Below are positions 1-64,000 of a stretch of 64,000 nt of DNA, piece after piece. The notes under the pieces are model-generated. The model was not told the origin of the DNA. It worked only from the letters and a program-made list of their open reading frames with translations, and searched no databases. Positions within the stretch are counted from its first letter, which is position 1, and the number at the start of each line of letters is the position of its first letter. The DNA comes from Pseudoprevotella muciniphila (GTDB lineage Bacteria; Bacteroidota; Bacteroidia; Bacteroidales; Bacteroidaceae). The stretch is from NCBI RefSeq assembly GCF_003265305.2, contig NZ_CP033459.1, positions 1,550,001 to 1,614,000 on the forward strand, written 5' to 3'. The translations under genes were made by a program, and so were the position numbers.

Positions 1-1
1 T

Positions 2-265
2 CGTGGCAGTGGTTACGACAGACCATACGATAGGTCATACGACAGGACAAACTATAGCACAAGTGGCCTTGTTTCGGCACAGGTTGTCCGTGAAGGCGGC
101 TACACCAACATTCGCCGTGGTCCCGGCTCCAACTATGGCATAGTAAAGAAAGTGCGCGATGGCAGTTGGATTACCATTCGTCCCAACGGCAGCACCTGGA
201 TTCCTGTATATCAAGGCGGGAGACACATTGGCTACATCCATGCCTCAAAGGTTTACAACTACTAA
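2..265 (+). CDS. C-terminal part of an SH3-like domain protein (5' end outside window)
   Basis: The frame is open from the window edge to a TAA at 263-265. The last ~65 residues look like a bacterial SH3 (SH3b) domain: a Val-rich strand, then a Thr-Asn-Ile-Arg-Arg-Gly-Pro-Gly turn, a Trp-Ile strand and a C-terminal Gly-Tyr-Ile strand. The RGP(G/S) turn is the usual signature of the fold. Upstream, the visible part is rich in Arg, Tyr, Ser and Asp, a low-complexity linker. Such domains commonly bind peptidoglycan or mediate envelope contacts, but the N terminus is not visible, so localisation and full function cannot be stated. A terminator follows directly. Confidence 0.7.
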   Translation, partial: RGSGYDRPYDRSYDRTNYSTSGLVSAQVVREGGYTNIRRGPGSNYGIVKKVRDGSWITIRPNGSTWIPVYQGGRHIGYIHASKVYNY

Positions 266-288
266 AAAATGACCGACTGAATGAAACA

Positions 289-326
289 AACCTCGAAAGT
301 TTTTGTCTGACTTTCGAGGTTTTTTA
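289..326 (+). terminator. Rho-independent terminator of the SH3 gene
   Basis: A 12-bp perfect stem (AACCTCGAAAGT pairing with ACTTTCGAGGTT) around a loop of nine bases is followed by a T-run. It begins 24 bases after the stop codon. Confidence 0.85.
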
Positions 327-388
327 AGGGGTTTCTGTAAAACAGGGATTCAACCCTGACCTACAGGAACTTTTTTTATTTATATGGA

Positions 389-1156
389 TTATTTCGTCAA
401 GTCGTATCTCGTTTCGGTTTCGGTATTCAGGTTATAGACATCCATATCCATTTTACTACTGCTGATTTCACCATACACATTGCCTTGGAATGTCTGACCT
501 GCATAGGCACCGGATTTGGCGAAAAGATCCAGGAACTTACCTTTGTCGCCTACTCCGACAGTACCGGTAGTAGTCTGTGTTTGTTCACCGTTTTGAGTGG
601 TCAGGGTGAAAGTATAGTCGCTTTTCACTTGCAGCGTCTTCCAGTTGGCAGATTCACCGCCATAAGTGGGTGTTGCAGTCCATGTACCAAAGAGGTAAGA
701 ATAGTCGAAAGTTGCAGGTGTGGTTTTCAGCCACTCTTCCATTTTGGCCGTCTTGGTCTCGTAGAGCGTGTAGTCGATGCCATTAAAGGTAAACGAAATA
801 TCACTATAATGCACATTAGTTAGGTTGATAATGTGAGTTTCTCCTTTACGGTCACCATCATTGCAAACTATCTTAATAGTTTCTTGTTTGTCCAGTTTTA
901 CCCATTTACCATTAGTGATGAAGCGTTTGCCATTCAGAGTCTCAACAAGTGTCATGTCGCCGTTTGACTTAAGGTTAAACCAACGAATGGTGCGAACGTT
1001 GTCATAGACGCGCCCTGTGTTCTGATAGACACCTTTGATAGTAGAAGATTCTATAGAATTCTCAATAGAATTCTTAACGTCATCACAACTCACGAATAAA
1101 GCCCCACAGCCTAAAAAAAGGCTAAGTGAAAGCATGATGCATTTGATAGATTTCAT
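389..1156 (-). CDS. Exported lipoprotein, calycin/lipocalin-like, function unknown
   Basis: 255 residues with a type II signal peptide; the lipid-attachment cysteine is Cys24 (Phe-Val-Ser-Cys), followed by two Asp. The mature protein seems to have two beta-rich halves. Each opens with a Gly-x-Tyr/Trp strand (about residues 41 and 157) followed by alternating Thr/Val strands, which resembles lipocalin-like domains of Bacteroidota. No catalytic motif is visible. The gene is separated from the upstream BtuG-like gene by a stem-loop, so it need not be under the cobalamin riboswitch. A GC-rich inverted repeat at about 342-372 lies just after the stop but lacks a good U-tract on this strand. Confidence 0.7.
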   Translation of the reverse strand: MKSIKCIMLSLSLFLGCGALFVSCDDVKNSIENSIESSTIKGVYQNTGRVYDNVRTIRWFNLKSNGDMTLVETLNGKRFITNGKWVKLDKQETIKIVCNDGDRKGETHIINLTNVHYSDISFTFNGIDYTLYETKTAKMEEWLKTTPATFDYSYLFGTWTATPTYGGESANWKTLQVKSDYTFTLTTQNGEQTQTTTGTVGVGDKGKFLDLFAKSGAYAGQTFQGNVYGEISSSKMDMDVYNLNTETETRYDLTK

Positions 1157-1265
1157 TTTGTGAAAGAATTTGAGTTACTTGTTTATTGATTGATTTGCAA
1201 ATGTGCTAATAAATTCCGAAACAATGGTTTCTTTCTCTGTTTTTTTGAAAAATCAATCCAAATCA

Positions 1266-1314
1266 TAACCCGCTGGACGAATGAAGCAAATGCGCTTAAT
1301 TTGTCCAGCGGGTA
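1266..1314 (-). terminator. Stem-loop terminator after the BtuG-like gene
   Basis: ACCCGCTGGAC at 1268-1278 pairs perfectly with GTCCAGCGGGT at 1303-1313, with a small inner AAGC/GCTT helix. The tail read leftward is only moderately T-rich (TTATGATTT). It lies 18 bases after the stop of the riboswitch-controlled gene. Confidence 0.65.
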
Positions 1315-1331
1315 AATTGACGTTATAATTA

Positions 1332-2405
1332 TTAGTCTACAAAGAGTGCATAATAAGGATTGGGACCAGTGGTGTATTTGTTGGCAAATTTGCCGTCAGA
1401 ATAATACCAATAGAGCAGTCCGTTACCTTGATAGTCCACACTACCATCATCTTTCAGGTTGTTGCTACCGATAAGAATGTTGCCATATTTTTTATCAACA
1501 GAAATAAAAGTGGGATTGATGGGTTTTTCGGTTGCTTCTTTCAGGAAGTCTTCGTCCAGGAGAGCATTCGTTGTGGTAGAATACTTCTTATAGGTAGTTA
1601 TCCCATCATAAGAAGATGAAATGGCATAAAGCACATTCTTGCTGATGGTTATCATGTCTGCCTCGCCTATATTTGTTGCTACATCGGCAGGAGTTACCTT
1701 GTAGAGAGCCTTGCCCACATCTGCATAGTTGCCGTTGCATACCACGAAAATGTTGTCGTTGTTGTCAACGGCTATTTGGTTGTAGGCATTCATGCCTATT
1801 GCTATTTCTTTCACAGCACCTTTGCTGATGTTGTTGATGTCGAATTTAGCAAGGCGCATACCATCAATGTAGTTCTCCGGGTTACCCCATTCATGATAGG
1901 TTCCGGCAATAGGAACATATACGTAGTGGTCGGTGGCTGCTACGCAATAAAGACCAGGACCTACTTTAACTTTCTGGTCAACTGCCTTTGTCTTTGTATT
2001 GATACGGAAGAGAGAGTCGCTACCCACAGCAAAAACGAAGTCGTTTTCTTCGCAGATATTCTGCACGAAAGGTATGGCTATGGAAGTAACGAGGGAGCCT
2101 GTTCTGGCATCATACACCTTTACAACGCTTTCTGCATTGACAGGTACGAAGATGTAACCATCCTCTTCAACGACATTCTGGGGAGAGTCGCCAAGGTCGG
2201 CGATGAGTGTGCTGAAAGACCTGTCCGATGGCATGAAGAGGCCGAGCGAACCAGGTGTGCCGCCCCATGAGCCTTGACTGACTACGAGGGCATTGCCGTC
2301 AACTTCTACAGGATCGATGATAGGTCTTGGATCGTCATCGTCACCACATGCTGTGAACGTAAGTGCTGCAATAAGAGCAATTGCAAAAATTTTTAATTGT
2401 TTCAT
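1332..2405 (-). CDS. BtuG-like surface lipoprotein, beta-propeller (DUF5074/YncE-like), cobalamin-regulated
   Basis: 357 residues from the ATG at 2405. An open frame extends further upstream but runs through the riboswitch, so this start is preferred because it begins a lipoprotein signal peptide with Cys20. Cys20 is followed by Gly-Asp-Asp-Asp-Asp, an acidic stretch that in Bacteroidota often marks lipoproteins sent to the cell surface. The mature part shows repeated beta-propeller blades (recurring Phe/Tyr-Val-Pro/Val-Val and Asp-x-x-Thr-Gly elements), as in YncE/DUF5074 proteins. BtuG, the surface cobalamin-capturing partner of BtuB, is a lipoprotein beta-propeller of similar size, and a cobalamin riboswitch lies directly upstream. 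The assignment combines fold appearance and regulation. No btuB is adjacent. Confidence 0.72.
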   Translation of the reverse strand: MKQLKIFAIALIAALTFTACGDDDDPRPIIDPVEVDGNALVVSQGSWGGTPGSLGLFMPSDRSFSTLIADLGDSPQNVVEEDGYIFVPVNAESVVKVYDARTGSLVTSIAIPFVQNICEENDFVFAVGSDSLFRINTKTKAVDQKVKVGPGLYCVAATDHYVYVPIAGTYHEWGNPENYIDGMRLAKFDINNISKGAVKEIAIGMNAYNQIAVDNNDNIFVVCNGNYADVGKALYKVTPADVATNIGEADMITISKNVLYAISSSYDGITTYKKYSTTTNALLDEDFLKEATEKPINPTFISVDKKYGNILIGSNNLKDDGSVDYQGNGLLYWYYSDGKFANKYTTGPNPYYALFVD

Positions 2406-2550
2406 AATGTTTGTATGTTTAAAATGATTACTCTTTCTAAACACACGATCACTGGGAGTGCAGTCAGGGGTATGCCTATAGAAAGGCGGACAAGAAGAAT
2501 CCTTTCCACTGCTTGTTCTATCTCCCGAGAACGTGCGTGAATGCAAAAAA

Positions 2551-2712
2551 GTGGCAGGTCTTCTGACTTTGTCCGCTTGACAAACGCCTTCCCACGCAAC
2601 AGGAGCGCAGTGGCGGTGATGTTTGCAAGCATAAATGGACTTACAGCAGCGGGAACTGTTGCCGAATTTCACGGCATTCCCTCTTGGCCGAACGTGTTCG
2701 GAACCACTATGC
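2551..2712 (-). promoter_or_regulatory. Cobalamin riboswitch
   Basis: Read on the minus strand, 2681-2641 carries the conserved core: GGGAA, GGTG-like CCGTGAAATTC, and a CAGTTCCCGCTGCTGTAA segment. After the variable middle (GCCACTGCGCTCC and GTGGGAAGGCG segments) the B12 box AGTCAGAAGACCTGCC lies at 2568-2553. The order and spacing are those of an adenosyl/methyl-cobalamin aptamer. About 145 bases separate the aptamer from the start at 2405, enough for an expression platform. When cobalamin is bound, expression is expected to fall (known for the family). Confidence 0.9.
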
Positions 2713-2717
2713 AGGTG

Positions 2718-2725
2718 CAAAGGTA
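2718..2725 (-). promoter_or_regulatory. Promoter -7 box for the riboswitch transcript
   Basis: TACCTTTG on the minus strand matches the Bacteroidota TAnnTTTG box and lies a few bases upstream of the aptamer. No clear TTTG -33 box was seen. Confidence 0.5.
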
Positions 2726-2753
2726 TGAAAAATGTTGGGAAGATTAGAATTTT

Positions 2754-3224
2754 CTATTCTTCTAATTCATCTAATTCAAGAAGCGGGAATACAAGGTGCG
2801 GCTCATAGCCTCGCGACGTGGCAAATCGGAGCAGTTTTTGCGACAGGGCGAACGACGTGTCTGCTTTAGTCGTGCGGCGCTTATTGTCAATAATGGACTT
2901 TAGGTTATCGTGGTAAATATCTTCATCTATCTGCTGCAGTGCATCGCTGATATCGGTCTGACTGATATCTTTGAGCCGTAGGCTGTTGCGAATCTTGAGC
3001 CGCCCCCATTTGTCAAAGAGGTACTTGTCGTGCGCAAAAGCCCGTGCATACCGGTTTTCATCGATGAAACCACCCTTTTCGAGACGAGTCAGAATGTCTT
3101 CTATAGTCTTTACATCAGCACCTCGTCGCTCTAACTTGGTCTGAACATCTTTCCTGCACGTTTCGCGAAGCGAGCAAGTGTATGACATTTTTCTGTACTC
3201 CTCTTCAGGGTTTATCTCTTTCAT
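2754..3224 (-). CDS. recX: RecX family regulatory protein
   Basis: 156 residues. RecX proteins bind RecA filaments and modulate recombination and the SOS response. The protein is all-helical with the family's three-helix repeats: an N-terminal Ser-Leu-Arg-Glu-Thr-Cys-Arg-Lys-Asp-Val segment, a central Gly-Phe-Ile-Asp-Glu-x-Arg-Tyr-Ala-Arg-Ala-Phe motif (about 52-63) and the following Lys-Trp-Gly-Arg-x-Lys-Ile helix. ATG 3224 is preferred over an upstream in-frame start because it avoids overlap with the glycosyltransferase, whose stop is 13 bases away. No recA lies nearby. The position at the end of a glycosyltransferase cluster suggests co-transcription rather than shared function. Confidence 0.88.
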   Translation of the reverse strand: MKEINPEEEYRKMSYTCSLRETCRKDVQTKLERRGADVKTIEDILTRLEKGGFIDENRYARAFAHDKYLFDKWGRLKIRNSLRLKDISQTDISDALQQIDEDIYHDNLKSIIDNKRRTTKADTSFALSQKLLRFATSRGYEPHLVFPLLELDELEE

Positions 3225-3237
3225 CGCAATACAAATG

Positions 3238-4056
3238 TTATTTTTTGATAAACGTACGCAATGCAAACCAACTGTGGAGTGCAGATGTAGCCACTAAACC
3301 ATAGTGTTTTTGCATGATGCGGAACCGCTCCTTGAGCGAGGCCTTGTGATTTACTTTTGTGGCGCCTTCGTTTAGGAAATTAGCAATAACAAGCCTTGTA
3401 TTGAAGAGTTTTTCGCGGCGTTTCTGCCCTTCTTTCATGATGCGGATACACCAATCGAAATCTGCAGAAAAACGATATTTCAAGTTGTATATATTTGCTT
3501 TCGCCAGGTCGGTACGAGCCAGAAATGCCTGATGGCAGACCAGCATACCGTATCTGAAACTGCGCCAAGTAAGAATCTCGGGCGGTTGCAGCCGGCGATG
3601 TCGGATGAAATTGCCGTCTCTGTCCACTATGTCCGTGTTGCCATAAAGCACGGCAGGCAGTGATTCCTCGTCTGCAATGCTACGTTGTATGTCGGAGAGC
3701 GTAGTGTCGGAGATGAGGGTGTCGCCCGCATTGAGGAAAAGGATGTAGTCGCCCGTAGCCAGGTCTATCGCCTTATTCATGGCATCATAGATACCCTCAT
3801 CGGGCTCACTGAGACAGTTGACTTCATGTTTCACATCAGCAATGGAGTTGCGCTCCTGATAGTGGTGTACTTGCTCAAGTGTGTTGTCAGAAGAATTGCC
3901 ATCAATGATAAGGTGTTCCACGTGTGGATAATCCTGCCGCTCAATGCTTTCTATGGTCTTGGCAATGAGAGCGCCAGCGTTGTAGGTGACGGTGGCAATG
4001 GTGAATTTAACTGTGTTTTTTTGACTGGCAGAGTCCGACGGAGGTTGTGTGTCCAT
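3238..4056 (-). CDS. Family 2 glycosyltransferase
   Basis: 272 residues, a single GT-A fold domain. The N terminus has the typical Ile-Ala-Thr-Val-Thr-Tyr-Asn-Ala strand (about 19-26). A His-Leu-Ile-Ile-Asp-Gly-Asn-Ser-Ser-Asp-Asn-Thr segment follows, the nucleotide-binding loop of GT2 enzymes, then Asn-Ala-Gly-Asp-Thr-Leu in the position of the metal-binding DxD motif. There is no membrane segment, so it probably acts at the inner face of the cytoplasmic membrane. It lies 42 bases downstream of a GT4 enzyme, and the pair probably adds successive sugars to a surface glycan. Sugar donor and acceptor cannot be read from sequence. Confidence 0.87.
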   Translation of the reverse strand: MDTQPPSDSASQKNTVKFTIATVTYNAGALIAKTIESIERQDYPHVEHLIIDGNSSDNTLEQVHHYQERNSIADVKHEVNCLSEPDEGIYDAMNKAIDLATGDYILFLNAGDTLISDTTLSDIQRSIADEESLPAVLYGNTDIVDRDGNFIRHRRLQPPEILTWRSFRYGMLVCHQAFLARTDLAKANIYNLKYRFSADFDWCIRIMKEGQKRREKLFNTRLVIANFLNEGATKVNHKASLKERFRIMQKHYGLVATSALHSWFALRTFIKK

Positions 4057-4098
4057 TTTTATAGAATTCTGAGTTATTTTGTAAGTAATATCAATATC

Positions 4099-5358
4099 TT
4101 AATCATGTGGAAGGAGAGATTCGTAGAGTGCTGCGTGCCGTTGAGCAACGATGGGTTGCGAGAAGTTTGCAAGTGCTTTTTCTCTCGATGAAATCGCCAT
4201 TTTTTCAGCCATTCCTTCTTTCAGGCAATACTTTATACCTTCTGCAAAGTCTGCTGCATCTTTGTATTGTGCAAGGTAGCCTGTCTGATGGTGCGTTATG
4301 AGTTGTGGCAGACCACCCACATTGAAACCTACACAAGGCAGCCCACATGCCATCGCCTCAACGATGGTGTTGGGCAGGTTGTCCTGCAAGGTGGGCATCA
4401 TGAGCAACGTGGCAGCATTATACAGTTGCTGCATGGTTTCTGTATCGCTGATGTACTCGTATGTGGTGGCGCGTATGGGAACGGCTTCTTTCAGTGTTGA
4501 TGCTTCAAGCCCCACAATGACGAGTTGCATGCTGTCCTTGACAGAGGGGTCTGCCTCGCAAATTCGCTCCAGAGCCTTTTTAAGGTAGTCGATACCTTTG
4601 ATAGGATTTGTGGCTTTCTGAGCCACGAAGAGCAGGATGTGCTTATTGTCAGGCAGTTGCAGTGCCTCTCTTGCCTGTGCCTTCGATGATGGCTGATAAT
4701 AGTCAGTATCGATGGCATTGGGTATGCTTTCTATGCGATAGCCGCTAAGTAGCGGGGCTTGTCTGGCAAGGTCGGCAAGCCAGTCGCTACATCCTATGAA
4801 AGTTATTTTTCCCTTGGCATAGACCTGTGCTTTTTTCAGGAAACGTCGATGAGAGAGGTCGTTGACGTTTCCCTTACGAAGGATTGGGCAGTTACCGCAT
4901 TGTTCCTGCCATGCCGTGCATTCTCGCGAGTAATGGCAAATACCTGTAAATGGCCACATGTCATGCATTGTCCAGACGATGGGTTTGCCACTCGCGAGGA
5001 TCTTGCCGATGCCACCAAGCGAGAGCATGCCTTGATTGATCCAATGCAGGTGGATGATGTCTGCCTCCTGAAAGGCTTTGTCGAGGGTGATGTCCGTACC
5101 TCGGGTGGCAGTGTCCACTTCGAATAAGCGGTGTTTCCTGCAACCATTTTCAAAGAAGATGCCTAATCGTTCCAGGATGAAGTCGCACCTTTGCTTTGCA
5201 CCATTCGGTATAGTGCTGACCAGACTACTCTCCGTATTGCGGTCGCGCACGAGCATTCTTGCCTCATGACCCTCAGTATTAAGAGCATTCATCAGGCGGT
5301 TGGCTGCTATAGCAGCACCACCTGTCAGTTCGGATGTATTGACCATCAGTATGCGCAT
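4099..5358 (-). CDS. Family 4 (GT-B) glycosyltransferase
   Basis: 419 residues. The N-terminal Rossmann half opens with Ile-Leu-Met-Val-Asn-Thr and a Thr-Gly-Gly-Ala-Ala loop, as in nucleotide-sugar retaining transferases. A Trp-Thr-Met-His-Asp-Met-Trp-Pro-Phe-Thr-Gly segment near 133-143, followed by several Cys, is typical of the Bacteroidota GT4 group. The C-terminal half contains Glu-Ala-Met-Ala-Cys-Gly-Leu-Pro-Cys-Val near 335, the donor-binding E-x7-E region. It starts 22 bases after rnc and precedes the GT2 gene, all on the same strand, so it is likely part of the rnc transcript. Substrate unknown. Confidence 0.88.
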   Translation of the reverse strand: MRILMVNTSELTGGAAIAANRLMNALNTEGHEARMLVRDRNTESSLVSTIPNGAKQRCDFILERLGIFFENGCRKHRLFEVDTATRGTDITLDKAFQEADIIHLHWINQGMLSLGGIGKILASGKPIVWTMHDMWPFTGICHYSRECTAWQEQCGNCPILRKGNVNDLSHRRFLKKAQVYAKGKITFIGCSDWLADLARQAPLLSGYRIESIPNAIDTDYYQPSSKAQAREALQLPDNKHILLFVAQKATNPIKGIDYLKKALERICEADPSVKDSMQLVIVGLEASTLKEAVPIRATTYEYISDTETMQQLYNAATLLMMPTLQDNLPNTIVEAMACGLPCVGFNVGGLPQLITHHQTGYLAQYKDAADFAEGIKYCLKEGMAEKMAISSREKALANFSQPIVAQRHAALYESLLPHD

Positions 5359-5380
5359 GAGGGAATGCTGTTGGAGAGGG

Positions 5381-7210
5381 TTATTTCACTTCTTTCGGCT
5401 CTGCGGCAGACTGCGCTGCGATAGACTTTTTTGTCGAAGTTGTCTTCTTCGTTGAGGTTTTCTTTTCAGCAGATTTCTTCACAGTAGCACTCTTCCGGGT
5501 GGATTTGGTTTTTTTCTCTGCAGGTTTATCTTCTTTTTGTTCTACAGGAGCGGCTTCTCCCTTTTCTGCTGTTTCTTTTGCTTTTGAGTTGGTCGCAGTT
5601 TTTTTCGTTGTTGAGCGTTTTCTTGCAGGTTGCTTCGCCTTTTCTTCTGCTGCCTTTTCGGAAATCTCGGTAGTCGTTGTTTCAGCAATGTCTGCTACCT
5701 CCTCGCCTTTCGAGGCTTCGTTCTTGACAGGAGCCGGTTTCTTGGTTGCCGTTTTTTTGGTTGCCGTCTTTTTTGCAGTCTGTCTGGCTTGTGCTTTCTG
5801 TGCTGTTTTTTCTACTGATTCAGGTTCTTCTTTCGGCTTTTCTTCTGCTGCTTCAGGAGATTTTGTGCCTTCTTCAGTATTTATAATTTGTTCGGGCTGT
5901 GGAGTCTCCTTTTTAGTTGATCGCCGGTTTGTTTTTCTGCCGCTCTTTTTGGCAGGTTCTTCTTCTTTTTTCTCTCGCAAGGATTGTTCAGTAGCGACCA
6001 TAGGCTCTGATTTCACAGGCAAGGAGGGATTTTCGGATAGCGCAATGGTTTGTTCAGGTGTTACGGAAACTTTCTCCGAATCGACAGTTCGTTTCTGTTC
6101 CTGAGGTTCTTCTGTATATTTTGTTTCAGGCTTGTTTCTTGCAGTCTGTTCCTTGGAGGGTTTCTGCTGATTTTGAACTATCTTTTCTTCGGTAGTCTTC
6201 TGCTCTTTTTTCTCTTTTTGGGCTTCATTTTTTTTCGTGTCTTCCTTTACGGTAACATCAGGCGCCTTCGGTATCTGTTTCTGTTGATAGGTTTTGCTGT
6301 TACTATTGTCGTTAGATTCCTTTTTCTCATTTTGGGCCTTTTGGTTTTGAGTTTCCGGTTGCTCTTTCGCCTCTTTGGAAAAACTGTTCTCTATTTCTAA
6401 AATTTTGGGCACAGCAGCATATTCAGGTGCTTCCATAGCAGTACGTTTCTCTTTCGAACCGAAAATCTGGTTTTTGAGTTTGTCATTTCGCGAGAGGCGT
6501 GTAAGAGCATCTTTAGAAGCCTCTTGTTCGCTTTCTTTTTTGGAGAACCCTTTGCCTTCGCCAGACATCACCTCCTCAATTTGCACTATAGTGCGGAATA
6601 CAGGGGTGTTGGCATCGGTGTTGTCAACATTCTTGAGCGTAAATTCGCATCTGAAACGGTTCTTCTGACAGTATTCGAGAAGTTTGCTCTTGAAGTTGAC
6701 TTCCGTATTTGCCACAATGTCCACATTGACAAATTTCTTAAGGATTTGTCTTTCTACGAATGCCTTACAAGCAGGATAGCCGCGATCGAGGTAGATAGCA
6801 CCGATAAGTGCTTCGAATGCGTTGCCGGCGATGTAACTGTTGTGACTCGTCTTTTTGGTTTTAGAGCGTATAAGTTTTTCCACACCCATCTCGGCAGAGA
6901 GTTCGTTGAGTGTGTTGCGTTGCACTATTTTGCTGCGCGTATTGGTAAGGAATCCTTCTCTTTTGTTTTCAAAACGATGGTAAAGGATGTCGCTGACAAC
7001 AGCGCCGAAGATGGCATCGCCAAGAAATTCAAGGCGTTCGTTGTTGAATTTTCTCCCATCTTTCCTGTTGTATGTGTTTGAACTGTGGGAAAGGGCTATT
7101 TGATAGAGTTCAATGTTGCGAGGAAAGAAACCGAGAATCTTGTATAAATCGTTGTGAAGATGCTTGTCTTTCTGAAACAGCAATTTCACTTTTCCTAATA
7201 AATCTCCCAT
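5381..7210 (-). CDS. rnc: Ribonuclease III with long disordered basic/acidic C-terminal tail
   Basis: 609 residues against about 230-310 for usual RNase III. Residues 1-165 form the catalytic domain with the signature Asn-Glu-Arg-Leu-Glu-Phe-Leu-Gly-Asp-Ala at 57-66 and the second metal-binding Glu at about 133. Residues 171-243 form a dsRNA-binding domain ending in Gly-Phe-Ser-Lys-Lys-Glu-Ser-Glu-Gln-Glu-Ala. From about 250 to 609 the chain is low complexity, first Gln/Glu/Lys-rich, then Lys/Ala/Thr runs with repeated Ala-Thr-Lys-Lys and Ser-Thr-Lys-Lys units like histone-H1 tails. The tail is in frame without a break. The enzyme cleaves double-stranded RNA (rRNA precursors, structured mRNAs). 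The gene follows acpP and fabF. Confidence 0.93.
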   Translation of the reverse strand: MGDLLGKVKLLFQKDKHLHNDLYKILGFFPRNIELYQIALSHSSNTYNRKDGRKFNNERLEFLGDAIFGAVVSDILYHRFENKREGFLTNTRSKIVQRNTLNELSAEMGVEKLIRSKTKKTSHNSYIAGNAFEALIGAIYLDRGYPACKAFVERQILKKFVNVDIVANTEVNFKSKLLEYCQKNRFRCEFTLKNVDNTDANTPVFRTIVQIEEVMSGEGKGFSKKESEQEASKDALTRLSRNDKLKNQIFGSKEKRTAMEAPEYAAVPKILEIENSFSKEAKEQPETQNQKAQNEKKESNDNSNSKTYQQKQIPKAPDVTVKEDTKKNEAQKEKKEQKTTEEKIVQNQQKPSKEQTARNKPETKYTEEPQEQKRTVDSEKVSVTPEQTIALSENPSLPVKSEPMVATEQSLREKKEEEPAKKSGRKTNRRSTKKETPQPEQIINTEEGTKSPEAAEEKPKEEPESVEKTAQKAQARQTAKKTATKKTATKKPAPVKNEASKGEEVADIAETTTTEISEKAAEEKAKQPARKRSTTKKTATNSKAKETAEKGEAAPVEQKEDKPAEKKTKSTRKSATVKKSAEKKTSTKKTTSTKKSIAAQSAAEPKEVK

Positions 7211-7384
7211 TGTTGTTTGGAATGTATTTCAACTCTGGATAATCTGCCAACACCGTTATTCTTTATTTTCCTTTAGCAGGGTATTCAGACTTGTTTTCGA
7301 AACTGTGGGAATAGCCATTCTGTGTTTCGGCATAGCCGTTTGATGGACTATTTTTGTTGTTTCGGTTTTTGTTAATAATAGTCG

Positions 7385-7431
7385 AAGGTTGGCACTGAAA
7401 GAAACCATTAGCCACTTTCAGCCCCAACCTT
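7385..7431 (-). other. Stem-loop between fabF and rnc
   Basis: AAGGTTGG (7385-7392) pairs with CCAACCTT (7424-7431), and CTGAAAG (7395-7401) with CTTTCAG (7415-7421), separated by a 2x2 internal loop. There is no U-tract on the minus side. It lies just after the fabF stop, in the leader of rnc, so it could be a weak terminator, an mRNA end protector or an RNase III processing site. Confidence 0.6.
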
Positions 7432-7450
7432 TATGGATTTTTACTTTGTA

Positions 7451-8713
7451 TCAGTCTTCGTATTTTTTTACGATGCAGCAAGCATTGTGTCCGCCGAAGC
7501 CGAATGTGTTGCTGAGTGCTGCGCGCACTGTGCGCTGCTGAGCCTTGTTGAAAGTGAAGTTCAAATTGTAATCGATGTTTTCATCTTCATCGCCTTCTTC
7601 GTGGTTGATGGTAGGTGGCACGATGTCATTCTTCACTGAGAGACAGCAGATGATGCTTTCTACTGCTCCTGCCGCTCCGAGAAGATGGCCCGTCATCGAT
7701 TTTGTAGAACTGATGTTTAGTTCGTATGCGTGCTGACCGAACACATCAAGTATGGCTTTCACTTCCGAAATATCGCCCACAGGAGTGGATGTGCCGTGCA
7801 CGTTGACATAGTCGATGTCCTCCGGCTTCAGTCCCGAGTTTGTCAATGCATTCAGCATCACGAGTTTTGCGCCGAGGCCTTCCGGATGAGATGCCGTAAT
7901 GTGATGTGCGTCGGCACTCTCACCACAGCCTGCTATCTCGCAATAAATCTTTGCTCCACGCGCTTTGGCATGTTCCAAATCTTCAAGGATGAGGCAACCT
8001 GCTCCTTCAGCCATTACGAAGCCGTCACGGCTGGCACTGAATGGACGCGATGCATGCTGTGGGTCGTCATTCCTTGTAGAAAGGGCATGCATGGCATTAA
8101 AACCACCCACAGCAGAGTCGCAAATGGCCGCTTCTGCACCTATTGCCAACATAACGTTAGCCTGACCGAGACACACTCTGTTGAACGCATCAATCAGGGC
8201 GCTCGTAGAACTGGCGCAGGCTGCAGTGGTGTTGAAGTTAGGACCATGGAAACCATAGTTGATGGCTACTTGCCCTGCGGCAATGTCACTGATCATCTTA
8301 GGAATGAAGAAAGGATTGAAACGAGGTGCACCTTCCTTATGGCAGGCACGATATCCCACTTCGCTTTCAAAAGTCTGAATACCACCAATACCTACACCAG
8401 TGATGACACCTATCCTGTTCTTATCTTCCTTATCAAGATCTAATCCGCTGTCTTCGAGCGCCTCAGCCGCCACTTTAAGGCAATAGTGCTCATACGGATC
8501 CATCTTGCGGGCTTCTTTGCGGTCAATATAATCAGTTGCATTGAAATTCTTTATCTCGCAAGCAAATTGCGTCTTGAAATCCGACGCGTCAAATTTTGTA
8601 ATGGGCGCTGCGCCACTCACACCATTCTTGATGTTTTCCCACATCTCAGGAATAGAGTTTCCTACTGGGGTGAGAGCACCGAGTCCGGTTACAACTACTC
8701 TTTTTAATTCCAT
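7451..8713 (-). CDS. fabF: Beta-ketoacyl-ACP synthase II
   Basis: 420 residues, the usual length. It elongates acyl-ACP with malonyl-ACP in fatty acid synthesis in the cytoplasm. The nucleophile is the Cys in Thr-Ala-Ala-Cys-Ala-Ser-Ser-Thr; the two catalytic His lie in Val-His-Gly-Thr-Ser-Thr-Pro and in Ser-Met-Thr-Gly-His-Leu-Leu-Gly-Ala-Ala-Gly-Ala. The N terminus Arg-Val-Val-Val-Thr-Gly-Leu-Gly-Ala-Leu-Thr-Pro-Val-Gly is typical. It lies downstream of its carrier protein gene acpP with a 168-base spacer containing a strong hairpin, which probably lets acpP be expressed at a higher level than fabF. Confidence 0.97.
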   Translation of the reverse strand: MELKRVVVTGLGALTPVGNSIPEMWENIKNGVSGAAPITKFDASDFKTQFACEIKNFNATDYIDRKEARKMDPYEHYCLKVAAEALEDSGLDLDKEDKNRIGVITGVGIGGIQTFESEVGYRACHKEGAPRFNPFFIPKMISDIAAGQVAINYGFHGPNFNTTAACASSTSALIDAFNRVCLGQANVMLAIGAEAAICDSAVGGFNAMHALSTRNDDPQHASRPFSASRDGFVMAEGAGCLILEDLEHAKARGAKIYCEIAGCGESADAHHITASHPEGLGAKLVMLNALTNSGLKPEDIDYVNVHGTSTPVGDISEVKAILDVFGQHAYELNISSTKSMTGHLLGAAGAVESIICCLSVKNDIVPPTINHEEGDEDENIDYNLNFTFNKAQQRTVRAALSNTFGFGGHNACCIVKKYED

Positions 8714-8773
8714 GTTTCTTTTTAAAATATAAAAAAGAAGTTATCCCTCGTAAGTAGTTAGCGGCTATTGGAA

Positions 8774-8816
8774 TTATAGTAGTTACGAACTTTTGGAGGG
8801 TACGTAACTGCTATAA
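8774..8816 (-). other. Hairpin between acpP and fabF
   Basis: A 14-bp stem (8774-8787 with 8803-8816, one wobble pair) with a 15-base loop lies in the acpP-fabF spacer. No strong U-tract follows on the minus strand. It may act as a partial terminator or a 3' stabiliser of acpP mRNA. The 12-base palindrome CTTCTTAAGAAG lies closer to acpP, around 8834-8845. Confidence 0.55.
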
Positions 8817-8881
8817 CTTCTCAACTGCTTTGACTTCTTAAGAAGAAAAACTTCTCGGAAAGTTTCTAAAGGATGCGGAAA

Positions 8882-9127
8882 TTATGCTTTCGTGTGCTCC
8901 TCGATGTATGCAATAGCATCGCCAACTGTAGAAATCTTTTCAGCCTGATCATCGGGGATGGTAATTTCGAATTCCTTTTCGAATTCCATGATGAGCTCTA
9001 CGGTATCGAGAGAGTCTGCGCCAAGGTCGTTAGCGAAACTTGCTTCGTCCTTTACGTCAGCGTCGTCAACGCTCAATTTGTCCTTGATGATTTCTTTCAC
9101 TTTAGCTGCAATTTCCATGTCTGCCAT
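8882..9127 (-). CDS. acpP: Acyl carrier protein
   Basis: 81 residues, strongly acidic. The Ser of [10 protein letters not shown] (about residue 39) is the site where 4'-phosphopantetheine is attached; the carrier then holds the growing acyl chain. Helix I and the C-terminal Ala-Ile-Ala-Tyr-Ile helix fit the family. A start at 9118 (second Met) is also possible. A well-formed promoter lies about 100 bases upstream, and fabF follows, so this is the first gene of the fatty acid/rnc cluster. Confidence 0.96.
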
Positions 9128-9227
9128 AGTTGTGTAAATTAATTGTTTTGTTTGTTAATAATTGATTTCTGATTTTCTACACCCTCATAGAAGAAGGTTG
9201 CTGTCCGTTCTTTTTATTTTGGACGTG

Positions 9228-9259
9228 CAAAAGTATAGTGAAAACTTTATATGACCAAA
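9228..9259 (-). promoter_or_regulatory. acpP promoter
   Basis: On the minus strand a TTTG (-33) at 9256-9259 is followed after 20 bases by TACTTTTG (-7) at 9228-9235, matching the Bacteroidota primary sigma consensus. The rest of the 320-base gap between hisS and acpP is AT-rich and holds only this promoter and the hisS terminator. Confidence 0.75.
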
Positions 9260-9388
9260 CCGATTATGAAAAAAAGTAAAAAATCTTGCGCAAAAAGACT
9301 CTGTTTTGTGCAATTTATATAGCAAAATAGCACTAAAATAAGCATTTCAAGGAGAATGGTTGCATTTGAAACAAAATAGTTGCAAAAC

Positions 9389-9420
9389 AAAAAAATGCCG
9401 TCTCTTTTGGGGAAACGGCA
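9389..9420 (-). terminator. hisS terminator
   Basis: GCCGTTTC (9419-9412) pairs with GAGACGGC (9404-9397), with one G-U pair, and is followed on the minus strand by a run of seven T. It starts 27 bases after the hisS stop. Confidence 0.85.
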
Positions 9421-9446
9421 CAAAAAATTGTTATGAACAAGTAATG

Positions 9447-10814
9447 TCAACTCTTATTCAGCAATTCGACAACTTCTTCTATGCTGACAAGTTGTTGGTT
9501 GCCTGAAACCATGTCTTTCAGCATCAATTTGCCTTCCTTGATTTCGTTTTCACCAACGAGTGCCACGTATGGAACACCATGTGCATTGGCATAACTCATT
9601 TGCTTTTTCATCTTGACGCTATCTGGATATACTTCTGCGGAAATGCCTTCCGTGCGCAATTTTCTTGCATAAGCCATACATTGTTTCGCCTCGCGAAGAC
9701 CGAAATTGATAAATAAAATACGGCATCCACCCACAGCATCCTCCGGATAGAGTTCGAGTTGGTTGAGCACGTCGTAGATGCGGTCGGCCCCGAAGGAAAT
9801 GCCCACACCGCTAAGCCCGGGCATGCCGAAGATGCCCGTGAGGTTGTCGTAACGCCCGCCACCGGTGATACTGCCAATCTGTACGTCGAGCGCCTTCACT
9901 TCGAAAATGCACCCCGTATAATAGTTTAAGCCACGAGCCAGAGTTAGATCCAGTTCCACCTCATTGTGGGGTCTGGCATCTGCTACCTCACCAAGTACGA
10001 ATTTCACTTCTTCCACACCCTTCAACCCTGTTTCGCTGTCAGCGAGCACATGGGCTATGCTTTCTAATTTCTCCTCATTGCTACCACTTAAGGTGAGAAT
10101 TGGTTGCAGTTTCTCAACAGACTCTTGAGACAATCCGCCCGCCAGCAATTCTGCATTCACGTTGTCAAGACCGATTTTGTCTAATTTGTCAATGGCAACA
10201 GTGATATCAACAATCTTGTCGGGTGCTCCGATGATTTCAGCAATACCTGCTAAAATCTTGCGGTTGTTGATTTTTATACACACGCGAATTCCGAAACGGG
10301 AGAATACCTCATCGATGATTTGTACGAGTTCTACTTCGTTGAGCAGAGAATCGGAGCCCACCACGTCAGCATCACACTGATAGAACTCCCTATAGCGCCC
10401 TTTCTGCGGTCGGTCTGCACGCCAAACGGGCTGTATCTGGTAACGTTTGAACGGAAGTTGCAATTCTTCGCGGTGTTGTACGACATAGCGTGCAAAAGGC
10501 ACCGTCAGGTCATAGCGCAACCCCTTTTCACAGAATTTATTAGTCAGGCGGATACTATTCCTTCCGAGAAGTTCCTCGTCGGTAGTTTTTGCCACGAAAT
10601 CACCGCTGTTAAGTATCTTGAAGAGAAGTTTGTCGCCTTCTTCGCCGTATTTGCCCATCAGTGTCGAAAGGTTCTCCATTGCAGGAGTTTCAATCTGACG
10701 GTAGCCATAGAGTGCATATACGTCGCGGATGGTGTTGAATATATAGTTACGCTTCGCCATTTCTACAGGCGAAAAGTCACGAGTTCCTTTGGGAATAGAT
10801 GGTTTCTGTGCCAT
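9447..10814 (-). CDS. hisS: Histidyl-tRNA synthetase
   Basis: 455 residues. It charges tRNA-His in the cytoplasm. The class II core shows Pro-Lys-Gly-Thr-Arg-Asp-Phe at the N terminus, motif 2 [11 protein letters not shown] (about 99-109) and the histidine-specific Ala-Arg-Gly-Leu-Asn-Tyr-Tyr-Thr-Gly motif near 290. A C-terminal anticodon-binding domain with Leu-Arg-Thr-Glu-Gly-Ile follows. No promoter box was seen just upstream. The EEP nuclease ends only 46 bases before the start on the same strand, so the two may be co-transcribed. Confidence 0.97.
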
Positions 10815-10860
10815 TTATATTTAAATAGGTATAATAAGATATGTCTGTCTTTAAAATTTC

Positions 10861-11976
10861 TTATTTCACTTCTTTGACGAGATAAATATACGTAGGAAGG
10901 TGGTCGCTGTAGCCATTGAGCCACACGCCGCCGGCATGGGTGCGGAACGGACTGCCTTTATAGCGTCCTTCACGTTGGAAGAGATATTCGCGCAGGAACA
11001 CCTCATTACGTAAGAACTTCAGTGTGGACCGGTCGTCGCCTATCAAGTCGCCACTGAACACTATCTGATCAAAGAGGTTCCACGAACCTTGATATGACAA
11101 TGTGCCCTGCCCTTTCTTGTAGAGCATGTCCCACCAAGGGTTGTAGAGGTCATGGGCAGACTTTACGTCTTTAATGTCGTGCTTACATTTCAGTTGCTCC
11201 GACATACTCTTGTTCTTCGGATCATCGTTCATGTCGCCCATTATAATAATGTGTGCACCCGGGTCTTGTTCGAGCAGTGCCTCCTTGAGGTGGTACACCT
11301 GATATCCCGCACGTTCGCGAGCTTCGCTGCCGGCAAATCGCGATGGCCAGTGATTCACGATAAAGTGCGTTTTCTCGCCCACGAGTTTTCCCGAAACAAC
11401 AAGGAAACCACGCGTGACGTGTGACGTATCGCCACGCAATTCCTGATAGGGCACCACCCGCTTGTTCTCGTCCACATAGAAACTCAGATCAACTTCCGGC
11501 TGGTTCGGGTCAAGGTAATAGTAATACACCAACATGCAGGTGTCGAGTTCGAAATATTTCGGATTATAGATGGCAGCACAGTCCACACCTCTTCGGTCGG
11601 GTCCCTCAATATGCACCACTCGGTAGTTCCTTCCAGCAAGGGCAGGCTGTTTGAGGAGATCCTCCACCACCGAGCGGTTCTCCACCTCACTCAGCCCGAT
11701 GAATGCAGGACCATTCTTCAGTTTGTCTGTGCACATCTCACCAAGGACAGTGGACATGTTCTTGAGTTTGGCGCGATACTTCATCCCGCTCCAGGCATTT
11801 GCACCATCCGGGAGGTACTCAAAATCGTTTTTACCGGCATCGTGCAACGTATCGAAAAGATTTTCCAAGTTGTAGAAACCTACACCATACATTGCATAAC
11901 GCTTTTCGCCATTATTCTGTGCAAAGCCTATCAAGGCTGCATACAGAAGCACTACACTTAAAAGAAACTTTCTCAT
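10861..11976 (-). CDS. Secreted endonuclease/exonuclease/phosphatase (DNase I fold) protein
   Basis: 371 residues from the ATG at 11976, chosen because it begins a signal peptide ending near Ala-Gln (about 19-20). All EEP active-site motifs are visible in order: Tyr-Asn-Leu-Glu-Asn-Leu-Phe-Asp, Ile-Gly-Leu-Ser-Glu-Val-Glu-Asn, Val-Asn-His-Trp-Pro-Ser-Arg, Met-Gly-Asp-Met-Asn-Asp-Asp-Pro, and the terminal Ser-Asp-His-Leu-Pro. These supply the metal and acid/base residues of Mg-dependent phosphodiester hydrolysis. It is expected in the periplasm or outside the cell. It is transcribed divergently from a TonB-receptor operon that ends with a second nuclease, suggesting extracellular nucleic acids as substrate. 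A phospholipid or sugar-phosphate substrate cannot be excluded. Confidence 0.88.
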   Translation of the reverse strand: MRKFLLSVVLLYAALIGFAQNNGEKRYAMYGVGFYNLENLFDTLHDAGKNDFEYLPDGANAWSGMKYRAKLKNMSTVLGEMCTDKLKNGPAFIGLSEVENRSVVEDLLKQPALAGRNYRVVHIEGPDRRGVDCAAIYNPKYFELDTCMLVYYYYLDPNQPEVDLSFYVDENKRVVPYQELRGDTSHVTRGFLVVSGKLVGEKTHFIVNHWPSRFAGSEARERAGYQVYHLKEALLEQDPGAHIIIMGDMNDDPKNKSMSEQLKCKHDIKDVKSAHDLYNPWWDMLYKKGQGTLSYQGSWNLFDQIVFSGDLIGDDRSTLKFLRNEVFLREYLFQREGRYKGSPFRTHAGGVWLNGYSDHLPTYIYLVKEVK

Positions 11977-12074
11977 GTTATTAGTATTGGTATGCAAACC
12001 GGTAATTATAAGGCGCGCGCTGGCAATACTGCACAAAAGCAAGCACCTCTGACGACCAATCTGCCATTCATTTG

Positions 12075-12082
12075 CAAAATTA
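12075..12082 (-). promoter_or_regulatory. Promoter -7 box of the EEP nuclease gene
   Basis: TAATTTTG on the minus strand, about 100 bases before ATG 11976, fits TAnnTTTG. No clear -33 box. Confidence 0.45.
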
Positions 12083-12165
12083 AGAAAAAGAATAGAAAAG
12101 TAATAACGTATTTCATTTTAATAAACATTTTTTTACAAACAGACCACAATAAGAAAAAAAATAAT

Positions 12166-12173
12166 TAGTTTTG
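12166..12173 (+). promoter_or_regulatory. Promoter -7 box of the TonB-receptor operon
   Basis: TAGTTTTG fits TAnnTTTG and lies 56 bases before ATG 12230, within the divergent intergenic region. No clear -33 box. Confidence 0.45.
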
Positions 12174-12229
12174 CAGAACAAACCTTGTGTTAAACCCAAT
12201 ACGCAACAAAAATATATAATCAACATATC

Positions 12230-14905
12230 ATGAAAAAAGGAATAATTCTAACACTCGCTGCTCTATGGCTGTCAGCAGGGGCTTTTGCCCAAACGCCAAG
12301 CGACTCTTTGTCGATGGCGGATGACAATTCCGACGAGACGTTCACTGAGACGCAACTCGATGAGGATAACAGCGATGCCACACAGGCTGCGAGTGCCATC
12401 ATGAACGCAAAGAACGACCCGTTCATGTCGGCAGTTGGTTTCCGCTTCAGTGCCATGCGATTCAGGGTAAGAGGCTATGACAACAATAGCAGCCAAACCT
12501 ATATGAATGGCTTGTTGCTCAACGACATGGAAAGCGGAAGATTCAACTACAGTTCTGTAGGAGGATTGAACGATGCTGTGAGAAACAGGGAATCTGTCAG
12601 TCCTTTCGAATTCAACATCTTCGGTATGGCAAATGAAGGTGGGGCGCAAAACATGCTCACAAGGGCGAGCCAGTTCTCAAAAGGGAACAAACTGACGCTA
12701 TCGGGCACCAACCGCAACTACCTGCTCCGAGGCATGTACACCTTTGCCACAGGCATGCAGCCCAATGGATGGGCTTTTGCGGGATCTGTGGGCTACAGAT
12801 GGGCAAACGAAGGTGTTATTGAGGGAACTTTCTACAACTCCTTCAGTTACTTCCTCGCAGCAGAAAAGCGCATCAACGACCGACACACATTATCGCTCGT
12901 CACATTCGGAGCACCTACCGAACGTGCACAGCAAGCGGCTGCCACAGAAGAGGTCTATTGGCTGGCTAACTCACACTACTATAATCCTAACTGGGGCTAC
13001 CAGAACGGCTCTAAGCGAAATGCTCGCGTAGTACACAGTTTTGAACCTACAGCCATCCTGACGTGGGACTGTCGCTTCGACCGCGACCGAAAACTCACCA
13101 CCTCGGCAGGATTTAAATACAATATGTATTCCAGTACGGCGCTCGGATGGAATGGCGATGCATACGACCCACGACCAGACTATTACAAAAATCTGCCTTC
13201 GAGCATATTCGATGTTTATGACCCTCAGCAGAACAACCCAACTTATCTGGGCGAACACCCCTTCTTGCTTGAGCAGTGGAACACGCTCTACGATTTCTGG
13301 ACATCCAGCAAAGCCAACCGGCAAATCAACTGGGACCGCATGTACTTCGTGAACCGGCAGAACGAACAACTCGGCGGAGAAGCACTCTACTATCAGGAAC
13401 GCCGCCACAACAACCAGTTGGTATTCGCACTAAGTCCAACATTCTCACACTATATCAACACCAACAACAAATATGCCATCGGAGCCGTGCTTAACCACAC
13501 CAAAGGTATGCATTACAAGACGATGGATGACCTGCTCGGAGGTACTAACTACACCGATGTGGACAAGTTCGCTGCAAACGATTACGGCCCCAACAGCACA
13601 GAAGCACAGAACGACCTTCGACACCCCAACCGACAAATCAGGAAAGATGACAAGTTTGGATACGACTACAATATCATCGTGAACTATGCCAAACTCTGGG
13701 GTGCTTATGAACATGCTTACAGAAACTTTGGCGTTACTGTTGGTGCTCACATCGACGGAACCACCATCGAGCGCGACGGAAAGATGCAAAACGGACGTGC
13801 ACCGGAAAACTCATACGGCAAGAGCGGTGCAGCCAAATTCCTTGCAGGAGGTGGAAAAGTGCTCTTCGCTTATCAACCCATACCAAACAACACTGTCAAA
13901 CTCGGATTGTCTGCCATCACGAAGGCTCCGCTTGCACGCAACGCATTTGTTGCAGCGAGAATGCAAAACAACTTCGTGGACAACCTGAAAGTGGAAGACA
14001 TCTTCAATGCCAACCTTTCTTACGACTTCCGTTTCGGCGACTTCAGCGGAAAGATAAGCGGCTACTGGACAAGAATGATGAACATGGTAGAACAGACCGC
14101 TTTCTACAACGACCAGGAACAGCGTTTCACCTATCTCACCATGAGCAACATCGACAAGGCTTACTATGGTGTGGAAATGGCTCTGAGATATGCCGTAACA
14201 TCAAGTCTTTCGTTCAACTTCATCGGAAGCATGGGAGAGGCTAAATATACCAACAACCCATTGGCTCAGGTGAACTACGAAGGCATGAACAGTGCCACCA
14301 TTGCTTCGCTCAATAAGGCTGTCAACCCCGTGACAGGAAAAGCAGAAACACTGAGAGTAATTGCAGACGGTATGCATGCCAACGGAACACCTCTCACAGC
14401 ACTGAGTTTAGGAGCAAACTATAACATAAAAGGATGGTTCTTCGAAGCCGACCTGAACTATTACAACCGTGTATATGTAAGTTATTCACAATATCGCCGC
14501 TTGAGCAATGTCGTGCCAAACTACGTATCCAACATCACCTACGAAGGCAATTACGTGTTTGAGGTAACAAGAAGCGACATCAGCGAAAACGGAGGTATGC
14601 TGTATGATGCAGATGGCAACCTGCTCAAGGCTGTCAGCCCTGCTCAGGAAAAATTCGACGGAGGATTTATGCTCAATGCTTCAATAGGACGATATATCCG
14701 CCTGAAGCGAGGTAAAAGCATCAGCATCAACCTCTCCTTTAACAACATCACCAACAACCGCAACCTGAGAACGGGCGGCTACGAACAAAACCGCGACGAC
14801 TTCTATTCCACAGGTGTGGCACGCTCTTACAAGTTCTCGAGAAACTCGAAGTACTACTACGCTAACGCATTCAATTTCTTCCTGAACGTCGGTTTCAGAT
14901 TCTAA
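12230..14905 (+). CDS. TonB-dependent outer-membrane receptor
   Basis: 891 residues with a type I signal peptide ending at about Ala20-Gln21. There is no N-terminal carboxypeptidase-regulatory-like domain, so it is not a classic SusC. After an acidic Asp/Glu/Thr-rich stretch the plug follows, with Phe-Arg-Val-Arg-Gly-Tyr-Asp, Asn-Gly-Leu-Leu-Leu-Asn-Asp and Gly-Gly-Ala-Gln-Asn elements. The rest is a beta-barrel rich in aromatic strands, ending in Gly-Phe-Arg-Phe with the terminal Phe typical of barrels. It imports a bulky substrate across the outer membrane with TonB energy. The downstream lipoproteins (gaps 16, 69 and 78 bases) and the two flanking nucleases point to DNA/RNA fragments, an inference from context only. 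Confidence 0.9.
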   Translation: MKKGIILTLAALWLSAGAFAQTPSDSLSMADDNSDETFTETQLDEDNSDATQAASAIMNAKNDPFMSAVGFRFSAMRFRVRGYDNNSSQTYMNGLLLNDMESGRFNYSSVGGLNDAVRNRESVSPFEFNIFGMANEGGAQNMLTRASQFSKGNKLTLSGTNRNYLLRGMYTFATGMQPNGWAFAGSVGYRWANEGVIEGTFYNSFSYFLAAEKRINDRHTLSLVTFGAPTERAQQAAATEEVYWLANSHYYNPNWGYQNGSKRNARVVHSFEPTAILTWDCRFDRDRKLTTSAGFKYNMYSSTALGWNGDAYDPRPDYYKNLPSSIFDVYDPQQNNPTYLGEHPFLLEQWNTLYDFWTSSKANRQINWDRMYFVNRQNEQLGGEALYYQERRHNNQLVFALSPTFSHYINTNNKYAIGAVLNHTKGMHYKTMDDLLGGTNYTDVDKFAANDYGPNSTEAQNDLRHPNRQIRKDDKFGYDYNIIVNYAKLWGAYEHAYRNFGVTVGAHIDGTTIERDGKMQNGRAPENSYGKSGAAKFLAGGGKVLFAYQPIPNNTVKLGLSAITKAPLARNAFVAARMQNNFVDNLKVEDIFNANLSYDFRFGDFSGKISGYWTRMMNMVEQTAFYNDQEQRFTYLTMSNIDKAYYGVEMALRYAVTSSLSFNFIGSMGEAKYTNNPLAQVNYEGMNSATIASLNKAVNPVTGKAETLRVIADGMHANGTPLTALSLGANYNIKGWFFEADLNYYNRVYVSYSQYRRLSNVVPNYVSNITYEGNYVFEVTRSDISENGGMLYDADGNLLKAVSPAQEKFDGGFMLNASIGRYIRLKRGKSISINLSFNNITNNRNLRTGGYEQNRDDFYSTGVARSYKFSRNSKYYYANAFNFFLNVGFRF

Positions 14906-14921
14906 AAAAACGAAAACAGCA

Positions 14922-15920
14922 ATGAAAAAGAGTATATTTTCAATTCTAATGTTCGCAGCACTGTCTGCATTCTGCCTGACGGGGTGCATGGACAACAATG
15001 ACGATCCCGACCTCAGCAAATTTTCTATCACCAGCCAGACAAGTGTGGGAGAAGTCAATACCACCATCGCTGATATCAAGAAAAAATATTGCGCAGGCAG
15101 AAATGGGGCGGACTTCAGCAGAAATGCTTCTAATTTCTATACGCAAGTGAAGGACTCGCAGGTGATTGAAGGCGTCATCGTAGCCAACGACATCAGCGGA
15201 AATCTCTACCAGACACTCATGCTCAGAAGTTTCAGCAGCGAAACAGACACCATTGGCGACTGCATACTGTTGAGCATTAAGAACACCTGCCTTTACCCCT
15301 ACTTCCAACTCGGACAAAAGGTTAAGGTAAACCTTAAGGGACTTTACGTGGGCTGCTACAGTAAGACACCAAAAATCGGACAGCCTTACTACACCAGTTA
15401 TGGCAACCTCAACCTGGGTCCCATGCTCCTCGACCTTTGCAAGACTAACATCGAACTTGTAGGCGCACCCGACCCCAATGCACGTGAACTCAAGCCATGG
15501 GTACCCACCGATGCCTGGCTCAGAGCAACAGCAAACCGCACTTACCAGAATAGTCCCACGCTTGCCACAGTGAGGGGATATATCACAGAAGTGCAGGGCG
15601 ACAACGTAAACATTCCTGCCGTAGGTGAAGTAACAGGCGAGAAAGAGCCCATCTATATGGATGCTGACAGTGTGAAATACAAAATTTTTGCACCGGAAGT
15701 GCTTCACGACGACGGCTACGGTGTTGACCGCACCATCCAACTGCTGACCAACACCTCGAAAGTGACTCTCAGAACCTCTACAGAAAACGAGATAGCCTTT
15801 ACGAGAATACCGGTTACGACTTGCACCTTCACAGGTATCCTGACCTATTATGATGGATGGCAGGTGCAACTGCGCGCACTCGACGACCTGAATATTCTTC
15901 CCACAGAACAAGAACAATAA
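14922..15920 (+). CDS. DUF5689-like surface lipoprotein
   Basis: 332 residues, lipoprotein signal with Cys22 (Leu-Thr-Gly-Cys) followed by Met-Asp-Asn-Asn-Asp-Asp, an acidic surface-export-like stretch. Residues about 40-175 resemble DUF5689: an Ile-Glu-Gly-Val-Ile-Val-Ala-Asn-Asp strand, then Leu-Gly-Gln-Lys-Val-Lys-Val-Asn-Leu-Lys-Gly-Leu, typical of OB-like small barrels. Related segments (Val-Arg-Gly-Tyr-Ile, Phe-Thr-Gly-Ile-Leu) recur in the C-terminal half, suggesting a second barrel. It lies 16 bases behind the TonB receptor and probably forms the surface binding partner. OB-like barrels would suit nucleic-acid binding, but that is inference. Confidence 0.75.
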   Translation: MKKSIFSILMFAALSAFCLTGCMDNNDDPDLSKFSITSQTSVGEVNTTIADIKKKYCAGRNGADFSRNASNFYTQVKDSQVIEGVIVANDISGNLYQTLMLRSFSSETDTIGDCILLSIKNTCLYPYFQLGQKVKVNLKGLYVGCYSKTPKIGQPYYTSYGNLNLGPMLLDLCKTNIELVGAPDPNARELKPWVPTDAWLRATANRTYQNSPTLATVRGYITEVQGDNVNIPAVGEVTGEKEPIYMDADSVKYKIFAPEVLHDDGYGVDRTIQLLTNTSKVTLRTSTENEIAFTRIPVTTCTFTGILTYYDGWQVQLRALDDLNILPTEQEQ

Positions 15921-15989
15921 GCAAGTCGGCATAATACCATCACAAAGCAACCAAACAAATTTGAAATATAAATAAAAACAAGATACACC

Positions 15990-17672
15990 ATGAAGAAATA
16001 TCTTTCTTTACTTTTTGCAGTAGCCCTCACATTGGGCTTTGCAGCCTGCTCGGACGTTCCGGCACCATACGGTATCAATGATATCGAAGATAATAATGGG
16101 GGTGAAGAAAATGAGTCATCTGTCAGGACCTTACCATTCACAGCCACGTTTGCCCAATCGCTCGAAGGATTTACAGCCATCGACAAGATAGGTAACTACC
16201 TTTGGAAAATCGACTACGGAAGCGCTGCTATAACAGCCTATGTAAATGGAGAGAACAACAGATCTGACTCTTGGCTCATATCGCCTCAACTCGATTTGAG
16301 AAACATTCAGCATGCTAAAATAGCATTCGAATTTATCTTGCGTTATGCCCTTAATAAAGAAGAACTGAAAACCAATTACAAACTGCTCATCAGCAAAACT
16401 TTTGAAAGCGGCACACCACAAGAGGATGACTGGACTGAACTGGAATGGAATGTGGTAGAAGGAAGTAACTGGAACGATTGGTATAACAGCGGAAACATCA
16501 ACGTACCAGAAGAATTCTGCGGACAGGAAAACGTACACGTAGCACTGAGGTATATCGCTAATTCCAAAGCTGCTACATGGGAAGTGAGAAACTTCTCCGT
16601 AACAGAGGGCGAAGGCGATTATTCTCCCAACCCTGTTGTACCGGCTGACAATGACCAAGTGCAACAACTCGACTACACAGAAACATTCGAAACATCGCTC
16701 GGTAATTACGTTAATGTGAACGCAAGTGGTGCAACAGGCTGGAAGAACGATTACAGCACAGCAGCCATCTCACTCTACGACAATAGTTCCAAGACCAACA
16801 AGGCAGGAGTGAACTACCTCGTGAGCCCACCTATTGCCCTTGGATCAGCCAATGCCGTACACATCAGTTACGACTATATCCTACGTTACAACCGTGGAGA
16901 TGAAAACCAGAAACTGCTCGTTATCGATAATAGCAACTACGATGCAGAAACAATTGAACAGAACAACTGGACTACCCTCGTTTCGAAGCACACAGAAGGC
17001 AGCAATTACACCGACTTCTCGAAGGCGGATGTCAACGTACCTTCAGAACTGATGGGCAAGACCATCCGCGTGGCATTGCGCCATAGTGCCACAGACACGG
17101 AATCTTCCACATGGGAAGTAAAGAACCTGACGGTGGCTGCCGGCACAGCAAGCGGAGGAACCACTCCTGACCCGGGTACAGACCCATCAGTAGGCGATGG
17201 TATAACAAATGCCGGTTACAACACTGACCTCGGTGTAGGACTCGTCTCTGAGCAACTCGGTCTGGCAAATGCCGCAGAAGTAACGAATATCACCCTTGTA
17301 GATGGTACCACCCTCGTCTTCGGCAAGAACGGAGGAACCAATTCACCCAAATACTACACCATAGACAAGAGTCTGCGCCTCTATGCTAATAACAAACTGA
17401 CCGTAACTTCCAGCCGTCCTATCAAGAGCATCGTCTTCCATTGTGTGGCAACGAGTTCAAGCGGTGTTTCGTATATGGGTAACGAGACATTGACAGCGAC
17501 AGACGCAGCAGGCTCAACAGTAAGTCCTGCAAAGGATGAAACCAACTATGTCGTAACATTCACACCTGCAGTTGGCACTATAACCAACACGCTCGACATC
17601 ACAAACAGCCACTCTTCAAACTCGGGCGGTAGCCAAATGCGCATTGTGAGCCTCGAAGTGATTTACAACTGA
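15990..17672 (+). CDS. Surface lipoprotein with two choice-of-anchor-J domains
   Basis: 560 residues, lipid-attachment Cys20 (Phe-Ala-Ala-Cys). Two homologous modules are evident, about 50-205 and 222-385. Each has Trp/Tyr-Leu-(Ile/Val)-Ser-Pro, then an Ile-Leu-Arg-Tyr strand, Glu-Gly-Ser-Asn-(Trp/Tyr), Val-Pro-(Glu/Ser)-Glu and a closing Thr-Trp-Glu-Val-(Arg/Lys)-Asn strand. This is the choice-of-anchor-J (jelly-roll, cleaved-adhesin-like) pattern. A Thr/Gly/Pro linker leads to a third beta-rich domain (about 405-560) ending in Leu-Glu-Val-Ile-Tyr-Asn. No catalytic residues are recognisable, so ligand or cell-surface binding is the likely role. It sits in the operon between the DUF5689 protein and the NUC1 nuclease. 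Confidence 0.78.
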   Translation: MKKYLSLLFAVALTLGFAACSDVPAPYGINDIEDNNGGEENESSVRTLPFTATFAQSLEGFTAIDKIGNYLWKIDYGSAAITAYVNGENNRSDSWLISPQLDLRNIQHAKIAFEFILRYALNKEELKTNYKLLISKTFESGTPQEDDWTELEWNVVEGSNWNDWYNSGNINVPEEFCGQENVHVALRYIANSKAATWEVRNFSVTEGEGDYSPNPVVPADNDQVQQLDYTETFETSLGNYVNVNASGATGWKNDYSTAAISLYDNSSKTNKAGVNYLVSPPIALGSANAVHISYDYILRYNRGDENQKLLVIDNSNYDAETIEQNNWTTLVSKHTEGSNYTDFSKADVNVPSELMGKTIRVALRHSATDTESSTWEVKNLTVAAGTASGGTTPDPGTDPSVGDGITNAGYNTDLGVGLVSEQLGLANAAEVTNITLVDGTTLVFGKNGGTNSPKYYTIDKSLRLYANNKLTVTSSRPIKSIVFHCVATSSSGVSYMGNETLTATDAAGSTVSPAKDETNYVVTFTPAVGTITNTLDITNSHSSNSGGSQMRIVSLEVIYN

Positions 17673-17688
17673 TAAGCAATAACTAAAC

Positions 17689-17731
17689 GGGGCAAGAGGT
17701 GCTACCTCTTGCAGCAAGCACCTCATGCCCC
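17689..17731 (+). other. Intra-operon stem-loop before the NUC1 gene
   Basis: GCAAGAGGT (17692-17700) pairs perfectly with ACCTCTTGC (17704-17712) around a 3-base loop. GGGGC at 17689 can alternatively pair with GCCCC at 17727. There is no T-run, so it is more likely an mRNA processing or stabilising element than a full terminator. Confidence 0.5.
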
Positions 17732-17750
17732 ATTTCATTGAATAATCGAA

Positions 17751-18620
17751 ATGAAAAAGATATTTTATTACCTGTTTTTCATACCAGCCATCTGCATGAC
17801 ATTCATGGCTTGCGGTGATGACGATGATAATATTATCCTCGGCGACGAATGGGCAGATTTTGTTGCGCAGTATCCCAACGACGGACCGCTCGAAATACCC
17901 GCTCTCAAAGAAGGTAATATCTTCATCAGTCATTCTACCAAACTGACAGATGGCAGTGATTTTGAGACTTACTGTCTGGAATACGACCCATCAATGAACC
18001 ATTCGCGCTGGGTGGCTTTCCGTTTCGACAACAGGACGAGCAGTGGCGATGCCGGTTATCACGGCGTATGGTACGACGACCCATCGTTACCGGAAACCAA
18101 CCAAGTGGGTAGCGGATACTTCATGGGTTATTCGCGAGGACACCTTTGTGCATCTGCCGACCGACAGTACAGCAAAGAGGCTAACATGCAAACGTTCTAC
18201 ATGACAAACATGTCGCCCATGCTCAGTTCATTCAACGAAGGCATCTGGGTGAAACTCGAAGGAAAAGTGAGAAGTTATCTCAACAACACCTCGTTCCTTG
18301 ACACGCTCTATGTGGTGAAAGGCGGTATCATCAACCCTGACCAAATCACGGAATACACATACAGTTCTAAAGGTTACGCCGTCGCCGTTCCACAGAAATT
18401 CTTTATGGCGCTCCTTAGGGTCAAGGGTGGTGTGTATAAGTCCATCGGATTCTTGCTTGAGCACCGCTACTATACTGACGACGAGTACGACCTGAAGAAT
18501 TATGCTGTCAGCATCGACCAACTCGAAGCAGAAACAGGCATCGACTTCTTCCACAACCTCAACGATGTCTTTGAAGGAGACACGGAGAAAAGTTTCACGC
18601 TTTCCGATTGGGGTCTGTAG
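17751..18620 (+). CDS. DNA/RNA non-specific endonuclease (NUC1 family) lipoprotein
   Basis: 289 residues, lipoprotein signal with Cys21 (Phe-Met-Ala-Cys) followed by Gly-Asp-Asp-Asp-Asp, suggesting display at the surface. The His-finger active site is present: Gly-Tyr-Ser-Arg-Gly-His-Leu (His131, the DRGH-type motif with Ser for Asp), then Ser-Ala-Asp-Arg. Thr-Asn-Met-Ser-Pro with Phe-Asn-Glu-Gly-Ile-Trp (Asn153 and Asn162) provides the metal-binding Asn and helix. Family members cut single- and double-stranded DNA and RNA without sequence preference. As last gene of the TonB-receptor operon (a terminator follows at 18647) it would fragment polymeric nucleic acid at the surface before uptake. 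Confidence 0.92.
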   Translation: MKKIFYYLFFIPAICMTFMACGDDDDNIILGDEWADFVAQYPNDGPLEIPALKEGNIFISHSTKLTDGSDFETYCLEYDPSMNHSRWVAFRFDNRTSSGDAGYHGVWYDDPSLPETNQVGSGYFMGYSRGHLCASADRQYSKEANMQTFYMTNMSPMLSSFNEGIWVKLEGKVRSYLNNTSFLDTLYVVKGGIINPDQITEYTYSSKGYAVAVPQKFFMALLRVKGGVYKSIGFLLEHRYYTDDEYDLKNYAVSIDQLEAETGIDFFHNLNDVFEGDTEKSFTLSDWGL

Positions 18621-18646
18621 CAACATAAGTTCCTGAAAAGTTTTTC

Positions 18647-18688
18647 CGGCGGCAAACATCCTATATTCGGAGAATTGCCGCCGTTTTA
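18647..18688 (+). terminator. Terminator of the TonB-receptor/nuclease operon
   Basis: CGGCGGCAA (18647-18655) pairs perfectly with TTGCCGCCG (18675-18683), followed by TTTTATAT. It starts 27 bases after the nuclease stop. Confidence 0.85.
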
Positions 18689-18708
18689 TATAAAACAAGA
18701 ATCATAGT

Positions 18709-19293
18709 ATGCAGAAGTTGCTATTTATCGCTGTGGCTTTGGTTATCATCACACTGACATCCTGCCGGAACAACTCCCCCTCGCCCGAAGAACGCGCAGA
18801 AGCCAAGCGGGCAGGAGCCATACAGATAACGGAAGATACTGCAAGCAAGAAAACTGACATAAGCGACACCGCGCAGACTGAAAGCAAACCAAGGACAATG
18901 GACATGCGCTCCGAAACAGCACTCAAATCGCGTATAGAAGCCATTTATCGGGAAGTACTGACCAACCAGAGCCGCAGTTATATGGTGCAAAAACCATCGG
19001 TTAACCATATATCGCCGGCACCGAAAAATGTGGAGTATTTCACGAGCCGCTTTGCACGGGAAGCAGAAAAACTCCCCTGCACCACCTGCGACGAGTATTC
19101 CGTATGGGAAGGCGAATTCCAAGGCTCCGGCACAGGCACGACGCGCCTTTCTGCCATCGACTCCACACGCATCAGCGGCGACAGCGCACTCGTCTTCATC
19201 ACACTCAACACCGCTCAGCAGTCAGTCACTCAAACACGCACCTTACGACTACTCTTCCAAAGAGAAAACTGGTTCGTCGACGGATTTAGATAA
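18709..19293 (+). CDS. Small lipoprotein, function unknown (DUF3828-like appearance)
   Basis: 194 residues with lipid-attachment Cys19 (Leu-Thr-Ser-Cys). A hydrophilic, Glu/Ala/Thr-rich linker covers about 23-70. The rest is a compact alpha+beta domain with a Thr-Ser-Arg-Phe-Ala-Arg-Glu helix, a Cys-Thr-Thr-Cys pair, and a closing Leu-Arg-Leu-Leu-Phe-Gln-Arg-Glu-Asn-Trp-Phe-Val-Asp-Gly segment. That last segment resembles NTF2/DUF3828-type folds, but the match is weak. It comes after the operon terminator, so a link to the nuclease locus is uncertain. Confidence 0.65.
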   Translation: MQKLLFIAVALVIITLTSCRNNSPSPEERAEAKRAGAIQITEDTASKKTDISDTAQTESKPRTMDMRSETALKSRIEAIYREVLTNQSRSYMVQKPSVNHISPAPKNVEYFTSRFAREAEKLPCTTCDEYSVWEGEFQGSGTGTTRLSAIDSTRISGDSALVFITLNTAQQSVTQTRTLRLLFQRENWFVDGFR

Positions 19294-19335
19294 CCTTGCA
19301 CAAATACGTCAAAAATTTCTACCCCCCCTATATAC

Positions 19336-19369
19336 TGCGCCACACCGCCTGAGAAGATAGTGTGGCGCA
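19336..19369 (+). terminator. Stem-loop between the small lipoprotein and queG
   Basis: TGCGCCACAC (19336-19345) pairs with GTGTGGCGCA (19360-19369), followed by ATTTGATT. It lies between convergent genes and could serve both directions. A run of seven C lies just upstream at 19322-19328. Confidence 0.65.
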
Positions 19370-19401
19370 ATTTGATTGACAGAACACCTCCATAGAACTC
19401 C

Positions 19402-20364
19402 CTAAAGTTCCTTTCTCTTCTTTGCGGCAAGGCGTATGTTTCGTGTGAGGCCTTCGTATTTGGCGCGTTTCACGGCACTCCCCTTGAATATCTTCCGATA
19501 TTGCTCAATGGTGAGGTTATTCCAGTCATCTTGCGTCATGCTGAGGAATTCCTCGGAGGGTTGGAGGTCGGTTTCTGTGTTTGGCAGCGCGAGGTTGTTC
19601 CACGGACAGGCTTCGCTGCATCGGTCGCAGCCATAAATGCAATCTTTGAGAAGATCGCCGATTTCATCGGACAATTCGCCCCGATATTCAATGGTAAGAT
19701 ACGACAGGCACCGGCGTGCGTCAAGTCCACCTTCAGTCAGCGCTTTGGTGGGACAGGCATCAAGGCAGGCTCTGCAATTTCCGCATCGTGACGCTATGGG
19801 AGAATCATATTGGTCCACTTCGCGCGTAGTGATGATTTCCCCAAGGAAGAAGTACGACCCCGCTGGCTGCAGTTTGTTGCCATGCTTTCTGGGTACGATG
19901 AGTTGGGTGTTGCGCCCTATCCATCCCAGTCCGCAACGCCAAGCCCAATAGCGTTCGTCCACGGGGGCTGTGTCGCAGAACGGTCTTGCGTCCTCATACT
20001 CCTTCAATCCAAGTTGTTGCATGAGTTCCCGCAATTTGCGCCGCATAACGTCGTGATAGTCCTTTCCGTAGGCGTAGCGTGCGAAATGGTAGCCTTCTTC
20101 TGCCATCTCCTCGCTCGGATAATAATTGAGTGCCAGACTGACTACAGTTTTTGCTTCCGGTACAAGCAACCGGGGGTCGAGCCGCATCTCTACATTGTTC
20201 TCGAGATATGCCATTTCTCCGTTTTTCCCCTCTTCAAGCCATTCCCTGACGCGTGCTTCCTGCCATGGCGCCACACGCTCTGCCGGAGCCATGCCGCAAG
20301 CCGTGAAACCTAAGCGCTCTGCAGCCTGTTTGATGATTTTTGCTGAAAGAGTGTTGCTTTCCAT
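19402..20364 (-). CDS. queG: Epoxyqueuosine reductase
   Basis: 320 residues from ATG 20364, chosen over an upstream in-frame start because Met-Glu-Ser begins the conserved first helix (Lys-Ile-Ile-Lys-Gln-Ala-Ala). It reduces epoxyqueuosine in tRNA to queuosine using cobalamin and two [4Fe-4S] clusters. Visible are the N-terminal Gly-Phe-Thr-Ala-Cys-Gly-Met-Ala segment and both ferredoxin-type motifs, Cys-Gly-Asn-Cys-Arg-Ala-Cys-x3-Cys-Pro and Cys-Ile-Tyr-Gly-Cys-Asp-Arg-Cys-x3-Cys-Pro-Trp-Asn. Because QueG needs B12, this gene and the cobalamin-regulated BtuG-like gene both reflect B12 use. A polysaccharide deacetylase gene lies 25 bases upstream. Confidence 0.95.
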   Translation of the reverse strand: MESNTLSAKIIKQAAERLGFTACGMAPAERVAPWQEARVREWLEEGKNGEMAYLENNVEMRLDPRLLVPEAKTVVSLALNYYPSEEMAEEGYHFARYAYGKDYHDVMRRKLRELMQQLGLKEYEDARPFCDTAPVDERYWAWRCGLGWIGRNTQLIVPRKHGNKLQPAGSYFFLGEIITTREVDQYDSPIASRCGNCRACLDACPTKALTEGGLDARRCLSYLTIEYRGELSDEIGDLLKDCIYGCDRCSEACPWNNLALPNTETDLQPSEEFLSMTQDDWNNLTIEQYRKIFKGSAVKRAKYEGLTRNIRLAAKKRKEL

Positions 20365-20389
20365 GTTAAAGAAGGGACAGAAAAATAGT

Positions 20390-21001
20390 TCAAGGAAAGA
20401 CCTTGAACTCATATCCCTGACTCTTGAGCCATTCTATTGCTCTTGGCAGGGCATAAATCAGTTTGTCTTGGCTTTTAAGGGAGTCGTGGAAGGTGATGAT
20501 GCTCCCGTTTCGTGTAAAACGTCGCACGTTGAGCAACACATCGCGACCATTGAGACGTGTGGAATAGTCGCGCGTAACGAGGTCCCACATCACAACCTTG
20601 TATTTGCGCGACACCCGTGCATACTGCGGTGTGGTCATCCAACCGTGTGGCGGACGGAACAGGTCGGTCTGAATCAGTTTGTTCGCTTCTTCCACGTCTG
20701 CCATATACGTCTTGTAGTTGCGACGCAGTCCTCCGATGTGATGGAATGTGTGGTTTCCGAGCCTGTGTCCTGCATTTTTCACCATTTCGAACACTTCCGG
20801 GTGCTTACGCACGTTGTCGCCCACCATGAAGAATGTGGCATGTATCTCATAGAAGTCGAGCACCTCAAGCACCCACGGAGTAACTTCGGGTATAGGTCCG
20901 TCGTCGAACGTCAGGTATATTGCGCGTTCGTGCTTATCCATACGCCAGAGGGCGTGCGGATAGAGCCATCTCAGGAATTTAGCGGGTTGCTCAATAAACA
21001 T
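20390..21001 (-). CDS. Polysaccharide deacetylase (NodB homology domain)
   Basis: 203 residues, essentially one NodB domain. The carbohydrate esterase family 4 motifs appear in order: Thr-Phe-Asp-Asp-Gly-Pro (motif 1, about 30-35), His-Thr-Phe-His-His (motif 2, metal-binding His pair), Arg-Pro-Pro-His-Gly (motif 3) and Thr-Phe-His-Asp-Ser (motif 5). There is no signal peptide, so the enzyme appears to be cytoplasmic or exported in another way. Substrates of the family include N-acetylglucosamine in peptidoglycan and other glycans; which one applies here is unknown. The gene is in line with queG (25-base gap). Confidence 0.9.
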   Translation of the reverse strand: MFIEQPAKFLRWLYPHALWRMDKHERAIYLTFDDGPIPEVTPWVLEVLDFYEIHATFFMVGDNVRKHPEVFEMVKNAGHRLGNHTFHHIGGLRRNYKTYMADVEEANKLIQTDLFRPPHGWMTTPQYARVSRKYKVVMWDLVTRDYSTRLNGRDVLLNVRRFTRNGSIITFHDSLKSQDKLIYALPRAIEWLKSQGYEFKVFP

Positions 21002-21065
21002 GACCTATAGGTATTGTTTTTTCTGCCCTTCTGGCTTAACGGAAACCTTCGTCGAAATAAAATGT

Positions 21066-21101
21066 CGCAGGCTCCGCACTGCAATGATGGCGGAGCCTGC
21101 G
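21066..21101 (-). terminator. Terminator after the DUF2723 gene
   Basis: A 12-bp stem CGCAGGCTCCGC/GCGGAGCCTGCG with a 12-base loop. On the minus strand it is followed by ACATTTTATTTC. It starts 16 bases after the stop. Confidence 0.8.
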
Positions 21102-21116
21102 TTTTATCAAGGGTTG

Positions 21117-24100
21117 TTACAGACCAAGTTGCAGACCACCGGATCCACCCAGTATGCCACCGGCAGCACCACCGTTCTGCTGTTGCATTTGCTGTTGCAT
21201 CTGCATTTGTTGCTGCATCATCATTTGGCTATTGATGAAACCACCAATACCTGTAGAAGAGATGGCTTCGAATTCTTTTTCCGCACTGTCTGCTCCCGGT
21301 ATTTTGTATTCCTTCATTTGTGACATCATTTGGTAGAGTACTTGAATACTTCGTTCTGCTTCGTCTGCGTTCGATTCGTAAGAATCCTCTCCTAAGGAGT
21401 TAATCCACTTCAGATTGTCGATGGCTTGCTTTTTCACACCTTTGAAGATGGCTTCAGCCTCCTTCTTGTTTCCTGCTTTCACCCATAGTTCAGCCAAAGC
21501 ATAGTCGCTGGCATCGACTGGTATGGTAGTGAACGGAAGTTCTTTCTTGCACTTTTCGAGGGCCTTGCGCGCCATGTCGAGGTGCTTCTTGGAATTGGCC
21601 TCATCGCCGTTCGCCTTCTCCTGCTCGCTGAGTGCTACCAGATTACCCACCAACTGACTGAACATGTGGCGGTGTGTGCGACACATGCGCATGTTAGTCT
21701 CGTCGAGGTAGATGCCCGGTGTGTTGACTGCGCCATACTTGAAGCGCGTCATCATGTTGTTGTACATCTTTTCAACATCCACACTTCTTTTCTGCTTGAA
21801 CGGTGTGATGCGATAAGCAAGGCCTTCGAGCACGAGATAGTCGTCCAGACGTGCGTAATTCTCCTGTCCGAGTGTTACGGACATGAAGAGCGGCCGCTTC
21901 CAGTCGCTGCTGGCAAGCATTTCGTAAATCATCATCTCGCTCTTCGTAATCATACTCTTTCCAGCCCATGAGATGGTGATGTAATCGGGTATGCTGTCGG
22001 GGCCGTTGGGCAGTGTCATACCGCTCTTGATGACATTCTGCTTGTTCACGCTGACAATGACAGAGTCGGTAGGTATGGGTTTCTGCTTGCGGGCATAGTT
22101 GTCAATGATGTATTTCAGTTCGTATGGGTTTACACTTGGGTCTTTCGCCTTGATTTCGTCCAGTTCCGACTTATTGGGCTGAATATAGAACACATCGTAA
22201 CCTGTGTTATCCACATACTGCACGCGGTCCCACGTGATGGGCAGCGCCTTCGAGTCGTATGCCGGACGTACCATCTGGTCGGTGTACCAGTCGGTCTGCA
22301 GGTAACTCAGGTTGCACACACGCGCATCAGTGCGCAAGCCTTCCACCTCCTGATTGTACCAAAGCGGGAAGGTGTCGTTGTCGCCATTGGTGAAGATAAC
22401 CGGACAATCGTTGTCAGGGAGTGTATTCAGATAGTTGGCACCGAAGTCGCGGCAGGCATAGCGTCCGCTGCGATCGTGGTCGTCCCACGTCTGCGATACC
22501 ATCTGCAAGGGGATGAGCAGACCTATCACGCTGGCGATGCAGGCTGTAATCGTCTTGTTCTTGATCAGTCTGTCTGCCCACGTTGCGATGGCAGCCACAC
22601 CAAGTCCTATCCAGATGGCGAAGGCATAGAACGATCCTGCGTATGCATAGTCACGCTCACGCGGTTGCGACGGTGTCTGGTTCAGGTAGAGCACAATCGC
22701 CAGACCTGTCATAAAGAATAGGAAGAACACCACCCAGAACTGCTGTATGCCGCGCTTGCCGTTGAACGCCTGCCAGAACAGTCCGAGCAAACCGAGAATG
22801 AGCGGCAGACAATAGAACACGTTATGTCCCTTGTTGTTCTTCAAGTCGTCGGGCAACAGGCTCTGGTCGCCGTACATCATGTTGTCGATGAACGAGATAC
22901 CTGTTATCCAGTTGCCGTGATTCTTCTCGCCGAAGCCCTGTATGTCGTTCTGTCGTCCGGCGAAGTTCCACATGAAGTAGCGCCAATACATGTAGTTCAC
23001 CTGATAAATCATGAAGAACTTCAGGTTGGACCATTGCGTAGGCATTTCTATGGTTTCACTACCTATAATGTTCCCATTGTCATCGCGATAGTCCACATTG
23101 GCTGTGCGCATACCAACATCACCACCGAGCCAGGAATTGTAGGAAGCAGCATGTGCTGATGAGTACATTCGCGGGAAGAGCATCTTTGCGCCTGACGGAT
23201 AGCGATAGTTGCCGGAAATTTCCACTTCATCGTACTTATCCGGTTCGTTGGCATCCTCTTTTTCGTGTTTCTGTATGTGGTCTTTCTTGTTCACGCCTTC
23301 AGGACGGGAAGTATAGGCTTCGCCGAAGAAGAGCGGACGTGTGCCGTACTGCTCACGACCAAGGTATTCGCCAAGGGTGAACACGTCTTCGGGCGAGTTC
23401 TGGTCCATCGGGGTGTTTGCCGCACTGCGAATAACGATGACGGCATACGTGGAATAGCCAATCATCAGCATGAGCATACTAAGCAATGAGGTGTTGAGCA
23501 CGCGCTTGCGGACGAGGTACCCCCCACCACGCTTGAGGAAAAGCAACCATCCCAAAACTGCGAGTACTATAAGACCAAGCAGAATAGATCCGAATCCTTC
23601 GCCATAGAAAGGAATACCGAGCATGGCTACCGTAAGCAGGAAGAGCACATTGATAAGCGTGCGGTTTTTCTGTGTGGTCGCCCAAATGGCAGCGAGGACG
23701 ATGGCTACAAGCACAATCATATAGATAATCATACCCGAGTTGAAACCCATGCCAATGGTGTTGACGAAGAAGAGTTCAAACCAGCCGCCGACCTTCACGA
23801 TGCCAGGCACCACACCATAGAGCACCGCGCCAATGAGCACTGCGCTGACGAGTACGGCAAGGAGCGAACCTTTTGCATTGACGTTCTTACTCTTCTTGAA
23901 GTAGTAAACCAACGTAATGGCTGGCAGGCAGAGCAAGTTGAGCAAGTGGACACCGATGCTCAGACCTGTGAGGTAGAAAATCAGTACGAGCCACTTGTCC
24001 GACCCGGGGTTGTCTGCATTGTCCTCCCACTTGAGTATGAGCCAGAACACAAGTGCGGTAAACATGGATGAATAGGCATAAACCTCACCTTCAACTGCCG

Positions 24101-24518
24101 AGAACCAGAACGTGTCGCTCCAGGTGTACGCCAGTGCTCCTGCCACACCGCTGCCCATGATGACAATGGTCTGCCAAGTGGCACCCACTATGCCGTCTGT
24201 GCAAATCAGTTTGCGTGCCAAGTGGGTGATGCTCCAGAAGAGGAACAGGATACACAAAGCCGAGAGCAACGCTGACATGATGTTGACCATCAATGCCACT
24301 TCAGAAGGGTCGCTGCTGAAGAGCGAGAAGAAATTACCCGTCAGCATGAAGAAAGGTGCACCGGGCGGGTGCCCTACTTCCATTTTATAGGCTGTAGTGA
24401 TAAACTCCGGGCAGTCCCAGAAACTTGCTGACGGCTCCACGGTGGAGCAGTAAGTAAAGGCTGCAATGGCAAAGACTATCCATCCCAGCACATTGTTTAC
24501 CAATTTGTATTGTTTCAT
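21117..24518 (-). CDS. DUF2723 multi-pass membrane protein (GT-C-like)
   Basis: 1133 residues. The N-terminal half (about 10-580) has roughly a dozen hydrophobic segments. Near the N terminus an acidic Trp-Asp-Cys-Pro-Glu-Phe-Ile segment follows the first membrane helix, as in DUF2723 proteins, which are related to GT-C/protein O-mannosyltransferases and common in Bacteroidota. The soluble C-terminal half includes a helical repeat-like region (about 980-1090). It ends in a Met/Gln run (about 1097-1117) followed by a Gly-rich tail. The enzyme is likely to use a lipid-linked sugar on the outer side of the cytoplasmic membrane; substrate unknown. Confidence 0.88.
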   Translation of the reverse strand: MKQYKLVNNVLGWIVFAIAAFTYCSTVEPSASFWDCPEFITTAYKMEVGHPPGAPFFMLTGNFFSLFSSDPSEVALMVNIMSALLSALCILFLFWSITHLARKLICTDGIVGATWQTIVIMGSGVAGALAYTWSDTFWFSAVEGEVYAYSSMFTALVFWLILKWEDNADNPGSDKWLVLIFYLTGLSIGVHLLNLLCLPAITLVYYFKKSKNVNAKGSLLAVLVSAVLIGAVLYGVVPGIVKVGGWFELFFVNTIGMGFNSGMIIYMIVLVAIVLAAIWATTQKNRTLINVLFLLTVAMLGIPFYGEGFGSILLGLIVLAVLGWLLFLKRGGGYLVRKRVLNTSLLSMLMLMIGYSTYAVIVIRSAANTPMDQNSPEDVFTLGEYLGREQYGTRPLFFGEAYTSRPEGVNKKDHIQKHEKEDANEPDKYDEVEISGNYRYPSGAKMLFPRMYSSAHAASYNSWLGGDVGMRTANVDYRDDNGNIIGSETIEMPTQWSNLKFFMIYQVNYMYWRYFMWNFAGRQNDIQGFGEKNHGNWITGISFIDNMMYGDQSLLPDDLKNNKGHNVFYCLPLILGLLGLFWQAFNGKRGIQQFWVVFFLFFMTGLAIVLYLNQTPSQPRERDYAYAGSFYAFAIWIGLGVAAIATWADRLIKNKTITACIASVIGLLIPLQMVSQTWDDHDRSGRYACRDFGANYLNTLPDNDCPVIFTNGDNDTFPLWYNQEVEGLRTDARVCNLSYLQTDWYTDQMVRPAYDSKALPITWDRVQYVDNTGYDVFYIQPNKSELDEIKAKDPSVNPYELKYIIDNYARKQKPIPTDSVIVSVNKQNVIKSGMTLPNGPDSIPDYITISWAGKSMITKSEMMIYEMLASSDWKRPLFMSVTLGQENYARLDDYLVLEGLAYRITPFKQKRSVDVEKMYNNMMTRFKYGAVNTPGIYLDETNMRMCRTHRHMFSQLVGNLVALSEQEKANGDEANSKKHLDMARKALEKCKKELPFTTIPVDASDYALAELWVKAGNKKEAEAIFKGVKKQAIDNLKWINSLGEDSYESNADEAERSIQVLYQMMSQMKEYKIPGADSAEKEFEAISSTGIGGFINSQMMMQQQMQMQQQMQQQNGGAAGGILGGSGGLQLGL

Positions 24519-24549
24519 CGAATTTTGGATATAATGATTTTTTGCGGCG

Positions 24550-24557
24550 CAAAGTTA
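24550..24557 (-). promoter_or_regulatory. Promoter -7 box of the DUF2723 gene
   Basis: TAACTTTG on the minus strand, 31 bases before ATG 24518. It overlaps the stop end of the upstream gene at 24555. Confidence 0.45.
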
Positions 24558-25145
24558 CCGCTTTTCCGTAGGAAATTCGGCATCTTCTGCAGTTTTGTTT
24601 GCGTCTTCGTGTTGTTTTTCTTCTGTTTTGTCGGATTTTTCTTTCTCTTTTTCCTTCTGAGCAACTTTCTTTCGCTTTTCTACGATGGCTCTGATTTTTT
24701 TCTCCGTCATGTCAACAAAGAGGGCGCGTTCGAGGTAAAGCAAGAAGAAATTAACTATGAGTAAGACTAAAAAAATCCCGATGAAAAGGAGCAAAACGGT
24801 TTTTATGTACCCCAAACCTGTCGTTTCTGCAGCATGGTTCAAATCCTCATAGGCAAGTACGAAATTGTCGTGCAGCGACAGGTTGTAGTGCGTCCACAAT
24901 TTGCGACAGGCTATGATGAACGGCGTTACATAGGCGAGCGAAAGAACGAATACAATTATTCGCCAAACTGTAGCCTTTTTCCATACCTTGTAAGCCATGT
25001 ATATGGGCAACAGCAGTGCCGTAAAGAGCAACACGGCAGGTTCGGCATAGATAAAGAGCACCGTGTTGAGTTCCTCGTAAGTCATCCCCAACAGGTGCGC
25101 CATTACCCACACTATGGCGCTGCATATCTTGAAAAGCAGGTTCAT
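24555..25145 (-). CDS. Four-helix membrane protein with charged C-terminal tail, unknown function
   Basis: 196 residues. Four hydrophobic segments can be placed at about 3-19, 28-51, 60-80 and 112-138. From about 145 the chain is very rich in Lys and Glu and probably forms a helix or coiled coil in the cytoplasm. No family was recognised. It lies between the sirtuin gene (18-base gap) and the DUF2723 gene on one strand, so the three may be co-expressed. Confidence 0.7.
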   Translation of the reverse strand: MNLLFKICSAIVWVMAHLLGMTYEELNTVLFIYAEPAVLLFTALLLPIYMAYKVWKKATVWRIIVFVLSLAYVTPFIIACRKLWTHYNLSLHDNFVLAYEDLNHAAETTGLGYIKTVLLLFIGIFLVLLIVNFFLLYLERALFVDMTEKKIRAIVEKRKKVAQKEKEKEKSDKTEEKQHEDANKTAEDAEFPTEKR

Positions 25146-25163
25146 CTTGTCCGAAACTCGCCG

Positions 25164-25868
25164 TTACAGCATTCTTTTTAATAGTTCTGCCGCTTTTGCT
25201 ACGCCTTTCGACGCTACATCCTGAATAACCTCAACATGTCTGCTTGAATTCACCTGCACAGGCTTGGGATCGACCAAAAGCACAGGCGCATCGGACTTGA
25301 CATAATGAATGAGACTTGCTGCAGGATAAACCACCAGTGATGTACCCACTATGAGGAGCGCATCGGCTTCTGACACCTCACGTGCTGCTGCATCGAGGTT
25401 AGGCACAGGTTCGCCGAAGAACACAATCCATGGGCGGAGCAATGAACCGTCCTCACACATCGTTCCGCGAGGCACTTCCCACTCTTCCGGCTGTAGCGTG
25501 CGAATATAACGAGGGTCGTTGGGGTTGCGGGTGGAACACATTTTCATCAGTTCGCCATGCAGGTGGATGACATTCGTGCTGCCTGCACGCTCGTGGAGGT
25601 CGTCCACATTCTGAGTAACCACCACCACTTCATAGTCATTCTCGAGAGCCGCCACATCATAATGTCCCTGATTGGGCTTGCCCGTGATGAGGTCGTGACG
25701 CAGGCTGTTGTAGAAATCCGTAACCATATCCGGATTGCGTTCCCACCCTTCGGGCGTTGCAACGTCTTCCACAGAATGTTTCTCCCAAAGTCCCTGAGAG
25801 TCTCTGAAAGTACTGAAACCACTTTCTGCGCTCATTCCGGCTCCGGTGAGCAAAACCAGTTTTTTCAT
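25164..25868 (-). CDS. NAD-dependent protein deacylase (sirtuin), reduced zinc site
   Basis: 234 residues from ATG 25868, which is supported by a promoter 23 bases upstream; longer in-frame extensions run through that promoter. It removes acyl groups from lysines using NAD. Motifs: Gly-Ala-Gly-Met-Ser-Ala-Glu-Ser-Gly (NAD loop), Phe-Arg-Asp, Thr-Gln-Asn-Val-Asp-Asp-Leu-His, the catalytic His in His-Leu-His-Gly, and later Leu-Leu-Arg-Pro-x-Ile-Val-Phe-Phe-Gly-Glu and Gly-Thr-Ser-Leu. Where most sirtuins have four zinc Cys in two CxxC pairs, only two isolated Cys are seen (Met-Cys-Ser-Thr and Met-Cys-Glu-Asp). Confidence 0.93.
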   Translation of the reverse strand: MKKLVLLTGAGMSAESGFSTFRDSQGLWEKHSVEDVATPEGWERNPDMVTDFYNSLRHDLITGKPNQGHYDVAALENDYEVVVVTQNVDDLHERAGSTNVIHLHGELMKMCSTRNPNDPRYIRTLQPEEWEVPRGTMCEDGSLLRPWIVFFGEPVPNLDAAAREVSEADALLIVGTSLVVYPAASLIHYVKSDAPVLLVDPKPVQVNSSRHVEVIQDVASKGVAKAAELLKRML

Positions 25869-25890
25869 CTTTCTCTTAATTTTGGTCTTA

Positions 25891-25921
25891 CAAAGATATG
25901 CATAAAATGAAAAACGGCAAA
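25891..25921 (-). promoter_or_regulatory. Promoter of the sirtuin gene
   Basis: TTTG at 25918-25921 and TATCTTTG at 25891-25898 on the minus strand, 19 bases apart: a near-perfect Bacteroidota promoter. It fixes the gene start at 25868. Confidence 0.75.
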
Positions 25922-25948
25922 GAGACGCCATTATTCCGAATAAATATG

Positions 25949-25956
25949 TAATTTTG
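25949..25956 (+). promoter_or_regulatory. Promoter -7 box of the first FKBP gene
   Basis: TAATTTTG, 33 bases before ATG 25990. An upstream in-frame ATG at 25954 lies inside this box, which argues for 25990 as the start. Confidence 0.55.
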
Positions 25957-25989
25957 CGCGCAAATTATATAAATAAGGACTTTTATTCT

Positions 25990-26583
25990 ATGAACAAATT
26001 AAGTTATGCACTCGGCATGAACATCGGCAGACAGTTCAGCGAGATGGGTGTTGAGAACTTTTCTGCCACAGACTTTGCACAGGCGGTGGCAGATGTGCTC
26101 GAAGGCAAGACGCCTGCTTTGACGCCTGCTGAGGCGCAGCAGCAACTGGAACTCTTCATTAAGGAACAAGAGGCTCGCGAAGCCAAGAAGGGCGAGGCAG
26201 CACGTAAGGTAGGCGAAGATTTCCTGGCAGAGAATGCCAAGCGCGAAGGCGTGAAAGTTACAGAAAGCGGACTGCAGTATATGGTACTTGAAGCCGGTCT
26301 CGGCAAGCACCCAAGTGCTACAGACAACGTGAAGTGCCATTATGAAGGACGGCTCATCGACGGCACGGTGTTCGACTCCAGTTATCGTCGCGGCGAACCT
26401 GCCACATTCCCACTCAATGGTGTCATCAGCGGTTGGACAGAAGGTCTGCAACTGATGGGCGAGGGTGCAAAGTTTCGCTTCTTCATTCCCTACAACCTGG
26501 CATACGGCTCACGCGGTGCAGGTGCCTCAATACCACCCTACGCGGCACTCATATTCGATGTGGAACTCATCCAAGTGCTCTGA
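25990..26583 (+). CDS. FKBP-type prolyl isomerase, cytoplasmic (FklB-like)
   Basis: 197 residues without a signal peptide. An N-terminal helical dimerisation domain (about 1-85, starting Leu-Ser-Tyr-Ala-Leu-Gly-Met) precedes the FKBP domain. The latter has Val-Lys-Cys-His-Tyr-Glu-Gly-x-Leu-Ile-Asp-Gly-Thr-Val-Phe-Asp-Ser-Ser, Val-Ile-Ser-Gly-Trp, and Ala-Tyr-Gly-Ser-Arg-Gly-Ala, the binding-pocket residues of the family. It catalyses cis-trans isomerisation at prolines and acts as a folding helper. It is the first of four consecutive FKBP genes and the only one predicted to stay in the cytoplasm. Confidence 0.93.
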   Translation: MNKLSYALGMNIGRQFSEMGVENFSATDFAQAVADVLEGKTPALTPAEAQQQLELFIKEQEAREAKKGEAARKVGEDFLAENAKREGVKVTESGLQYMVLEAGLGKHPSATDNVKCHYEGRLIDGTVFDSSYRRGEPATFPLNGVISGWTEGLQLMGEGAKFRFFIPYNLAYGSRGAGASIPPYAALIFDVELIQVL

Positions 26584-26630
26584 ATCGTCAAAAAGAACTG
26601 AAAAGAACTAAAAGATTAATAATTAGCATA

Positions 26631-27608
26631 ATGAAAAAGTTTATCATTCTCGCCATGACCGCAGTGTTTTCAGTAGGTTTCATGACCTCATGCGGCGGCG
26701 ACAAAAAAGAAGGCAGTGTGCCTAAAGAAGAAATCGACACCATCAGTTATTTGCTCGGTATGTCGCAAGCCATGCCCGAACAGATGAAGATGTACCTCAA
26801 TCAGGTAGGCAGCGACTCTACACACATTGATGACTTCATCAAGGGTATCAAGGACGGTATGAAGGAATTCGATGCTGAAGACAAGAAGGCGGTTGCCTAT
26901 TGCCTCGGTCTCCAGGCAGGTATTCAGTTCAAGCAACAGGCCTTCCCTGCTACAGAAGCACAGATTTTTGCTGCAGACACTACACAACACATCAACGAGC
27001 GTCTGTTTATCAATGGTCTCAAGGACGGTGCGGTGAAGAAGACCACGAAATATGTCATCAACGGCAAGAAGATGGATGCAACCGCTGCTCAGGAATACCT
27101 TAGCGAAAAGTTCAAGGTATTGGGCGAAAAGGCCAACGAGACTAAATTTGGCGACAACAAGAAAAAGAACGCAGAATACATGCAGAAGATAGCCAAGAAG
27201 GGCGGCATCAAGTCGTTGGGCTCGGGTGTGTACTATGAAGTAGTAAAGGAAGGCACAGGTGCCAAGATACAGACAGGCAAGTATGCGAAAGTAAAGTACA
27301 AGGGCGAACTCATCGATGGTAAGGTGTTCGACCAAAATATGGATGCCAACGAGCCCGCTCCAATGCCGGTAGGCAAGAACCAACTCGTGAAAGGCTTCGA
27401 ACTCGCACTCAAGAGCATGCCTATAGGTTCTACATGGAAGGTTTACATACCATCCGAAATGGCTTACGGCAGCAAGGGTGCAGGCGAAGTGATTCCGCCT
27501 TTCTCAGCCCTGATTTTCACTATCGAACTGGTGGGCGAGGCTGATGGACCGAAAGCACCACAGACACAACAGCCGATAGATATGCAACCCGTACAAAAAG
27601 CCAAATAA
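26631..27608 (+). CDS. FKBP-type prolyl isomerase lipoprotein
   Basis: 325 residues from ATG 26631, where a lipoprotein signal with Cys21 (Met-Thr-Ser-Cys) begins; the frame is open upstream into the previous gene but that part is not coding. A helical region (about 35-215) contains two segments like the FKBP N-terminal domain (Ile-Ser-Tyr-Leu-Leu-Gly; Ala-Tyr-Cys-Leu-Gly-Leu-Gln-Ala-Gly). The FKBP domain follows with Lys-Val-Lys-Tyr-Lys-Gly-Glu-Leu-Ile-Asp-Gly-Lys-Val-Phe-Asp and Ala-Tyr-Gly-Ser-Lys-Gly-Ala-Gly. A Gln/Pro/Lys tail ends the protein. Predicted membrane-anchored periplasmic chaperone. 47 bases separate it from the first FKBP gene. Confidence 0.92.
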   Translation: MKKFIILAMTAVFSVGFMTSCGGDKKEGSVPKEEIDTISYLLGMSQAMPEQMKMYLNQVGSDSTHIDDFIKGIKDGMKEFDAEDKKAVAYCLGLQAGIQFKQQAFPATEAQIFAADTTQHINERLFINGLKDGAVKKTTKYVINGKKMDATAAQEYLSEKFKVLGEKANETKFGDNKKKNAEYMQKIAKKGGIKSLGSGVYYEVVKEGTGAKIQTGKYAKVKYKGELIDGKVFDQNMDANEPAPMPVGKNQLVKGFELALKSMPIGSTWKVYIPSEMAYGSKGAGEVIPPFSALIFTIELVGEADGPKAPQTQQPIDMQPVQKAK

Positions 27609-27644
27609 AGTTGATTCAAAATCGCTGAACATATTTTACAATAG

Positions 27645-27680
27645 AAAGGTCTGCTGCATTAGTGCTATGCAGACCTTTTT
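27645..27680 (+). terminator. Terminator between the second and third FKBP genes
   Basis: AAAGGTCTGC (27645-27654) pairs with GCAGACCTTT (27669-27678), followed by further T. The third FKBP gene starts 14 bases later, so readthrough or another promoter must feed it. Confidence 0.75.
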
Positions 27681-27693
27681 AAAACCACTTACA

Positions 27694-28569
27694 ATGAAAC
27701 GTTTTGTATCTGTATTGCTTATTGGCATCGCATTGTGTTTCGCTTCGTGCAAGCACGAACTGAACATTCCTGAGGCGCAACTGAAGAGCAATCTCGACAC
27801 ACTGAGTTACTGTCTGGGCGTGTTCGAAGCCATCAGCAGCGAATCATTTAACAATCATCTCTCCTACAACCAAATCAGTGAAGACAACGCTTACGACGTT
27901 CTCAATGGGCTGTATGCAGGCATAAGCAACAAGGAAAAGGAAGACCAGGGAAGCCCTGAGGCAGATGAAGCCTACGGACTGGGATTTCAGATGGGCGAAC
28001 AACTTCAGAAGTCGCGCATCTACAGCACAGAGAAAATGATAGGCCTTGGCGAGAAAGAACACCTCAGCGCTGACATCATGGCACGTGGCTTTGCAGACAA
28101 TGCCCTTGGAAAAGTTACGTTGCAAATAGACGGCAAGGTACTCGACAGAGATGGCGCGGAGAAAACAGGCGACCGCATCATACAAAGTATTTCAGCAAGA
28201 ATAAACAGCGAGAAATACAGTAACAAAGAAGGTGTGAAGCCACTTTCTGACGGCATCTACTATCGCGTCATCAAGGAAGGCAATGGTCCTAAACCGAAGG
28301 CAGACAGCAACGTGGAAATCATCTACGAAGGGCGACTATACGATGGATCTGAATTCGATGCCACATCGCGCCACGATACGCCCACATCTACGCTCAACCT
28401 CGGGAAAGTCATCCCGGGCTGGCGTAAAGCCATGATGGCTATGCCTGTCGGCTCGAAGTGGGAAATATACATCCCCTCCAAAGAAGCCTACGGAGAAAAA
28501 GGAATTCCCGGCAGCATACCTCCTTACGCTTCGCTCATCTTTACCATAGATTTCATTTCTATAAAATAA
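27694..28569 (+). CDS. FKBP-type prolyl isomerase lipoprotein
   Basis: 291 residues from ATG 27694; an upstream ATG at 27667 lies within the terminator stem and is rejected. Signal peptide with lipid-attachment Cys (Phe-Ala-Ser-Cys, about residue 18). The N-terminal domain has Leu-Ser-Tyr-Cys-Leu-Gly and Ala-Tyr-Gly-Leu-Gly-Phe-Gln-Met-Gly. The FKBP domain has Val-Glu-Ile-Ile-Tyr-Glu-Gly-Arg-Leu-Tyr-Asp-Gly-Ser-Glu-Phe-Asp-Ala-Thr, Val-Ile-Pro-Gly-Trp and Ala-Tyr-Gly-Glu-Lys-Gly. Sequence is clearly different from its neighbours, so the array is old rather than a recent duplication. 20 bases from the next gene. Confidence 0.92.
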   Translation: MKRFVSVLLIGIALCFASCKHELNIPEAQLKSNLDTLSYCLGVFEAISSESFNNHLSYNQISEDNAYDVLNGLYAGISNKEKEDQGSPEADEAYGLGFQMGEQLQKSRIYSTEKMIGLGEKEHLSADIMARGFADNALGKVTLQIDGKVLDRDGAEKTGDRIIQSISARINSEKYSNKEGVKPLSDGIYYRVIKEGNGPKPKADSNVEIIYEGRLYDGSEFDATSRHDTPTSTLNLGKVIPGWRKAMMAMPVGSKWEIYIPSKEAYGEKGIPGSIPPYASLIFTIDFISIK

Positions 28570-28589
28570 TATTCACATAATAAAAAACA

Positions 28590-29492
28590 ATGAAAATCAA
28601 AACATTAGCCATCGTTGCACTCGCACTGCTGTGCACCGGCACTGTATCGGCACAAAAGAAAAAAAACTCCAAAAAGGCAGAAGCCGTGGTCAAGGCGGAA
28701 ACGCTCACACCGGCTACACCCGTCATTAGCGTTCAGCCCGTTCCGGCAGACTCCTTCAGTTATGCTGTAGGTGTGGCACAGAGCACCGGGTTGAAAACCT
28801 ACATCAAGAATTCCTTAGGTGTGGAGGATGCCTACATGGGCGACTTCCTCCGCGGTTTGCAAGAGCCCTACAACGAGGAACACATCAACAAATACAAAGC
28901 GTATGCAGCAGGCCTTGAAATTGCCAGACAGAACGAGGAAATCGTTTACAAGGCGATGAACAAACAGGCTACAGGCAGCGAGACTTCCGACTATCTGATT
29001 AAGGATCTCTACAACAAAGGTCTCGTAGAAGGTCTGCAAGGCACTGCTACATTGAAGGAAGACAGCGCAGTAGCCATTGCAGAGCGCCAGTTCAAATATC
29101 AACAGGAGGTTTACAAAAACCTCAACTTGCAATGGCTGGAAGAAAACAGCAAGAAAGAAGGTGTCAACACCTTCCCCAACGGCCTGCAATACAAGATTCT
29201 GACCAAAGGCGCGGGAGTAGTAGCCACCGACACAAACACTGTGGAAGTGAACTATGAGGGCCAACTCATCGACGGCACGGTGTTCGACTCCAGTTACAAA
29301 CGCGGCAAGTCGGCAAGTTTCAAGCCCACACAAGTCATTAAGGGCTGGTCGCAAGCACTCACCATGATGCCCGAAGGCAGTGTGTGGGAACTCTACATCC
29401 CCTACGACCTTGCATACGGAGAGCGTGGTAATCAGAACATCCCCGGATACAGCACACTCATCTTCAAGGTGGAAATCATCAAGGTGAAATAA
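28590..29492 (+). CDS. FKBP-type prolyl isomerase, periplasmic
   Basis: 300 residues. The signal peptide is of type I, cleaved after Val-Ser-Ala, followed by a Lys-rich segment. The helical N-terminal domain begins at Phe-Ser-Tyr-Ala-Val-Gly-Val-Ala-Gln (about 53). The FKBP domain (about 195-300) has Val-Glu-Val-Asn-Tyr-Glu-Gly-Gln-Leu-Ile-Asp-Gly-Thr-Val-Phe-Asp-Ser-Ser, Val-Ile-Lys-Gly-Trp and Ala-Tyr-Gly-Glu-Arg-Gly. This last part is close to the first FKBP of the array. It is the fourth and last FKBP gene; a strong terminator follows. Confidence 0.92.
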   Translation: MKIKTLAIVALALLCTGTVSAQKKKNSKKAEAVVKAETLTPATPVISVQPVPADSFSYAVGVAQSTGLKTYIKNSLGVEDAYMGDFLRGLQEPYNEEHINKYKAYAAGLEIARQNEEIVYKAMNKQATGSETSDYLIKDLYNKGLVEGLQGTATLKEDSAVAIAERQFKYQQEVYKNLNLQWLEENSKKEGVNTFPNGLQYKILTKGAGVVATDTNTVEVNYEGQLIDGTVFDSSYKRGKSASFKPTQVIKGWSQALTMMPEGSVWELYIPYDLAYGERGNQNIPGYSTLIFKVEIIKVK

Positions 29493-29516
29493 ATATTCTT
29501 TTTAACAAATCGAAAC

Positions 29517-29551
29517 AAGCGCATGGCAGAACTGCCATGCGCTTTAATTTT
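29517..29551 (+). terminator. Terminator of the FKBP array
   Basis: A 13-bp perfect stem AAGCGCATGGCAG/CTGCCATGCGCTT with a very short loop, followed by TAATTTT. Confidence 0.85.
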
Positions 29552-29670
29552 GCCTATTGATATTTGTAATCTTTTTGTAACAAAGTATGACCTTAAATTG
29601 AATACCAAAGTATTTATATTTGCAGCGATAAAAGGAATATTTAGTATTAACATCAAAAACATATTGGATT

Positions 29671-30120
29671 ATGAAACTAAACTTATTAAGATTTGCTATC
29701 GTAGCCATCTTGTTGGCTGTTGTGAACACTGCACCGTGTTCGTCGCAAAATTCCAATCAGTTTCCTACTAAATTACCTGCAACAGCTCAGGCCATAGTGG
29801 ATAAACACTTTGCCGGAAAGAGTGTCGTTCTCGTAACTCAGGAAATGGAGTTTGTTCGCCGCTATTATGTGGTGGTATTCTCAGATGGAACCAAGATAAA
29901 GTTTGATTCCCGAGGTATTTGGGACGAGATAGACTGCCATCGTAGCCCTGTCCCTGAAGCACTCATCCCTCGTCCTATCCTCGATTTCGTAAAAAAACAC
30001 TATCCAGGGGTCTTCGTCACAGAAATAGATCGAGAAACACGTGGCTATGATGTAGAACTCTCTAACGGCATTGACATTGAGTTCAATAAAAACTTCCAAG
30101 TACGTGAAATTGATACTTAG
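29671..30120 (+). CDS. Exported PepSY-like (DUF2874) protein
   Basis: 149 residues with a signal peptide (cleavage near Cys-Ser-Ser-Gln, about 26). Two tandem beta-alpha-beta-beta units are visible: Tyr-Val-Val-Val-Phe-Ser-Asp-Gly-Thr-Lys-Ile-Lys-Phe and Tyr-Asp-Val-Glu-Leu-Ser-Asn-Gly-Ile-Asp-Ile-Glu-Phe. Each comes after an Ile-x-x-x-Val/Phe-x-x-His/Lys-Tyr-Pro-type helix. This is the PepSY-like DUF2874 arrangement found in many small periplasmic Bacteroidota proteins. No enzymatic role is known to me. A TATATTTG box at 29615-29622 may be its promoter. It precedes a second PepSY-like gene and faces a two-component operon. Confidence 0.8.
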   Translation: MKLNLLRFAIVAILLAVVNTAPCSSQNSNQFPTKLPATAQAIVDKHFAGKSVVLVTQEMEFVRRYYVVVFSDGTKIKFDSRGIWDEIDCHRSPVPEALIPRPILDFVKKHYPGVFVTEIDRETRGYDVELSNGIDIEFNKNFQVREIDT

Positions 30121-30198
30121 TAATAATCCTTCTCTTCAAGAGACTCATAAAAATAAACAAATCCTAATAACTAATAAACATTCAAAACAATAATCAAG

Positions 30199-30642
30199 AT
30201 GAAAAAGATATTTTCCCTTATGGCTTTCTGCCTCTGCTTATCAACATTCTCCTTCTATTCGTGCAACGATGATAACGACGATATGGTAGGACCAGAAGTA
30301 GATGCAGCAGTTGCTACATTCCAAGCTAAATATCCAACTTGCAAAGTAGCAAAATGGGAATGGGAGAGCGGCTATCTGAAAGCCGAATTTATAAAAGACA
30401 GCCGTGAGGCAGAGGCTTATTTCAACACCGATGGGACATGGGTTAGGACTGTTACAGAACTCCTTCCTATTGACCTTCCCCAAGCGGCTATTGACTACAT
30501 CAATACGAACTATCCTGACCGCCGCACGAGGGATGTAGATTTGGTGGAGACACCTGAAAACTCAATGTACTTAGTTGAACTCGAAAAGAGCAAAACTGCC
30601 GACATATACCTACGCTTTGCCACTGACGGCACACTGCTCTGA
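30199..30642 (+). CDS. PepSY-like (DUF2874) lipoprotein
   Basis: 147 residues with lipid-attachment Cys22 (Phe-Tyr-Ser-Cys) followed by Asn-Asp-Asp-Asn-Asp-Asp, an acidic stretch consistent with surface display. The fold pattern is as in the neighbouring gene: Phe-Gln-Ala-Lys-Tyr-Pro helix ends, Trp-Glu-Trp-Glu-Ser-Gly-Tyr-Leu-Lys-Ala-Glu-Phe strands, a Phe-Asn-Thr-Asp-Gly-Thr-Trp turn and a second Tyr-Ile-Asn-Thr-Asn-Tyr-Pro helix. Such proteins are sometimes labelled beta-lactamase-inhibitor-like because of the fold; that activity is not implied. 78 bases after the first PepSY-like gene. Confidence 0.8.
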   Translation: MKKIFSLMAFCLCLSTFSFYSCNDDNDDMVGPEVDAAVATFQAKYPTCKVAKWEWESGYLKAEFIKDSREAEAYFNTDGTWVRTVTELLPIDLPQAAIDYINTNYPDRRTRDVDLVETPENSMYLVELEKSKTADIYLRFATDGTLL

Positions 30643-30683
30643 TCAGACGCAGGAAAGAGGCGATTCCTCTCTGCTTCTTAGGA

Positions 30684-30744
30684 TAATTTTTTTAGGAGTT
30701 GATAGTTGCACCAACCAAGGCGTAACTTCAGCTCCTAAATTATG
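30684..30744. terminator. Bidirectional terminator between PepSY and kinase genes
   Basis: TTTAGGAG (30691-30698) pairs with CTCCTAAA (30732-30739), flanked by a T-run on the left and ATTAT on the right, in the gap between two convergent genes. A smaller AGAGG/CCTCT hairpin sits at 30656-30670. Confidence 0.6.
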
Positions 30745-30762
30745 ACTGACTGACGATAGATT

Positions 30763-31731
30763 TCAAGACGGTATCGGCAAGGAGAAACTGATATGTAGCC
30801 CTCCTCCAGACGATTGAGAGGCGGAGATTGTTCCGCCATGAAGGAGCACAGCATTCTTGACTATGGCAAGCCCAAGCCCTGTACCTCCCATAGATCTGCT
30901 GCGCCCTTTGTCAATGCGATAAAAGCGATCAAAGATGTGGTCCAAGTGTGCTTCGGGCACTCCCACACCATTATCTCTGAAAGAGAAGTGCCAGGATTGT
31001 CCATCTGTAACTCCATTGGAAGACTGAGAAGGAAACTTGGTAGCACTTATCTCTATGGTAGTGCCATTTCCTGCATAGTTTATGGCGTTCTCAAACAGAT
31101 TGCGAAAAATGCTATAGAGGAGTTCAGGATTGCCCATGACTATAATGTCCGATGGCAGACAATCGCGTAAATTCATCTGTCGCTCATGAAGCCTGAATGC
31201 CACTTCCGTGCCTATATCTGCTACTAAAGCGGAAATATCCACTCGCTCTCGCCTAAGTTGATCTGAGGCATAGTCCATACGATTAAGCGTACTCAGGTCG
31301 GTAAGCAAGGCTGAAAGTCGCTGGGCCTGAAAATTCGTGCGTGCTATGAATTGACGTTGTTGCTCTTCACTTATGTTAGGATTTGTCATCAATGTTTCAG
31401 TAAAGCCAAGTATGCTTGCCACAGGAGTTTTTAGTTCGTGCGAGATGTTTTGTGTCATCTGACGTCGCGTTTCTGCTACTTGCTCATCTTGTTGCTGGCG
31501 AATGCGCCAATCCATTCTTTGTGCATAATAATGGAGCAGCCATCCGAGTCCAAACAGCATCAACACTGCCACTAACATCAGGTGCCACTCTATGGGTTCA
31601 TCGAGAGGTTGGAAGTTGTGGCGACCGTAATCATCGAATAGTATGAAAATGGCGATGAAAACGATAAAAATAGTCATCACACTCCAAAACATCTTCCTTC
31701 CTTCGGTCAGATTCTTTTTCTTCATTTTCAT
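30763..31731 (-). CDS. Sensor histidine kinase (PhoR-like)
   Basis: 322 residues from ATG 31731, whose ATGA overlaps the response-regulator stop, a classic coupled start. Two membrane helices (about 13-32 and 48-66) enclose only a short external loop, so there is no real periplasmic sensor domain. The HisKA domain has Ile-Ser-His-Glu-Leu-Lys-Thr-Pro with the phospho-accepting His. The ATPase domain has Asn-Leu-Phe-Glu-Asn-Ala-Ile-Asn-Tyr (N box), Asp-Asn-Gly-Val-Gly-Val (G1) and Gly-Gly-Thr-Gly-Leu-Gly-Leu (G2). It phosphorylates the adjacent regulator. The Na/phosphate cotransporter gene just upstream suggests a phosphate-linked signal (inference). Confidence 0.93.
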   Translation of the reverse strand: MKMKKKNLTEGRKMFWSVMTIFIVFIAIFILFDDYGRHNFQPLDEPIEWHLMLVAVLMLFGLGWLLHYYAQRMDWRIRQQQDEQVAETRRQMTQNISHELKTPVASILGFTETLMTNPNISEEQQRQFIARTNFQAQRLSALLTDLSTLNRMDYASDQLRRERVDISALVADIGTEVAFRLHERQMNLRDCLPSDIIVMGNPELLYSIFRNLFENAINYAGNGTTIEISATKFPSQSSNGVTDGQSWHFSFRDNGVGVPEAHLDHIFDRFYRIDKGRSRSMGGTGLGLAIVKNAVLLHGGTISASQSSGGGLHISFSLPIPS

Positions 31732-32453
31732 TCTTTTGTGGGTTGAAAACAATATCCAAAGCCCGACTTGGTAATGATGCAATCACCATAACGTTCTATT
31801 TTCTTACGTAGTCTGGCAATCGCTACATCAACCGAACGATTGGTAACAACAACATCTCTTGGCCAGACAGACTCCAATATCTGTTGACGAGAATACACCT
31901 TACTTTGATGACTGAGAAGAAGCAGGAGCAAGTCCCATTCTGTCCGGGTCAACCCCACAATCTTTCCATCAACAGTTAATGTTTTTGTGTCCAGATGCAT
32001 TTCCAAAGTATCGTATGCTATCAGATTAGAAACATCATGGCTTTCCTTTGTCTTTCGTGTCTGAACTCTATTGAGAACAGCCTTTACCCTTGCCAACACT
32101 TCTCGCACAGAAAAAGGTTTTGCCACGTAGTCGTCAGCCCCCAAACTAAAACCGCGCAGGGTGTCTTCCTCTGTATCCTTGGCTGTAATGAAGATGATGG
32201 GGATTTGCTTTGTTTGTTCATCGGCTCTCAGTTGCTCAGCTAATTCAAAACCCGATTTACCGGTCAGCATCACATCTAAAAGCAGTAGGTGGAATCCTTT
32301 TTCCTGATACTCGGCATCTTGCAAAATTTCCTTTGCCTGTTCTGCCGACATTGCAGTAACGGTGTCATATCCTGCGGCAGCAAGATTGAATGAGAGTATC
32401 TCACACAAATCTGGCTCGTCGTCCACCACCAAAATTTTTTTCTTTTCTGTCAT
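31728..32453 (-). CDS. OmpR/PhoB-family response regulator
   Basis: 241 residues. The receiver domain (about 5-122) has the acidic Asp-Asp-Glu pocket near the N terminus, the phospho-accepting Asp in Leu-Leu-Leu-Asp-Val-Met-Leu and the Lys in Ala-Lys-Pro-Phe. The winged-helix DNA-binding domain (about 140-238) shows Leu-Thr-Arg-Thr-Glu-Trp-Asp-Leu-Leu and Val-Asp-Val-Ala-Ile-Ala-Arg-Leu-Arg-Lys-Lys-Ile. It is the transcription factor of the pair, and its stop overlaps the kinase start by four bases. The Na/phosphate cotransporter lies 54 bases upstream on the same strand and may be a target. Confidence 0.95.
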   Translation of the reverse strand: MTEKKKILVVDDEPDLCEILSFNLAAAGYDTVTAMSAEQAKEILQDAEYQEKGFHLLLLDVMLTGKSGFELAEQLRADEQTKQIPIIFITAKDTEEDTLRGFSLGADDYVAKPFSVREVLARVKAVLNRVQTRKTKESHDVSNLIAYDTLEMHLDTKTLTVDGKIVGLTRTEWDLLLLLLSHQSKVYSRQQILESVWPRDVVVTNRSVDVAIARLRKKIERYGDCIITKSGFGYCFQPTKE

Positions 32454-32507
32454 AGTTGCAAAAATGCGAAAAACATTTCACATTTTCATATTTCAAACGC
32501 TTTTAAA

Positions 32508-34238
32508 TTATTTCTTTACCAAGCGCGCCTGTACCACATTGACCACATAGTCGCCAAGCTTTTCGCATTCCATAATAATGTCAATATAAATAGTACCTAA
32601 AGTATAATCATATTCATGATGATTGAAGGCTGCAATGTTTTCGGATTTCAGCCGATTGCGCAGAGCATTTATATCGTTCTCTATACAATAGGTGTTTTTA
32701 AGGTCTTTCCGGTTCCTTCGATCACTGGCAATTTCCTCCCGAGAATTAGGCGACGAGGCATATCCTTTTACTACCTTTTGCATCTGAAGAAGAGCCGTCG
32801 TTGTAAGTTGCATCATCTTATGTACATTCTGTAAAAGTGGCTCTGTCAGATGCAGATGAGAGTCGTGAAGGCGACGGATGTTGCGCGCCAACTTGTAGCA
32901 AGAGTCGCTTATACTCTCCAGTTCGCTTATCTCTCTGAGTATGCTGCGTATCTTTTGTTTTGTCTCGTCTGAAAGATGATCTTGCGAGAGCTGACCAAGA
33001 AAGTTGGCTATCTCCAATTCCGTACGGTCGGAGATGTCCTCTTCATGGGATATTTGCTCATACAGATTGTCAAAATCCTTTTCGTCTGTCTGCAAGAGAT
33101 TTTCTACCTTTCCAAACATCTCCACAACACGGCTTGCAAAATAATGGGTTTCTTTCTGTGCCGCAAGCAGAGAAAGTTCCGGTGTTTGCATCAGGCCACT
33201 ACCAATGTAGCGCATACGGAAACCCTCCTTTTGATTTTCTGACTTCATTGGCAGCATCCATCGCACAAGTCTTTCCAGTTGAGAAATAAAACCAATGAGC
33301 AACAAGGTGTTGCAGACATTGAAACATGTGTGGAACATTGCCAACACTATGGGCAATCGTTCCACCTGACCACCAATAGTCGGGTCGTAACCAGATAGAC
33401 TGCAAACCATATCAACGAAAGGATAGAACACGATTAACACCCAAATGACACCTGTTACATTAAACAACAAATGTGCCAAGGCTGCTCTTCTCGCTTCTGT
33501 GTTAGCACCCAATGCTGCTAGATTTGCAGTAGCAGTAGTGCCGATATTCTCTCCCATGACAAGGGCTATGCCAAGATGTATCGGCAAAACTCCTGTGGAG
33601 CAAAGCATGATGGTAATAGCCATTACTGCGGCAGACGACTGAACAACGCAAGTGATAAAAGTACCAATGGTGAGGAATATAATAATTGTCAGATAACTGT
33701 CCGTATCAAACGATGCAAAAAAACGTACCACACTCTCGTTGTGTTCCAAGTCTAACTCGCGCCCTTGCGCCGACAGCATCACCAATGAGAGAAACAGAAA
33801 GGCTATTCCGAAGATAAAATTGCCCAGGTTACGATAACGCTTGCGATAGATAAATACCATACCTACGAAAAAGGCTGGGAAAACCACATTTGTCAAATCC
33901 ACATTATAGCCTAACGACATAATCCATGCGGTAAGCGTGGTTCCGATATTCGCGCCCATAATAACAGAGATGGCCTGCGACAGACTAAGCAGTCCTGCAG
34001 AAACGAACGAAACGGTCATCACTGTAGTGGCAGAAGACGATTGCACAGCACAAGTGACCAACATACCCGTAAACATACCCGTCACTCTGTTCGTGGTCAT
34101 CCGCCCTAAAATATGTCGCAACTGTGGACCAGTCATCTTTTGCAGGGCGTCGCTCATCATCTTCATACCATAAATGAGCAGACCTAATGTTCCAAAAATT
34201 TTTATAAATACAATCAAATAATCTTCAGTTGTTTCCAT
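32508..34238 (-). CDS. Na/phosphate cotransporter with PhoU-like C-terminal domain
   Basis: 576 residues. Residues about 10-330 are a membrane domain with two inverted repeats, each carrying the substrate-binding Gln-Ser-Ser motif (Gln-Ser-Ser-Ser-Ala-Thr-Thr near 66-72; Gln-Ser-Ser-Ala-Ala-Val in the second). This is the type II Na/Pi cotransporter pattern. From about 350 onward the protein is a helical PhoU-like domain with repeated Glu-x-x-Ser-Asp-Ser-Cys-Tyr and Ala-Arg-Asn-Ile helices, thought to regulate transport. It moves phosphate across the cytoplasmic membrane. The two-component genes follow directly, so the three may form one phosphate-response unit. Confidence 0.92.
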   Translation of the reverse strand: METTEDYLIVFIKIFGTLGLLIYGMKMMSDALQKMTGPQLRHILGRMTTNRVTGMFTGMLVTCAVQSSSATTVMTVSFVSAGLLSLSQAISVIMGANIGTTLTAWIMSLGYNVDLTNVVFPAFFVGMVFIYRKRYRNLGNFIFGIAFLFLSLVMLSAQGRELDLEHNESVVRFFASFDTDSYLTIIIFLTIGTFITCVVQSSAAVMAITIMLCSTGVLPIHLGIALVMGENIGTTATANLAALGANTEARRAALAHLLFNVTGVIWVLIVFYPFVDMVCSLSGYDPTIGGQVERLPIVLAMFHTCFNVCNTLLLIGFISQLERLVRWMLPMKSENQKEGFRMRYIGSGLMQTPELSLLAAQKETHYFASRVVEMFGKVENLLQTDEKDFDNLYEQISHEEDISDRTELEIANFLGQLSQDHLSDETKQKIRSILREISELESISDSCYKLARNIRRLHDSHLHLTEPLLQNVHKMMQLTTTALLQMQKVVKGYASSPNSREEIASDRRNRKDLKNTYCIENDINALRNRLKSENIAAFNHHEYDYTLGTIYIDIIMECEKLGDYVVNVVQARLVKK

Positions 34239-34402
34239 AAAAACAAATTTTATCTAACACTTTCTTTACAAAATTAACTCGCATTTGTCAAAATGAAAGG
34301 CAACTACCGATTACAATACTGTTACATTTTTTTGATTCGTATGAATTATCCCGAGAACATTTATAAAAAACAAGTAAAACCCACAAAATCAGAAAGTAAA
34401 GC

Positions 34403-34436
34403 AAAAAAAACGCTCCCTGAAAATCAGGAAGCGCTT
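34403..34436 (-). terminator. Terminator of frdCAB
   Basis: GCGCTTCCTGA pairs with TCAGGGAGCG, one mismatch region, with a 3-base loop. It is followed on the minus strand by a run of eight T. Confidence 0.85.
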
Positions 34437-34464
34437 TTACGTATCTGTTTCAAAAAAGATTATG

Positions 34465-35223
34465 TCAATCCTTCATTTTTGCCTTGAGGAATTCGCGGTT
34501 CAGGCGTGCGATGTTTGCGATGCTTTCGTTCTTGGGGCAAACAGCCTCGCAGGCACGTGTGTTTGTGCAGTTGCCGAAACCGAGTTCGTCCATCATAGCT
34601 ACCATAGCCTTGGCACGCTTTGCGGCTTCGGGACGGCCCTGAGGCAATAGTGCGTACTGGCTGACCTTCGAGGAGACGAAGAGCATGGCAGAACCATTCT
34701 TACATGCAGCCACGCAGGCACCGCAACCGATACATGTGGCGCAGTCCATTGCCTCATCGGCATTCTGCTTGGGAATGAGAATGGCATTGGCATCTTGCGG
34801 TGCACCCGTACGCACACTGATGTAGCCGCCGGCAGACTGTATCTTGTCGAACGCAGAGCGGTCAACCATGCAGTCCTTGATTACGGGGAAGGCTGCCGAA
34901 CGCCAGGGCTCAACCGTGATAACATCGCCGTCGTTGAAGCGACGCATGTAAAGTTGGCAGGTTGTAGCACCGGTTTCTGTCTTACCATGGGGTGTACCGT
35001 TGATGTAGAGTGAACACATGCCACAGATGCCTTCGCGGCAGTCGTGGTCGAATACGAAAGGTTCGCTGCCTTCCTCAATGAGTTGTTCGTTGAGGATATC
35101 GAGCATTTCGAGGAAACTTGTATCATCGGGGATATCGGTCATCTGACGCTCGTCAAAATGCCCCTGGTCCTGCGGACCGTTCTGTTTCCAATATCTGATT
35201 GTAAATGAAATATTCTTTGCCAT
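34465..35223 (-). CDS. frdB: Fumarate reductase/succinate dehydrogenase iron-sulfur subunit
   Basis: 252 residues. It relays electrons between the flavin subunit and the membrane cytochrome b. Cluster motifs: [2Fe-2S] Cys-Arg-Glu-Gly-Ile-Cys-Gly-Met-Cys plus a later Cys; then Cys-Ile-Gly-Cys-Gly-Ala-Cys-x3-Cys and Cys-x6-Cys-Glu-Ala-Val-Cys-Pro for the [4Fe-4S] and [3Fe-4S] clusters. Last gene of a frdCAB operon with only 6 bases between frdA and frdB. In anaerobic Bacteroidales the complex mainly reduces fumarate to succinate. Confidence 0.96.
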   Translation of the reverse strand: MAKNISFTIRYWKQNGPQDQGHFDERQMTDIPDDTSFLEMLDILNEQLIEEGSEPFVFDHDCREGICGMCSLYINGTPHGKTETGATTCQLYMRRFNDGDVITVEPWRSAAFPVIKDCMVDRSAFDKIQSAGGYISVRTGAPQDANAILIPKQNADEAMDCATCIGCGACVAACKNGSAMLFVSSKVSQYALLPQGRPEAAKRAKAMVAMMDELGFGNCTNTRACEAVCPKNESIANIARLNREFLKAKMKD

Positions 35224-35229
35224 GTCTGT

Positions 35230-37170
35230 TTAACTCTTATAGTTACGTGTTTTAACCTCAATAGCCTCGTATTTGAGAGGTTCAGTGTATTTCTGAGGAG
35301 CTTTGCCTTCGCCCTGATATTCCCAGCAGCCTACGTAGAAGCAGTTTGCATCGTCGCGCTTGGCTTCGCCTTCTTCCGTCTGGTGTTCCTCGCGGAAGTG
35401 TCCGCCGCAGCTTTCCTCGCGGTTGAGGGCATCGTAAGCGATGAGTTTACCCATAGTGAGGAAGTCGTTCAGGCGGAGAGCCTTGTCGAGTTCCACATTC
35501 ACACCTTCGATGTGAGGTACGAAGAGGTTGGTTTCGAATTCCTTCCTGAGACCGTCAATGAGCTCGATAGCCTTTTCGAGACCGGCCTTGTTGCGAGCCA
35601 TGCCTACATAGTCCCACATCACGCGGCCCAGTTCCTTATGGATGGAATCTACAGAGCGCTTGCCGTTGATGTTGAGCAGGTGGTCGATGCGTGCCTGTAC
35701 TTCCTTCTCTGCTTCATCGAACTCGGGAGCATCGGTCTTGAAGCGAGGCACGGTAATCTGGTCGCTCAGATAGTTCTGAATGGTGTAAGGCAACACGTAG
35801 TAACCGTCTGCCAAGCCCTGCATGAGTGCTGATGCACCGAGACGGTTGGCGCCGTGGTCGCTGAAGTTGCACTCGCCAGCGGCAAACAGACCTGGTATAG
35901 TGGTTTGGAGTTCGTAGTCCACCCAAAGTCCACCCATGGTGTAGTGGATGGCAGGATAGATCATCATCGGCTCTTCGTAAGGCGATACGTCCGTGATTTC
36001 CTCGTACATGTCGAAGAGGTTGCCGTAGCGCTGTTCCACTGCATCGCGGCCCAGGCGGTTGATGGCTTCGGAGAAGTCGAGGAACACTGCCAGTCCGGTG
36101 TTGTTAACACCATATCCGGCATCGGTACGTTCTTTGGCTGCACGGCTGGCAACGTCGCGCGGCACGAGGTTACCGAATGCGGGATAGCGGCGTTCGAGAT
36201 AGTAGTCGCGTCGCTCTTCAGGTATTTCGCTACCCTTAATGCGACCCTCACGGAGTGCTTTAACGTCTTCCATGTTATTGGGCACCCAAATGCGGCCGTC
36301 GTTACGCAGTGATTCCGACATCAGCGTGAGTTTCGACTGCTTGTCGCCATGCACGGGGATACACGTGGGGTGAATCTGCACGAAGGCAGGATTTGCGAAA
36401 TAAGCACCCTTCTTGTATGCTGCGATGGCTGCCGAGCAGTTGCAACCCATGGCGTTGGTGGAGAGGAAGTAAGTGTTGCCGTAACCACCAGTTGCGAGAA
36501 TGACGCAGTGCGCAGCGAAACGCTTCAGTTCGCCTGTAACGAGGTTGCGGGCGATGATACCGCGTGCGCGACCGTCTATCATCACTACGTCGAGCATCTC
36601 GTAGCGCGTATAGAGTTCTACCGTGCCTTCATGCACCTGACGCATCAGTGCTGAATATGCACCCAGCAAAAGTTGCTGTCCGGTCTGACCTTTTGCATAG
36701 AAAGTGCGGCTCACCTGCACACCACCGAAAGAACGGTTGGCGAGCAAACCACCATATTCGCGCGCAAAGGGCACACCTTGTGCCACGCATTGGTCAATGA
36801 TGCTTGCACTCACTTCTGCCAAACGATATACGTTGGCTTCACGAGCACGATAGTCGCCACCTTTCACAGTGTCGTAGAACAGACGATACGTGGAGTCGCC
36901 GTCGTTCTGATAGTTCTTTGCTGCATTGATACCTCCCTGTGCAGCGATGGAGTGTGCGCGACGGGGAGAGTCCTGAATACACAGGTTAATCACATGAAAT
37001 CCCATCTCGCCGAGAGAGGCGGCTGCAGAGGCACCTGCCAAGCCGGTACCAACGACTATAACGTCAAGTTTACGCTTGTTGGCGGGATTTACCAGCAACT
37101 GGTGTGCTTTGTAATTGGTCCATTTCTCAGAAATAGGACCTTCAGGTATTTTGGAATCTAATTTTGCCAT
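35230..37170 (-). CDS. frdA: Fumarate reductase/succinate dehydrogenase flavoprotein subunit
   Basis: 646 residues, the length of the Wolinella/Bacteroides group. FAD-binding [10 protein letters not shown] near 39-48 and the covalent flavin His in Ala-His-Ser-Ile-Ala-Ala-Gln-Gly-Gly. Substrate-site His and Arg occur in Gln-Ile-His-Pro-Thr and [11 protein letters not shown]. It interconverts fumarate and succinate on the cytoplasmic side. frdC lies 86 bases upstream and frdB 6 bases downstream. Confidence 0.97.
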
Positions 37171-37210
37171 AATTCAGTTATTTAAAAGATGGAGAATTTG
37201 TTGAAGAATT

Positions 37211-37234
37211 AGTCTGCCACCATCGGTGGAGACT
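37211..37234 (-). other. Small stem-loop between frdC and frdA
   Basis: AGTCT-CCACC pairs with GGTGG-AGACT around a 3-base loop with one bulged G. No T-run. A likely mRNA structural element within the operon. Confidence 0.45.
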
Positions 37235-37256
37235 GTTTTCTTCATTAGTCACACTA

Positions 37257-37955
37257 TTAGCCGATAAGTGCCGTTCCGCCGAATGCAAAGTAAAGTGCTA
37301 CAACAAGGAACAACAATATCACGATTGAAGCATACCAGAAACCGATAGTCTTCAAACGGCAGAACCAAACTTTGTTGTTTGCACCGAGTGTCTGCATACC
37401 GCTCCAGATACCATGAGTGAGGTGGAACCAAAGTGCGCAAAGCCACACCACATAGAGGGCTACATAGATGTACGACGTTACACCTGCGCCATGGAAGGTG
37501 TAAACAATCATCTCATAACCATTGGCAGGATCAATGCCGTTTACAGGAGTTGTGCCTGCCAATTCTGCGAACATCATGTTGAACCAGAAATTGAACAAGT
37601 GTAGCAAGAGTCCGAGACAAACGATGAGACCGAGCACGAACATGTTCTGCGATGCCCATTCCACTTTTGCAGGCTTGTCTGTCACTGCATAGCGATTGCT
37701 GCCACGTGCCTTGCGATTCTGCAAAGTAAGCATTATTGCATAGACAAAGTGGATGACAACCAATGCCGCAAGACCAGCCGTTGCAGCAACTGCATACCAG
37801 TTGGCTCCAAGGAATTCGCATATCATGTTGTATCCATCTTCAGAGAAGATAGCCACAACATTCATGCAGGCATGGAACGTCAAGAACAGGACGAGGGCGA
37901 GACCGGTTACGGACATAACCACCTTTCGTCCGATAGATGAATTACATAACCACAT
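37257..37955 (-). CDS. frdC: Fumarate reductase/succinate dehydrogenase cytochrome b subunit
   Basis: 232 residues with five hydrophobic helices at about 10-32, 55-77, 97-122, 151-172 and 205-228. Conserved His residues in the first, second, third and fourth helices (for example His28, His64) could bind two hemes, as in the di-heme Wolinella-type FrdC. It anchors the complex and exchanges electrons with menaquinone. It is the first gene of the operon; a candidate promoter lies 84 bases upstream. Confidence 0.92.
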   Translation of the reverse strand: MWLCNSSIGRKVVMSVTGLALVLFLTFHACMNVVAIFSEDGYNMICEFLGANWYAVAATAGLAALVVIHFVYAIMLTLQNRKARGSNRYAVTDKPAKVEWASQNMFVLGLIVCLGLLLHLFNFWFNMMFAELAGTTPVNGIDPANGYEMIVYTFHGAGVTSYIYVALYVVWLCALWFHLTHGIWSGMQTLGANNKVWFCRLKTIGFWYASIVILLFLVVALYFAFGGTALIG

Positions 37956-38038
37956 AAATTGATTTGAATTAAGTTTATTGATTTTAAATTGTTGTCACAA
38001 TGAACCATCCTCATTTATTAGGAGGACGCATTTCTGTG

Positions 38039-38046
38039 CAAAAATA
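38039..38046 (-). promoter_or_regulatory. Promoter -7 box of frdCAB
   Basis: TATTTTTG on the minus strand with a near-match TTTC at the -33 position (38067-38070). Confidence 0.5.
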
Positions 38047-38156
38047 AGTTAATTTTAACATAAATAGAAATTTTCAATCATAAAAATTGCCATTTTTCGT
38101 TTTCTGGAGCAGCACTTTATTGCGATTCAGCAGAAGTGCTGCAAAGAAAAACACAA

Positions 38157-38191
38157 AACACTCCGAAATCTTTAACGACTTCGGAGTGTTT
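38157..38191 (-). terminator. rpsO terminator
   Basis: AACACTCCGAA pairs with TTCGGAGTGTT around a 13-base loop; the minus-strand tail is TTGTGTTTTTC. T-runs exist on both sides, so it could work in both directions. A second inverted repeat (AGCAGCACTT/AAGTGCTGC) lies at 38109-38142. Confidence 0.8.
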
Positions 38192-38212
38192 CTTTTGTTT
38201 TTTCAAGCGAAA

Positions 38213-38482
38213 TTATTTACGCAGACCGAGTGCCTTAACGATGGCACGGTAGCGGTTGATGTCTTTCGCTTTGAGGTAGTTGAGCAACGCACGGCGCTTA
38301 CCTACCAACATGACGAGGGCCCTTTCAGTTGTATGATCTTTACGGTTGGCCTTCACGTGTTCCGTCAAATGGGAAATACGGTAAGAAAACAAGGCTATCT
38401 GACTCTCTGCAGAACCAGTATCCGAATTAGACTGTCCGTACTTTCCAAAGATCTCCTTTTTCTTAGCAGAATCTAAGTACAT
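38213..38482 (-). CDS. rpsO: 30S ribosomal protein S15
   Basis: 89 residues from ATG 38482, the universal length; the frame stays open upstream, but the promoter lies there. Typical segments: Ser-Ala-Lys-Lys-Lys-Glu-Ile-Phe near the N terminus, Gly-Ser-Ala-Glu-Ser-Gln-Ile-Ala-Leu, and Lys-Arg-Arg-Ala-Leu-Leu-Asn-Tyr-Leu. It binds 16S rRNA early in 30S assembly. It is transcribed alone from its own promoter. Confidence 0.97.
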   Translation of the reverse strand: MYLDSAKKKEIFGKYGQSNSDTGSAESQIALFSYRISHLTEHVKANRKDHTTERALVMLVGKRRALLNYLKAKDINRYRAIVKALGLRK

Positions 38483-38521
38483 TGTGAATTGAATTAATTG
38501 GTTTTGTGCTAAAAGCGGGTG

Positions 38522-38551
38522 CAAAGATACAACCTTTTTTTAAAGTGCAAA
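38522..38551 (-). promoter_or_regulatory. rpsO promoter
   Basis: TTTG at 38548-38551 and TATCTTTG at 38522-38529 on the minus strand, 18 bases apart, ending 39 bases before ATG. Confidence 0.7.
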
Positions 38552-38631
38552 ATCTTTTTAAAATCTTTTTGATTTAACGAAATTTGAAAAACATTTTTCA
38601 TCTGAAAGAATATATTTTCGGAACTTTTATA

Positions 38632-38639
38632 TATCTTTG
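38632..38639 (+). promoter_or_regulatory. Promoter -7 box of the lipoprotein gene at 38687
   Basis: TATCTTTG, 47 bases before ATG 38687. No TTTG -33 box. Confidence 0.5.
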
Positions 38640-38686
38640 CGTTTGATTGTAATATTTATTATTTAAACTATTTAACTCAAATCAAC

Positions 38687-39175
38687 ATGAAGAAAACCAT
38701 TCTTTCAATTATTGCTGTGGCATTTGCTGCCACCATCAGTTTCTCTACATCAAGTTGTGGCGGTGGTTCCGCTGAGAATATTCCTGACTCTCTCCTCGCA
38801 GGCGAATGGGAAGCAGAAGACGAATCTGTGGAACTCGAATTGGATACTGCAAAGCATGAAGGTAAACTGAACTTTGTTGACAGAAAGTCTGTAGAAGGTG
38901 CTGTTTGCAACTCTTGGGCGAGATTTACTTGGGAAGTTGCTGGCGATAACATTAACTTGAAGTTCGGTGACAGTAAATTCTGCGATGGCAATATGTCTTA
39001 TTCTAACGATGATGCTAAAGCAAAGATTGAACCCGTTGCAAAGGCATTGGCTGAAAAACTGAACGAGACTTATACAAAGGATTCAGTGTTCACTTACACT
39101 GGTGTTGTGGCTACTGACAGCACACTCACGCTTAACAATGGCAATGAGAAATTGGTTTTGAAGAAAGACAAATAA
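38687..39175 (+). CDS. Small acidic lipoprotein, unknown function
   Basis: 162 residues with a lipoprotein signal (Ser-Thr-Ser-Ser-Cys, Cys24). The mature part begins with a Gly-Gly-Gly-Ser linker. Then a Leu-Ala-Gly-Glu-Trp-Glu-Ala strand and several beta strands follow, in a pattern reminiscent of lipocalin-like domains; the C-terminal half has a helix (about 109-130) and closing strands rich in Thr. No catalytic residues are evident. It stands alone with its own promoter and terminator. Confidence 0.7.
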   Translation: MKKTILSIIAVAFAATISFSTSSCGGGSAENIPDSLLAGEWEAEDESVELELDTAKHEGKLNFVDRKSVEGAVCNSWARFTWEVAGDNINLKFGDSKFCDGNMSYSNDDAKAKIEPVAKALAEKLNETYTKDSVFTYTGVVATDSTLTLNNGNEKLVLKKDK

Positions 39176-39200
39176 ACCATCGTTTTAAGTATTAAAATCA

Positions 39201-39245
39201 ACCGACGGGTTTGAACTGAATGGTTCGTTCCCGTCGGTTTTGTTG
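39201..39245 (+). terminator. Terminator between the lipoprotein and acyltransferase genes
   Basis: ACCGACGGG (39201-39209) pairs with CCCGTCGGT (39230-39238), followed by TTTGTTG. It may also end the convergent acyltransferase transcript. Confidence 0.8.
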
Positions 39246-39271
39246 TTTGATAGTGGCTGTTTTTCTGCGCT

Positions 39272-40156
39272 TCACGCTTTTTCTTCTTCACCGCTATTCC
39301 TCTGGCGCTTCCACCGGTTGTGCGACCAGAGCCAATACTGCGGTTCACGGCGAATCATCTTTTCCATTTCCTTCATATACATTTCCGTAAGGGCATATTC
39401 CGGCAGGGCTTTCACGTCGGTACACATCTTGCGCAAGGTGCACTTGTAATAGCCCCGTTTCACGCGCTCTACATCGCCGAACACGATTGCCGCATCTACC
39501 TTGCGCGCCAAGCGCTCCGTACCGGTAAAGACGGGGGTGTCCTGATGCAGGAAATCCACCCAGTCGTGAATGCTGTCCCACTTAGGAGTCTGGTCGCTAA
39601 TAAAACCGATGATGGTAGGCTTTTTCTCACTTTTGAGTTGCATCACAATACGCAGGATCTTGTTCTTATCCATGCAGTTGCCGCCAAAACGGGAGCGCAT
39701 CTTCAGGAAGAGTTCGTCCATCCATTTGTCCCGAAGCGGCTTGTAAACCTGTCCGGGATAACAGCGGTCTGACCACATCGGCATTGAAGCAAACCACTCC
39801 CAATTACAATAGTGCCCCAGATAGATAAAAACGAAAGGATGGTCGTCGAGCAGGTCTTCCATTTCTTTTACACCCTCAAACACCATGCGCCGCTTCATTT
39901 CCTCCTTACTTATAGACATCATTTTCAGCGTTTCTGCTATCACGTCGCATAAATGATGGTAGAACTGCCGCACAATCTTCTTTCGCTCTGCTTCGGTCTT
40001 CTCAGGGAAGGCGTTATCGATGTTCTTCTTCACAATTTTCCTCCTATATCCTGACACAAAGGGGCGAATGATGTCAGCAAAGACATATAGCACCCTTAAT
40101 GGTAGGTGCGACACACCGAGGGCAATATAGTATAGTATTTTCTTTAATATCTGCAT
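39272..40156 (-). CDS. LpxL/HtrB-like lipid A acyltransferase
   Basis: 294 residues. The catalytic His-x4-Glu motif is seen in Leu-Gly-His-Tyr-Cys-Asn-Trp-Glu-Trp (about 113-121). Earlier, Ile-Val-Lys-Lys-Asn-Ile-Asp-Asn-Ala-Phe-Pro matches the family's N-terminal region, and Gly-Phe-Ile-Ser-Asp-Gln-Thr-Pro is a later conserved segment. A hydrophobic N-terminal stretch would hold it at the inner leaflet of the cytoplasmic membrane. It transfers a fatty acyl chain onto lipid A or a related lipid; acyl donor and position are not readable. It ends the LRR-protein transcript (10-base gap). Confidence 0.9.
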   Translation of the reverse strand: MQILKKILYYIALGVSHLPLRVLYVFADIIRPFVSGYRRKIVKKNIDNAFPEKTEAERKKIVRQFYHHLCDVIAETLKMMSISKEEMKRRMVFEGVKEMEDLLDDHPFVFIYLGHYCNWEWFASMPMWSDRCYPGQVYKPLRDKWMDELFLKMRSRFGGNCMDKNKILRIVMQLKSEKKPTIIGFISDQTPKWDSIHDWVDFLHQDTPVFTGTERLARKVDAAIVFGDVERVKRGYYKCTLRKMCTDVKALPEYALTEMYMKEMEKMIRREPQYWLWSHNRWKRQRNSGEEEKA

Positions 40157-40166
40157 TTAGCAATTT

Positions 40167-41552
40167 TTATCGTTCCGACTGAAGGAGTGTCTGAAAATTT
40201 TTCCATCCTGGTGCTGCCTTGTAGGCTGTGGCAGCGTTTTGGGGCACATGGAGGGTGATTTCGTAGCCTTCCTTTATGCCGAAATAGGCATTCGTTGCAA
40301 AGTTATTCTGTTCTATCATGGGGGGAGTGGTGGCGAGCATGTGTATATCGAGCAAGCGTGAGCAACCGGCAAAGGCATCCTCACCGATATACATCAACTT
40401 GGCAGGCAGTTCCAGTTGCACTACGGGTGCGTCCTGAAAAGCCCTCGGACCGATGGAAACCAGGCCGTTGCCGAAACTGATGGCATACAGCGGACAGTTT
40501 TCAAAGGCACCCATACCTATGTCGGACAGTGCATCAGGAAAACCCACCGATTTGAGAAAAGTTTTCCTGAAAGCATGCTCTCCTATTCGCAAGAGACTGT
40601 TCGGCAGACTGATGCTGCCTATCGTACTGCCCTCAAAGGCTGATTGTTCTATTTCCACAATGCCCATCGGCAGGACAAGACCGGACAGACGGGTGTTGGC
40701 AAAAGTGTATGGCGCAACAGTCGTCAATCCGCGCGGCAGAGATATGTTCCGCAAACCGCTGTTACGGAAAGCCCCTTCACCTATTTCCTTCACACTTTGA
40801 GGCAGGGCAACGCTTTGTAGGGCTGCACAACCGGCAAATGCACCTTCACCTATTTTCTCCACATCGCCTGGCACTGCCACCGTACCTTTCGCTGCAGGCG
40901 ATGACAGAAGTACACGCAGAGAGGCATCGTATATGGCACCGCCTTTCACTGCAAAATGCGTGTTGCCTTTCTCTATGCTTAGTTTCTGTAACTTCGCACA
41001 GCCGGCGAAAGCATACCTGCCTATATGTTCTACACCTTTCGGAAAACGTATTGCCGCCAATGACGAGCAGTTGGCAAAAGCGCTGTCGCCTATAGCCTGA
41101 AGTTTATCAGGCAAACTCACCTTGACGAGGCTGTGGCATCCGGCAAAGGCTTCGCTGCCGATGGTCAGCACCGACGGCGGCAGTTCCACATCTGTCAATG
41201 CCAATCCGGCAAAAGCACCCTGGTCCACAGCCACCACCTTGTAGATTGTATCGGCATGTGCCACCGTGCCAGGCACTGTGAGTTGTTGCTGCAACAGGAC
41301 ATTATAGTAGGTGCGGAGCCCCTTTTCGTCTTTTGTTATCCGCTCTGCTGTAACTGCCACGCACTGGTCGTTCAGCACACGAAAATAGAAACCATCCGAC
41401 TCAAAATCGTAGCAGTAGGTGGTATTTTCGTGAGAAGGCCTTTCCGCCTGAGCACAGACTCTGTTACTGCCGCAAAAGATAAGGCTGCAGACCATAAACA
41501 CTAAGCATGCCAATGCCCGCATGACCCCGGTCGCTATGTTATGCACATTCAT
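40167..41552 (-). CDS. Secreted leucine-rich repeat protein (LRR_5/BspA-like)
   Basis: 461 residues from ATG 41552, which starts a signal peptide ending near Val-Cys-Ala-Gln; the open frame upstream lacks features of a protein and covers the HU terminator. From about 100 to 420 there are at least a dozen ~23-residue repeats of the form Ile-Gly-x-x-Ala-Phe-x-x-Cys-x-x-Leu-x-x-(Ile/Val)-x-(Leu/Phe)-Pro, the LRR_5 pattern of BspA-type surface proteins. These generally mediate binding to host or bacterial partners. No C-terminal sorting domain is visible. The acyltransferase follows after 10 bases. Confidence 0.87.
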   Translation of the reverse strand: MNVHNIATGVMRALACLVFMVCSLIFCGSNRVCAQAERPSHENTTYCYDFESDGFYFRVLNDQCVAVTAERITKDEKGLRTYYNVLLQQQLTVPGTVAHADTIYKVVAVDQGAFAGLALTDVELPPSVLTIGSEAFAGCHSLVKVSLPDKLQAIGDSAFANCSSLAAIRFPKGVEHIGRYAFAGCAKLQKLSIEKGNTHFAVKGGAIYDASLRVLLSSPAAKGTVAVPGDVEKIGEGAFAGCAALQSVALPQSVKEIGEGAFRNSGLRNISLPRGLTTVAPYTFANTRLSGLVLPMGIVEIEQSAFEGSTIGSISLPNSLLRIGEHAFRKTFLKSVGFPDALSDIGMGAFENCPLYAISFGNGLVSIGPRAFQDAPVVQLELPAKLMYIGEDAFAGCSRLLDIHMLATTPPMIEQNNFATNAYFGIKEGYEITLHVPQNAATAYKAAPGWKNFQTLLQSER

Positions 41553-41648
41553 ATACTTTGTATAATATTCTGCAAAGATGCAAAAATTCTTCATATAGAC
41601 AAAACTTGCCCCACCATCCCTTACGACCAAGCCACTACTTTCATGCAC

Positions 41649-41678
41649 CAAAAAACCGCACTCCCGAAGGAATGCGGT
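41649..41678 (-). terminator. HU gene terminator
   Basis: ACCGCATTCC pairs with GGAGTGCGGT around a TTCG tetraloop, followed on the minus strand by TTTTTT. A textbook terminator. Confidence 0.88.
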
Positions 41679-41703
41679 GCTTGTAATAGTCTGATTAAGC
41701 CAA

Positions 41704-41976
41704 TTACTTAACAGCAGCAGCGAGTTCTGCACCAGCCTTGAATTTCACAGCCTTGCGAGCGGGGATGGTGATGGCTTGCTTTGTTGCTGGGTTGATACCC
41801 TTACGTGCGGGACGCTCTACAACTGCGAGAGTACCGAAACCGATGAGAGATACCTTACCACCTTTTGCCAAAGTTTCTTTTACAGCGCCAAGAGTTGCAT
41901 CCAATGCCTTCTTTGCGTCAGCCTTGCTCAGACCTGCTGCTGCAGCGATTTGAGCCACGAGTTCAGTTTTGTTCAT
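41704..41976 (-). CDS. HU family DNA-binding protein
   Basis: 90 residues. Helical N-terminal half with Met-Asn-Lys-Thr-Glu-Leu-Val; the DNA-binding arm includes Ile-Gly-Phe-Gly-Thr-Leu and Ala-Arg-Lys-Gly-Ile-Asn-Pro-Ala-Thr-Lys, and a C-terminal Lys-Ala-Val-Lys-Phe-Lys-Ala-Gly. It forms dimers that bend and compact chromosomal DNA. It is transcribed alone from a near-consensus promoter. Confidence 0.96.
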   Translation of the reverse strand: MNKTELVAQIAAAAGLSKADAKKALDATLGAVKETLAKGGKVSLIGFGTLAVVERPARKGINPATKQAITIPARKAVKFKAGAELAAAVK

Positions 41977-42031
41977 GATTAAAATTGATTAAAAATAAAG
42001 TTGTACAAATAGTTATTTGCTGAATTTGTGG

Positions 42032-42063
42032 CAAATATAAGCTATGTTTGATTTTTATACAAA
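42032..42063 (-). promoter_or_regulatory. HU gene promoter
   Basis: TTTG at 42060-42063 and TATATTTG at 42032-42039 on the minus strand, 20 bases apart, ending 55 bases before ATG. The rest of the 433-base gap to the M16 gene is AT-rich and holds only the opposite promoter at 42313. Confidence 0.75.
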
Positions 42064-42312
42064 CTTTTTTCGATTTTTTTGCAAAAAAACCGACATTTCT
42101 CCCCAAAAAAGCCTCCAACAAGCCTGTTTTAGTGCATTTTTGAGTGTTTTTCAAGAAAAAATGCATAGTTAAACATTCCTGTTTTTGTGTGTGTTCATTT
42201 TCGCTTTCTTGCCTTGCAAGCGAACAAGTTCGGTTACGCGTTTAAATCTAAAATTTTTGAAAACAAATCTATCGCATAGTGATACTTGAATAAATCAAAA
42301 CACAAAAACGCC

Positions 42313-42341
42313 TTTGATTTAAACTAAAATATCTAACTTTG
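42313..42341 (+). promoter_or_regulatory. M16 peptidase gene promoter
   Basis: TTTG at 42313-42316 and TAACTTTG at 42334-42341, 17 bases apart, 68 bases before ATG 42410. Confidence 0.6.
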
Positions 42342-42409
42342 CGTTCTATTTAACGAAACTGATTCGTCTGAATAAACAAAACATTTTAAATAAAATACAT
42401 ACATTTTTC

Positions 42410-45211
42410 ATGAAAAAATTATTTATCCTTCTGCTTATGCTGCCTTTCATGGCGGTGCAAGCACAGCAACTTCCAGAAGTTCCCAACGATCCGGAAGTGC
42501 GCATCGGCAAGTTGGAGAACGGACTGACTTACTACATCCGTCACAACAACCTGCCCGAAAATCAGGCTTGTTTCTACATCGCACAACGTGTGGGATCTGT
42601 TCAGGAAGAAGAGAGTCAGCGCGGTCTGGCACATTTCCTTGAGCACATGGCATTCAACGGCACCACATCGTTCCCGGGGAACAACATGATTAACTATCTG
42701 GAAAGCATCGGTATCAACTTCGGTGGTGAACTCAATGCCTATACCGGAGCCGACGAGACCGTGTACAATATTGATGCTGTTCCCGTAACGCCAGGACACA
42801 TAGACTCTTGTCTGCTCATCCTCCACGACTGGTCGAACTCACTCCTTCTCGAAGATGCAGAAATAGACAAAGAGCGCGGCGTAATCCACGAAGAATGGCG
42901 TCTGCGCTCAAGCGCTATGATGCGTATGTTGGAGCGCAACCTTGAGACAATTTACCCCAACTCACGCTATGGCCGCCGCTTCCCCATCGGTCTGATGGAA
43001 GTTATTGACAACTTTGCTCCCGACACGCTCCGCGCCTACTACCACCGCTGGTACCGCCCGGAATTGCAGGGTATCGTTGTGGTAGGCGACATAGATGTAG
43101 CGGAAGTAGAACAGAAAGTAAAGAATCTCTTCAGCGACATCAAGAACCCGGAGAATCCCTCGCCATACCTTGAATACGAAGTGCCCGACAACGAAACGCC
43201 CATCTACGTCATCGACAAGGACAAGGAGCAGACCATAGAAATGATTATGGTGTCTTTCAAGCAAGACCCTATGCCCCGGGAGTTACGCAAAACGATGGCA
43301 AAGCCCCTTCAGGACTTCATCGTCAATGTCATAACCATGGCGCTCAATAAGCGCTTCGACGAACTCTCACAACAGGAAGACTGCCCGTTCAACGAAGCAG
43401 GTTGCGACTACGGCACATACATCATGAGCAAGACGAAGGATGCCTTCAATGTGAACATCATGCCTAAGCCCGGAAAGAGTGCTGAGGCACTCAAGGTGGT
43501 GATGCAGGAATTAGAACGTGCACACCGATTCGGACTCACAGGCTCTGAAGTTATTCGCGCGCGCGAGGAAATAATGAGTGCCAAGGAAGCACAATACAAC
43601 AACCGCGAAAAACAGTACAACAACCACTATGTGCAGAAGTTCGTACGTTCTTACCTCGATGGCACACCAGCCTCGAACATAGAGACAGAATACCAAATCC
43701 TGCAAATGGTGGCTCCACAACTGCCGGCAGAGACCTATTCTGAATTGGTTAAGGAAATGGTGGCAAGCACCGATACCAACTTCGTTGTCCTGGCATTCTA
43801 TCCTGAAAAGGAAGGTGTCGTGATGCCAACACAAGAAGAACTCCGAAATGCTGTCAGCGAAGCCAAGGCAGCACAACTCGAAGCATACGTGGACAACGTG
43901 AAGAACGAACCGCTCATCGCTACCCTGCCCGCTCCAGGAAGCATCACGAAAGAAGAACCTTCAAAGTTCGGATACACCAAGTGGACACTCTCGAATGGTG
44001 CTAACGTCTATTTCAAGCACACCGACCACAATCTGAGTAGCGTAAGCCTCAGTGCAAGAAGTGAAGGCGGTCTGCGTCGCGTAAAACAGGAAGACCTCCT
44101 GAATGCCAAAAACACGGCTACATTCATGAACTCAAGCGGTCTGGGCAACTTCAAGAATCTCGAACTGGAGAAGGCGCTCGCAGGAAAGCAAGTAAGCCTG
44201 AGCAGCAATATAGCCGAAAATACGGAAGTCCTCATCGGTTCTTCTACACCGAAAGATCTGCGCACCCTCTTCGAAATGGTTTACCTCACCTTCACACAGC
44301 CCGGCTACGATGCCGACAACTACAAGAAGATGCTGGGAAGCATGCGCACACAACTCGAAAACGCAGACAAAGTGCCTGAATCCGCACTCTCCGACTCACT
44401 CATCTCCACCCTCTTCAAGAACAACGCCTATGTAAAACCCACCAAGTTGGCTGACCTCGACAACCTCGACTATGATGCCATGCAGCGCATCTTCCGCGAG
44501 CGTTTCAACAGTGCAGGCGACTTCGACTTCTATGTAACTGGTAACTTCGATGCCGATTCGCTCCGCCTCTTCACCGAGCAATACATCGCATCGCTCCCCG
44601 GTGTGAACCAGCGCGAAGCAAGAGGAAATGAGAAAGTTGATATGGTGAAAGGTACCGTGATGAACCGCTTCACTCGCAAAATGGAAACACCGAAGTCCTA
44701 TATCTTCCAGATTTGGAATGGAGAAGAACCTTACTCCATGAAAGAGGCTGCCATCGTCGATGCACTCGGACAAATCCTCAGCCAGCGCTATCTGAAGTCC
44801 ATACGCGAAGAAGGTAGCATGGCATACAGCGTACAGGCTTCAGGTTCGGCTGACTTTGGCATCAAGGACGAGTATTCGCTGAGCATCATCTGCCCCGTGA
44901 AGCCCGAGAAGGCTGACAGTGCGCTCATTCTCATCCGTCAGGGCATCGAAGAAATAGCCAAGGACGGCGTAACGAAAGAGGAACTCGACAAGGTGATTAC
45001 GTACAATGTCAAGTCATATCAGGACAACCAAAAGAACAATGGTTACTGGGCAGGACTCATCTCTTCATACGTCAACTGGAACAAAGACACACAGACAGGC
45101 TATATTGAAACCCAACAAGCCCTCACATCGAAAGATATTCAGGATTTCGTGAAGAAAGTACTACTCAAGCAAAACAACTGCGCCACAGTGCTTATGCTAC
45201 CAGAGGAATAA
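42410..45211 (+). CDS. Periplasmic M16 family zinc peptidase (PqqL-like)
   Basis: 933 residues with a signal peptide ending near Val-Gln-Ala-Gln. The inverted zinc motif His-x-x-Glu-His is in Ala-His-Phe-Leu-Glu-His-Met-Ala-Phe-Asn-Gly (about 74-84), with the third ligand Glu downstream in Glu-Arg-Gly-Val-Ile-His-Glu-Glu-Trp. The size fits four ~220-residue M16 domains in one chain: an active N-terminal half and an inactive C-terminal half beginning near Lys-Trp-Thr-Leu-Ser-Asn-Gly-Ala. Such enzymes degrade peptides in the periplasm inside a closed chamber. Single-gene transcript with its own promoter and terminator. Confidence 0.94.
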   Translation: MKKLFILLLMLPFMAVQAQQLPEVPNDPEVRIGKLENGLTYYIRHNNLPENQACFYIAQRVGSVQEEESQRGLAHFLEHMAFNGTTSFPGNNMINYLESIGINFGGELNAYTGADETVYNIDAVPVTPGHIDSCLLILHDWSNSLLLEDAEIDKERGVIHEEWRLRSSAMMRMLERNLETIYPNSRYGRRFPIGLMEVIDNFAPDTLRAYYHRWYRPELQGIVVVGDIDVAEVEQKVKNLFSDIKNPENPSPYLEYEVPDNETPIYVIDKDKEQTIEMIMVSFKQDPMPRELRKTMAKPLQDFIVNVITMALNKRFDELSQQEDCPFNEAGCDYGTYIMSKTKDAFNVNIMPKPGKSAEALKVVMQELERAHRFGLTGSEVIRAREEIMSAKEAQYNNREKQYNNHYVQKFVRSYLDGTPASNIETEYQILQMVAPQLPAETYSELVKEMVASTDTNFVVLAFYPEKEGVVMPTQEELRNAVSEAKAAQLEAYVDNVKNEPLIATLPAPGSITKEEPSKFGYTKWTLSNGANVYFKHTDHNLSSVSLSARSEGGLRRVKQEDLLNAKNTATFMNSSGLGNFKNLELEKALAGKQVSLSSNIAENTEVLIGSSTPKDLRTLFEMVYLTFTQPGYDADNYKKMLGSMRTQLENADKVPESALSDSLISTLFKNNAYVKPTKLADLDNLDYDAMQRIFRERFNSAGDFDFYVTGNFDADSLRLFTEQYIASLPGVNQREARGNEKVDMVKGTVMNRFTRKMETPKSYIFQIWNGEEPYSMKEAAIVDALGQILSQRYLKSIREEGSMAYSVQASGSADFGIKDEYSLSIICPVKPEKADSALILIRQGIEEIAKDGVTKEELDKVITYNVKSYQDNQKNNGYWAGLISSYVNWNKDTQTGYIETQQALTSKDIQDFVKKVLLKQNNCATVLMLPEE

Positions 45212-45239
45212 CCCTTCCAACAGCAAGGCTATAAATATT

Positions 45240-45280
45240 GCAGCCGCCACGCATCGACGTGACGGCTGCAAATGTTTTTA
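45240..45280 (+). terminator. M16 gene terminator
   Basis: GCAGCCG-CCACG pairs with CGTG-A-CGGCTGC, followed by AAATGTTTTTA. It starts about 30 bases after the stop. Confidence 0.8.
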
Positions 45281-45392
45281 GTCTTAAAGCGTTCTTTGCT
45301 TTAGTCGCTTGCGAGAAATGTTTAGTTATTCAGAATATATATGATTAAATGTTTTTATGCAAATGCCAAATTATTATCCTACGATAAAAAAG

Positions 45393-45424
45393 TTTGACTA
45401 ATTAAAGATTTATATGTAGTTTTG
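45393..45424 (+). promoter_or_regulatory. Promoter of the SPFH/zinc-ribbon operon
   Basis: TTTG at 45393-45396 and TAGTTTTG at 45417-45424, 20 bases apart. Transcription would start near 45430, giving a leader of about 245 nt before ATG 45676. Confidence 0.65.
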
Positions 45425-45434
45425 TAGAGCTTTT

Positions 45435-45653
45435 ATGGCAAAAGCCATTTTAGCGCGACATATTGGTTAATGTAGCGTTCAGCTATCAATCTTGGTTTCG
45501 AGAATGTAGGAGTTTGAGAAACATGTCATAAAGATGGATAGAGTGAATGCTCACGTGTTAAGCGTGAGCTTTACTTATCTAATGACATGGGCATCTCCTA
45601 CAGCCTTCGAACCAGATTAAGTAAGTTCACGCTTTTTCTTATGTATGTAGGAG
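45435..45653 (+). promoter_or_regulatory. Long structured 5' leader, candidate riboregulator
   Basis: Within the predicted leader a small hairpin ATGGC-AAAA-GCCAT lies at 45435-45448. A large nested hairpin spans 45488-45618: outer stem AATCTTGGTTTCGA with TTCGAACCAGATT (two bulges), TGTAGGAG (45505-45512) with CTCCTACA (45595-45602), CATGTCAT (45522-45529) with ATGACATG (45582-45589), an imperfect GATA/TATC helix, and GCTCACG (45549-45555) with CGTGAGC (45563-45569). Two downstream segments repeat the pairing options: TGTAGGAG again at 45646-45653, and TCACGCTT at 45627-45634, complementary to AAGCGTGA at 45560-45567. These allow mutually exclusive folds. It matches no riboswitch class I can name. 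Confidence 0.6.
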
Positions 45654-45675
45654 AAATCTTAAAAACATTATTGTT

Positions 45676-46773
45676 ATGGCAATTATAGACGTTGTTAAGT
45701 ACGAACAACAAGAAGGTGTTATCGTACAAAAATTTCCTTCTTGTGACCTAAGGTGGGGTTCACAACTTGTAGTTTATCCTGGACAGGTTGCATTTTTTGT
45801 TAAAGGTGGTACTGTTTGTGATAAATTTACTGATGGCACTTATACTCTTCATTCCAAGAATATACCTCTGCTAAACAAGATAATTAATTTGCCATTTGGC
45901 GGTGATTCTCCATTCCAAGCAGATGTTTGGTTCGTTAATCTATTACAACGACTTAGCCTCAAGTGGGGTACAGAAACTCCAATACAACTTGAAGATCCCA
46001 AATACAATATTATTGTGCCAGTACGCGCGCATGGTCAATATGGTTTCAAAATTAGTGATGCTGAAAAGTTTGTATATACACTTGTTGGCAATATGCCACA
46101 ATTCAGTGAGTCTCAACTTCAAGCTTATTTCCGTGGATTACTTTTGACTAAATTGACAAGTATCGTAGCTCAAAAGATTGTAGAAGATAAAATATCCGTT
46201 CTTGATATTCCTACACGTTTGAATGACATTTCAGTTTATTGTCAAAATGAGCTGCAACCATTCTTTGCAGATTATGGTGTTGAAATATTGTTATTTAATA
46301 TTATTTCTATTAACATTCCTGAAGATGATGAAAGTCTCAGGGAAATTAAGAAAGCTAAAAATTTGTCAGCGAGATTGCATATTGCTGGGCGCGAGAACTA
46401 CAAGATGGAACGTTCATTTGATGTAATGGATAAAGCGGCAGAAAATGAAAGCGGCACTGGGGCAGCTTTTATAAATGCAGGTCTTGGCTTGGGTGCTTCT
46501 GTAAATATGGGCAAACAAATGGCAGAGAGTTTAGCTCCTAATAATGGTGAAGCACCTCCCCCTATACCCATTAATGTTTCATATTATCTTGCAATCAATG
46601 GCCAACAACAAGGACCATATACTGCTCAACAAATAAACGAAGCTATTGCACAAGATAGTTCCGTTTTGGAATTGAATGCATGGAAGAAAGGCATGACAGG
46701 ATGGCAACCTCTTAAAACATTTAGTGAGTTTTCTGCACTTGAAAACGGAGAATTGCCTCCACCAATTATATAA
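45676..46773 (+). CDS. SPFH-domain protein with C-terminal GYF-like domain (YdjI-like)
   Basis: 365 residues, no signal peptide. Residues about 1-250 match the SPFH/Band-7 type found in YdjI and virion-core-like proteins: an N-terminal Trp-Gly-Ser-Gln-Leu-Val-Val, Gly-Gln-Val-Ala-Phe-Phe-Val-Lys-Gly-Gly and a later Ile-Leu-Leu-Phe-Asn-Ile-Ile-Ser-Ile-Asn strand. A Gly/Ala-rich stretch and a Pro-rich linker lead to a GYF_2-like domain (about 307-355) with Tyr-Tyr-Leu-Ala-Ile-Asn-Gly-Gln-Gln-Gln-Gly-Pro-Tyr and Trp-Lys-Lys-Gly-Met-Thr-Gly-Trp. It probably assembles on membranes; the role is unknown. Codon use is much more AT-rich than in neighbouring genes. Followed after 24 bases by the zinc-ribbon gene. 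Confidence 0.85.
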   Translation: MAIIDVVKYEQQEGVIVQKFPSCDLRWGSQLVVYPGQVAFFVKGGTVCDKFTDGTYTLHSKNIPLLNKIINLPFGGDSPFQADVWFVNLLQRLSLKWGTETPIQLEDPKYNIIVPVRAHGQYGFKISDAEKFVYTLVGNMPQFSESQLQAYFRGLLLTKLTSIVAQKIVEDKISVLDIPTRLNDISVYCQNELQPFFADYGVEILLFNIISINIPEDDESLREIKKAKNLSARLHIAGRENYKMERSFDVMDKAAENESGTGAAFINAGLGLGASVNMGKQMAESLAPNNGEAPPPIPINVSYYLAINGQQQGPYTAQQINEAIAQDSSVLELNAWKKGMTGWQPLKTFSEFSALENGELPPPII

Positions 46774-46797
46774 CTAACTATAATATAACATACAATT

Positions 46798-47907
46798 ATG
46801 AAAGCATTACAATGTGAAATGTGTGGTAGCCAAGATTTGGTAAAAAATGAAGGTGTTTTTGTATGCCAATCTTGTGGTACAAAGTATTCTGTAGAAGAAG
46901 CCAAGAAAATGATGGTCGAAGGTACTGTAGATGTTAAAGGTACGGTAAAGGTTGACAAATCCAATGAAGTTGAAAAACTTCTAAAGTTAGCTAAAACATC
47001 AGTTGAGAGTCTAAATGGAGAAGAAGGGTACAATTATGCAAATAGAGTTCTAGAGATTGATCCTGAGAATTCACAAGCTTGGTATCTTAGGATGAAAGCT
47101 GTTGGGCAAACGGCTATTCTAAAGGATTTAAAAGTTTTAGAAGTTGTAAAAGCTGGAACAAATGCAATAAAATACTCTAACAATGAATTAAGCAAAGATG
47201 TATACACATATTTTTTAATTAAATGTTTAAATGATTTAAAGTTTTTAATGAAGCATATTTCTGATACTGATGCCATTAAAAGACTTTATGAGGCAAATAT
47301 TCGCGTAAACGCTTTTAAGGCTACTGAAAAGACTTTAGCAGCAGACAAAATATCAAATATAATCATGGAGCAAGCAAGCCTTGTCCTTCATCTCCGTAAA
47401 ATTGTACCAAATAAATTAGTATCAGAAAATCCAGACATTTCAAAGATAGTAGGTGAAGTTGCAAAACAATGGGTATATTATACGAACGCATTAAATGCGC
47501 GTTTTAATGTTATGGGAACTAAACTTAATGATGCAACCGTTGAGAAATATAGAAAAATTCTTGCTGAAATTAAACAAGGACTCCCCGAAGATGCACAGGA
47601 TGTTATATCTAATGAAGAAATATCTAATCCATCTTCTGGCCCTTGTTATGTCGCAACTGCAGTTTATGGATCTTATGATTGCCCACAAGTATGGACACTG
47701 CGCAGATTTAGAGATTATACTCTTGCTGAAAGTTGGCTTGGTTCGTTATTTATAAAAATTTATTATTCGATAAGTCCTACATTGGTTCATTGGTTTGGAA
47801 ATACATCTTGGTTCAAGACCATTTGGCGTAGTCTTTTAGACAAACTAGTAAATACTTTAAATGAAAGAGGTGTAGAAAACACCCCGTATCAAGATAGGAA
47901 GTTCTAA
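46798..47907 (+). CDS. Zinc-ribbon protein with CFI-box-like C-terminal domain
   Basis: 369 residues. The N terminus is a zinc ribbon with Cys6-x2-Cys9 and Cys23-x2-Cys26 of TFIIB type, as in YdjG-like partners of SPFH proteins. A helical, TPR-like segment (about 60-130, with Ala-Asn-Arg-Val-Leu-Glu-Ile-Asp-Pro-Glu-Asn) and a long helical middle follow. The last ~85 residues begin Cys-Tyr-Val-Ala-Thr-Ala-Val-Tyr-Gly-Ser and contain Leu-Arg-Arg-Phe-Arg-Asp and Ile-Tyr-Tyr-Ser-Ile-Ser-Pro, the pattern of CFI-box C-terminal domains. No enzyme motif. AT-rich like its partner; both probably form one operon ended by the terminator at 47923. Confidence 0.82.
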   Translation: MKALQCEMCGSQDLVKNEGVFVCQSCGTKYSVEEAKKMMVEGTVDVKGTVKVDKSNEVEKLLKLAKTSVESLNGEEGYNYANRVLEIDPENSQAWYLRMKAVGQTAILKDLKVLEVVKAGTNAIKYSNNELSKDVYTYFLIKCLNDLKFLMKHISDTDAIKRLYEANIRVNAFKATEKTLAADKISNIIMEQASLVLHLRKIVPNKLVSENPDISKIVGEVAKQWVYYTNALNARFNVMGTKLNDATVEKYRKILAEIKQGLPEDAQDVISNEEISNPSSGPCYVATAVYGSYDCPQVWTLRRFRDYTLAESWLGSLFIKIYYSISPTLVHWFGNTSWFKTIWRSLLDKLVNTLNERGVENTPYQDRKF

Positions 47908-47922
47908 CTATACAAAACTAAT

Positions 47923-47968
47923 AAATCGAGAAGAAACTTATTATATGTAAATTTCTTCTCGATTTTTA
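47923..47968 (+). terminator. Terminator of the SPFH/zinc-ribbon operon
   Basis: A 14-bp perfect stem AAATCGAGAAGAAA/TTTCTTCTCGATTT followed by TTAAT. A-runs on the left make it usable for the convergent ispG transcript too. Confidence 0.85.
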
Positions 47969-47987
47969 ATTTTAGCGAACAATAGAA

Positions 47988-49865
47988 CTAATAGTTTTGT
48001 TTCCTATCGCTCTCAATCAGTTCAAGTAGTCGTTCCACAGCCTCTTCGCTTGGAATGTTTTTCTCGATGCACTGTTTGCCACGATAGAGGCTCACTTTTC
48101 CGCGGGCAGCACCCACATAGCCATAGTCAGCATCAGCCATTTCGCCCGGTCCGTTCACAATGCAGCCCATGATACCTATTTTCAGCCCGGTAAGGTGAGC
48201 GGTAGCCGCCTTGATGCGCTGGATGGTGTCGCGCAGGTCGTAGAGCGTGCGGCCGCAGCCAGGACAACTGATGTACTCCGTTTTCGTGGTGCGTGCGCGT
48301 GTGGCTTGCAGTATGCCGAAGGCAGTGTCGTCCTGCACGGTGATGGGCAGTGGCTGGGCATTGCAGAGCATCACACCGTCGCATAGCCCGTCGAAGATGA
48401 GGTTACCCATTTCGGCGGCGCTGTAGAGTTGGAATTCCTCCTTCTGGTCAGGCGCGCAGTCGAAGTGCTGGAAGAATACCACAGGATTGACAAGCCCTGC
48501 ATTCCACATTTCATGCACGAGGGCGCGCAAGTCGCCGAGACGGTTCGGATGGTTACTTTGTGCGATGACCACCATTTCCGGGTGTGCCTTGAGGCATGCC
48601 TTCACTTCCTCGTTCATGCCGATATAGGTGCAGAAGAGGAATTTGATCGGACTGGGATTGCTCGCCACCATCATCAGCATATTTGTTGGGAAAGCGGGAT
48701 AAGTATTTGCTTCGCCGCGCCATGCTGAAGCATCAACGATATAACCAATACCTTTTTCACGTATTTCAGGTTCAGGCAGTTCCGTTCCGCAGTAGATATA
48801 ATCTGGAAGGGTCTGTCCCCATCCTTTTTCGCCATTCAAGCGTGTTGATATGACCACCGGTACGTTTCTGCCACCGATATTGCCTACCGGCGATGTAGGG
48901 CGTCGCTCGGGATGGAGATAATCAAAAGCAGGGCATGCTTCACTGGGAATCATGAGGTGTCCGGCGCGATGGAACACGTACTCTGCCAGTTTGTAAGCCA
49001 CGGGTATTTCCGCCTCGGGTGGTTCGCTGAGGGACACACGGATGGTGTTGCCTATACCATCTGCCAGTAGTGCTCCGATACCGGCAGCACTCTTGATGCG
49101 TCCGTCCTCGCCCTCGCCTGCCTCTGTCACACCGAGGTGGAGCGGAAAGTCCATGCCTTCTTCTGCCATGACAGCACATAGCAGCCGCACGGAGCGCACC
49201 ATCACCACCGTGTTGCTCGCCTTGATGGAGATAACCACGTTCTTGAAGTCTTCGCGCACACAGATGCGCAGAAACTCCATGCAACTCTCCACGATGCCTT
49301 CGGGTGTGTCACCATACCGCGACATAATACGGTCGGACAGCGACCCATGGTTCACACCGATGCGCAGCGCAGTGCCGTTGGCTTTGCAGATGTCCAGCAA
49401 CTTCACGAAGCGCGCGTCGAGACGCCTGAGTTCTTCTGCATATTCTTCGTCTGTGTATTCTATGTGGCGGAACACACGCGCTGGGTCAACATAGTTGCCC
49501 GGATTGATGCGCACCTTTTCCACTATCGCTGCTGCCACATCAGCCACATTGGGATTGAAATGCACATCGGCAACGAGCGGAAAATCAGAAAAGCCCATTT
49601 CATCGAGCATTTTTCTTATATTCTCGAGGTTTTTGGCCTCGCGCGTGCCTTGTGTGGTCAGCCGCACATAGTCGCCTCCGGCTTCGATGATTTTCCGGCA
49701 TTGTTCCACACAGCCCTCGGTGTCGTTCGTGTCGCAGGTGGTCATGCTCTGAAGGCGCAGGGGCAGGTCGCCGCCGAGTGGGCGGTTGCCCACATTCACT
49801 TCATGGGTCGTGCGCGGCGTATAATTGAACAATTCCTGTCCGCAATGGAAATAACGCAGTGGCAT
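47988..49865 (-). CDS. ispG: 4-hydroxy-3-methylbut-2-enyl diphosphate synthase (long form)
   Basis: 625 residues, against about 370 in Escherichia coli; the long form with a central inserted domain is usual in Bacteroidota, chlamydiae and plants. It converts methylerythritol cyclodiphosphate to HMBPP in the MEP isoprenoid pathway. The [4Fe-4S] cluster ligands are seen near the C terminus as Cys-Pro-Gly-Cys-Gly-Arg-Thr-Leu and Met-Gly-Cys-Ile-Val-Asn-Gly-Pro-Gly-Glu-Met. The N-terminal TIM barrel has Val-Ala-Asp-Val-His-Phe-Asn-Pro and Gly-Val-Asn-His-Gly-Ser-Leu. purE ends 11 bases upstream, so both share a transcript. Confidence 0.96.
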   Translation of the reverse strand: MPLRYFHCGQELFNYTPRTTHEVNVGNRPLGGDLPLRLQSMTTCDTNDTEGCVEQCRKIIEAGGDYVRLTTQGTREAKNLENIRKMLDEMGFSDFPLVADVHFNPNVADVAAAIVEKVRINPGNYVDPARVFRHIEYTDEEYAEELRRLDARFVKLLDICKANGTALRIGVNHGSLSDRIMSRYGDTPEGIVESCMEFLRICVREDFKNVVISIKASNTVVMVRSVRLLCAVMAEEGMDFPLHLGVTEAGEGEDGRIKSAAGIGALLADGIGNTIRVSLSEPPEAEIPVAYKLAEYVFHRAGHLMIPSEACPAFDYLHPERRPTSPVGNIGGRNVPVVISTRLNGEKGWGQTLPDYIYCGTELPEPEIREKGIGYIVDASAWRGEANTYPAFPTNMLMMVASNPSPIKFLFCTYIGMNEEVKACLKAHPEMVVIAQSNHPNRLGDLRALVHEMWNAGLVNPVVFFQHFDCAPDQKEEFQLYSAAEMGNLIFDGLCDGVMLCNAQPLPITVQDDTAFGILQATRARTTKTEYISCPGCGRTLYDLRDTIQRIKAATAHLTGLKIGIMGCIVNGPGEMADADYGYVGAARGKVSLYRGKQCIEKNIPSEEAVERLLELIESDRKQNY

Positions 49866-49876
49866 AATACGTTGAT

Positions 49877-50383
49877 TTAGTTGGTTTTATGGGTATATTT
49901 CACGTCGGCGAGTTCGGCATTTGCCTTCACGATTTTCTGCTTCAGCCCTGTCTTGTAGGCTTGTAGTTTCGAGGCTATACCGTCATCCGCCAGTGCCAGC
50001 ATTTCTGATGCAAGTATGGCAGCGTTGAGTGCGCCGTTCACACCCATTGTCGCCACAGGTATGCCCGGGGGCATCTGCACGATGCTCAGCAAGGCATCAA
50101 GACCGTCGAGCATGCCTTTTATGGGTACACCTATTACGGGGACGGTGGTGTTTGCCGCAATGACGCCCGGCAATGCAGCCGCCATGCCTGCACCGGCTAT
50201 GATGACCTTGATGCCGCGCTCGGAGGCTCGCAAGGCAAACTCTTCAACCTCACCTGGTGTGCGATGGGCGGAAAGTGCGTTCATCTCGAAAGAAATGCCC
50301 ATTTCATCGAGAAATTTGGCAGCCTTTTCCATAACCGGAAGGTCGGAAGTGCTACCCATAATGATACTGACCAAAGGATTCAT
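49877..50383 (-). CDS. purE: N5-carboxyaminoimidazole ribonucleotide mutase
   Basis: 168 residues, the class I PurE length. It rearranges N5-CAIR to CAIR in purine synthesis. Motifs: Met-Gly-Ser-Thr-Ser-Asp-Leu-Pro near 9-16, Ser-Ala-His-Arg-Thr-Pro near 38-43 with the catalytic His, Gly-Ala-Gly-Met-Ala-Ala-Ala-Leu-Pro-Gly and Met-Pro-Pro-Gly-Ile-Pro-Val-Ala-Thr. purK is not nearby. Located between the PAP2-like gene (34-base gap) and ispG. Confidence 0.96.
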   Translation of the reverse strand: MNPLVSIIMGSTSDLPVMEKAAKFLDEMGISFEMNALSAHRTPGEVEEFALRASERGIKVIIAGAGMAAALPGVIAANTTVPVIGVPIKGMLDGLDALLSIVQMPPGIPVATMGVNGALNAAILASEMLALADDGIASKLQAYKTGLKQKIVKANAELADVKYTHKTN

Positions 50384-50417
50384 TTTTATGCTTTTTTATT
50401 GTTTTTTTTGTTAAAAA

Positions 50418-51083
50418 TCAAAGATAAAGGACTGTAACCATGCCGTAGCAAAAGCCGAAAAATGCGCTGAAACCGATTTCTGTGAGTGTGTGTTGCCGGA
50501 GGATGTTCCGCGCCGTACCCACTATGCCGCAGATGATAATCACAAGGCATACCCAGAGCGTAAGATTGATACCGTTGAGCAGGGAGAATGCCGTCAGGCC
50601 GCCGGCAAAACCGCTCCAACCTATGATGTGTGTACTCGCCTTGATAAAGATGTTCATCAGGATAGTCAGCAAAAGCAGGTTGATGGCTGCTGACAGGACA
50701 CTGTTCATATACCAAGGCGTACCAAAAATGTTGAACACAATCCGGAGTGCCACGTACGACATAAGGACTATGATGTAGGGCACGAAGCGGTTCTTACGTT
50801 CACCAAGCATACGGGTATCCCATTTTCTAAGCATCCTGTATGCAGCAATGACAAACCTCGGCAGCAATACAGTAAACACCCATATCAGTGCTATGAGATA
50901 CAACTGAAGTTGTATGGGCAGCCGACTGAGATATGTAAAGATGAAAAGCGCAACGAAAGCCACCAAAGGCAGATAAAGGGGATGAAAGACCTGCGAAACA
51001 ATCTGCGCAGCCCTTACCAGCCGATTTTTCTTTTTGATATTTCCTTTTGTCTCTGCCACGTCAATGGTCTTTTCTGATTTCAC
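50418..51083 (-). CDS. PAP2-like multi-pass membrane protein, degenerate active site
   Basis: 221 residues with about six hydrophobic helices. Near the end Ala-Arg-x5-His-x3-Glu (about 193-204) has the spacing of the third PAP2 phosphatase motif (Ser-Arg-x5-His-x3-Asp), with Ala and Glu instead of Ser and Asp. A Glu-Arg-Lys-Asn-Arg-Phe-Val-Pro-Tyr segment (about 95-103) may correspond to the first motif, and a Gly-Trp-Ser-Gly-Phe-Ala-Gly-Gly segment (about 154) replaces Pro-Ser-Gly-His. It could be a divergent lipid phosphatase or an inactive relative. It precedes purE-ispG, an isoprenoid gene, so a polyprenyl-phosphate link is conceivable. Confidence 0.65.
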   Translation of the reverse strand: MKSEKTIDVAETKGNIKKKNRLVRAAQIVSQVFHPLYLPLVAFVALFIFTYLSRLPIQLQLYLIALIWVFTVLLPRFVIAAYRMLRKWDTRMLGERKNRFVPYIIVLMSYVALRIVFNIFGTPWYMNSVLSAAINLLLLTILMNIFIKASTHIIGWSGFAGGLTAFSLLNGINLTLWVCLVIIICGIVGTARNILRQHTLTEIGFSAFFGFCYGMVTVLYL

Positions 51084-51252
51084 CCAACTTTTGCAAGTGA
51101 CTCTTTCTCAAGAATTTAAGAATTTGAGAATTATTATTCTCTGTACAATCAACTTCTTCTATTCATGATGTTTCATATAATCATGTAGTGAAATAAATTC
51201 TTTAATTCACAAAATTCTTAAAGATAAAAAATATCTGACAACTTGCGAAACT

Positions 51253-52806
51253 CTATTTTTTTCCTTTCCTCAACCGTGCGGGAGGTATGCCCATCTGTTC
51301 ACGATATTTTGCTATCGTTCTCCGCGCTATGGCAAAGGACCTTTCCTCCATGGCTTTCTTCAGTGCTTCGTCGCTCAGAGGCTTGTCCTTGTTCTCTGAA
51401 TCGATGATTTCCTTGAGCGCTACTTTCAGTTTCCTCGTGGAGACATCGTCCTCGCCGTCAGTACCCTTAATGGCATTGGAGAAGAAGAAACGGAGCGGAT
51501 AATTGGCATAATACGCCTGCACGTATTTGTTTGCCGTTACCCTCGACACAGTGGAGATGTCCACACCAACCTCCTCTGCCACGTCCTTCAGCGTCATGGG
51601 GTGGAGGAAGTTTTCGTCTTCGTCGTTTATGAAAAAGTCGCGTTGCCGCCGTGCTATGCTCCTCATCACGAGCAGAAGGGTTTCGTTCCTGCGCTTGAGG
51701 ATATTAAGGAAACTGTTGGCGGAATCCACCTTGTCCTTGACGTAGGTGTAGAAGCCGCGCTGTTCTTCCGTGAGGTCATACTTTCGCCCCTTGTAGAGTT
51801 TCACCGTTTCGAGGAAAGAACTTGCCACCCTCAGTTCGGGAATGTCGCCGTCGTTCAATGTTACCGTAAGGTTGCCATAATCGTCCACATGTACATAGAA
51901 ATCCGGTACGATGGCTGGGGCAGAACTCCCCACAGAATCGTTGAAGGCACTGCCGGGCTTCGGATTGAGGCGCGTCAGGAGTGTCATCACACCATTGAAC
52001 GTATTATCGTCCACTTTCAGACGCTGCTGAATCTTGTCCCAATGCATATTCATGAAGTCGTCAAAGTAGCGCTCCACCACCTTTATCGCCTTTTCTTTAT
52101 AAGGCGATTTTTTCTCCTCATCGCGAAGTTGCAATAGGAGGCATTCTTGCAGATTTTCTGCGCCCACACCGCGTGGCTCGAACTGCTTGAGAATGCCGAC
52201 AAGCCGGGCCACTTCCTCATCGCTCGTTTCGATGCCGTGCTTGAAATCGAGTTCCTCAGCAACCAGGTAAATCTTGTTCTTCGACAGAAAACCGCTGTCG
52301 TCGAGCGAACCGATGATGTACACCATTATGCTCTTCTCGTGGTCGGTGAGGTTGAACTCATTCACCTGCTCCATCAAGGTTTCATAGAACGATTTTCCAT
52401 AGGTAACTGTCGGCTCACGGTGCTCTTCGTTAGGGTCGGTCTGCCTGGGAAAATAGGGTTCGTCGTAGTCTTCACCATAATCGTCAGAACTGCTTTCACC
52501 ATCCGGGTCGGGGGCATAAGTGTCCACTTCATAGTCATCAGTATCAGTGTCGGAATCCTGTCTTTCGTCCTCGCCCCAGTCTTCATCACTGACATCTGTA
52601 TCCAATGCCTTGTCGTCGCCAGCCAGGACATCTTCCTTCAGTTCAAGTGCCTCGTTCTCCTCCACGGTCTTTTCCACTTCTTGGCGCAATTCCTCTATAG
52701 GCTTCTGGATATAGACAGACATCATCACCTGATCCTGCCTGTTCTTCTGACGAATGGTGCTCCTTTGCCGTTCTGTCTGATCTGCCCTGTTTGTTTGTCG
52801 CTGCAT
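51253..52806 (-). CDS. rpoN: RNA polymerase sigma-54 factor
   Basis: 517 residues from ATG 52806, supported by a promoter starting 31 bases upstream. Region I (about 1-58) has Gln-rich segments and Glu-Leu-Arg-Gln-Glu-Val-Glu-x4-Glu-Asn-Glu-Ala-Leu-Glu. A very acidic Asp/Glu/Ser region II spans about 60-125. The core-binding domain follows with Phe-Glu-Pro-Arg-Gly-Val-Gly-Ala-Glu-Asn-Leu-Gln-Glu-Cys-Leu. Then a helix-turn-helix with Val-Asp-Ile-Ser-Thr-Val-Ser-Arg, and the RpoN box Ala-Arg-Arg-Thr-Ile-Ala-Lys-Tyr-Arg-Glu near the end. It directs RNA polymerase to -24/-12 promoters and needs an AAA+ activator; none is in the window. Confidence 0.95.
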   Translation of the reverse strand: MQRQTNRADQTERQRSTIRQKNRQDQVMMSVYIQKPIEELRQEVEKTVEENEALELKEDVLAGDDKALDTDVSDEDWGEDERQDSDTDTDDYEVDTYAPDPDGESSSDDYGEDYDEPYFPRQTDPNEEHREPTVTYGKSFYETLMEQVNEFNLTDHEKSIMVYIIGSLDDSGFLSKNKIYLVAEELDFKHGIETSDEEVARLVGILKQFEPRGVGAENLQECLLLQLRDEEKKSPYKEKAIKVVERYFDDFMNMHWDKIQQRLKVDDNTFNGVMTLLTRLNPKPGSAFNDSVGSSAPAIVPDFYVHVDDYGNLTVTLNDGDIPELRVASSFLETVKLYKGRKYDLTEEQRGFYTYVKDKVDSANSFLNILKRRNETLLLVMRSIARRQRDFFINDEDENFLHPMTLKDVAEEVGVDISTVSRVTANKYVQAYYANYPLRFFFSNAIKGTDGEDDVSTRKLKVALKEIIDSENKDKPLSDEALKKAMEERSFAIARRTIAKYREQMGIPPARLRKGKK

Positions 52807-52836
52807 GATGACGATATGATTGCGGTTATTTTCATG

Positions 52837-52867
52837 CAAATATAGAAAATACATACCACCCCTCAAA
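52837..52867 (-). promoter_or_regulatory. rpoN promoter
   Basis: TTTG at 52864-52867 and TATATTTG at 52837-52844 on the minus strand, 19 bases apart. It excludes an upstream in-frame start at 52866. Confidence 0.75.
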
Positions 52868-52894
52868 ATCTTTGCAAAACTTATACCTTTCTAT

Positions 52895-52925
52895 TTTGCA
52901 CTTAAAGATAAATTCCGTAACTTTG
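52895..52925 (+). promoter_or_regulatory. dsbD promoter
   Basis: TTTG at 52895-52898 and TAACTTTG at 52918-52925, 19 bases apart, 34 bases before ATG 52960. It lies back-to-back with the rpoN promoter. Confidence 0.75.
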
Positions 52926-52959
52926 CATTTCAAACTGAAAATAGTTATTCACTTAAAGC

Positions 52960-55119
52960 ATGAGAAGATACATACTTTCGGCTTTATTCACAATTCTGGC
53001 TTTTGCAACGGCATCAGCCCAGGTCAGCAGCAAAGTTGATTACAAACGTGTAAGTCCCACCGAAATAGATGTCATCTACACCTTGACTCCGCAGCCGGGA
53101 TGGCACATCTACAGCACTAATATACCCGCCGGCGGTCCCACTTCTGCAACTTTCGAAGTGGATAGTAAGAGCGGTGTGGAACTCGTAGGCGGACTCAAGG
53201 CTGGCCCCGGTGCAAAAACAGTGAACGACCCTATCTTCGAAATGCAGGTGTCTTGGTTTGAACACCCGTGCACTTTCACACAACGCCTCAAACTTACCGC
53301 AAAAGACTACAACCTAAAAGGCTATCTTCGCTATGGTGCATGCAACGACGAGAGTTGTCTGCCGCCGCAGAGTGTGAACTGCAGTGTGAGCGGAAGCGAC
53401 GGACCTTCTGCTGCAGCATCTGACGCTAACGCAAAAGAGGCGGATAAAAAAAAAGCAGAAGCCGAAAACGCAAAAACTGACCCGAAAAACGCCCTGATGC
53501 CTGCTGATGCAGCAAATGCAGCACAGCAAGCCACCAACAACGACATTCCCGTAGAGACAATGGACGCCGAGGCGGCGGCTGCCCTTATCGGTATGCAACT
53601 GGCAGGCGACAGCCTGGCAGCAGACAGTCTCGCAGGCGACAGCCTCACTGTCAATGCAACAGCCACTGACGGCAACGACCATGCCAAGTGGTGGAAACCT
53701 GTCATAAACGACCTCAAAGCGCTCGATGGAGAAAACGACTATGGAAAAATGTCGCTGTGGTACATCTTCCTGCTCGGATTGCTCGGCGGACTCGTGGCAC
53801 TCTTCACACCATGCGTATGGCCCATCATACCGATGACGGTGAGCTTCTTCCTCAAGCGGACCAGCGACAGGAAGAAAGGCATTAAGGATGCTGTTATCTA
53901 CGGCATATCCATCGTCGTGATCTACGTTACTCTGGGCCTCGTCATCACGGCACTCTTCGGAGCAAGTGCACTGAACGACCTGTCAACGAATGCTGTCTTC
54001 AACATCATTTTCTTCCTGATGCTTGTTGTCTTTGCAGCAAGTTTCTTCGGAGGATTTGAAATCACACTGCCTTCGTCGTGGACGAACAAGGTGAACGACA
54101 AATCGGAAAAGGTAACGGGACTGCTCAGCATCTTCCTCATGGCGTTCACGCTTTCGCTTGTGTCATTCTCATGCACAGGTCCCATCATCGGATTTCTGCT
54201 TGTAGAAGTAGGCACGGCAGGCAGTTCAATACTCGCACCGACAATAGGCATGCTCGGCTTCGCCATAGCGCTCGCACTGCCTTTCACGCTCTTTGCCCTC
54301 TTCCCGTCGTGGCTCAAGAGTGCACCCAAGAGCGGAGGATGGATGAACACGGTCAAGGTAACGCTCGGCTTCCTTGAACTCGCCTTCGCACTGAAATTCC
54401 TCAGCGTGGCAGACCTCGCCTATGGGTGGCACATACTCGACCGCGAAACATTCCTCGCACTGTGGATAGTCATCTTCGGACTACTCGGCGTATATCTCCT
54501 TGGCAGACTGAAATTCCCGCACGACGACGATAACCAGCACACAAGTGTGCCGAGATTCTTCCTGGCGCTCTGCTCACTGGCTTTCGCCGTATATATGGTG
54601 CCGGGACTCTGGGGCGCACCATGTAAGGCTATCAGTGCTTTCGCACCGCCCATGTCCACACAGGACTTCGTCCTCGACAAGACACAGGTGGAAGCCAAAT
54701 TCAAAAACTACGACCAGGGCATGCAATACGCCAAACAGGCAGGAAAGCCCGTGATGGTGGACTTCACAGGATTCGGCTGCGTGAACTGCCGCAAAATGGA
54801 AATGGCAGTATGGCAAGACCCGAAAGTCGTCAAACTGCTCAATGAGGACTATGTGCTCATATCGCTCTACGTGGACGACAAAACCAAACTGCCCGAGCCG
54901 CAGACACGCATGGAGAACGGACAGGAAGTAACACTGCGAACCATAGGCGACTATTGGAGTTACCTGCAGCGCACGAAGTTCGGAGCCAATGCACAACCCT
55001 TCTACGTACTGCTCGACAACGAGGGCAACCCGCTCAACGCATCGTATGCCTACGACGAAGACGTGGACAAATACGTGGAATGGCTCAACAAAGGACTGCA
55101 AAAGTATAGAAGCAAATAA
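52960..55119 (+). CDS. dsbD: Thiol:disulfide interchange protein DsbD
   Basis: 719 residues. Signal peptide (about 1-20), then an N-terminal DsbD-alpha-like domain (Gly-Trp-His-Ile-Tyr; Cys in Ala-Cys-Asn-Asp-Glu-Ser-Cys about 128-134). An Ala/Lys/Asp-rich linker (about 145-240) contains a repeated Asp-Ser-Leu-Ala unit. Eight or so membrane helices (about 262-560) follow, with Cys in Thr-Pro-Cys-Val-Trp and Ser-Cys-Thr-Gly-Pro that pass electrons across the membrane. A C-terminal thioredoxin domain (about 575-719) has the active site Phe-Gly-Cys-Val-Asn-Cys-Arg-Lys. It carries reducing power from cytoplasmic thioredoxin to periplasmic proteins. Single gene. Confidence 0.94.
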   Translation: MRRYILSALFTILAFATASAQVSSKVDYKRVSPTEIDVIYTLTPQPGWHIYSTNIPAGGPTSATFEVDSKSGVELVGGLKAGPGAKTVNDPIFEMQVSWFEHPCTFTQRLKLTAKDYNLKGYLRYGACNDESCLPPQSVNCSVSGSDGPSAAASDANAKEADKKKAEAENAKTDPKNALMPADAANAAQQATNNDIPVETMDAEAAAALIGMQLAGDSLAADSLAGDSLTVNATATDGNDHAKWWKPVINDLKALDGENDYGKMSLWYIFLLGLLGGLVALFTPCVWPIIPMTVSFFLKRTSDRKKGIKDAVIYGISIVVIYVTLGLVITALFGASALNDLSTNAVFNIIFFLMLVVFAASFFGGFEITLPSSWTNKVNDKSEKVTGLLSIFLMAFTLSLVSFSCTGPIIGFLLVEVGTAGSSILAPTIGMLGFAIALALPFTLFALFPSWLKSAPKSGGWMNTVKVTLGFLELAFALKFLSVADLAYGWHILDRETFLALWIVIFGLLGVYLLGRLKFPHDDDNQHTSVPRFFLALCSLAFAVYMVPGLWGAPCKAISAFAPPMSTQDFVLDKTQVEAKFKNYDQGMQYAKQAGKPVMVDFTGFGCVNCRKMEMAVWQDPKVVKLLNEDYVLISLYVDDKTKLPEPQTRMENGQEVTLRTIGDYWSYLQRTKFGANAQPFYVLLDNEGNPLNASYAYDEDVDKYVEWLNKGLQKYRSK

Positions 55120-55170
55120 TAAAAACTCATAACAGAAACAAAATAACACATTTTCATATCCCCAAAACTT

Positions 55171-55349
55171 CTGGCAGGATTCATGCTGTGAAGCACCGGT
55201 CCCGCCGCATTCGTAAACTAACCCGCATCACAAAGGGTGAACGGCTCCTGTCAGTCTGAGAAAACTCGCAGCAGTCGGGTTACGGATGTTTTTCAAAATA
55301 ACTTTGCATACAAGCCGCCGGCAATTCGTGAGAATCCCGGCGGTTTTTT
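55171..55349 (+). ncRNA. Candidate structured RNA downstream of dsbD
   Basis: The 356-base gap between dsbD and gyrB contains a GC-richer block with no reading frame of note. CTGGCAGGA (55171-55179) pairs with TCCTGTCAG (55246-55254, one G-U), enclosing a TTCA/TGAA hairpin. TAACCCG (55219-55225) can pair with CGGGTTA (55276-55282), crossing the first helix like a pseudoknot. A perfect terminator closes the block. A TAACTTTG at 55299 sits just before that terminator. It could be a 3'-UTR-derived small RNA or the dsbD mRNA end; no family was recognised. Confidence 0.3.
55311..55349 (+). terminator. Terminator upstream of gyrB
   Basis: AAGCCGCCGG pairs with CCGGCGGTT, followed by TTTTTC. It is about 190 bases after the dsbD stop, long for a simple terminator of that gene. 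Confidence 0.85.
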
Positions 55350-55414
55350 CATTTTTTGAGCAAAAATAATGCAAAATACTCCTTATAAAACGCGCGCGTG
55401 CGAGAAAAAAGTTG

Positions 55415-55422
55415 TATCTTTG
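55415..55422 (+). promoter_or_regulatory. gyrB promoter -7 box
   Basis: TATCTTTG, 53 bases before ATG 55476. No TTTG at the expected -33 position; a GC-rich CGCGCGCGTGCG lies there. Confidence 0.5.
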
Positions 55423-55472
55423 CTTGATTTTTTGACACACAGGTGTCTGTAGGAACGAAACACATATATTAA

Positions 55473-57434
<1,962 letters not shown>

Positions 57435-57457
57435 GATTCCCCGACAAACATCATATT

Positions 57458-57486
57458 ATACCGGTCTGATGGCCGGTATTTTTTAT
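57458..57486 (+). terminator. gyrB terminator
   Basis: ATACCGG pairs with CCGGTAT around an 8-base loop, followed by TTTTTTAT. It starts 23 bases after the stop. Confidence 0.85.
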
Positions 57487-57493
57487 ATTGGTG

Positions 57494-57549
57494 CCAGGGA
57501 CTGAAAGTCTCAAAAGCGCATAGCCCAGCAGCCCTGGGTGAACATGGTC
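57494..57549. repeat. Possible interspersed repeat remnant
   Basis: A GC-richer block just after the gyrB terminator with internal inverted repeats (CAGGGACTG and a CCCAG-CAGCC-CTGGG hairpin). Only one copy lies in this window, so its repeat nature is a guess from its looks. The remainder of the 429-base gap to 57864 holds the candidate small RNA below. Confidence 0.2.
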
Positions 57550-57625
57550 AAAAGCACTGAAGCGCAAAAGCAGATATACAAACAAAAACGATTACCCAAA
57601 ATGGCTATTCGGCTCCTAATCATCG

Positions 57626-57656
57626 AAAAAGGCCACTTCTCTGCGAAGTGACCTTT
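57626..57656 (-). terminator. Minus-strand terminator
   Basis: GGTCACTTC pairs with GAAGTGGCC (one G-U), extended by AAA/TTT, followed on the minus strand by TTTTTCG. Confidence 0.8.
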
Positions 57657-57781
57657 CCACGAACATAGACATAACAATTTAATTTTCACTTAATTCTGTT
57701 TTAGAAATACCTCCCGCTGTTTCGCAACGCTGGTCTTTTCCACTCGCGCATTACTCAATGTATGGGCGGAGTGCTGTATTT
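57626..57781 (-). ncRNA. Candidate small RNA on the minus strand
   Basis: A promoter-like pair (ATTG at about 57816-57819, then 20 bases, then TACTTTTG at 57788-57795) would start transcription near 57781. A strong terminator ends it at 57626. The ~155-nt product has no convincing long reading frame, only 16- and 18-codon frames, and it starts 80 bases downstream of the OMP gene stop. Alternatively this is merely the long 3' UTR of the OMP gene. Confidence 0.35.
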
Positions 57782-57863
57782 CGTATGCAAAAGTACGGCG
57801 CAACTCCCTGATATGCAATACCTAAAAATAGGTATTTTATAACAGAAAGATGGATGGATTTGG

Positions 57864-58529
57864 TTATTTTCCAAGTTTGTAAGTCAGTGAGACAAGGGCA
57901 CTTACGTTTTTCGAGCCACCGCTCTTGACATTGAGGAGTCCGAAGTCTGCCTCTGCACCAAGCGTCAAGCCATTAGCGAACTGGAAGCCTGCACCAACTT
58001 GCAGTCCTGCGTCGAAACGGTGTGCGCCTTCTATGTCAAACGTCTTTTCGGTGTAATAGAGTCGCCGTGCACCTGTGGCATCAGAGTCGCCTTTGGTCTT
58101 TTGCTTACCACCGACACCTATTGCTGCATAGGGACCTGCGCTGAGCACAATGTATTGCGAAGGAGCCGTACGGATATAATAATTCACCAGCAGAGGTATC
58201 TCAAGATAGTAGGCTGTTGACGAAACGCTTTTCACTGTTGTGTATTGCTCGCCTGTCTCAACGTTCATCATAGGTGTACCGTCTTCATTGAAGACGAGCA
58301 TCGTTTCGTCCGGTTTCTTCCATCCTTTGCCGTAAAAGGAGATTTGCGGATTAAACGTCCATTTCTGATTAAATTCATACTCATACCCTACTCCTATCTT
58401 ATAAGAGCCTACAACTTTACTGGGACCGTAGTGTTTTGCCAATCCGCCACCGACTTCGAATTGAAAATACTGTGCCTTGGCGGATGCTGTGGCAAGGATG
58501 ATGGAAAGAAGTATGATTTTGCTGCGCAT
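57864..58529 (-). CDS. Outer-membrane beta-barrel protein (porin family)
   Basis: 221 residues from ATG 58529, where a signal peptide starts (cleaved near Ala-Lys-Ala-Gln). An upstream in-frame start lacks a signal peptide at its N terminus. The mature protein has alternating strands ending in turns: Gly-Gly-Gly-Leu-Ala-Lys-His-Tyr-Gly, Lys-Ile-Gly-Val-Gly-Tyr-Glu-Tyr-Glu-Phe, Tyr-Tyr-Leu-Glu-Ile-Pro-Leu-Leu-Val-Asn-Tyr-Tyr and Ala-Gly-Pro-Tyr-Ala-Ala-Ile-Gly-Val. This is the small 8-stranded barrel type (PorT/OmpA-like) common in Bacteroidota. Ligand unknown. AT-rich surroundings with a repeat array just upstream. Confidence 0.82.
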   Translation of the reverse strand: MRSKIILLSIILATASAKAQYFQFEVGGGLAKHYGPSKVVGSYKIGVGYEYEFNQKWTFNPQISFYGKGWKKPDETMLVFNEDGTPMMNVETGEQYTTVKSVSSTAYYLEIPLLVNYYIRTAPSQYIVLSAGPYAAIGVGGKQKTKGDSDATGARRLYYTEKTFDIEGAHRFDAGLQVGAGFQFANGLTLGAEADFGLLNVKSGGSKNVSALVSLTYKLGK

Positions 58530-58581
58530 GAGTTTGTATGTATTTCTTATCTTATTCAAGTTTAGCAAGTTCCACTTGCTT

Positions 58582-58704
58582 GAAGTTAACGAAGTTATTG
58601 AAATTATCGCTTCGCTCGAAGTTAACGACGTTACCTTATGCTGATGCCTTTATTTATTATTTATTTATCGGTCTAAAGTATCGTCGTTAACTTCGATAAC
58701 TTCA
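58582..58704. repeat. Degenerate 9-bp repeats in inverted arrangement
   Basis: Consecutive 9-mers on the plus strand: GAAGTTAAC, GAAGTTATT, GAAATTATC, GCTTCGCTC, GAAGTTAAC, GACGTTACC (58582-58635). After about 50 AT-rich bases the same units recur on the minus strand (58683-58703), so CGAAGTTAACGACG at 58617-58630 is a perfect inverted match to 58682-58695. The array fills the spacer between the OMP gene and the helicase gene. It could form a large cruciform or RNA hairpin. Confidence 0.65.
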
Positions 58705-58739
58705 GAACTTGGATTATCTTAAAAGAATATCCTGATTAA

Positions 58740-60515
58740 CTATTTGAAAAACTGACGCCAATCGTCCTTCTTCTCTTGCTTATTTGGCGTGGAGTCCGTA
58801 TAGCCGCGTTTTTTGTTTTTTCTTTCAACCATTCCTTTACGCCTTTCGCGACGGTTACGGGGCTTCACGTCATTCTCTGCATCGGCAGGATCTGCCCAGT
58901 CCACAACCACCCGGCGGTCACCCACCTTGGCGCGTTTCATCTTCTGCATGACCAGTTCGACATCGTTTTCGGGCACTTCAAAGAAACTGCAATTCTGTGT
59001 AAGGTCTATACGTCCTACTTCTATTTTTCCTTTTACATATCGGTTGATGAGGTTGATAATCTCCCGTGCATAGAAGTTGTCGCGTTTGCCGAAATTTATA
59101 AAGAGACGCTTATAGCCTTCTTCTGCAGTATGCGATTTGCGCCTGTTTCGTTGCTCGCGGTTTTTCTGTTTGTCGCCTGTGCGTTCCGAAGGCTGTTCTA
59201 TCTGCGGTGCATTGGCATAATAGGTCAGAAAACGTCCGAAAGCATTGCTGACCACCCTCTTCACGATATCTTCTTTCGAGAGCCATTCCAATTTGCGGAA
59301 GATTTCCGGTAGGAAAGGCGCTATTTCATTCTCGTTGACTTCCATCCGCTCCAACTTGTCGATGGCGTTATAGAGTTGCTTCGTACAGATTTCCTTGGGC
59401 TCCGGTAAAGTCGCTGCTTCAAACGCCTTACCTATAGTGCGCTCAATCTGCCTCACCTTCGATTTCTCGCGGGTATGAATGATACATAGGCTGGTGCCGC
59501 GCTTGCCGGCACGTCCTGTTCGTCCACTGCGATGAGTGTAGAGTTCCACATCGTCGGGCAGACCGTAGTTGATGACATGAGTAAGGTCATCCACATCGAG
59601 CCCACGCGCTGCAACGTCGGTGGCAACAAGCAACTGTGTGTTGTGCTGTCTGAATTTCTGCATCGTCAGGTCGCGCTGCTGCTGCGAGAGGTCGCCATGC
59701 AGGGATTCTGCATTATAGCCGTCGCGGATAAGCAAGTCTGCCACCTCCTGTGTTTCTAAACGCGTGCGACAGAACACAATGGCATAGATACGCGGGAAGT
59801 AATCGACGATGCGTTTCAAGGCGAGATATTTGTCCTTGGCATGCACCATGTAATAGATGTGGTTCACACTCTCTGCGCCCTCATTGCGCGACCCTACTAC
59901 AATTTCCTTGTAATCGTGCAGATAATTCCTGGCTATGGCCTCTATTTCCTTACTCATCGTGGCAGAGAAGAGCAACGTGTTGCGCTCCTGGGGCACACCT
60001 TCGAGTATCTCGTCAATGTCCTCCGAGAAACCCATGTTCAGCATTTCGTCCGCTTCGTCGAGAATAACGTTTTCTACATGGCCGAGTTGAGCCACACCGC
60101 GATGCATCAGGTCGATGAGGCGACCCGGTGTAGCAACGATGACCTGCGCACCTTTTTTAAGCGAACGTATCTGTGTTTCTATATTTGCACCGCCATAGAC
60201 CGCCATCACATGCAGTCCGTCTATGTAGCGCGAAAAGTCTTTCAGGTCGTTGGTAATCTGCAGGCACAGTTCGCGTGTGGGACTGAGCACTATGGCTTGT
60301 GTGTGGCGTTTTTCTGTATCTATTTTTTGCAAAATCGGCAAACCATAAGCCGCGGTCTTGCCCGTTCCCGTCTGAGCCAGGGCAATTACATCATTACCTA
60401 CCCCAAGCAGATAAGGAATCACTTCTTCCTGAATGGGCATGGGCATTTCAAAACCCAACGCTTCTATGGCATGCCGAATTTCGGGACATACCCCGAGTTC
60501 TTTAAATGTCTTCAT
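58740..60515 (-). CDS. DEAD-box RNA helicase with DbpA-type RNA-binding domain
   Basis: 591 residues from ATG 60515; longer in-frame starts lack homology. It unwinds RNA duplexes with ATP, probably in ribosome assembly or cold adaptation (CsdA/DeaD-like). Motifs: Q motif with Pro-Met-Pro-Ile-Gln-Glu, Ala-Gln-Thr-Gly-Thr-Gly-Lys-Thr, Pro-Thr-Arg-Glu-Leu, Asp-Glu-Ala-Asp, Ser-Ala-Thr, and His-Arg-Ser-Gly-Arg-Thr-Gly-Arg. A C-terminal DbpA-like domain (about 455-530) with Arg-Leu-Phe-Ile-Asn-Phe-Gly precedes an Arg/Lys-rich tail. Single gene. Confidence 0.94.
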   Translation of the reverse strand: MKTFKELGVCPEIRHAIEALGFEMPMPIQEEVIPYLLGVGNDVIALAQTGTGKTAAYGLPILQKIDTEKRHTQAIVLSPTRELCLQITNDLKDFSRYIDGLHVMAVYGGANIETQIRSLKKGAQVIVATPGRLIDLMHRGVAQLGHVENVILDEADEMLNMGFSEDIDEILEGVPQERNTLLFSATMSKEIEAIARNYLHDYKEIVVGSRNEGAESVNHIYYMVHAKDKYLALKRIVDYFPRIYAIVFCRTRLETQEVADLLIRDGYNAESLHGDLSQQQRDLTMQKFRQHNTQLLVATDVAARGLDVDDLTHVINYGLPDDVELYTHRSGRTGRAGKRGTSLCIIHTREKSKVRQIERTIGKAFEAATLPEPKEICTKQLYNAIDKLERMEVNENEIAPFLPEIFRKLEWLSKEDIVKRVVSNAFGRFLTYYANAPQIEQPSERTGDKQKNREQRNRRKSHTAEEGYKRLFINFGKRDNFYAREIINLINRYVKGKIEVGRIDLTQNCSFFEVPENDVELVMQKMKRAKVGDRRVVVDWADPADAENDVKPRNRRERRKGMVERKNKKRGYTDSTPNKQEKKDDWRQFFK

Positions 60516-60523
60516 GTTGACTG

Positions 60524-60531
60524 CAAAGGTA
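60524..60531 (-). promoter_or_regulatory. Possible -7 box very close to the helicase start
   Basis: TACCTTTG on the minus strand only 8 bases before ATG 60515. If used, the mRNA would have almost no leader. No -33 box. Confidence 0.3.
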
Positions 60532-60659
60532 AGGATTTCCTGCCGCATGGATGGGATTGATGTTTTGAAAGTTTGGCAAGAAAAGCCCGAAACGTACTTC
60601 CCTTGCATGCATAAACAGAAATTCCTGATTTATAGAGCACCGCTTTATCCGTTTTTTTG

Positions 60660-60667
60660 TAAGTTTG
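60660..60667 (+). promoter_or_regulatory. nadB promoter -7 box
   Basis: TAAGTTTG, 25 bases before ATG 60693. Confidence 0.5.
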
Positions 60668-60692
60668 CAGGTTAGAAAGAAATATCAAGAAC

Positions 60693-62282
60693 ATGATTCG
60701 GAAATTCGATTTTTTGGTAATAGGTTCCGGTGTGGCTGGCATGAGTTATGCGCTTCAGTGCGCCGAATCAGGTAAAGGGCGGGTGGCGCTGATTTGCAAG
60801 ACCACGCTCGACGAGGCGAATACCGCGAAGGCACAGGGCGGAGTGGCAAGTGTAACAAACATGGAAGTGGACGACTTCGAGAAACACATCCACGACACCA
60901 TGGTGGCAGGCGACTATATCAGCGACCCTGCTGCCGTGCGGCAAGTGGTGGAGAATGCACCTGCCGGCATACAGCGACTGGTGAAATGGGGTGTGAACTT
61001 CGACCGTAATGAAGACGGCACATTCGACCTGCACCGCGAGGGCGGACACTCCGAGTTCCGGATACTCCATCATGCCGACGACACAGGATTCGAAATCCAG
61101 CGAGGACTGATGGCTGCAGTGCGCAAGCATCCGAAAATCACGGTACTGGAGCACCATTTTGCAGTGGAAATTATTACGCAGCACCATCTGGGAGTAGAAG
61201 TTACACGCCGCACGACGGACATCGAGTGTTTCGGGGCATACGTCATCGACCCGGACACAAAGAAAATCGACACCTTCCTCTCCAAGGTAACTGTGCTTGC
61301 CACAGGCGGCGTGGGTGCCGTCTATGCCTCCACCACCAATCCCAATATAGCCACGGGCGACGGCATAGCCATGGCTTATCGTGCCAAGGCGACAGTGGCT
61401 GATATGGAGTTCGTGCAGTTCCACCCCACAGCGCTTTATCATCAGGGAGAATCCCACCCCGCCTACCTCATCACCGAAGCCATGCGCGGGTATGGCGGCA
61501 TACTCCGCCTGCCCAATGGCGAGGAATTCATGCAGAAATACGACAAACGCCTCTCGCTCGCTCCGCGCGACATCGTGGCACGCGCCATCGACAAGGAGAT
61601 GAAGCGGCACGGTCTGGACCACGTCTGCCTCGATGTAACACATAAAGACCCTGAAGAAACAAAACACCATTTCCCAAACATCTACAAGAAGTGCCTGAGC
61701 ATAGGTATCGACATCACCAAGGATTACATTCCTGTTACGCCCTGTCAGCACTATATGTGCGGCGGCATCAAGGTGGATCTCGACGGGTGCAGCAGCATCA
61801 AGCGCCTTTATGCACTCGGAGAATGTTCGTGCACAGGTCTGCACGGCGGCAACCGTCTGGCATCGAACTCGCTCATCGAAGCAGTGGTATATGCCGACAA
61901 GGCCGCTGCACACAGCATTGCCCACATCAATGAATACACCTACAACGACGAGATACCGGAATGGGACGATGCCGGCACGATGACCAACGAAGAAAAAGTA
62001 CTCATTGCCCAGGACGCAAAGGAAGTGGGACAAATCATGCTTTCATACGTAGGCATCGTACGCAGCAACCTGCGTCTGCACCGAGCCTGGACACGCCTCG
62101 ACTTGCTCTACGAAGAGACAGAGGAACTCTTCAAGCGCGTAAAGGCAACACGCGACATCTGCGAACTGCGCAACATGATTAACGTGGGCTACCTCATCAC
62201 CCGATGGGCGCTCGAAAGGCACGAAAGCAGGGGACTGCACTACACCCTCGACTATCCCAAACACGCACTCGACCATCAATAA
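60693..62282 (+). CDS. nadB: L-aspartate oxidase
   Basis: 529 residues. It oxidises aspartate to iminoaspartate, first step of de novo NAD synthesis. FAD-binding Val-Ile-Gly-Ser-Gly-Val-Ala-Gly-Met-Ser at the N terminus, Ala-Lys-Ala-Gln-Gly-Gly-Val-Ala-Ser, His-Arg-Glu-Gly-Gly-His-Ser, Gln-Phe-His-Pro-Thr-Ala-Leu, and Gly-Leu-His-Gly-Gly-Asn-Arg-Leu-Ala-Ser-Asn-Ser-Leu. The lack of a His covalently holding FAD (Gln-Gly-Gly preceded by Ala-Lys-Ala) separates it from FrdA. nadA and nadC are not adjacent. tpx follows after 12 bases. Confidence 0.95.
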   Translation: MIRKFDFLVIGSGVAGMSYALQCAESGKGRVALICKTTLDEANTAKAQGGVASVTNMEVDDFEKHIHDTMVAGDYISDPAAVRQVVENAPAGIQRLVKWGVNFDRNEDGTFDLHREGGHSEFRILHHADDTGFEIQRGLMAAVRKHPKITVLEHHFAVEIITQHHLGVEVTRRTTDIECFGAYVIDPDTKKIDTFLSKVTVLATGGVGAVYASTTNPNIATGDGIAMAYRAKATVADMEFVQFHPTALYHQGESHPAYLITEAMRGYGGILRLPNGEEFMQKYDKRLSLAPRDIVARAIDKEMKRHGLDHVCLDVTHKDPEETKHHFPNIYKKCLSIGIDITKDYIPVTPCQHYMCGGIKVDLDGCSSIKRLYALGECSCTGLHGGNRLASNSLIEAVVYADKAAAHSIAHINEYTYNDEIPEWDDAGTMTNEEKVLIAQDAKEVGQIMLSYVGIVRSNLRLHRAWTRLDLLYEETEELFKRVKATRDICELRNMINVGYLITRWALERHESRGLHYTLDYPKHALDHQ

Positions 62283-62294
62283 AACATAAAAAAT

Positions 62295-62792
62295 ATGAAA
62301 ACAGCATTTTTAGGAAATCCCGTAGCCCTCAACGGCACTATGCCCGCTGCAGGCACCACAGCACCCGATTTTGAAGGTGTACGTGGCGATCTCTCAACAA
62401 TAAAACTTAGCGATTACAAGGGGAAGAAAGTGGTGCTCAACATCTTCCCAAGCATGGACACAGAGGTTTGTGCTGCAAGTGTGCGTCGGTTCAACAAAGA
62501 GGCGTCGTCGCTCAACAACACGGTAGTGCTCTGCATCTCCAAGGACCTGCCCTTCGCACAAAGCCGCTTCTGCACCACGGAAGGACTGGAAAACGTGATA
62601 CCGGTAAGCGCCTTCCGCAGCACCGATTTCGATGCTGCATACGGACTTTTAATCCAAAGTGCCCCGATGACAGGACTCTTGGCGCGCGCCGTGGTAGTAG
62701 TGGATGAACAAGGCACCATCGTTTACAAAGAACTCGTGCCCGAAATCACACACGAACCCGATTACGAAAAGGCTCTGGAAGCATTGAAATAA
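62295..62792 (+). CDS. tpx: Thiol peroxidase
   Basis: 165 residues, an atypical 2-Cys peroxiredoxin. Peroxidatic Cys in [10 protein letters not shown] (about 60) and resolving Cys in Ser-Arg-Phe-Cys-Thr-Thr-Glu-Gly (about 94), the Tpx spacing. It reduces peroxides with electrons from thioredoxin. It sits 12 bases after nadB and probably shares its transcript, which may protect oxygen-sensitive NAD synthesis, since NadB makes hydrogen peroxide when oxygen is present. Confidence 0.96.
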
Positions 62793-62828
62793 AAAAACTA
62801 TTAAATAAGCCGTCAAGTATGTTGCAAC

Positions 62829-62859
62829 TGAGTCGCAACCACCAACGACTCACTTTTTT
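62829..62859 (+). terminator. nadB-tpx terminator
   Basis: TGAGTCG pairs with CGACTCA, followed by CTTTTTTC. Confidence 0.8.
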
Positions 62860-62892
62860 CATCGAAAATCCGTTTTTTCGACAATTTCTTCG

Positions 62893-62900
62893 TATGTTTG
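62893..62900 (+). promoter_or_regulatory. Possible cyd operon -7 box
   Basis: TATGTTTG only 4 bases before ATG 62905, which would give a leaderless or nearly leaderless mRNA, or the box is fortuitous. Confidence 0.35.
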
Positions 62901-62904
62901 CCAC

Positions 62905-63126
62905 ATGGGCAGAAAACCGAACGTGTTCGTCAGGATATGGAACTTCTATCTGGAGGGATTTCGTAACATGACCTGGGGCCGCACATTGTGGTTGATTATC
63001 ATCATCAAGTTGTGCGTACTGTTCTTGGTTTTGCGCGTGTTCTTTTTCCAGCCGGTCCTCTCTGGTCAGAATGATGAACAGAAGGCAGAAACAGTGAGTG
63101 GAAACCTTATAGAGAAGGGAGATTAA
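62905..63126 (+). CDS. DUF4492 small membrane protein preceding cydA
   Basis: 73 residues with one hydrophobic helix (about 28-48) after a basic/aromatic N terminus (Val-Arg-Ile-Trp-Asn-Phe-Tyr-Leu-Glu-Gly-Phe-Arg-Asn-Met). This is the DUF4492 pattern. In Bacteroidota the gene is habitually found directly in front of cydA, so the protein may be an accessory or small subunit of the bd oxidase. cydA starts 48 bases later. Confidence 0.85.
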   Translation: MGRKPNVFVRIWNFYLEGFRNMTWGRTLWLIIIIKLCVLFLVLRVFFFQPVLSGQNDEQKAETVSGNLIEKGD

Positions 63127-63174
63127 AGTAAAAAAATAGAATAAATTCACTAACCTAAAAAACTATAAACAATT

Positions 63175-64000
63175 ATGTTAAGCATTCTTTCAGTGGATAC
63201 AACGGCGCTTATCGACTGGTCGCGGGCGCAGTTTGCCTTGACAGCAATGTATCATTGGCTCTTTGTGCCGCTCACGCTCGGACTCGCCGTGGTGATGGCT
63301 GTAATGGAGACGATGTACGTTGTGAAAAAGGATGAATTCTGGAAACGCACGGCAAAGTTCTGGATGAAAATTTTCGGAATAAACTTTGCCATCGGCGTGG
63401 CTACGGGTATCATCCTCGAATTTGAATTCGGCACGAACTGGAGCAACTATTCATGGTTCGTGGGCGACATTTTCGGTGCACCGCTTGCCATAGAAGGCAT
63501 TTTGGCGTTCTTTATGGAGGCCACGTTCATTGCCGTGATGTTCTTCGGCTGGAACAAGGTGGGCAAGAAATTCCATTTGGCTTCCACCTGGCTCACAGGT
63601 ATCGGTGCCACACTCTCTGCCTGGTGGATTCTCGTTGCTAACAGTTGGATGCAGCATCCCGTTGGCATGGAATTCAATCCTGCCACAGCGCGCAACGAAA
63701 TGATGGACTTCTTCGCAGTGGCTTTTCAAGGTATGGCGGTAACAAAGTTCTTCCATAGCGTCCTCAGCGGTTGGATGACAGGCGGCATTGTCGTCATAGG
63801 AATCAGTTGCTGGTACCTGCTCCGCAAGCGTGAAACGCGTTTCGCACTGAAGAGCATCAAGGTGGGCGCCATCGTTACGATCATCGGTACGTTTGGCGTG
63901 ATGGCTACGGGAGACCGCAGTGGTGTGGAAGCCGCAAAATACCAACCTATGAAGTTGGCTGCCGCAGAAGGCCTGGAACATGGGGGTAACGGAGCACCAT
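63175..64000 (+). CDS. cydA: Cytochrome bd quinol oxidase subunit I (3' end outside window)
   Basis: The first 275 residues are present. Segments typical of CydA: Trp-Ser-Arg-Ala-Gln-Phe-Ala-Leu-Thr-Ala-Met-Tyr-His-Trp-Leu-Phe-Val-Pro-Leu-Thr with the His that ligands a heme near residue 27. A Gly-x-Ala-Thr-Gly-Ile-Ile-Leu-Glu-Phe-Glu-Phe-Gly-Thr-Asn-Trp membrane helix with the conserved Glu follows, then Ala-Asn-Ser-Trp-Met-Gln-His-Pro-Val-Gly. The enzyme reduces oxygen to water with quinol at very low oxygen tension. cydB is expected to follow beyond the window. Confidence 0.95.
   Translation, partial: MLSILSVDTTALIDWSRAQFALTAMYHWLFVPLTLGLAVVMAVMETMYVVKKDEFWKRTAKFWMKIFGINFAIGVATGIILEFEFGTNWSNYSWFVGDIFGAPLAIEGILAFFMEATFIAVMFFGWNKVGKKFHLASTWLTGIGATLSAWWILVANSWMQHPVGMEFNPATARNEMMDFFAVAFQGMAVTKFFHSVLSGWMTGGIVVIGISCWYLLRKRETRFALKSIKVGAIVTIIGTFGVMATGDRSGVEAAKYQPMKLAAAEGLEHGGNGAP

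Follow-up and report, generated by a model that had tools for sequence, protein, structure and literature searches.

A probable transcription attenuator in 5' leaders dispersed over Bacteroidia, with covariation supporting two mutually exclusive RNA folds

Attenuators of the trp-operon type carry leader segments that pair as 1:2, 2:3 and 3:4, the last of these pairings being followed by a U-tract, and they control one biosynthetic operon. Conditional antitermination of the UpxY/LoaP type relies on a trans factor that acts on the leader RNAs of capsule or biosynthesis operons. As for long leaders in B. thetaiotaomicron, a published study gives 5' UTRs of over 100 nt for 13.5% of mRNAs and proposes leader-peptide attenuation for some of them (PMC7366714).

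We analysed a window of 64,000 nucleotides from Pseudoprevotella muciniphila (the whole stretch of DNA under study, whose numbering is used throughout). An earlier note on this DNA had proposed an unrecognised 5' leader with a nested hairpin, and the leader is supported by our results: a conserved RNA element of about 170 nt lies at 45472-45640 on the + strand, upstream of an SPFH/Band 7 gene. The parts of the locus are as follows.

45238..45271, + strand: terminator-like hairpin (inverted repeat), 3' of the upstream M16 peptidase gene
45393..45424, + strand: Bacteroidota-type promoter, with TTTG at 45393-45396 and TAGTTTTG (TAnnTTTG) at 45417-45424
45435..45448, + strand: short 5' hairpin ATGGC-AAAA-GCCAT, a predicted fold at the start of the predicted transcript
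45472..45640, + strand: conserved RNA element, full-length covariance-model match of 175.6 bits (19-copy model, the window itself being one of the 19 sequences)
45474..45487, + strand: segment 1 (O), AGCGTTCAGCTATC, partner of segment 2
45493..45502, + strand: 5' strand of H1 of the long hairpin, partner 45605-45614
45505..45512, + strand: 5' strand of H2, TGTAGGAG, some of it within a loop when the two hairpins form
45522..45529, + strand: 5' strand of H3, CATGTCAT, partner 45582-45589
45537..45556, + strand: segment 2 (P), partner of segment 3 (long hairpin) or segment 1 (5' hairpin)
45560..45580, + strand: segment 3 (Q), partner of segment 2 or segment 4
45589..45606, + strand: inner hairpin GGGC-loop-GCC, whose loop contains, when the two hairpins form, the 3' strand of H2, CTCCTACA (45595-45602)
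45614..45634, + strand: segment 4 (R), AGATTAAGTAAGTTCACGCTT, predicted to be the terminator's 3' strand
45633..45640, + strand: U-tract TTTTTCTT, where helix 3:4 ends
45641..45675, + strand: 3' flank up to the start codon, containing the second TGTAGGAG (45646-45653)
45676..46773, + strand: SPFH/Band 7 gene, its product ending in a GYF_2 domain (PF13421, E 1.6e-44; PF14237, E 2e-11)
46798..47907, + strand: presumed second cistron of the operon, whose product may have a zinc ribbon at its N terminus (Zn_ribbon_RRN7, a weak match under the curated cut-off)

The hairpin behind the M16 peptidase gene has 14-nt arms that are 93% complementary and, by eye, a T-rich tail on the + strand; a simple terminator scan called it on the minus strand only. 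From this terminator-like hairpin, it follows that the leader probably opens its own transcription unit. The promoter that had been predicted upstream is indeed there and is of Bacteroidota type, with 20 nt between its two boxes, while a scan for sigma-70 promoters returned none on the + strand at 45393-45424. If transcription starts near 45430, the leader would be about 245 nt long. The SPFH gene and its downstream neighbour lie in AT-rich sequence (G+C 0.32-0.38), compared with about 0.5 in surrounding genes. Elsewhere in the window, a cobalamin riboswitch was matched at 2536-2723 (-) with 105.5 bits.

The nested hairpin was confirmed as far more stable than shuffled sequence. The 141 nt at 45480-45620 fold at -58.3 kcal/mol, compared with -30.9 +/- 3.6 kcal/mol for 200 dinucleotide shuffles (z -7.7, 0/200 as good), and the wider stretch 45435-45675 gave a z of -6.3. 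All sequence words singled out in the earlier note were found at their places, i.e. TGTAGGAG at 45505 and 45646, CTCCTACA at 45595, AAGCGTGA at 45560 and TCACGCTT at 45627. A repeat search returned the outer nested arms (45493-45512/45595-45614), a 9-nt pair TCTCCTACA/TGTAGGAGA and a competing 21-nt pair (45560-45580/45614-45634). Helix 3:4 has as its core the pairing between AAGCGTGA and TCACGCTT, one of two exclusive alternatives; it grows to the 21-nt pair, covaries and runs into a U-tract. As for the list of helices, the nested hairpin stands, and the pairing of 45474-45487 with 45537-45556 had been overlooked.

A homologue of the element, 94% identical, was found in another species of the genus (genome G022, locus L009), at a non-syntenic site and before a different gene, whose product is lipoprotein-like by eye. 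Homology between the two copies starts at TAGCGTT and stops at CACGCTTTTT, and these sharp boundaries set the limits of the element; promoter, 5' hairpin and 3' flank had no sequence in common, a 5' hairpin of different sequence being predicted in G022 as well. Homologues of the SPFH gene at five loci (L002-L006, 52-83% identity) had no such leader in the 500 bases upstream, either by eye or by the covariance model, whose sole matches there were weak and lay more than 1.2 kb upstream (E 4.6e-5 in L006 and 0.01 in L002). The element is not tied to its downstream gene.

Using BLAST, matches were detected in 21 of 399 genomes of the taxonomic family (E<=0.01). A first covariance model, built on the first two copies, was applied to the window and to 32 loci retrieved by BLAST; 21 of these 33 sources had a sense match at E<=1 and the other 12 had none. 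The second model, built on 19 copies, matched at least 294 of the 399 genomes of the family, in 25 of 30 genera (E<=1e-3), at least 103 of 295 genomes of the order, in 75 of 184 genera (E<=1e-5), and at least 25 of 296 genomes drawn from the phylum, all 25 inside the class (E<=1e-5). These counts are lower bounds, as the scans, which stayed within the phylum, scored 7-9 candidates per genome. In the host genome (2.92 Mb), five sense copies were present with E from 8.8e-32 to 2.9e-4, together with one antisense echo (E 0.15), and nothing further was found up to E 1 among the 150 of 710 candidates that were scored, which indicates that the model is specific. On these sequence matches, the hairpin is one copy of a predicted RNA family dispersed over the class Bacteroidia. 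Short exact matches to motifs of the element were also seen in the viral contigs L224-L228. After removal of antisense echoes of sense copies (3/102 and 6/58 matches), 151 sense copies (99 + 52) were retained; L029, which shares its element with L028, and repeat fetches of sites already included were left out.

Next to these copies, genes were placed in one direction. For 136 copies, 400 nt of sequence were available on either side. An ORF of at least 100 aa started on the same strand, no more than 200 nt downstream, in 125 of them, and the control, on the other side and strand, gave 14/136. For 146/151 copies, there was an ATG ORF of at least 40 aa whose start lay between -5 and 200 nt downstream; the longest such ORF was taken (median distance 65 nt). 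In the 110 nt before 150 copies, TAnnTTTG occurred 118 times vs 11.3 expected, and 113 of these copies had it at least once. The proteins encoded downstream are unrelated: in the 143 that were scanned (the 146 minus three left out), the largest Pfam groups were MmeI_Mtase (17) and LRR (7), and several restriction or methylase domains occurred 4 times each. Since the downstream genes have no evident common pathway, no ligand is suggested. By a home-made measure, 87/146 downstream proteins looked secreted vs 30/126 products of the nearest upstream genes, the thresholds being different on the two sides (ORFs of at least 40 aa downstream and at least 100 aa upstream). The G+C content of downstream genes was lower (0.392 vs 0.455 upstream, p 4e-9).

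A general link to defence was considered, with MmeI_Mtase at 17/143 and mad2 at 19/143 downstream and neither of them among the 25 families (each with at least two members) listed for 136 upstream neighbours. We do not claim it, because one methylase family dominates (by eye, at least ten of the methylase matches belong to a single family of ~226 aa) and because upstream genes match many PADLOC models too (287 families vs 150). Four copies in one genome (G500; L167, L170, L174 and L175) precede genes sharing internal repeats of ~69 bp, presumably BspA-type leucine-rich repeats.

The earlier note had named a covariance search of homologous leaders as its test, and these leaders do show compensatory changes. 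Covariation supports two predicted, mutually exclusive folds, a long hairpin built on pairing 2:3 and a pair of hairpins built on 1:2 and 3:4. For the long hairpin, 27/36 RNAalifold pairs had compensatory changes in a structure-fitted alignment of 19 copies. In a sequence-based alignment of 30 copies from one subfamily (GTTTGGCG-type), with both structures taken from one of the 30, 23/46 of its pairs had changed on both sides, compared with 16.7 +/- 1.6 after shuffling (1/500), the covariation score was 0.312 vs 0.144, and 85.6% of cells were paired vs 35.9-47.0% when slid. The corresponding values for the two-hairpin fold were 24 pairs with two-sided changes (shuffled 15.7 +/- 2.1, 0/500) and 81.9% of cells paired (39.8-48.8% when slid); in both cases, the shuffle controls leave relatedness among copies in place. 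The basal 1:4 helix of the minimum-energy fold was paired in 85.8% of cells of the same 30 copies and had no covariation. A tree-based test of independent pairs, which was underpowered, found 1 and 3 pairs on supported branches and was not significant.

We also compared, without any structural alignment, the energies of cognate and non-cognate duplexes in 73 non-redundant copies (below 80% identity, drawn from 129 usable copies; the 22 of 151 without anchors included 8 of 9 fetched from G500). Cognate duplexes were better for 1:2 (p 4.8e-9), 2:3 (p 1.6e-10) and 3:4 (p 5.5e-12), and no coevolution was detected for 1:4 (p 0.14), 2:4 (p 1.0) and 1:3 (p 0.85). The result persisted with controls restricted to relatives at 60-80% identity. 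The H1-H2 arms were likewise better matched as cognates. The pairing of H5 with the start of segment 4, which is outside the model, gave a weaker signal (p 2.0e-3), perhaps because both windows contain H1 strands. At one position of segment 3, C pairs with G in both segment 2 and segment 4 in 15/15 copies from 6 genera (129/151 usable). The closing pair of the inner hairpin, in the pattern GGY-loop-RCC, was C-G 30 times, T-A 100 times and C-A never (164/165 copies), this pattern being mis-registered in several copies, which may explain 12 T-G cases.

When folded alone, the 5' and 3' halves of the element form the two hairpins. Across all 151 copies, the last 8 nt of the match average 6.44 T and the next 8 nt 3.30, with the caveat that the model itself favours T in these last 8 nt; the anchor rule, by which at least 4 T are wanted in the 6 nt after segment 4, plays no part in this average. 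In 14/14 class-level copies fetched, which entered the 3'-half folds, the U count and the inner-hairpin count and stayed outside the duplex-energy and 30-copy tests, the 3' half folds at -29.3 kcal/mol or better and 4-8 T are present in the last 8 nt, the U-tract being weak (4-5 T of 8) in L220, L212 and L214. In every one of the 73 non-redundant copies, the long hairpin is the more stable of the two folds, with a mean advantage of 13.7 kcal/mol (range 0.5-26.8).

Our preferred explanation, to which we assign a probability of roughly 70%, is that the element attenuates transcription in cis from within the 5' leader of the downstream gene, and that the family of such attenuators is dispersed over Bacteroidia. 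A conserved structured RNA, placed before genes on the same strand, with a promoter box ahead of most copies and with both folds maintained, is what the comparison of copies establishes at the level of sequence. According to the proposed mechanism, four segments would compete. In the OFF state, 1:2 and 3:4 would form two adjacent hairpins, and 3:4 with the following U-tract would act as an intrinsic terminator. In the ON state, 2:3 together with H1-H3 would form the single 131-nt hairpin, leaving segment 4 free, and RNA polymerase would read on. Three points of this mechanism we infer: 3:4 would act as a terminator in the cell, the long hairpin would correspond to read-through, and the RNA would settle on one fold while still being transcribed. 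As the long hairpin is favoured at equilibrium in all 73 copies, termination must be kinetic or factor-driven. As a trigger, we favour a factor or RNA that would act in trans and recognise the H2 sequence; in the two-hairpin fold, both hairpins present this sequence in their loops.

We also looked for a leader peptide. An ATG right after the promoter box was present in 44/151 copies, and 41 of these 44 ORFs had 1-5 codons; 43/44 end 10-64 nt before the element, and 38/44 end 22-40 nt before it. The peptides are for example MKHSV, MKH, MV or M alone (L051, L057 and L098 among others). No common peptide was found in these 44 ORFs, and the frame comparison was weak (p 0.08 and 0.002).

The earlier note had read the element as a translational switch, in which pairings between element and flank mask or free the region of ribosome loading. 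Some copies do have such pairings: a 7-nt loop complement is present in the flank of 8/123 copies, the window included, vs 1.5% for non-cognate flanks, and strong element-flank duplexes are found in a minority (11/73 in the best 5%, p 9.8e-4). Of single segments, segment 1 paired with the flank in the best 5% in 13/73 copies (p 6.2e-5) and segment 3 in 8/73 (p 0.03). The TGTAGGAG repeat of the window is a weak case of this minority pairing. It is exact, but the second TGTAGGAG is missing from the 94%-identical copy in G022, the nearest relative, and the overall pairing of element and flank in the window does not stand out (-14.4 kcal/mol, which ranks at 0.27 against 127 non-cognate flanks). 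The GGAG supposed to be hidden or freed lies 23-26 nt before the ATG and is a poor ribosome site; Bacteroidota seldom use Shine-Dalgarno sites. What the copies have in common is rather the U-tract after 3:4, and the anatomy points to transcription termination over masking of a ribosome site. Of the earlier reading, the leader, the covariation and the AAGCGTGA/TCACGCTT switch therefore hold, the TGTAGGAG flank pairing as its main logic does not, and we regard a translational switch as unlikely. In the flanks of L088, L070, L137, L140 and L116, long near-complements of the element's 3' part follow the U-tract (-27 to -34 kcal/mol) and are a possible fifth segment. An outer helix between sequence before the element and the flank was also tried; it is strong in one subfamily (CGCACA/TGTGCG) and weak overall (p 0.015-0.06, and p 0.33 in wider windows), and was dropped.

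There is a similarly small chance that the element is a stand-alone small RNA gene which merely lies before other genes, these being expressed from another promoter or by leaky read-through. The promoter box upstream and the terminator-like end make a terminated product of ~200 nt imaginable, and non-homology of the downstream genes argues against such a gene, as does the same-strand ORF placement given above (125/136 vs 14/136), which departs from independence of the neighbours. Moreover, a small RNA gene gives no reason to maintain 2:3 against 3:4. Selection for 1:2 and 3:4 and the presence of the U-tract would likewise be left unexplained if the element acted on mRNA stability or processing, its long duplex serving, without any switching, as an RNase III substrate or as a shield of the 5' end; what speaks for this reading, which we consider rather remote, is that the hairpin is very stable, both in the window and in the 73 copies that were folded. 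Finally, the dispersal of copies, one of them non-syntenic in a congener with sharp homology limits, and the AT-rich downstream genes recall mobile DNA or a site of recombination (MITE, REP-like or attC-like) acting as folded DNA. This is disfavoured and very improbable, given that copies are oriented toward a gene and have promoter boxes upstream, that G-U pairs are tolerated on the sense strand, and that four exact patterns hit 0, 0, 1 and 4 viral contigs while two queries against phages and plasmids gave no match.

If the element is an attenuator, H2 deserves attention as the possible site of recognition. By loose patterns, the H2 types in the 151 copies include CGCCAAA (52), its flip TTTGGCGA (21), TCCTACA (20) and unclassified (53), and different types coexist within one genome. 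In the GTTTGGCG-type subfamily, 7 of 11 H2 pairs are invariant while H1 and H3 vary, a constancy that is partly by choice, as the subfamily was picked by its H2 type. CGCCAAA/TTTGGCG is seen in both strand orders, which stepwise compensatory change hardly gives. In the two-hairpin fold of the window, the H2 strands are in hairpin loops, and a recurrent, partly constant H2 in loops may point to kissing between loops or to recognition in trans. Conceivably, though we hold it doubtful, the family makes up a dispersed regulon, in which unrelated accessory genes (for surface proteins, DNA methylases and SPFH proteins) would share one attenuator, with H2 as an address read in trans. H2 could then be read by a protein, by a small RNA or, via loop-loop kissing, by leaders that were terminated at other copies; were the last true, copies would set each other's state.

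As for catalogued RNAs, a search of Rfam 15 gave no gathering-level match inside the element, either in the window or in 46 other distinct loci, and no Rfam riboswitch matched the window element. The element is thus apparently uncatalogued in Rfam, except for a small downstream motif in one subfamily. This motif, the 35-nt DUF805b RNA (RF02914, Rfam type Cis-reg), adjoins the element on its downstream side and lies outside of it; it reportedly comes from a 2017 survey by Weinberg and colleagues. In the subfamily concerned, it was found directly downstream in 13/15 loci at E<=2, 2/15 reaching the gathering score, and two other locus sets gave 1/16 (E<=0.1; L057, also among the 15) and 0/16 (E<=0.05). 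It had no match in the window, and no gathering-score match fell within the element. Its positions in the GTTTGGCG subfamily are, for example, 918-952 in L106, 418-453 in L125 and 1704-1738 in L057, with others similar. In L104 and L105, DUF805b lies within the called downstream ORF, from which it appears that the called start is probably too early. The Rfam model of DUF805b may represent only the tail of a larger leader. L104 also carries an RT-5 RNA (RF03026, 414-517, 73.5 bits, above the gathering score) about 1.5 kb upstream of its copy. In the literature, titles and the opening parts of abstracts contained no description of such a leader. A resemblance exists to the palindromic candidates, ending like terminators, that Fremin and Bhatt 2021 (PMC8040213) list for Bacteroidetes, such as HMP2_4205 of 132 bp; the likeness is one of description, and these candidates and the present family may overlap.

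If the attenuator reading is right, a very common regulatory RNA of Bacteroidia is missing from Rfam, save for the small motif downstream of one subfamily, and dispersed accessory genes share one RNA switch. Many natural copies with built-in compensatory changes would then offer a test of co-transcriptional folding and of termination vs read-through, and the set of copies would be a handle for finding the signal.

Compared with the trp-operon type, the element shares the segments 1:2, 2:3 and 3:4, the last followed by a U-tract, and the likeness extends to the pairings 1:4, 2:4 and 1:3, which are not selected here. It differs in that its 2:3 hairpin is extended by three more helices, in that it precedes unrelated genes and not one biosynthetic operon, and in that no conserved leader peptide was seen in a limited look. 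Antitermination of the UpxY/LoaP type would offer a factor that works in trans on leaders ahead of a terminator; its targets are capsule or biosynthesis operons, and its likeness to the present element is one of analogy.
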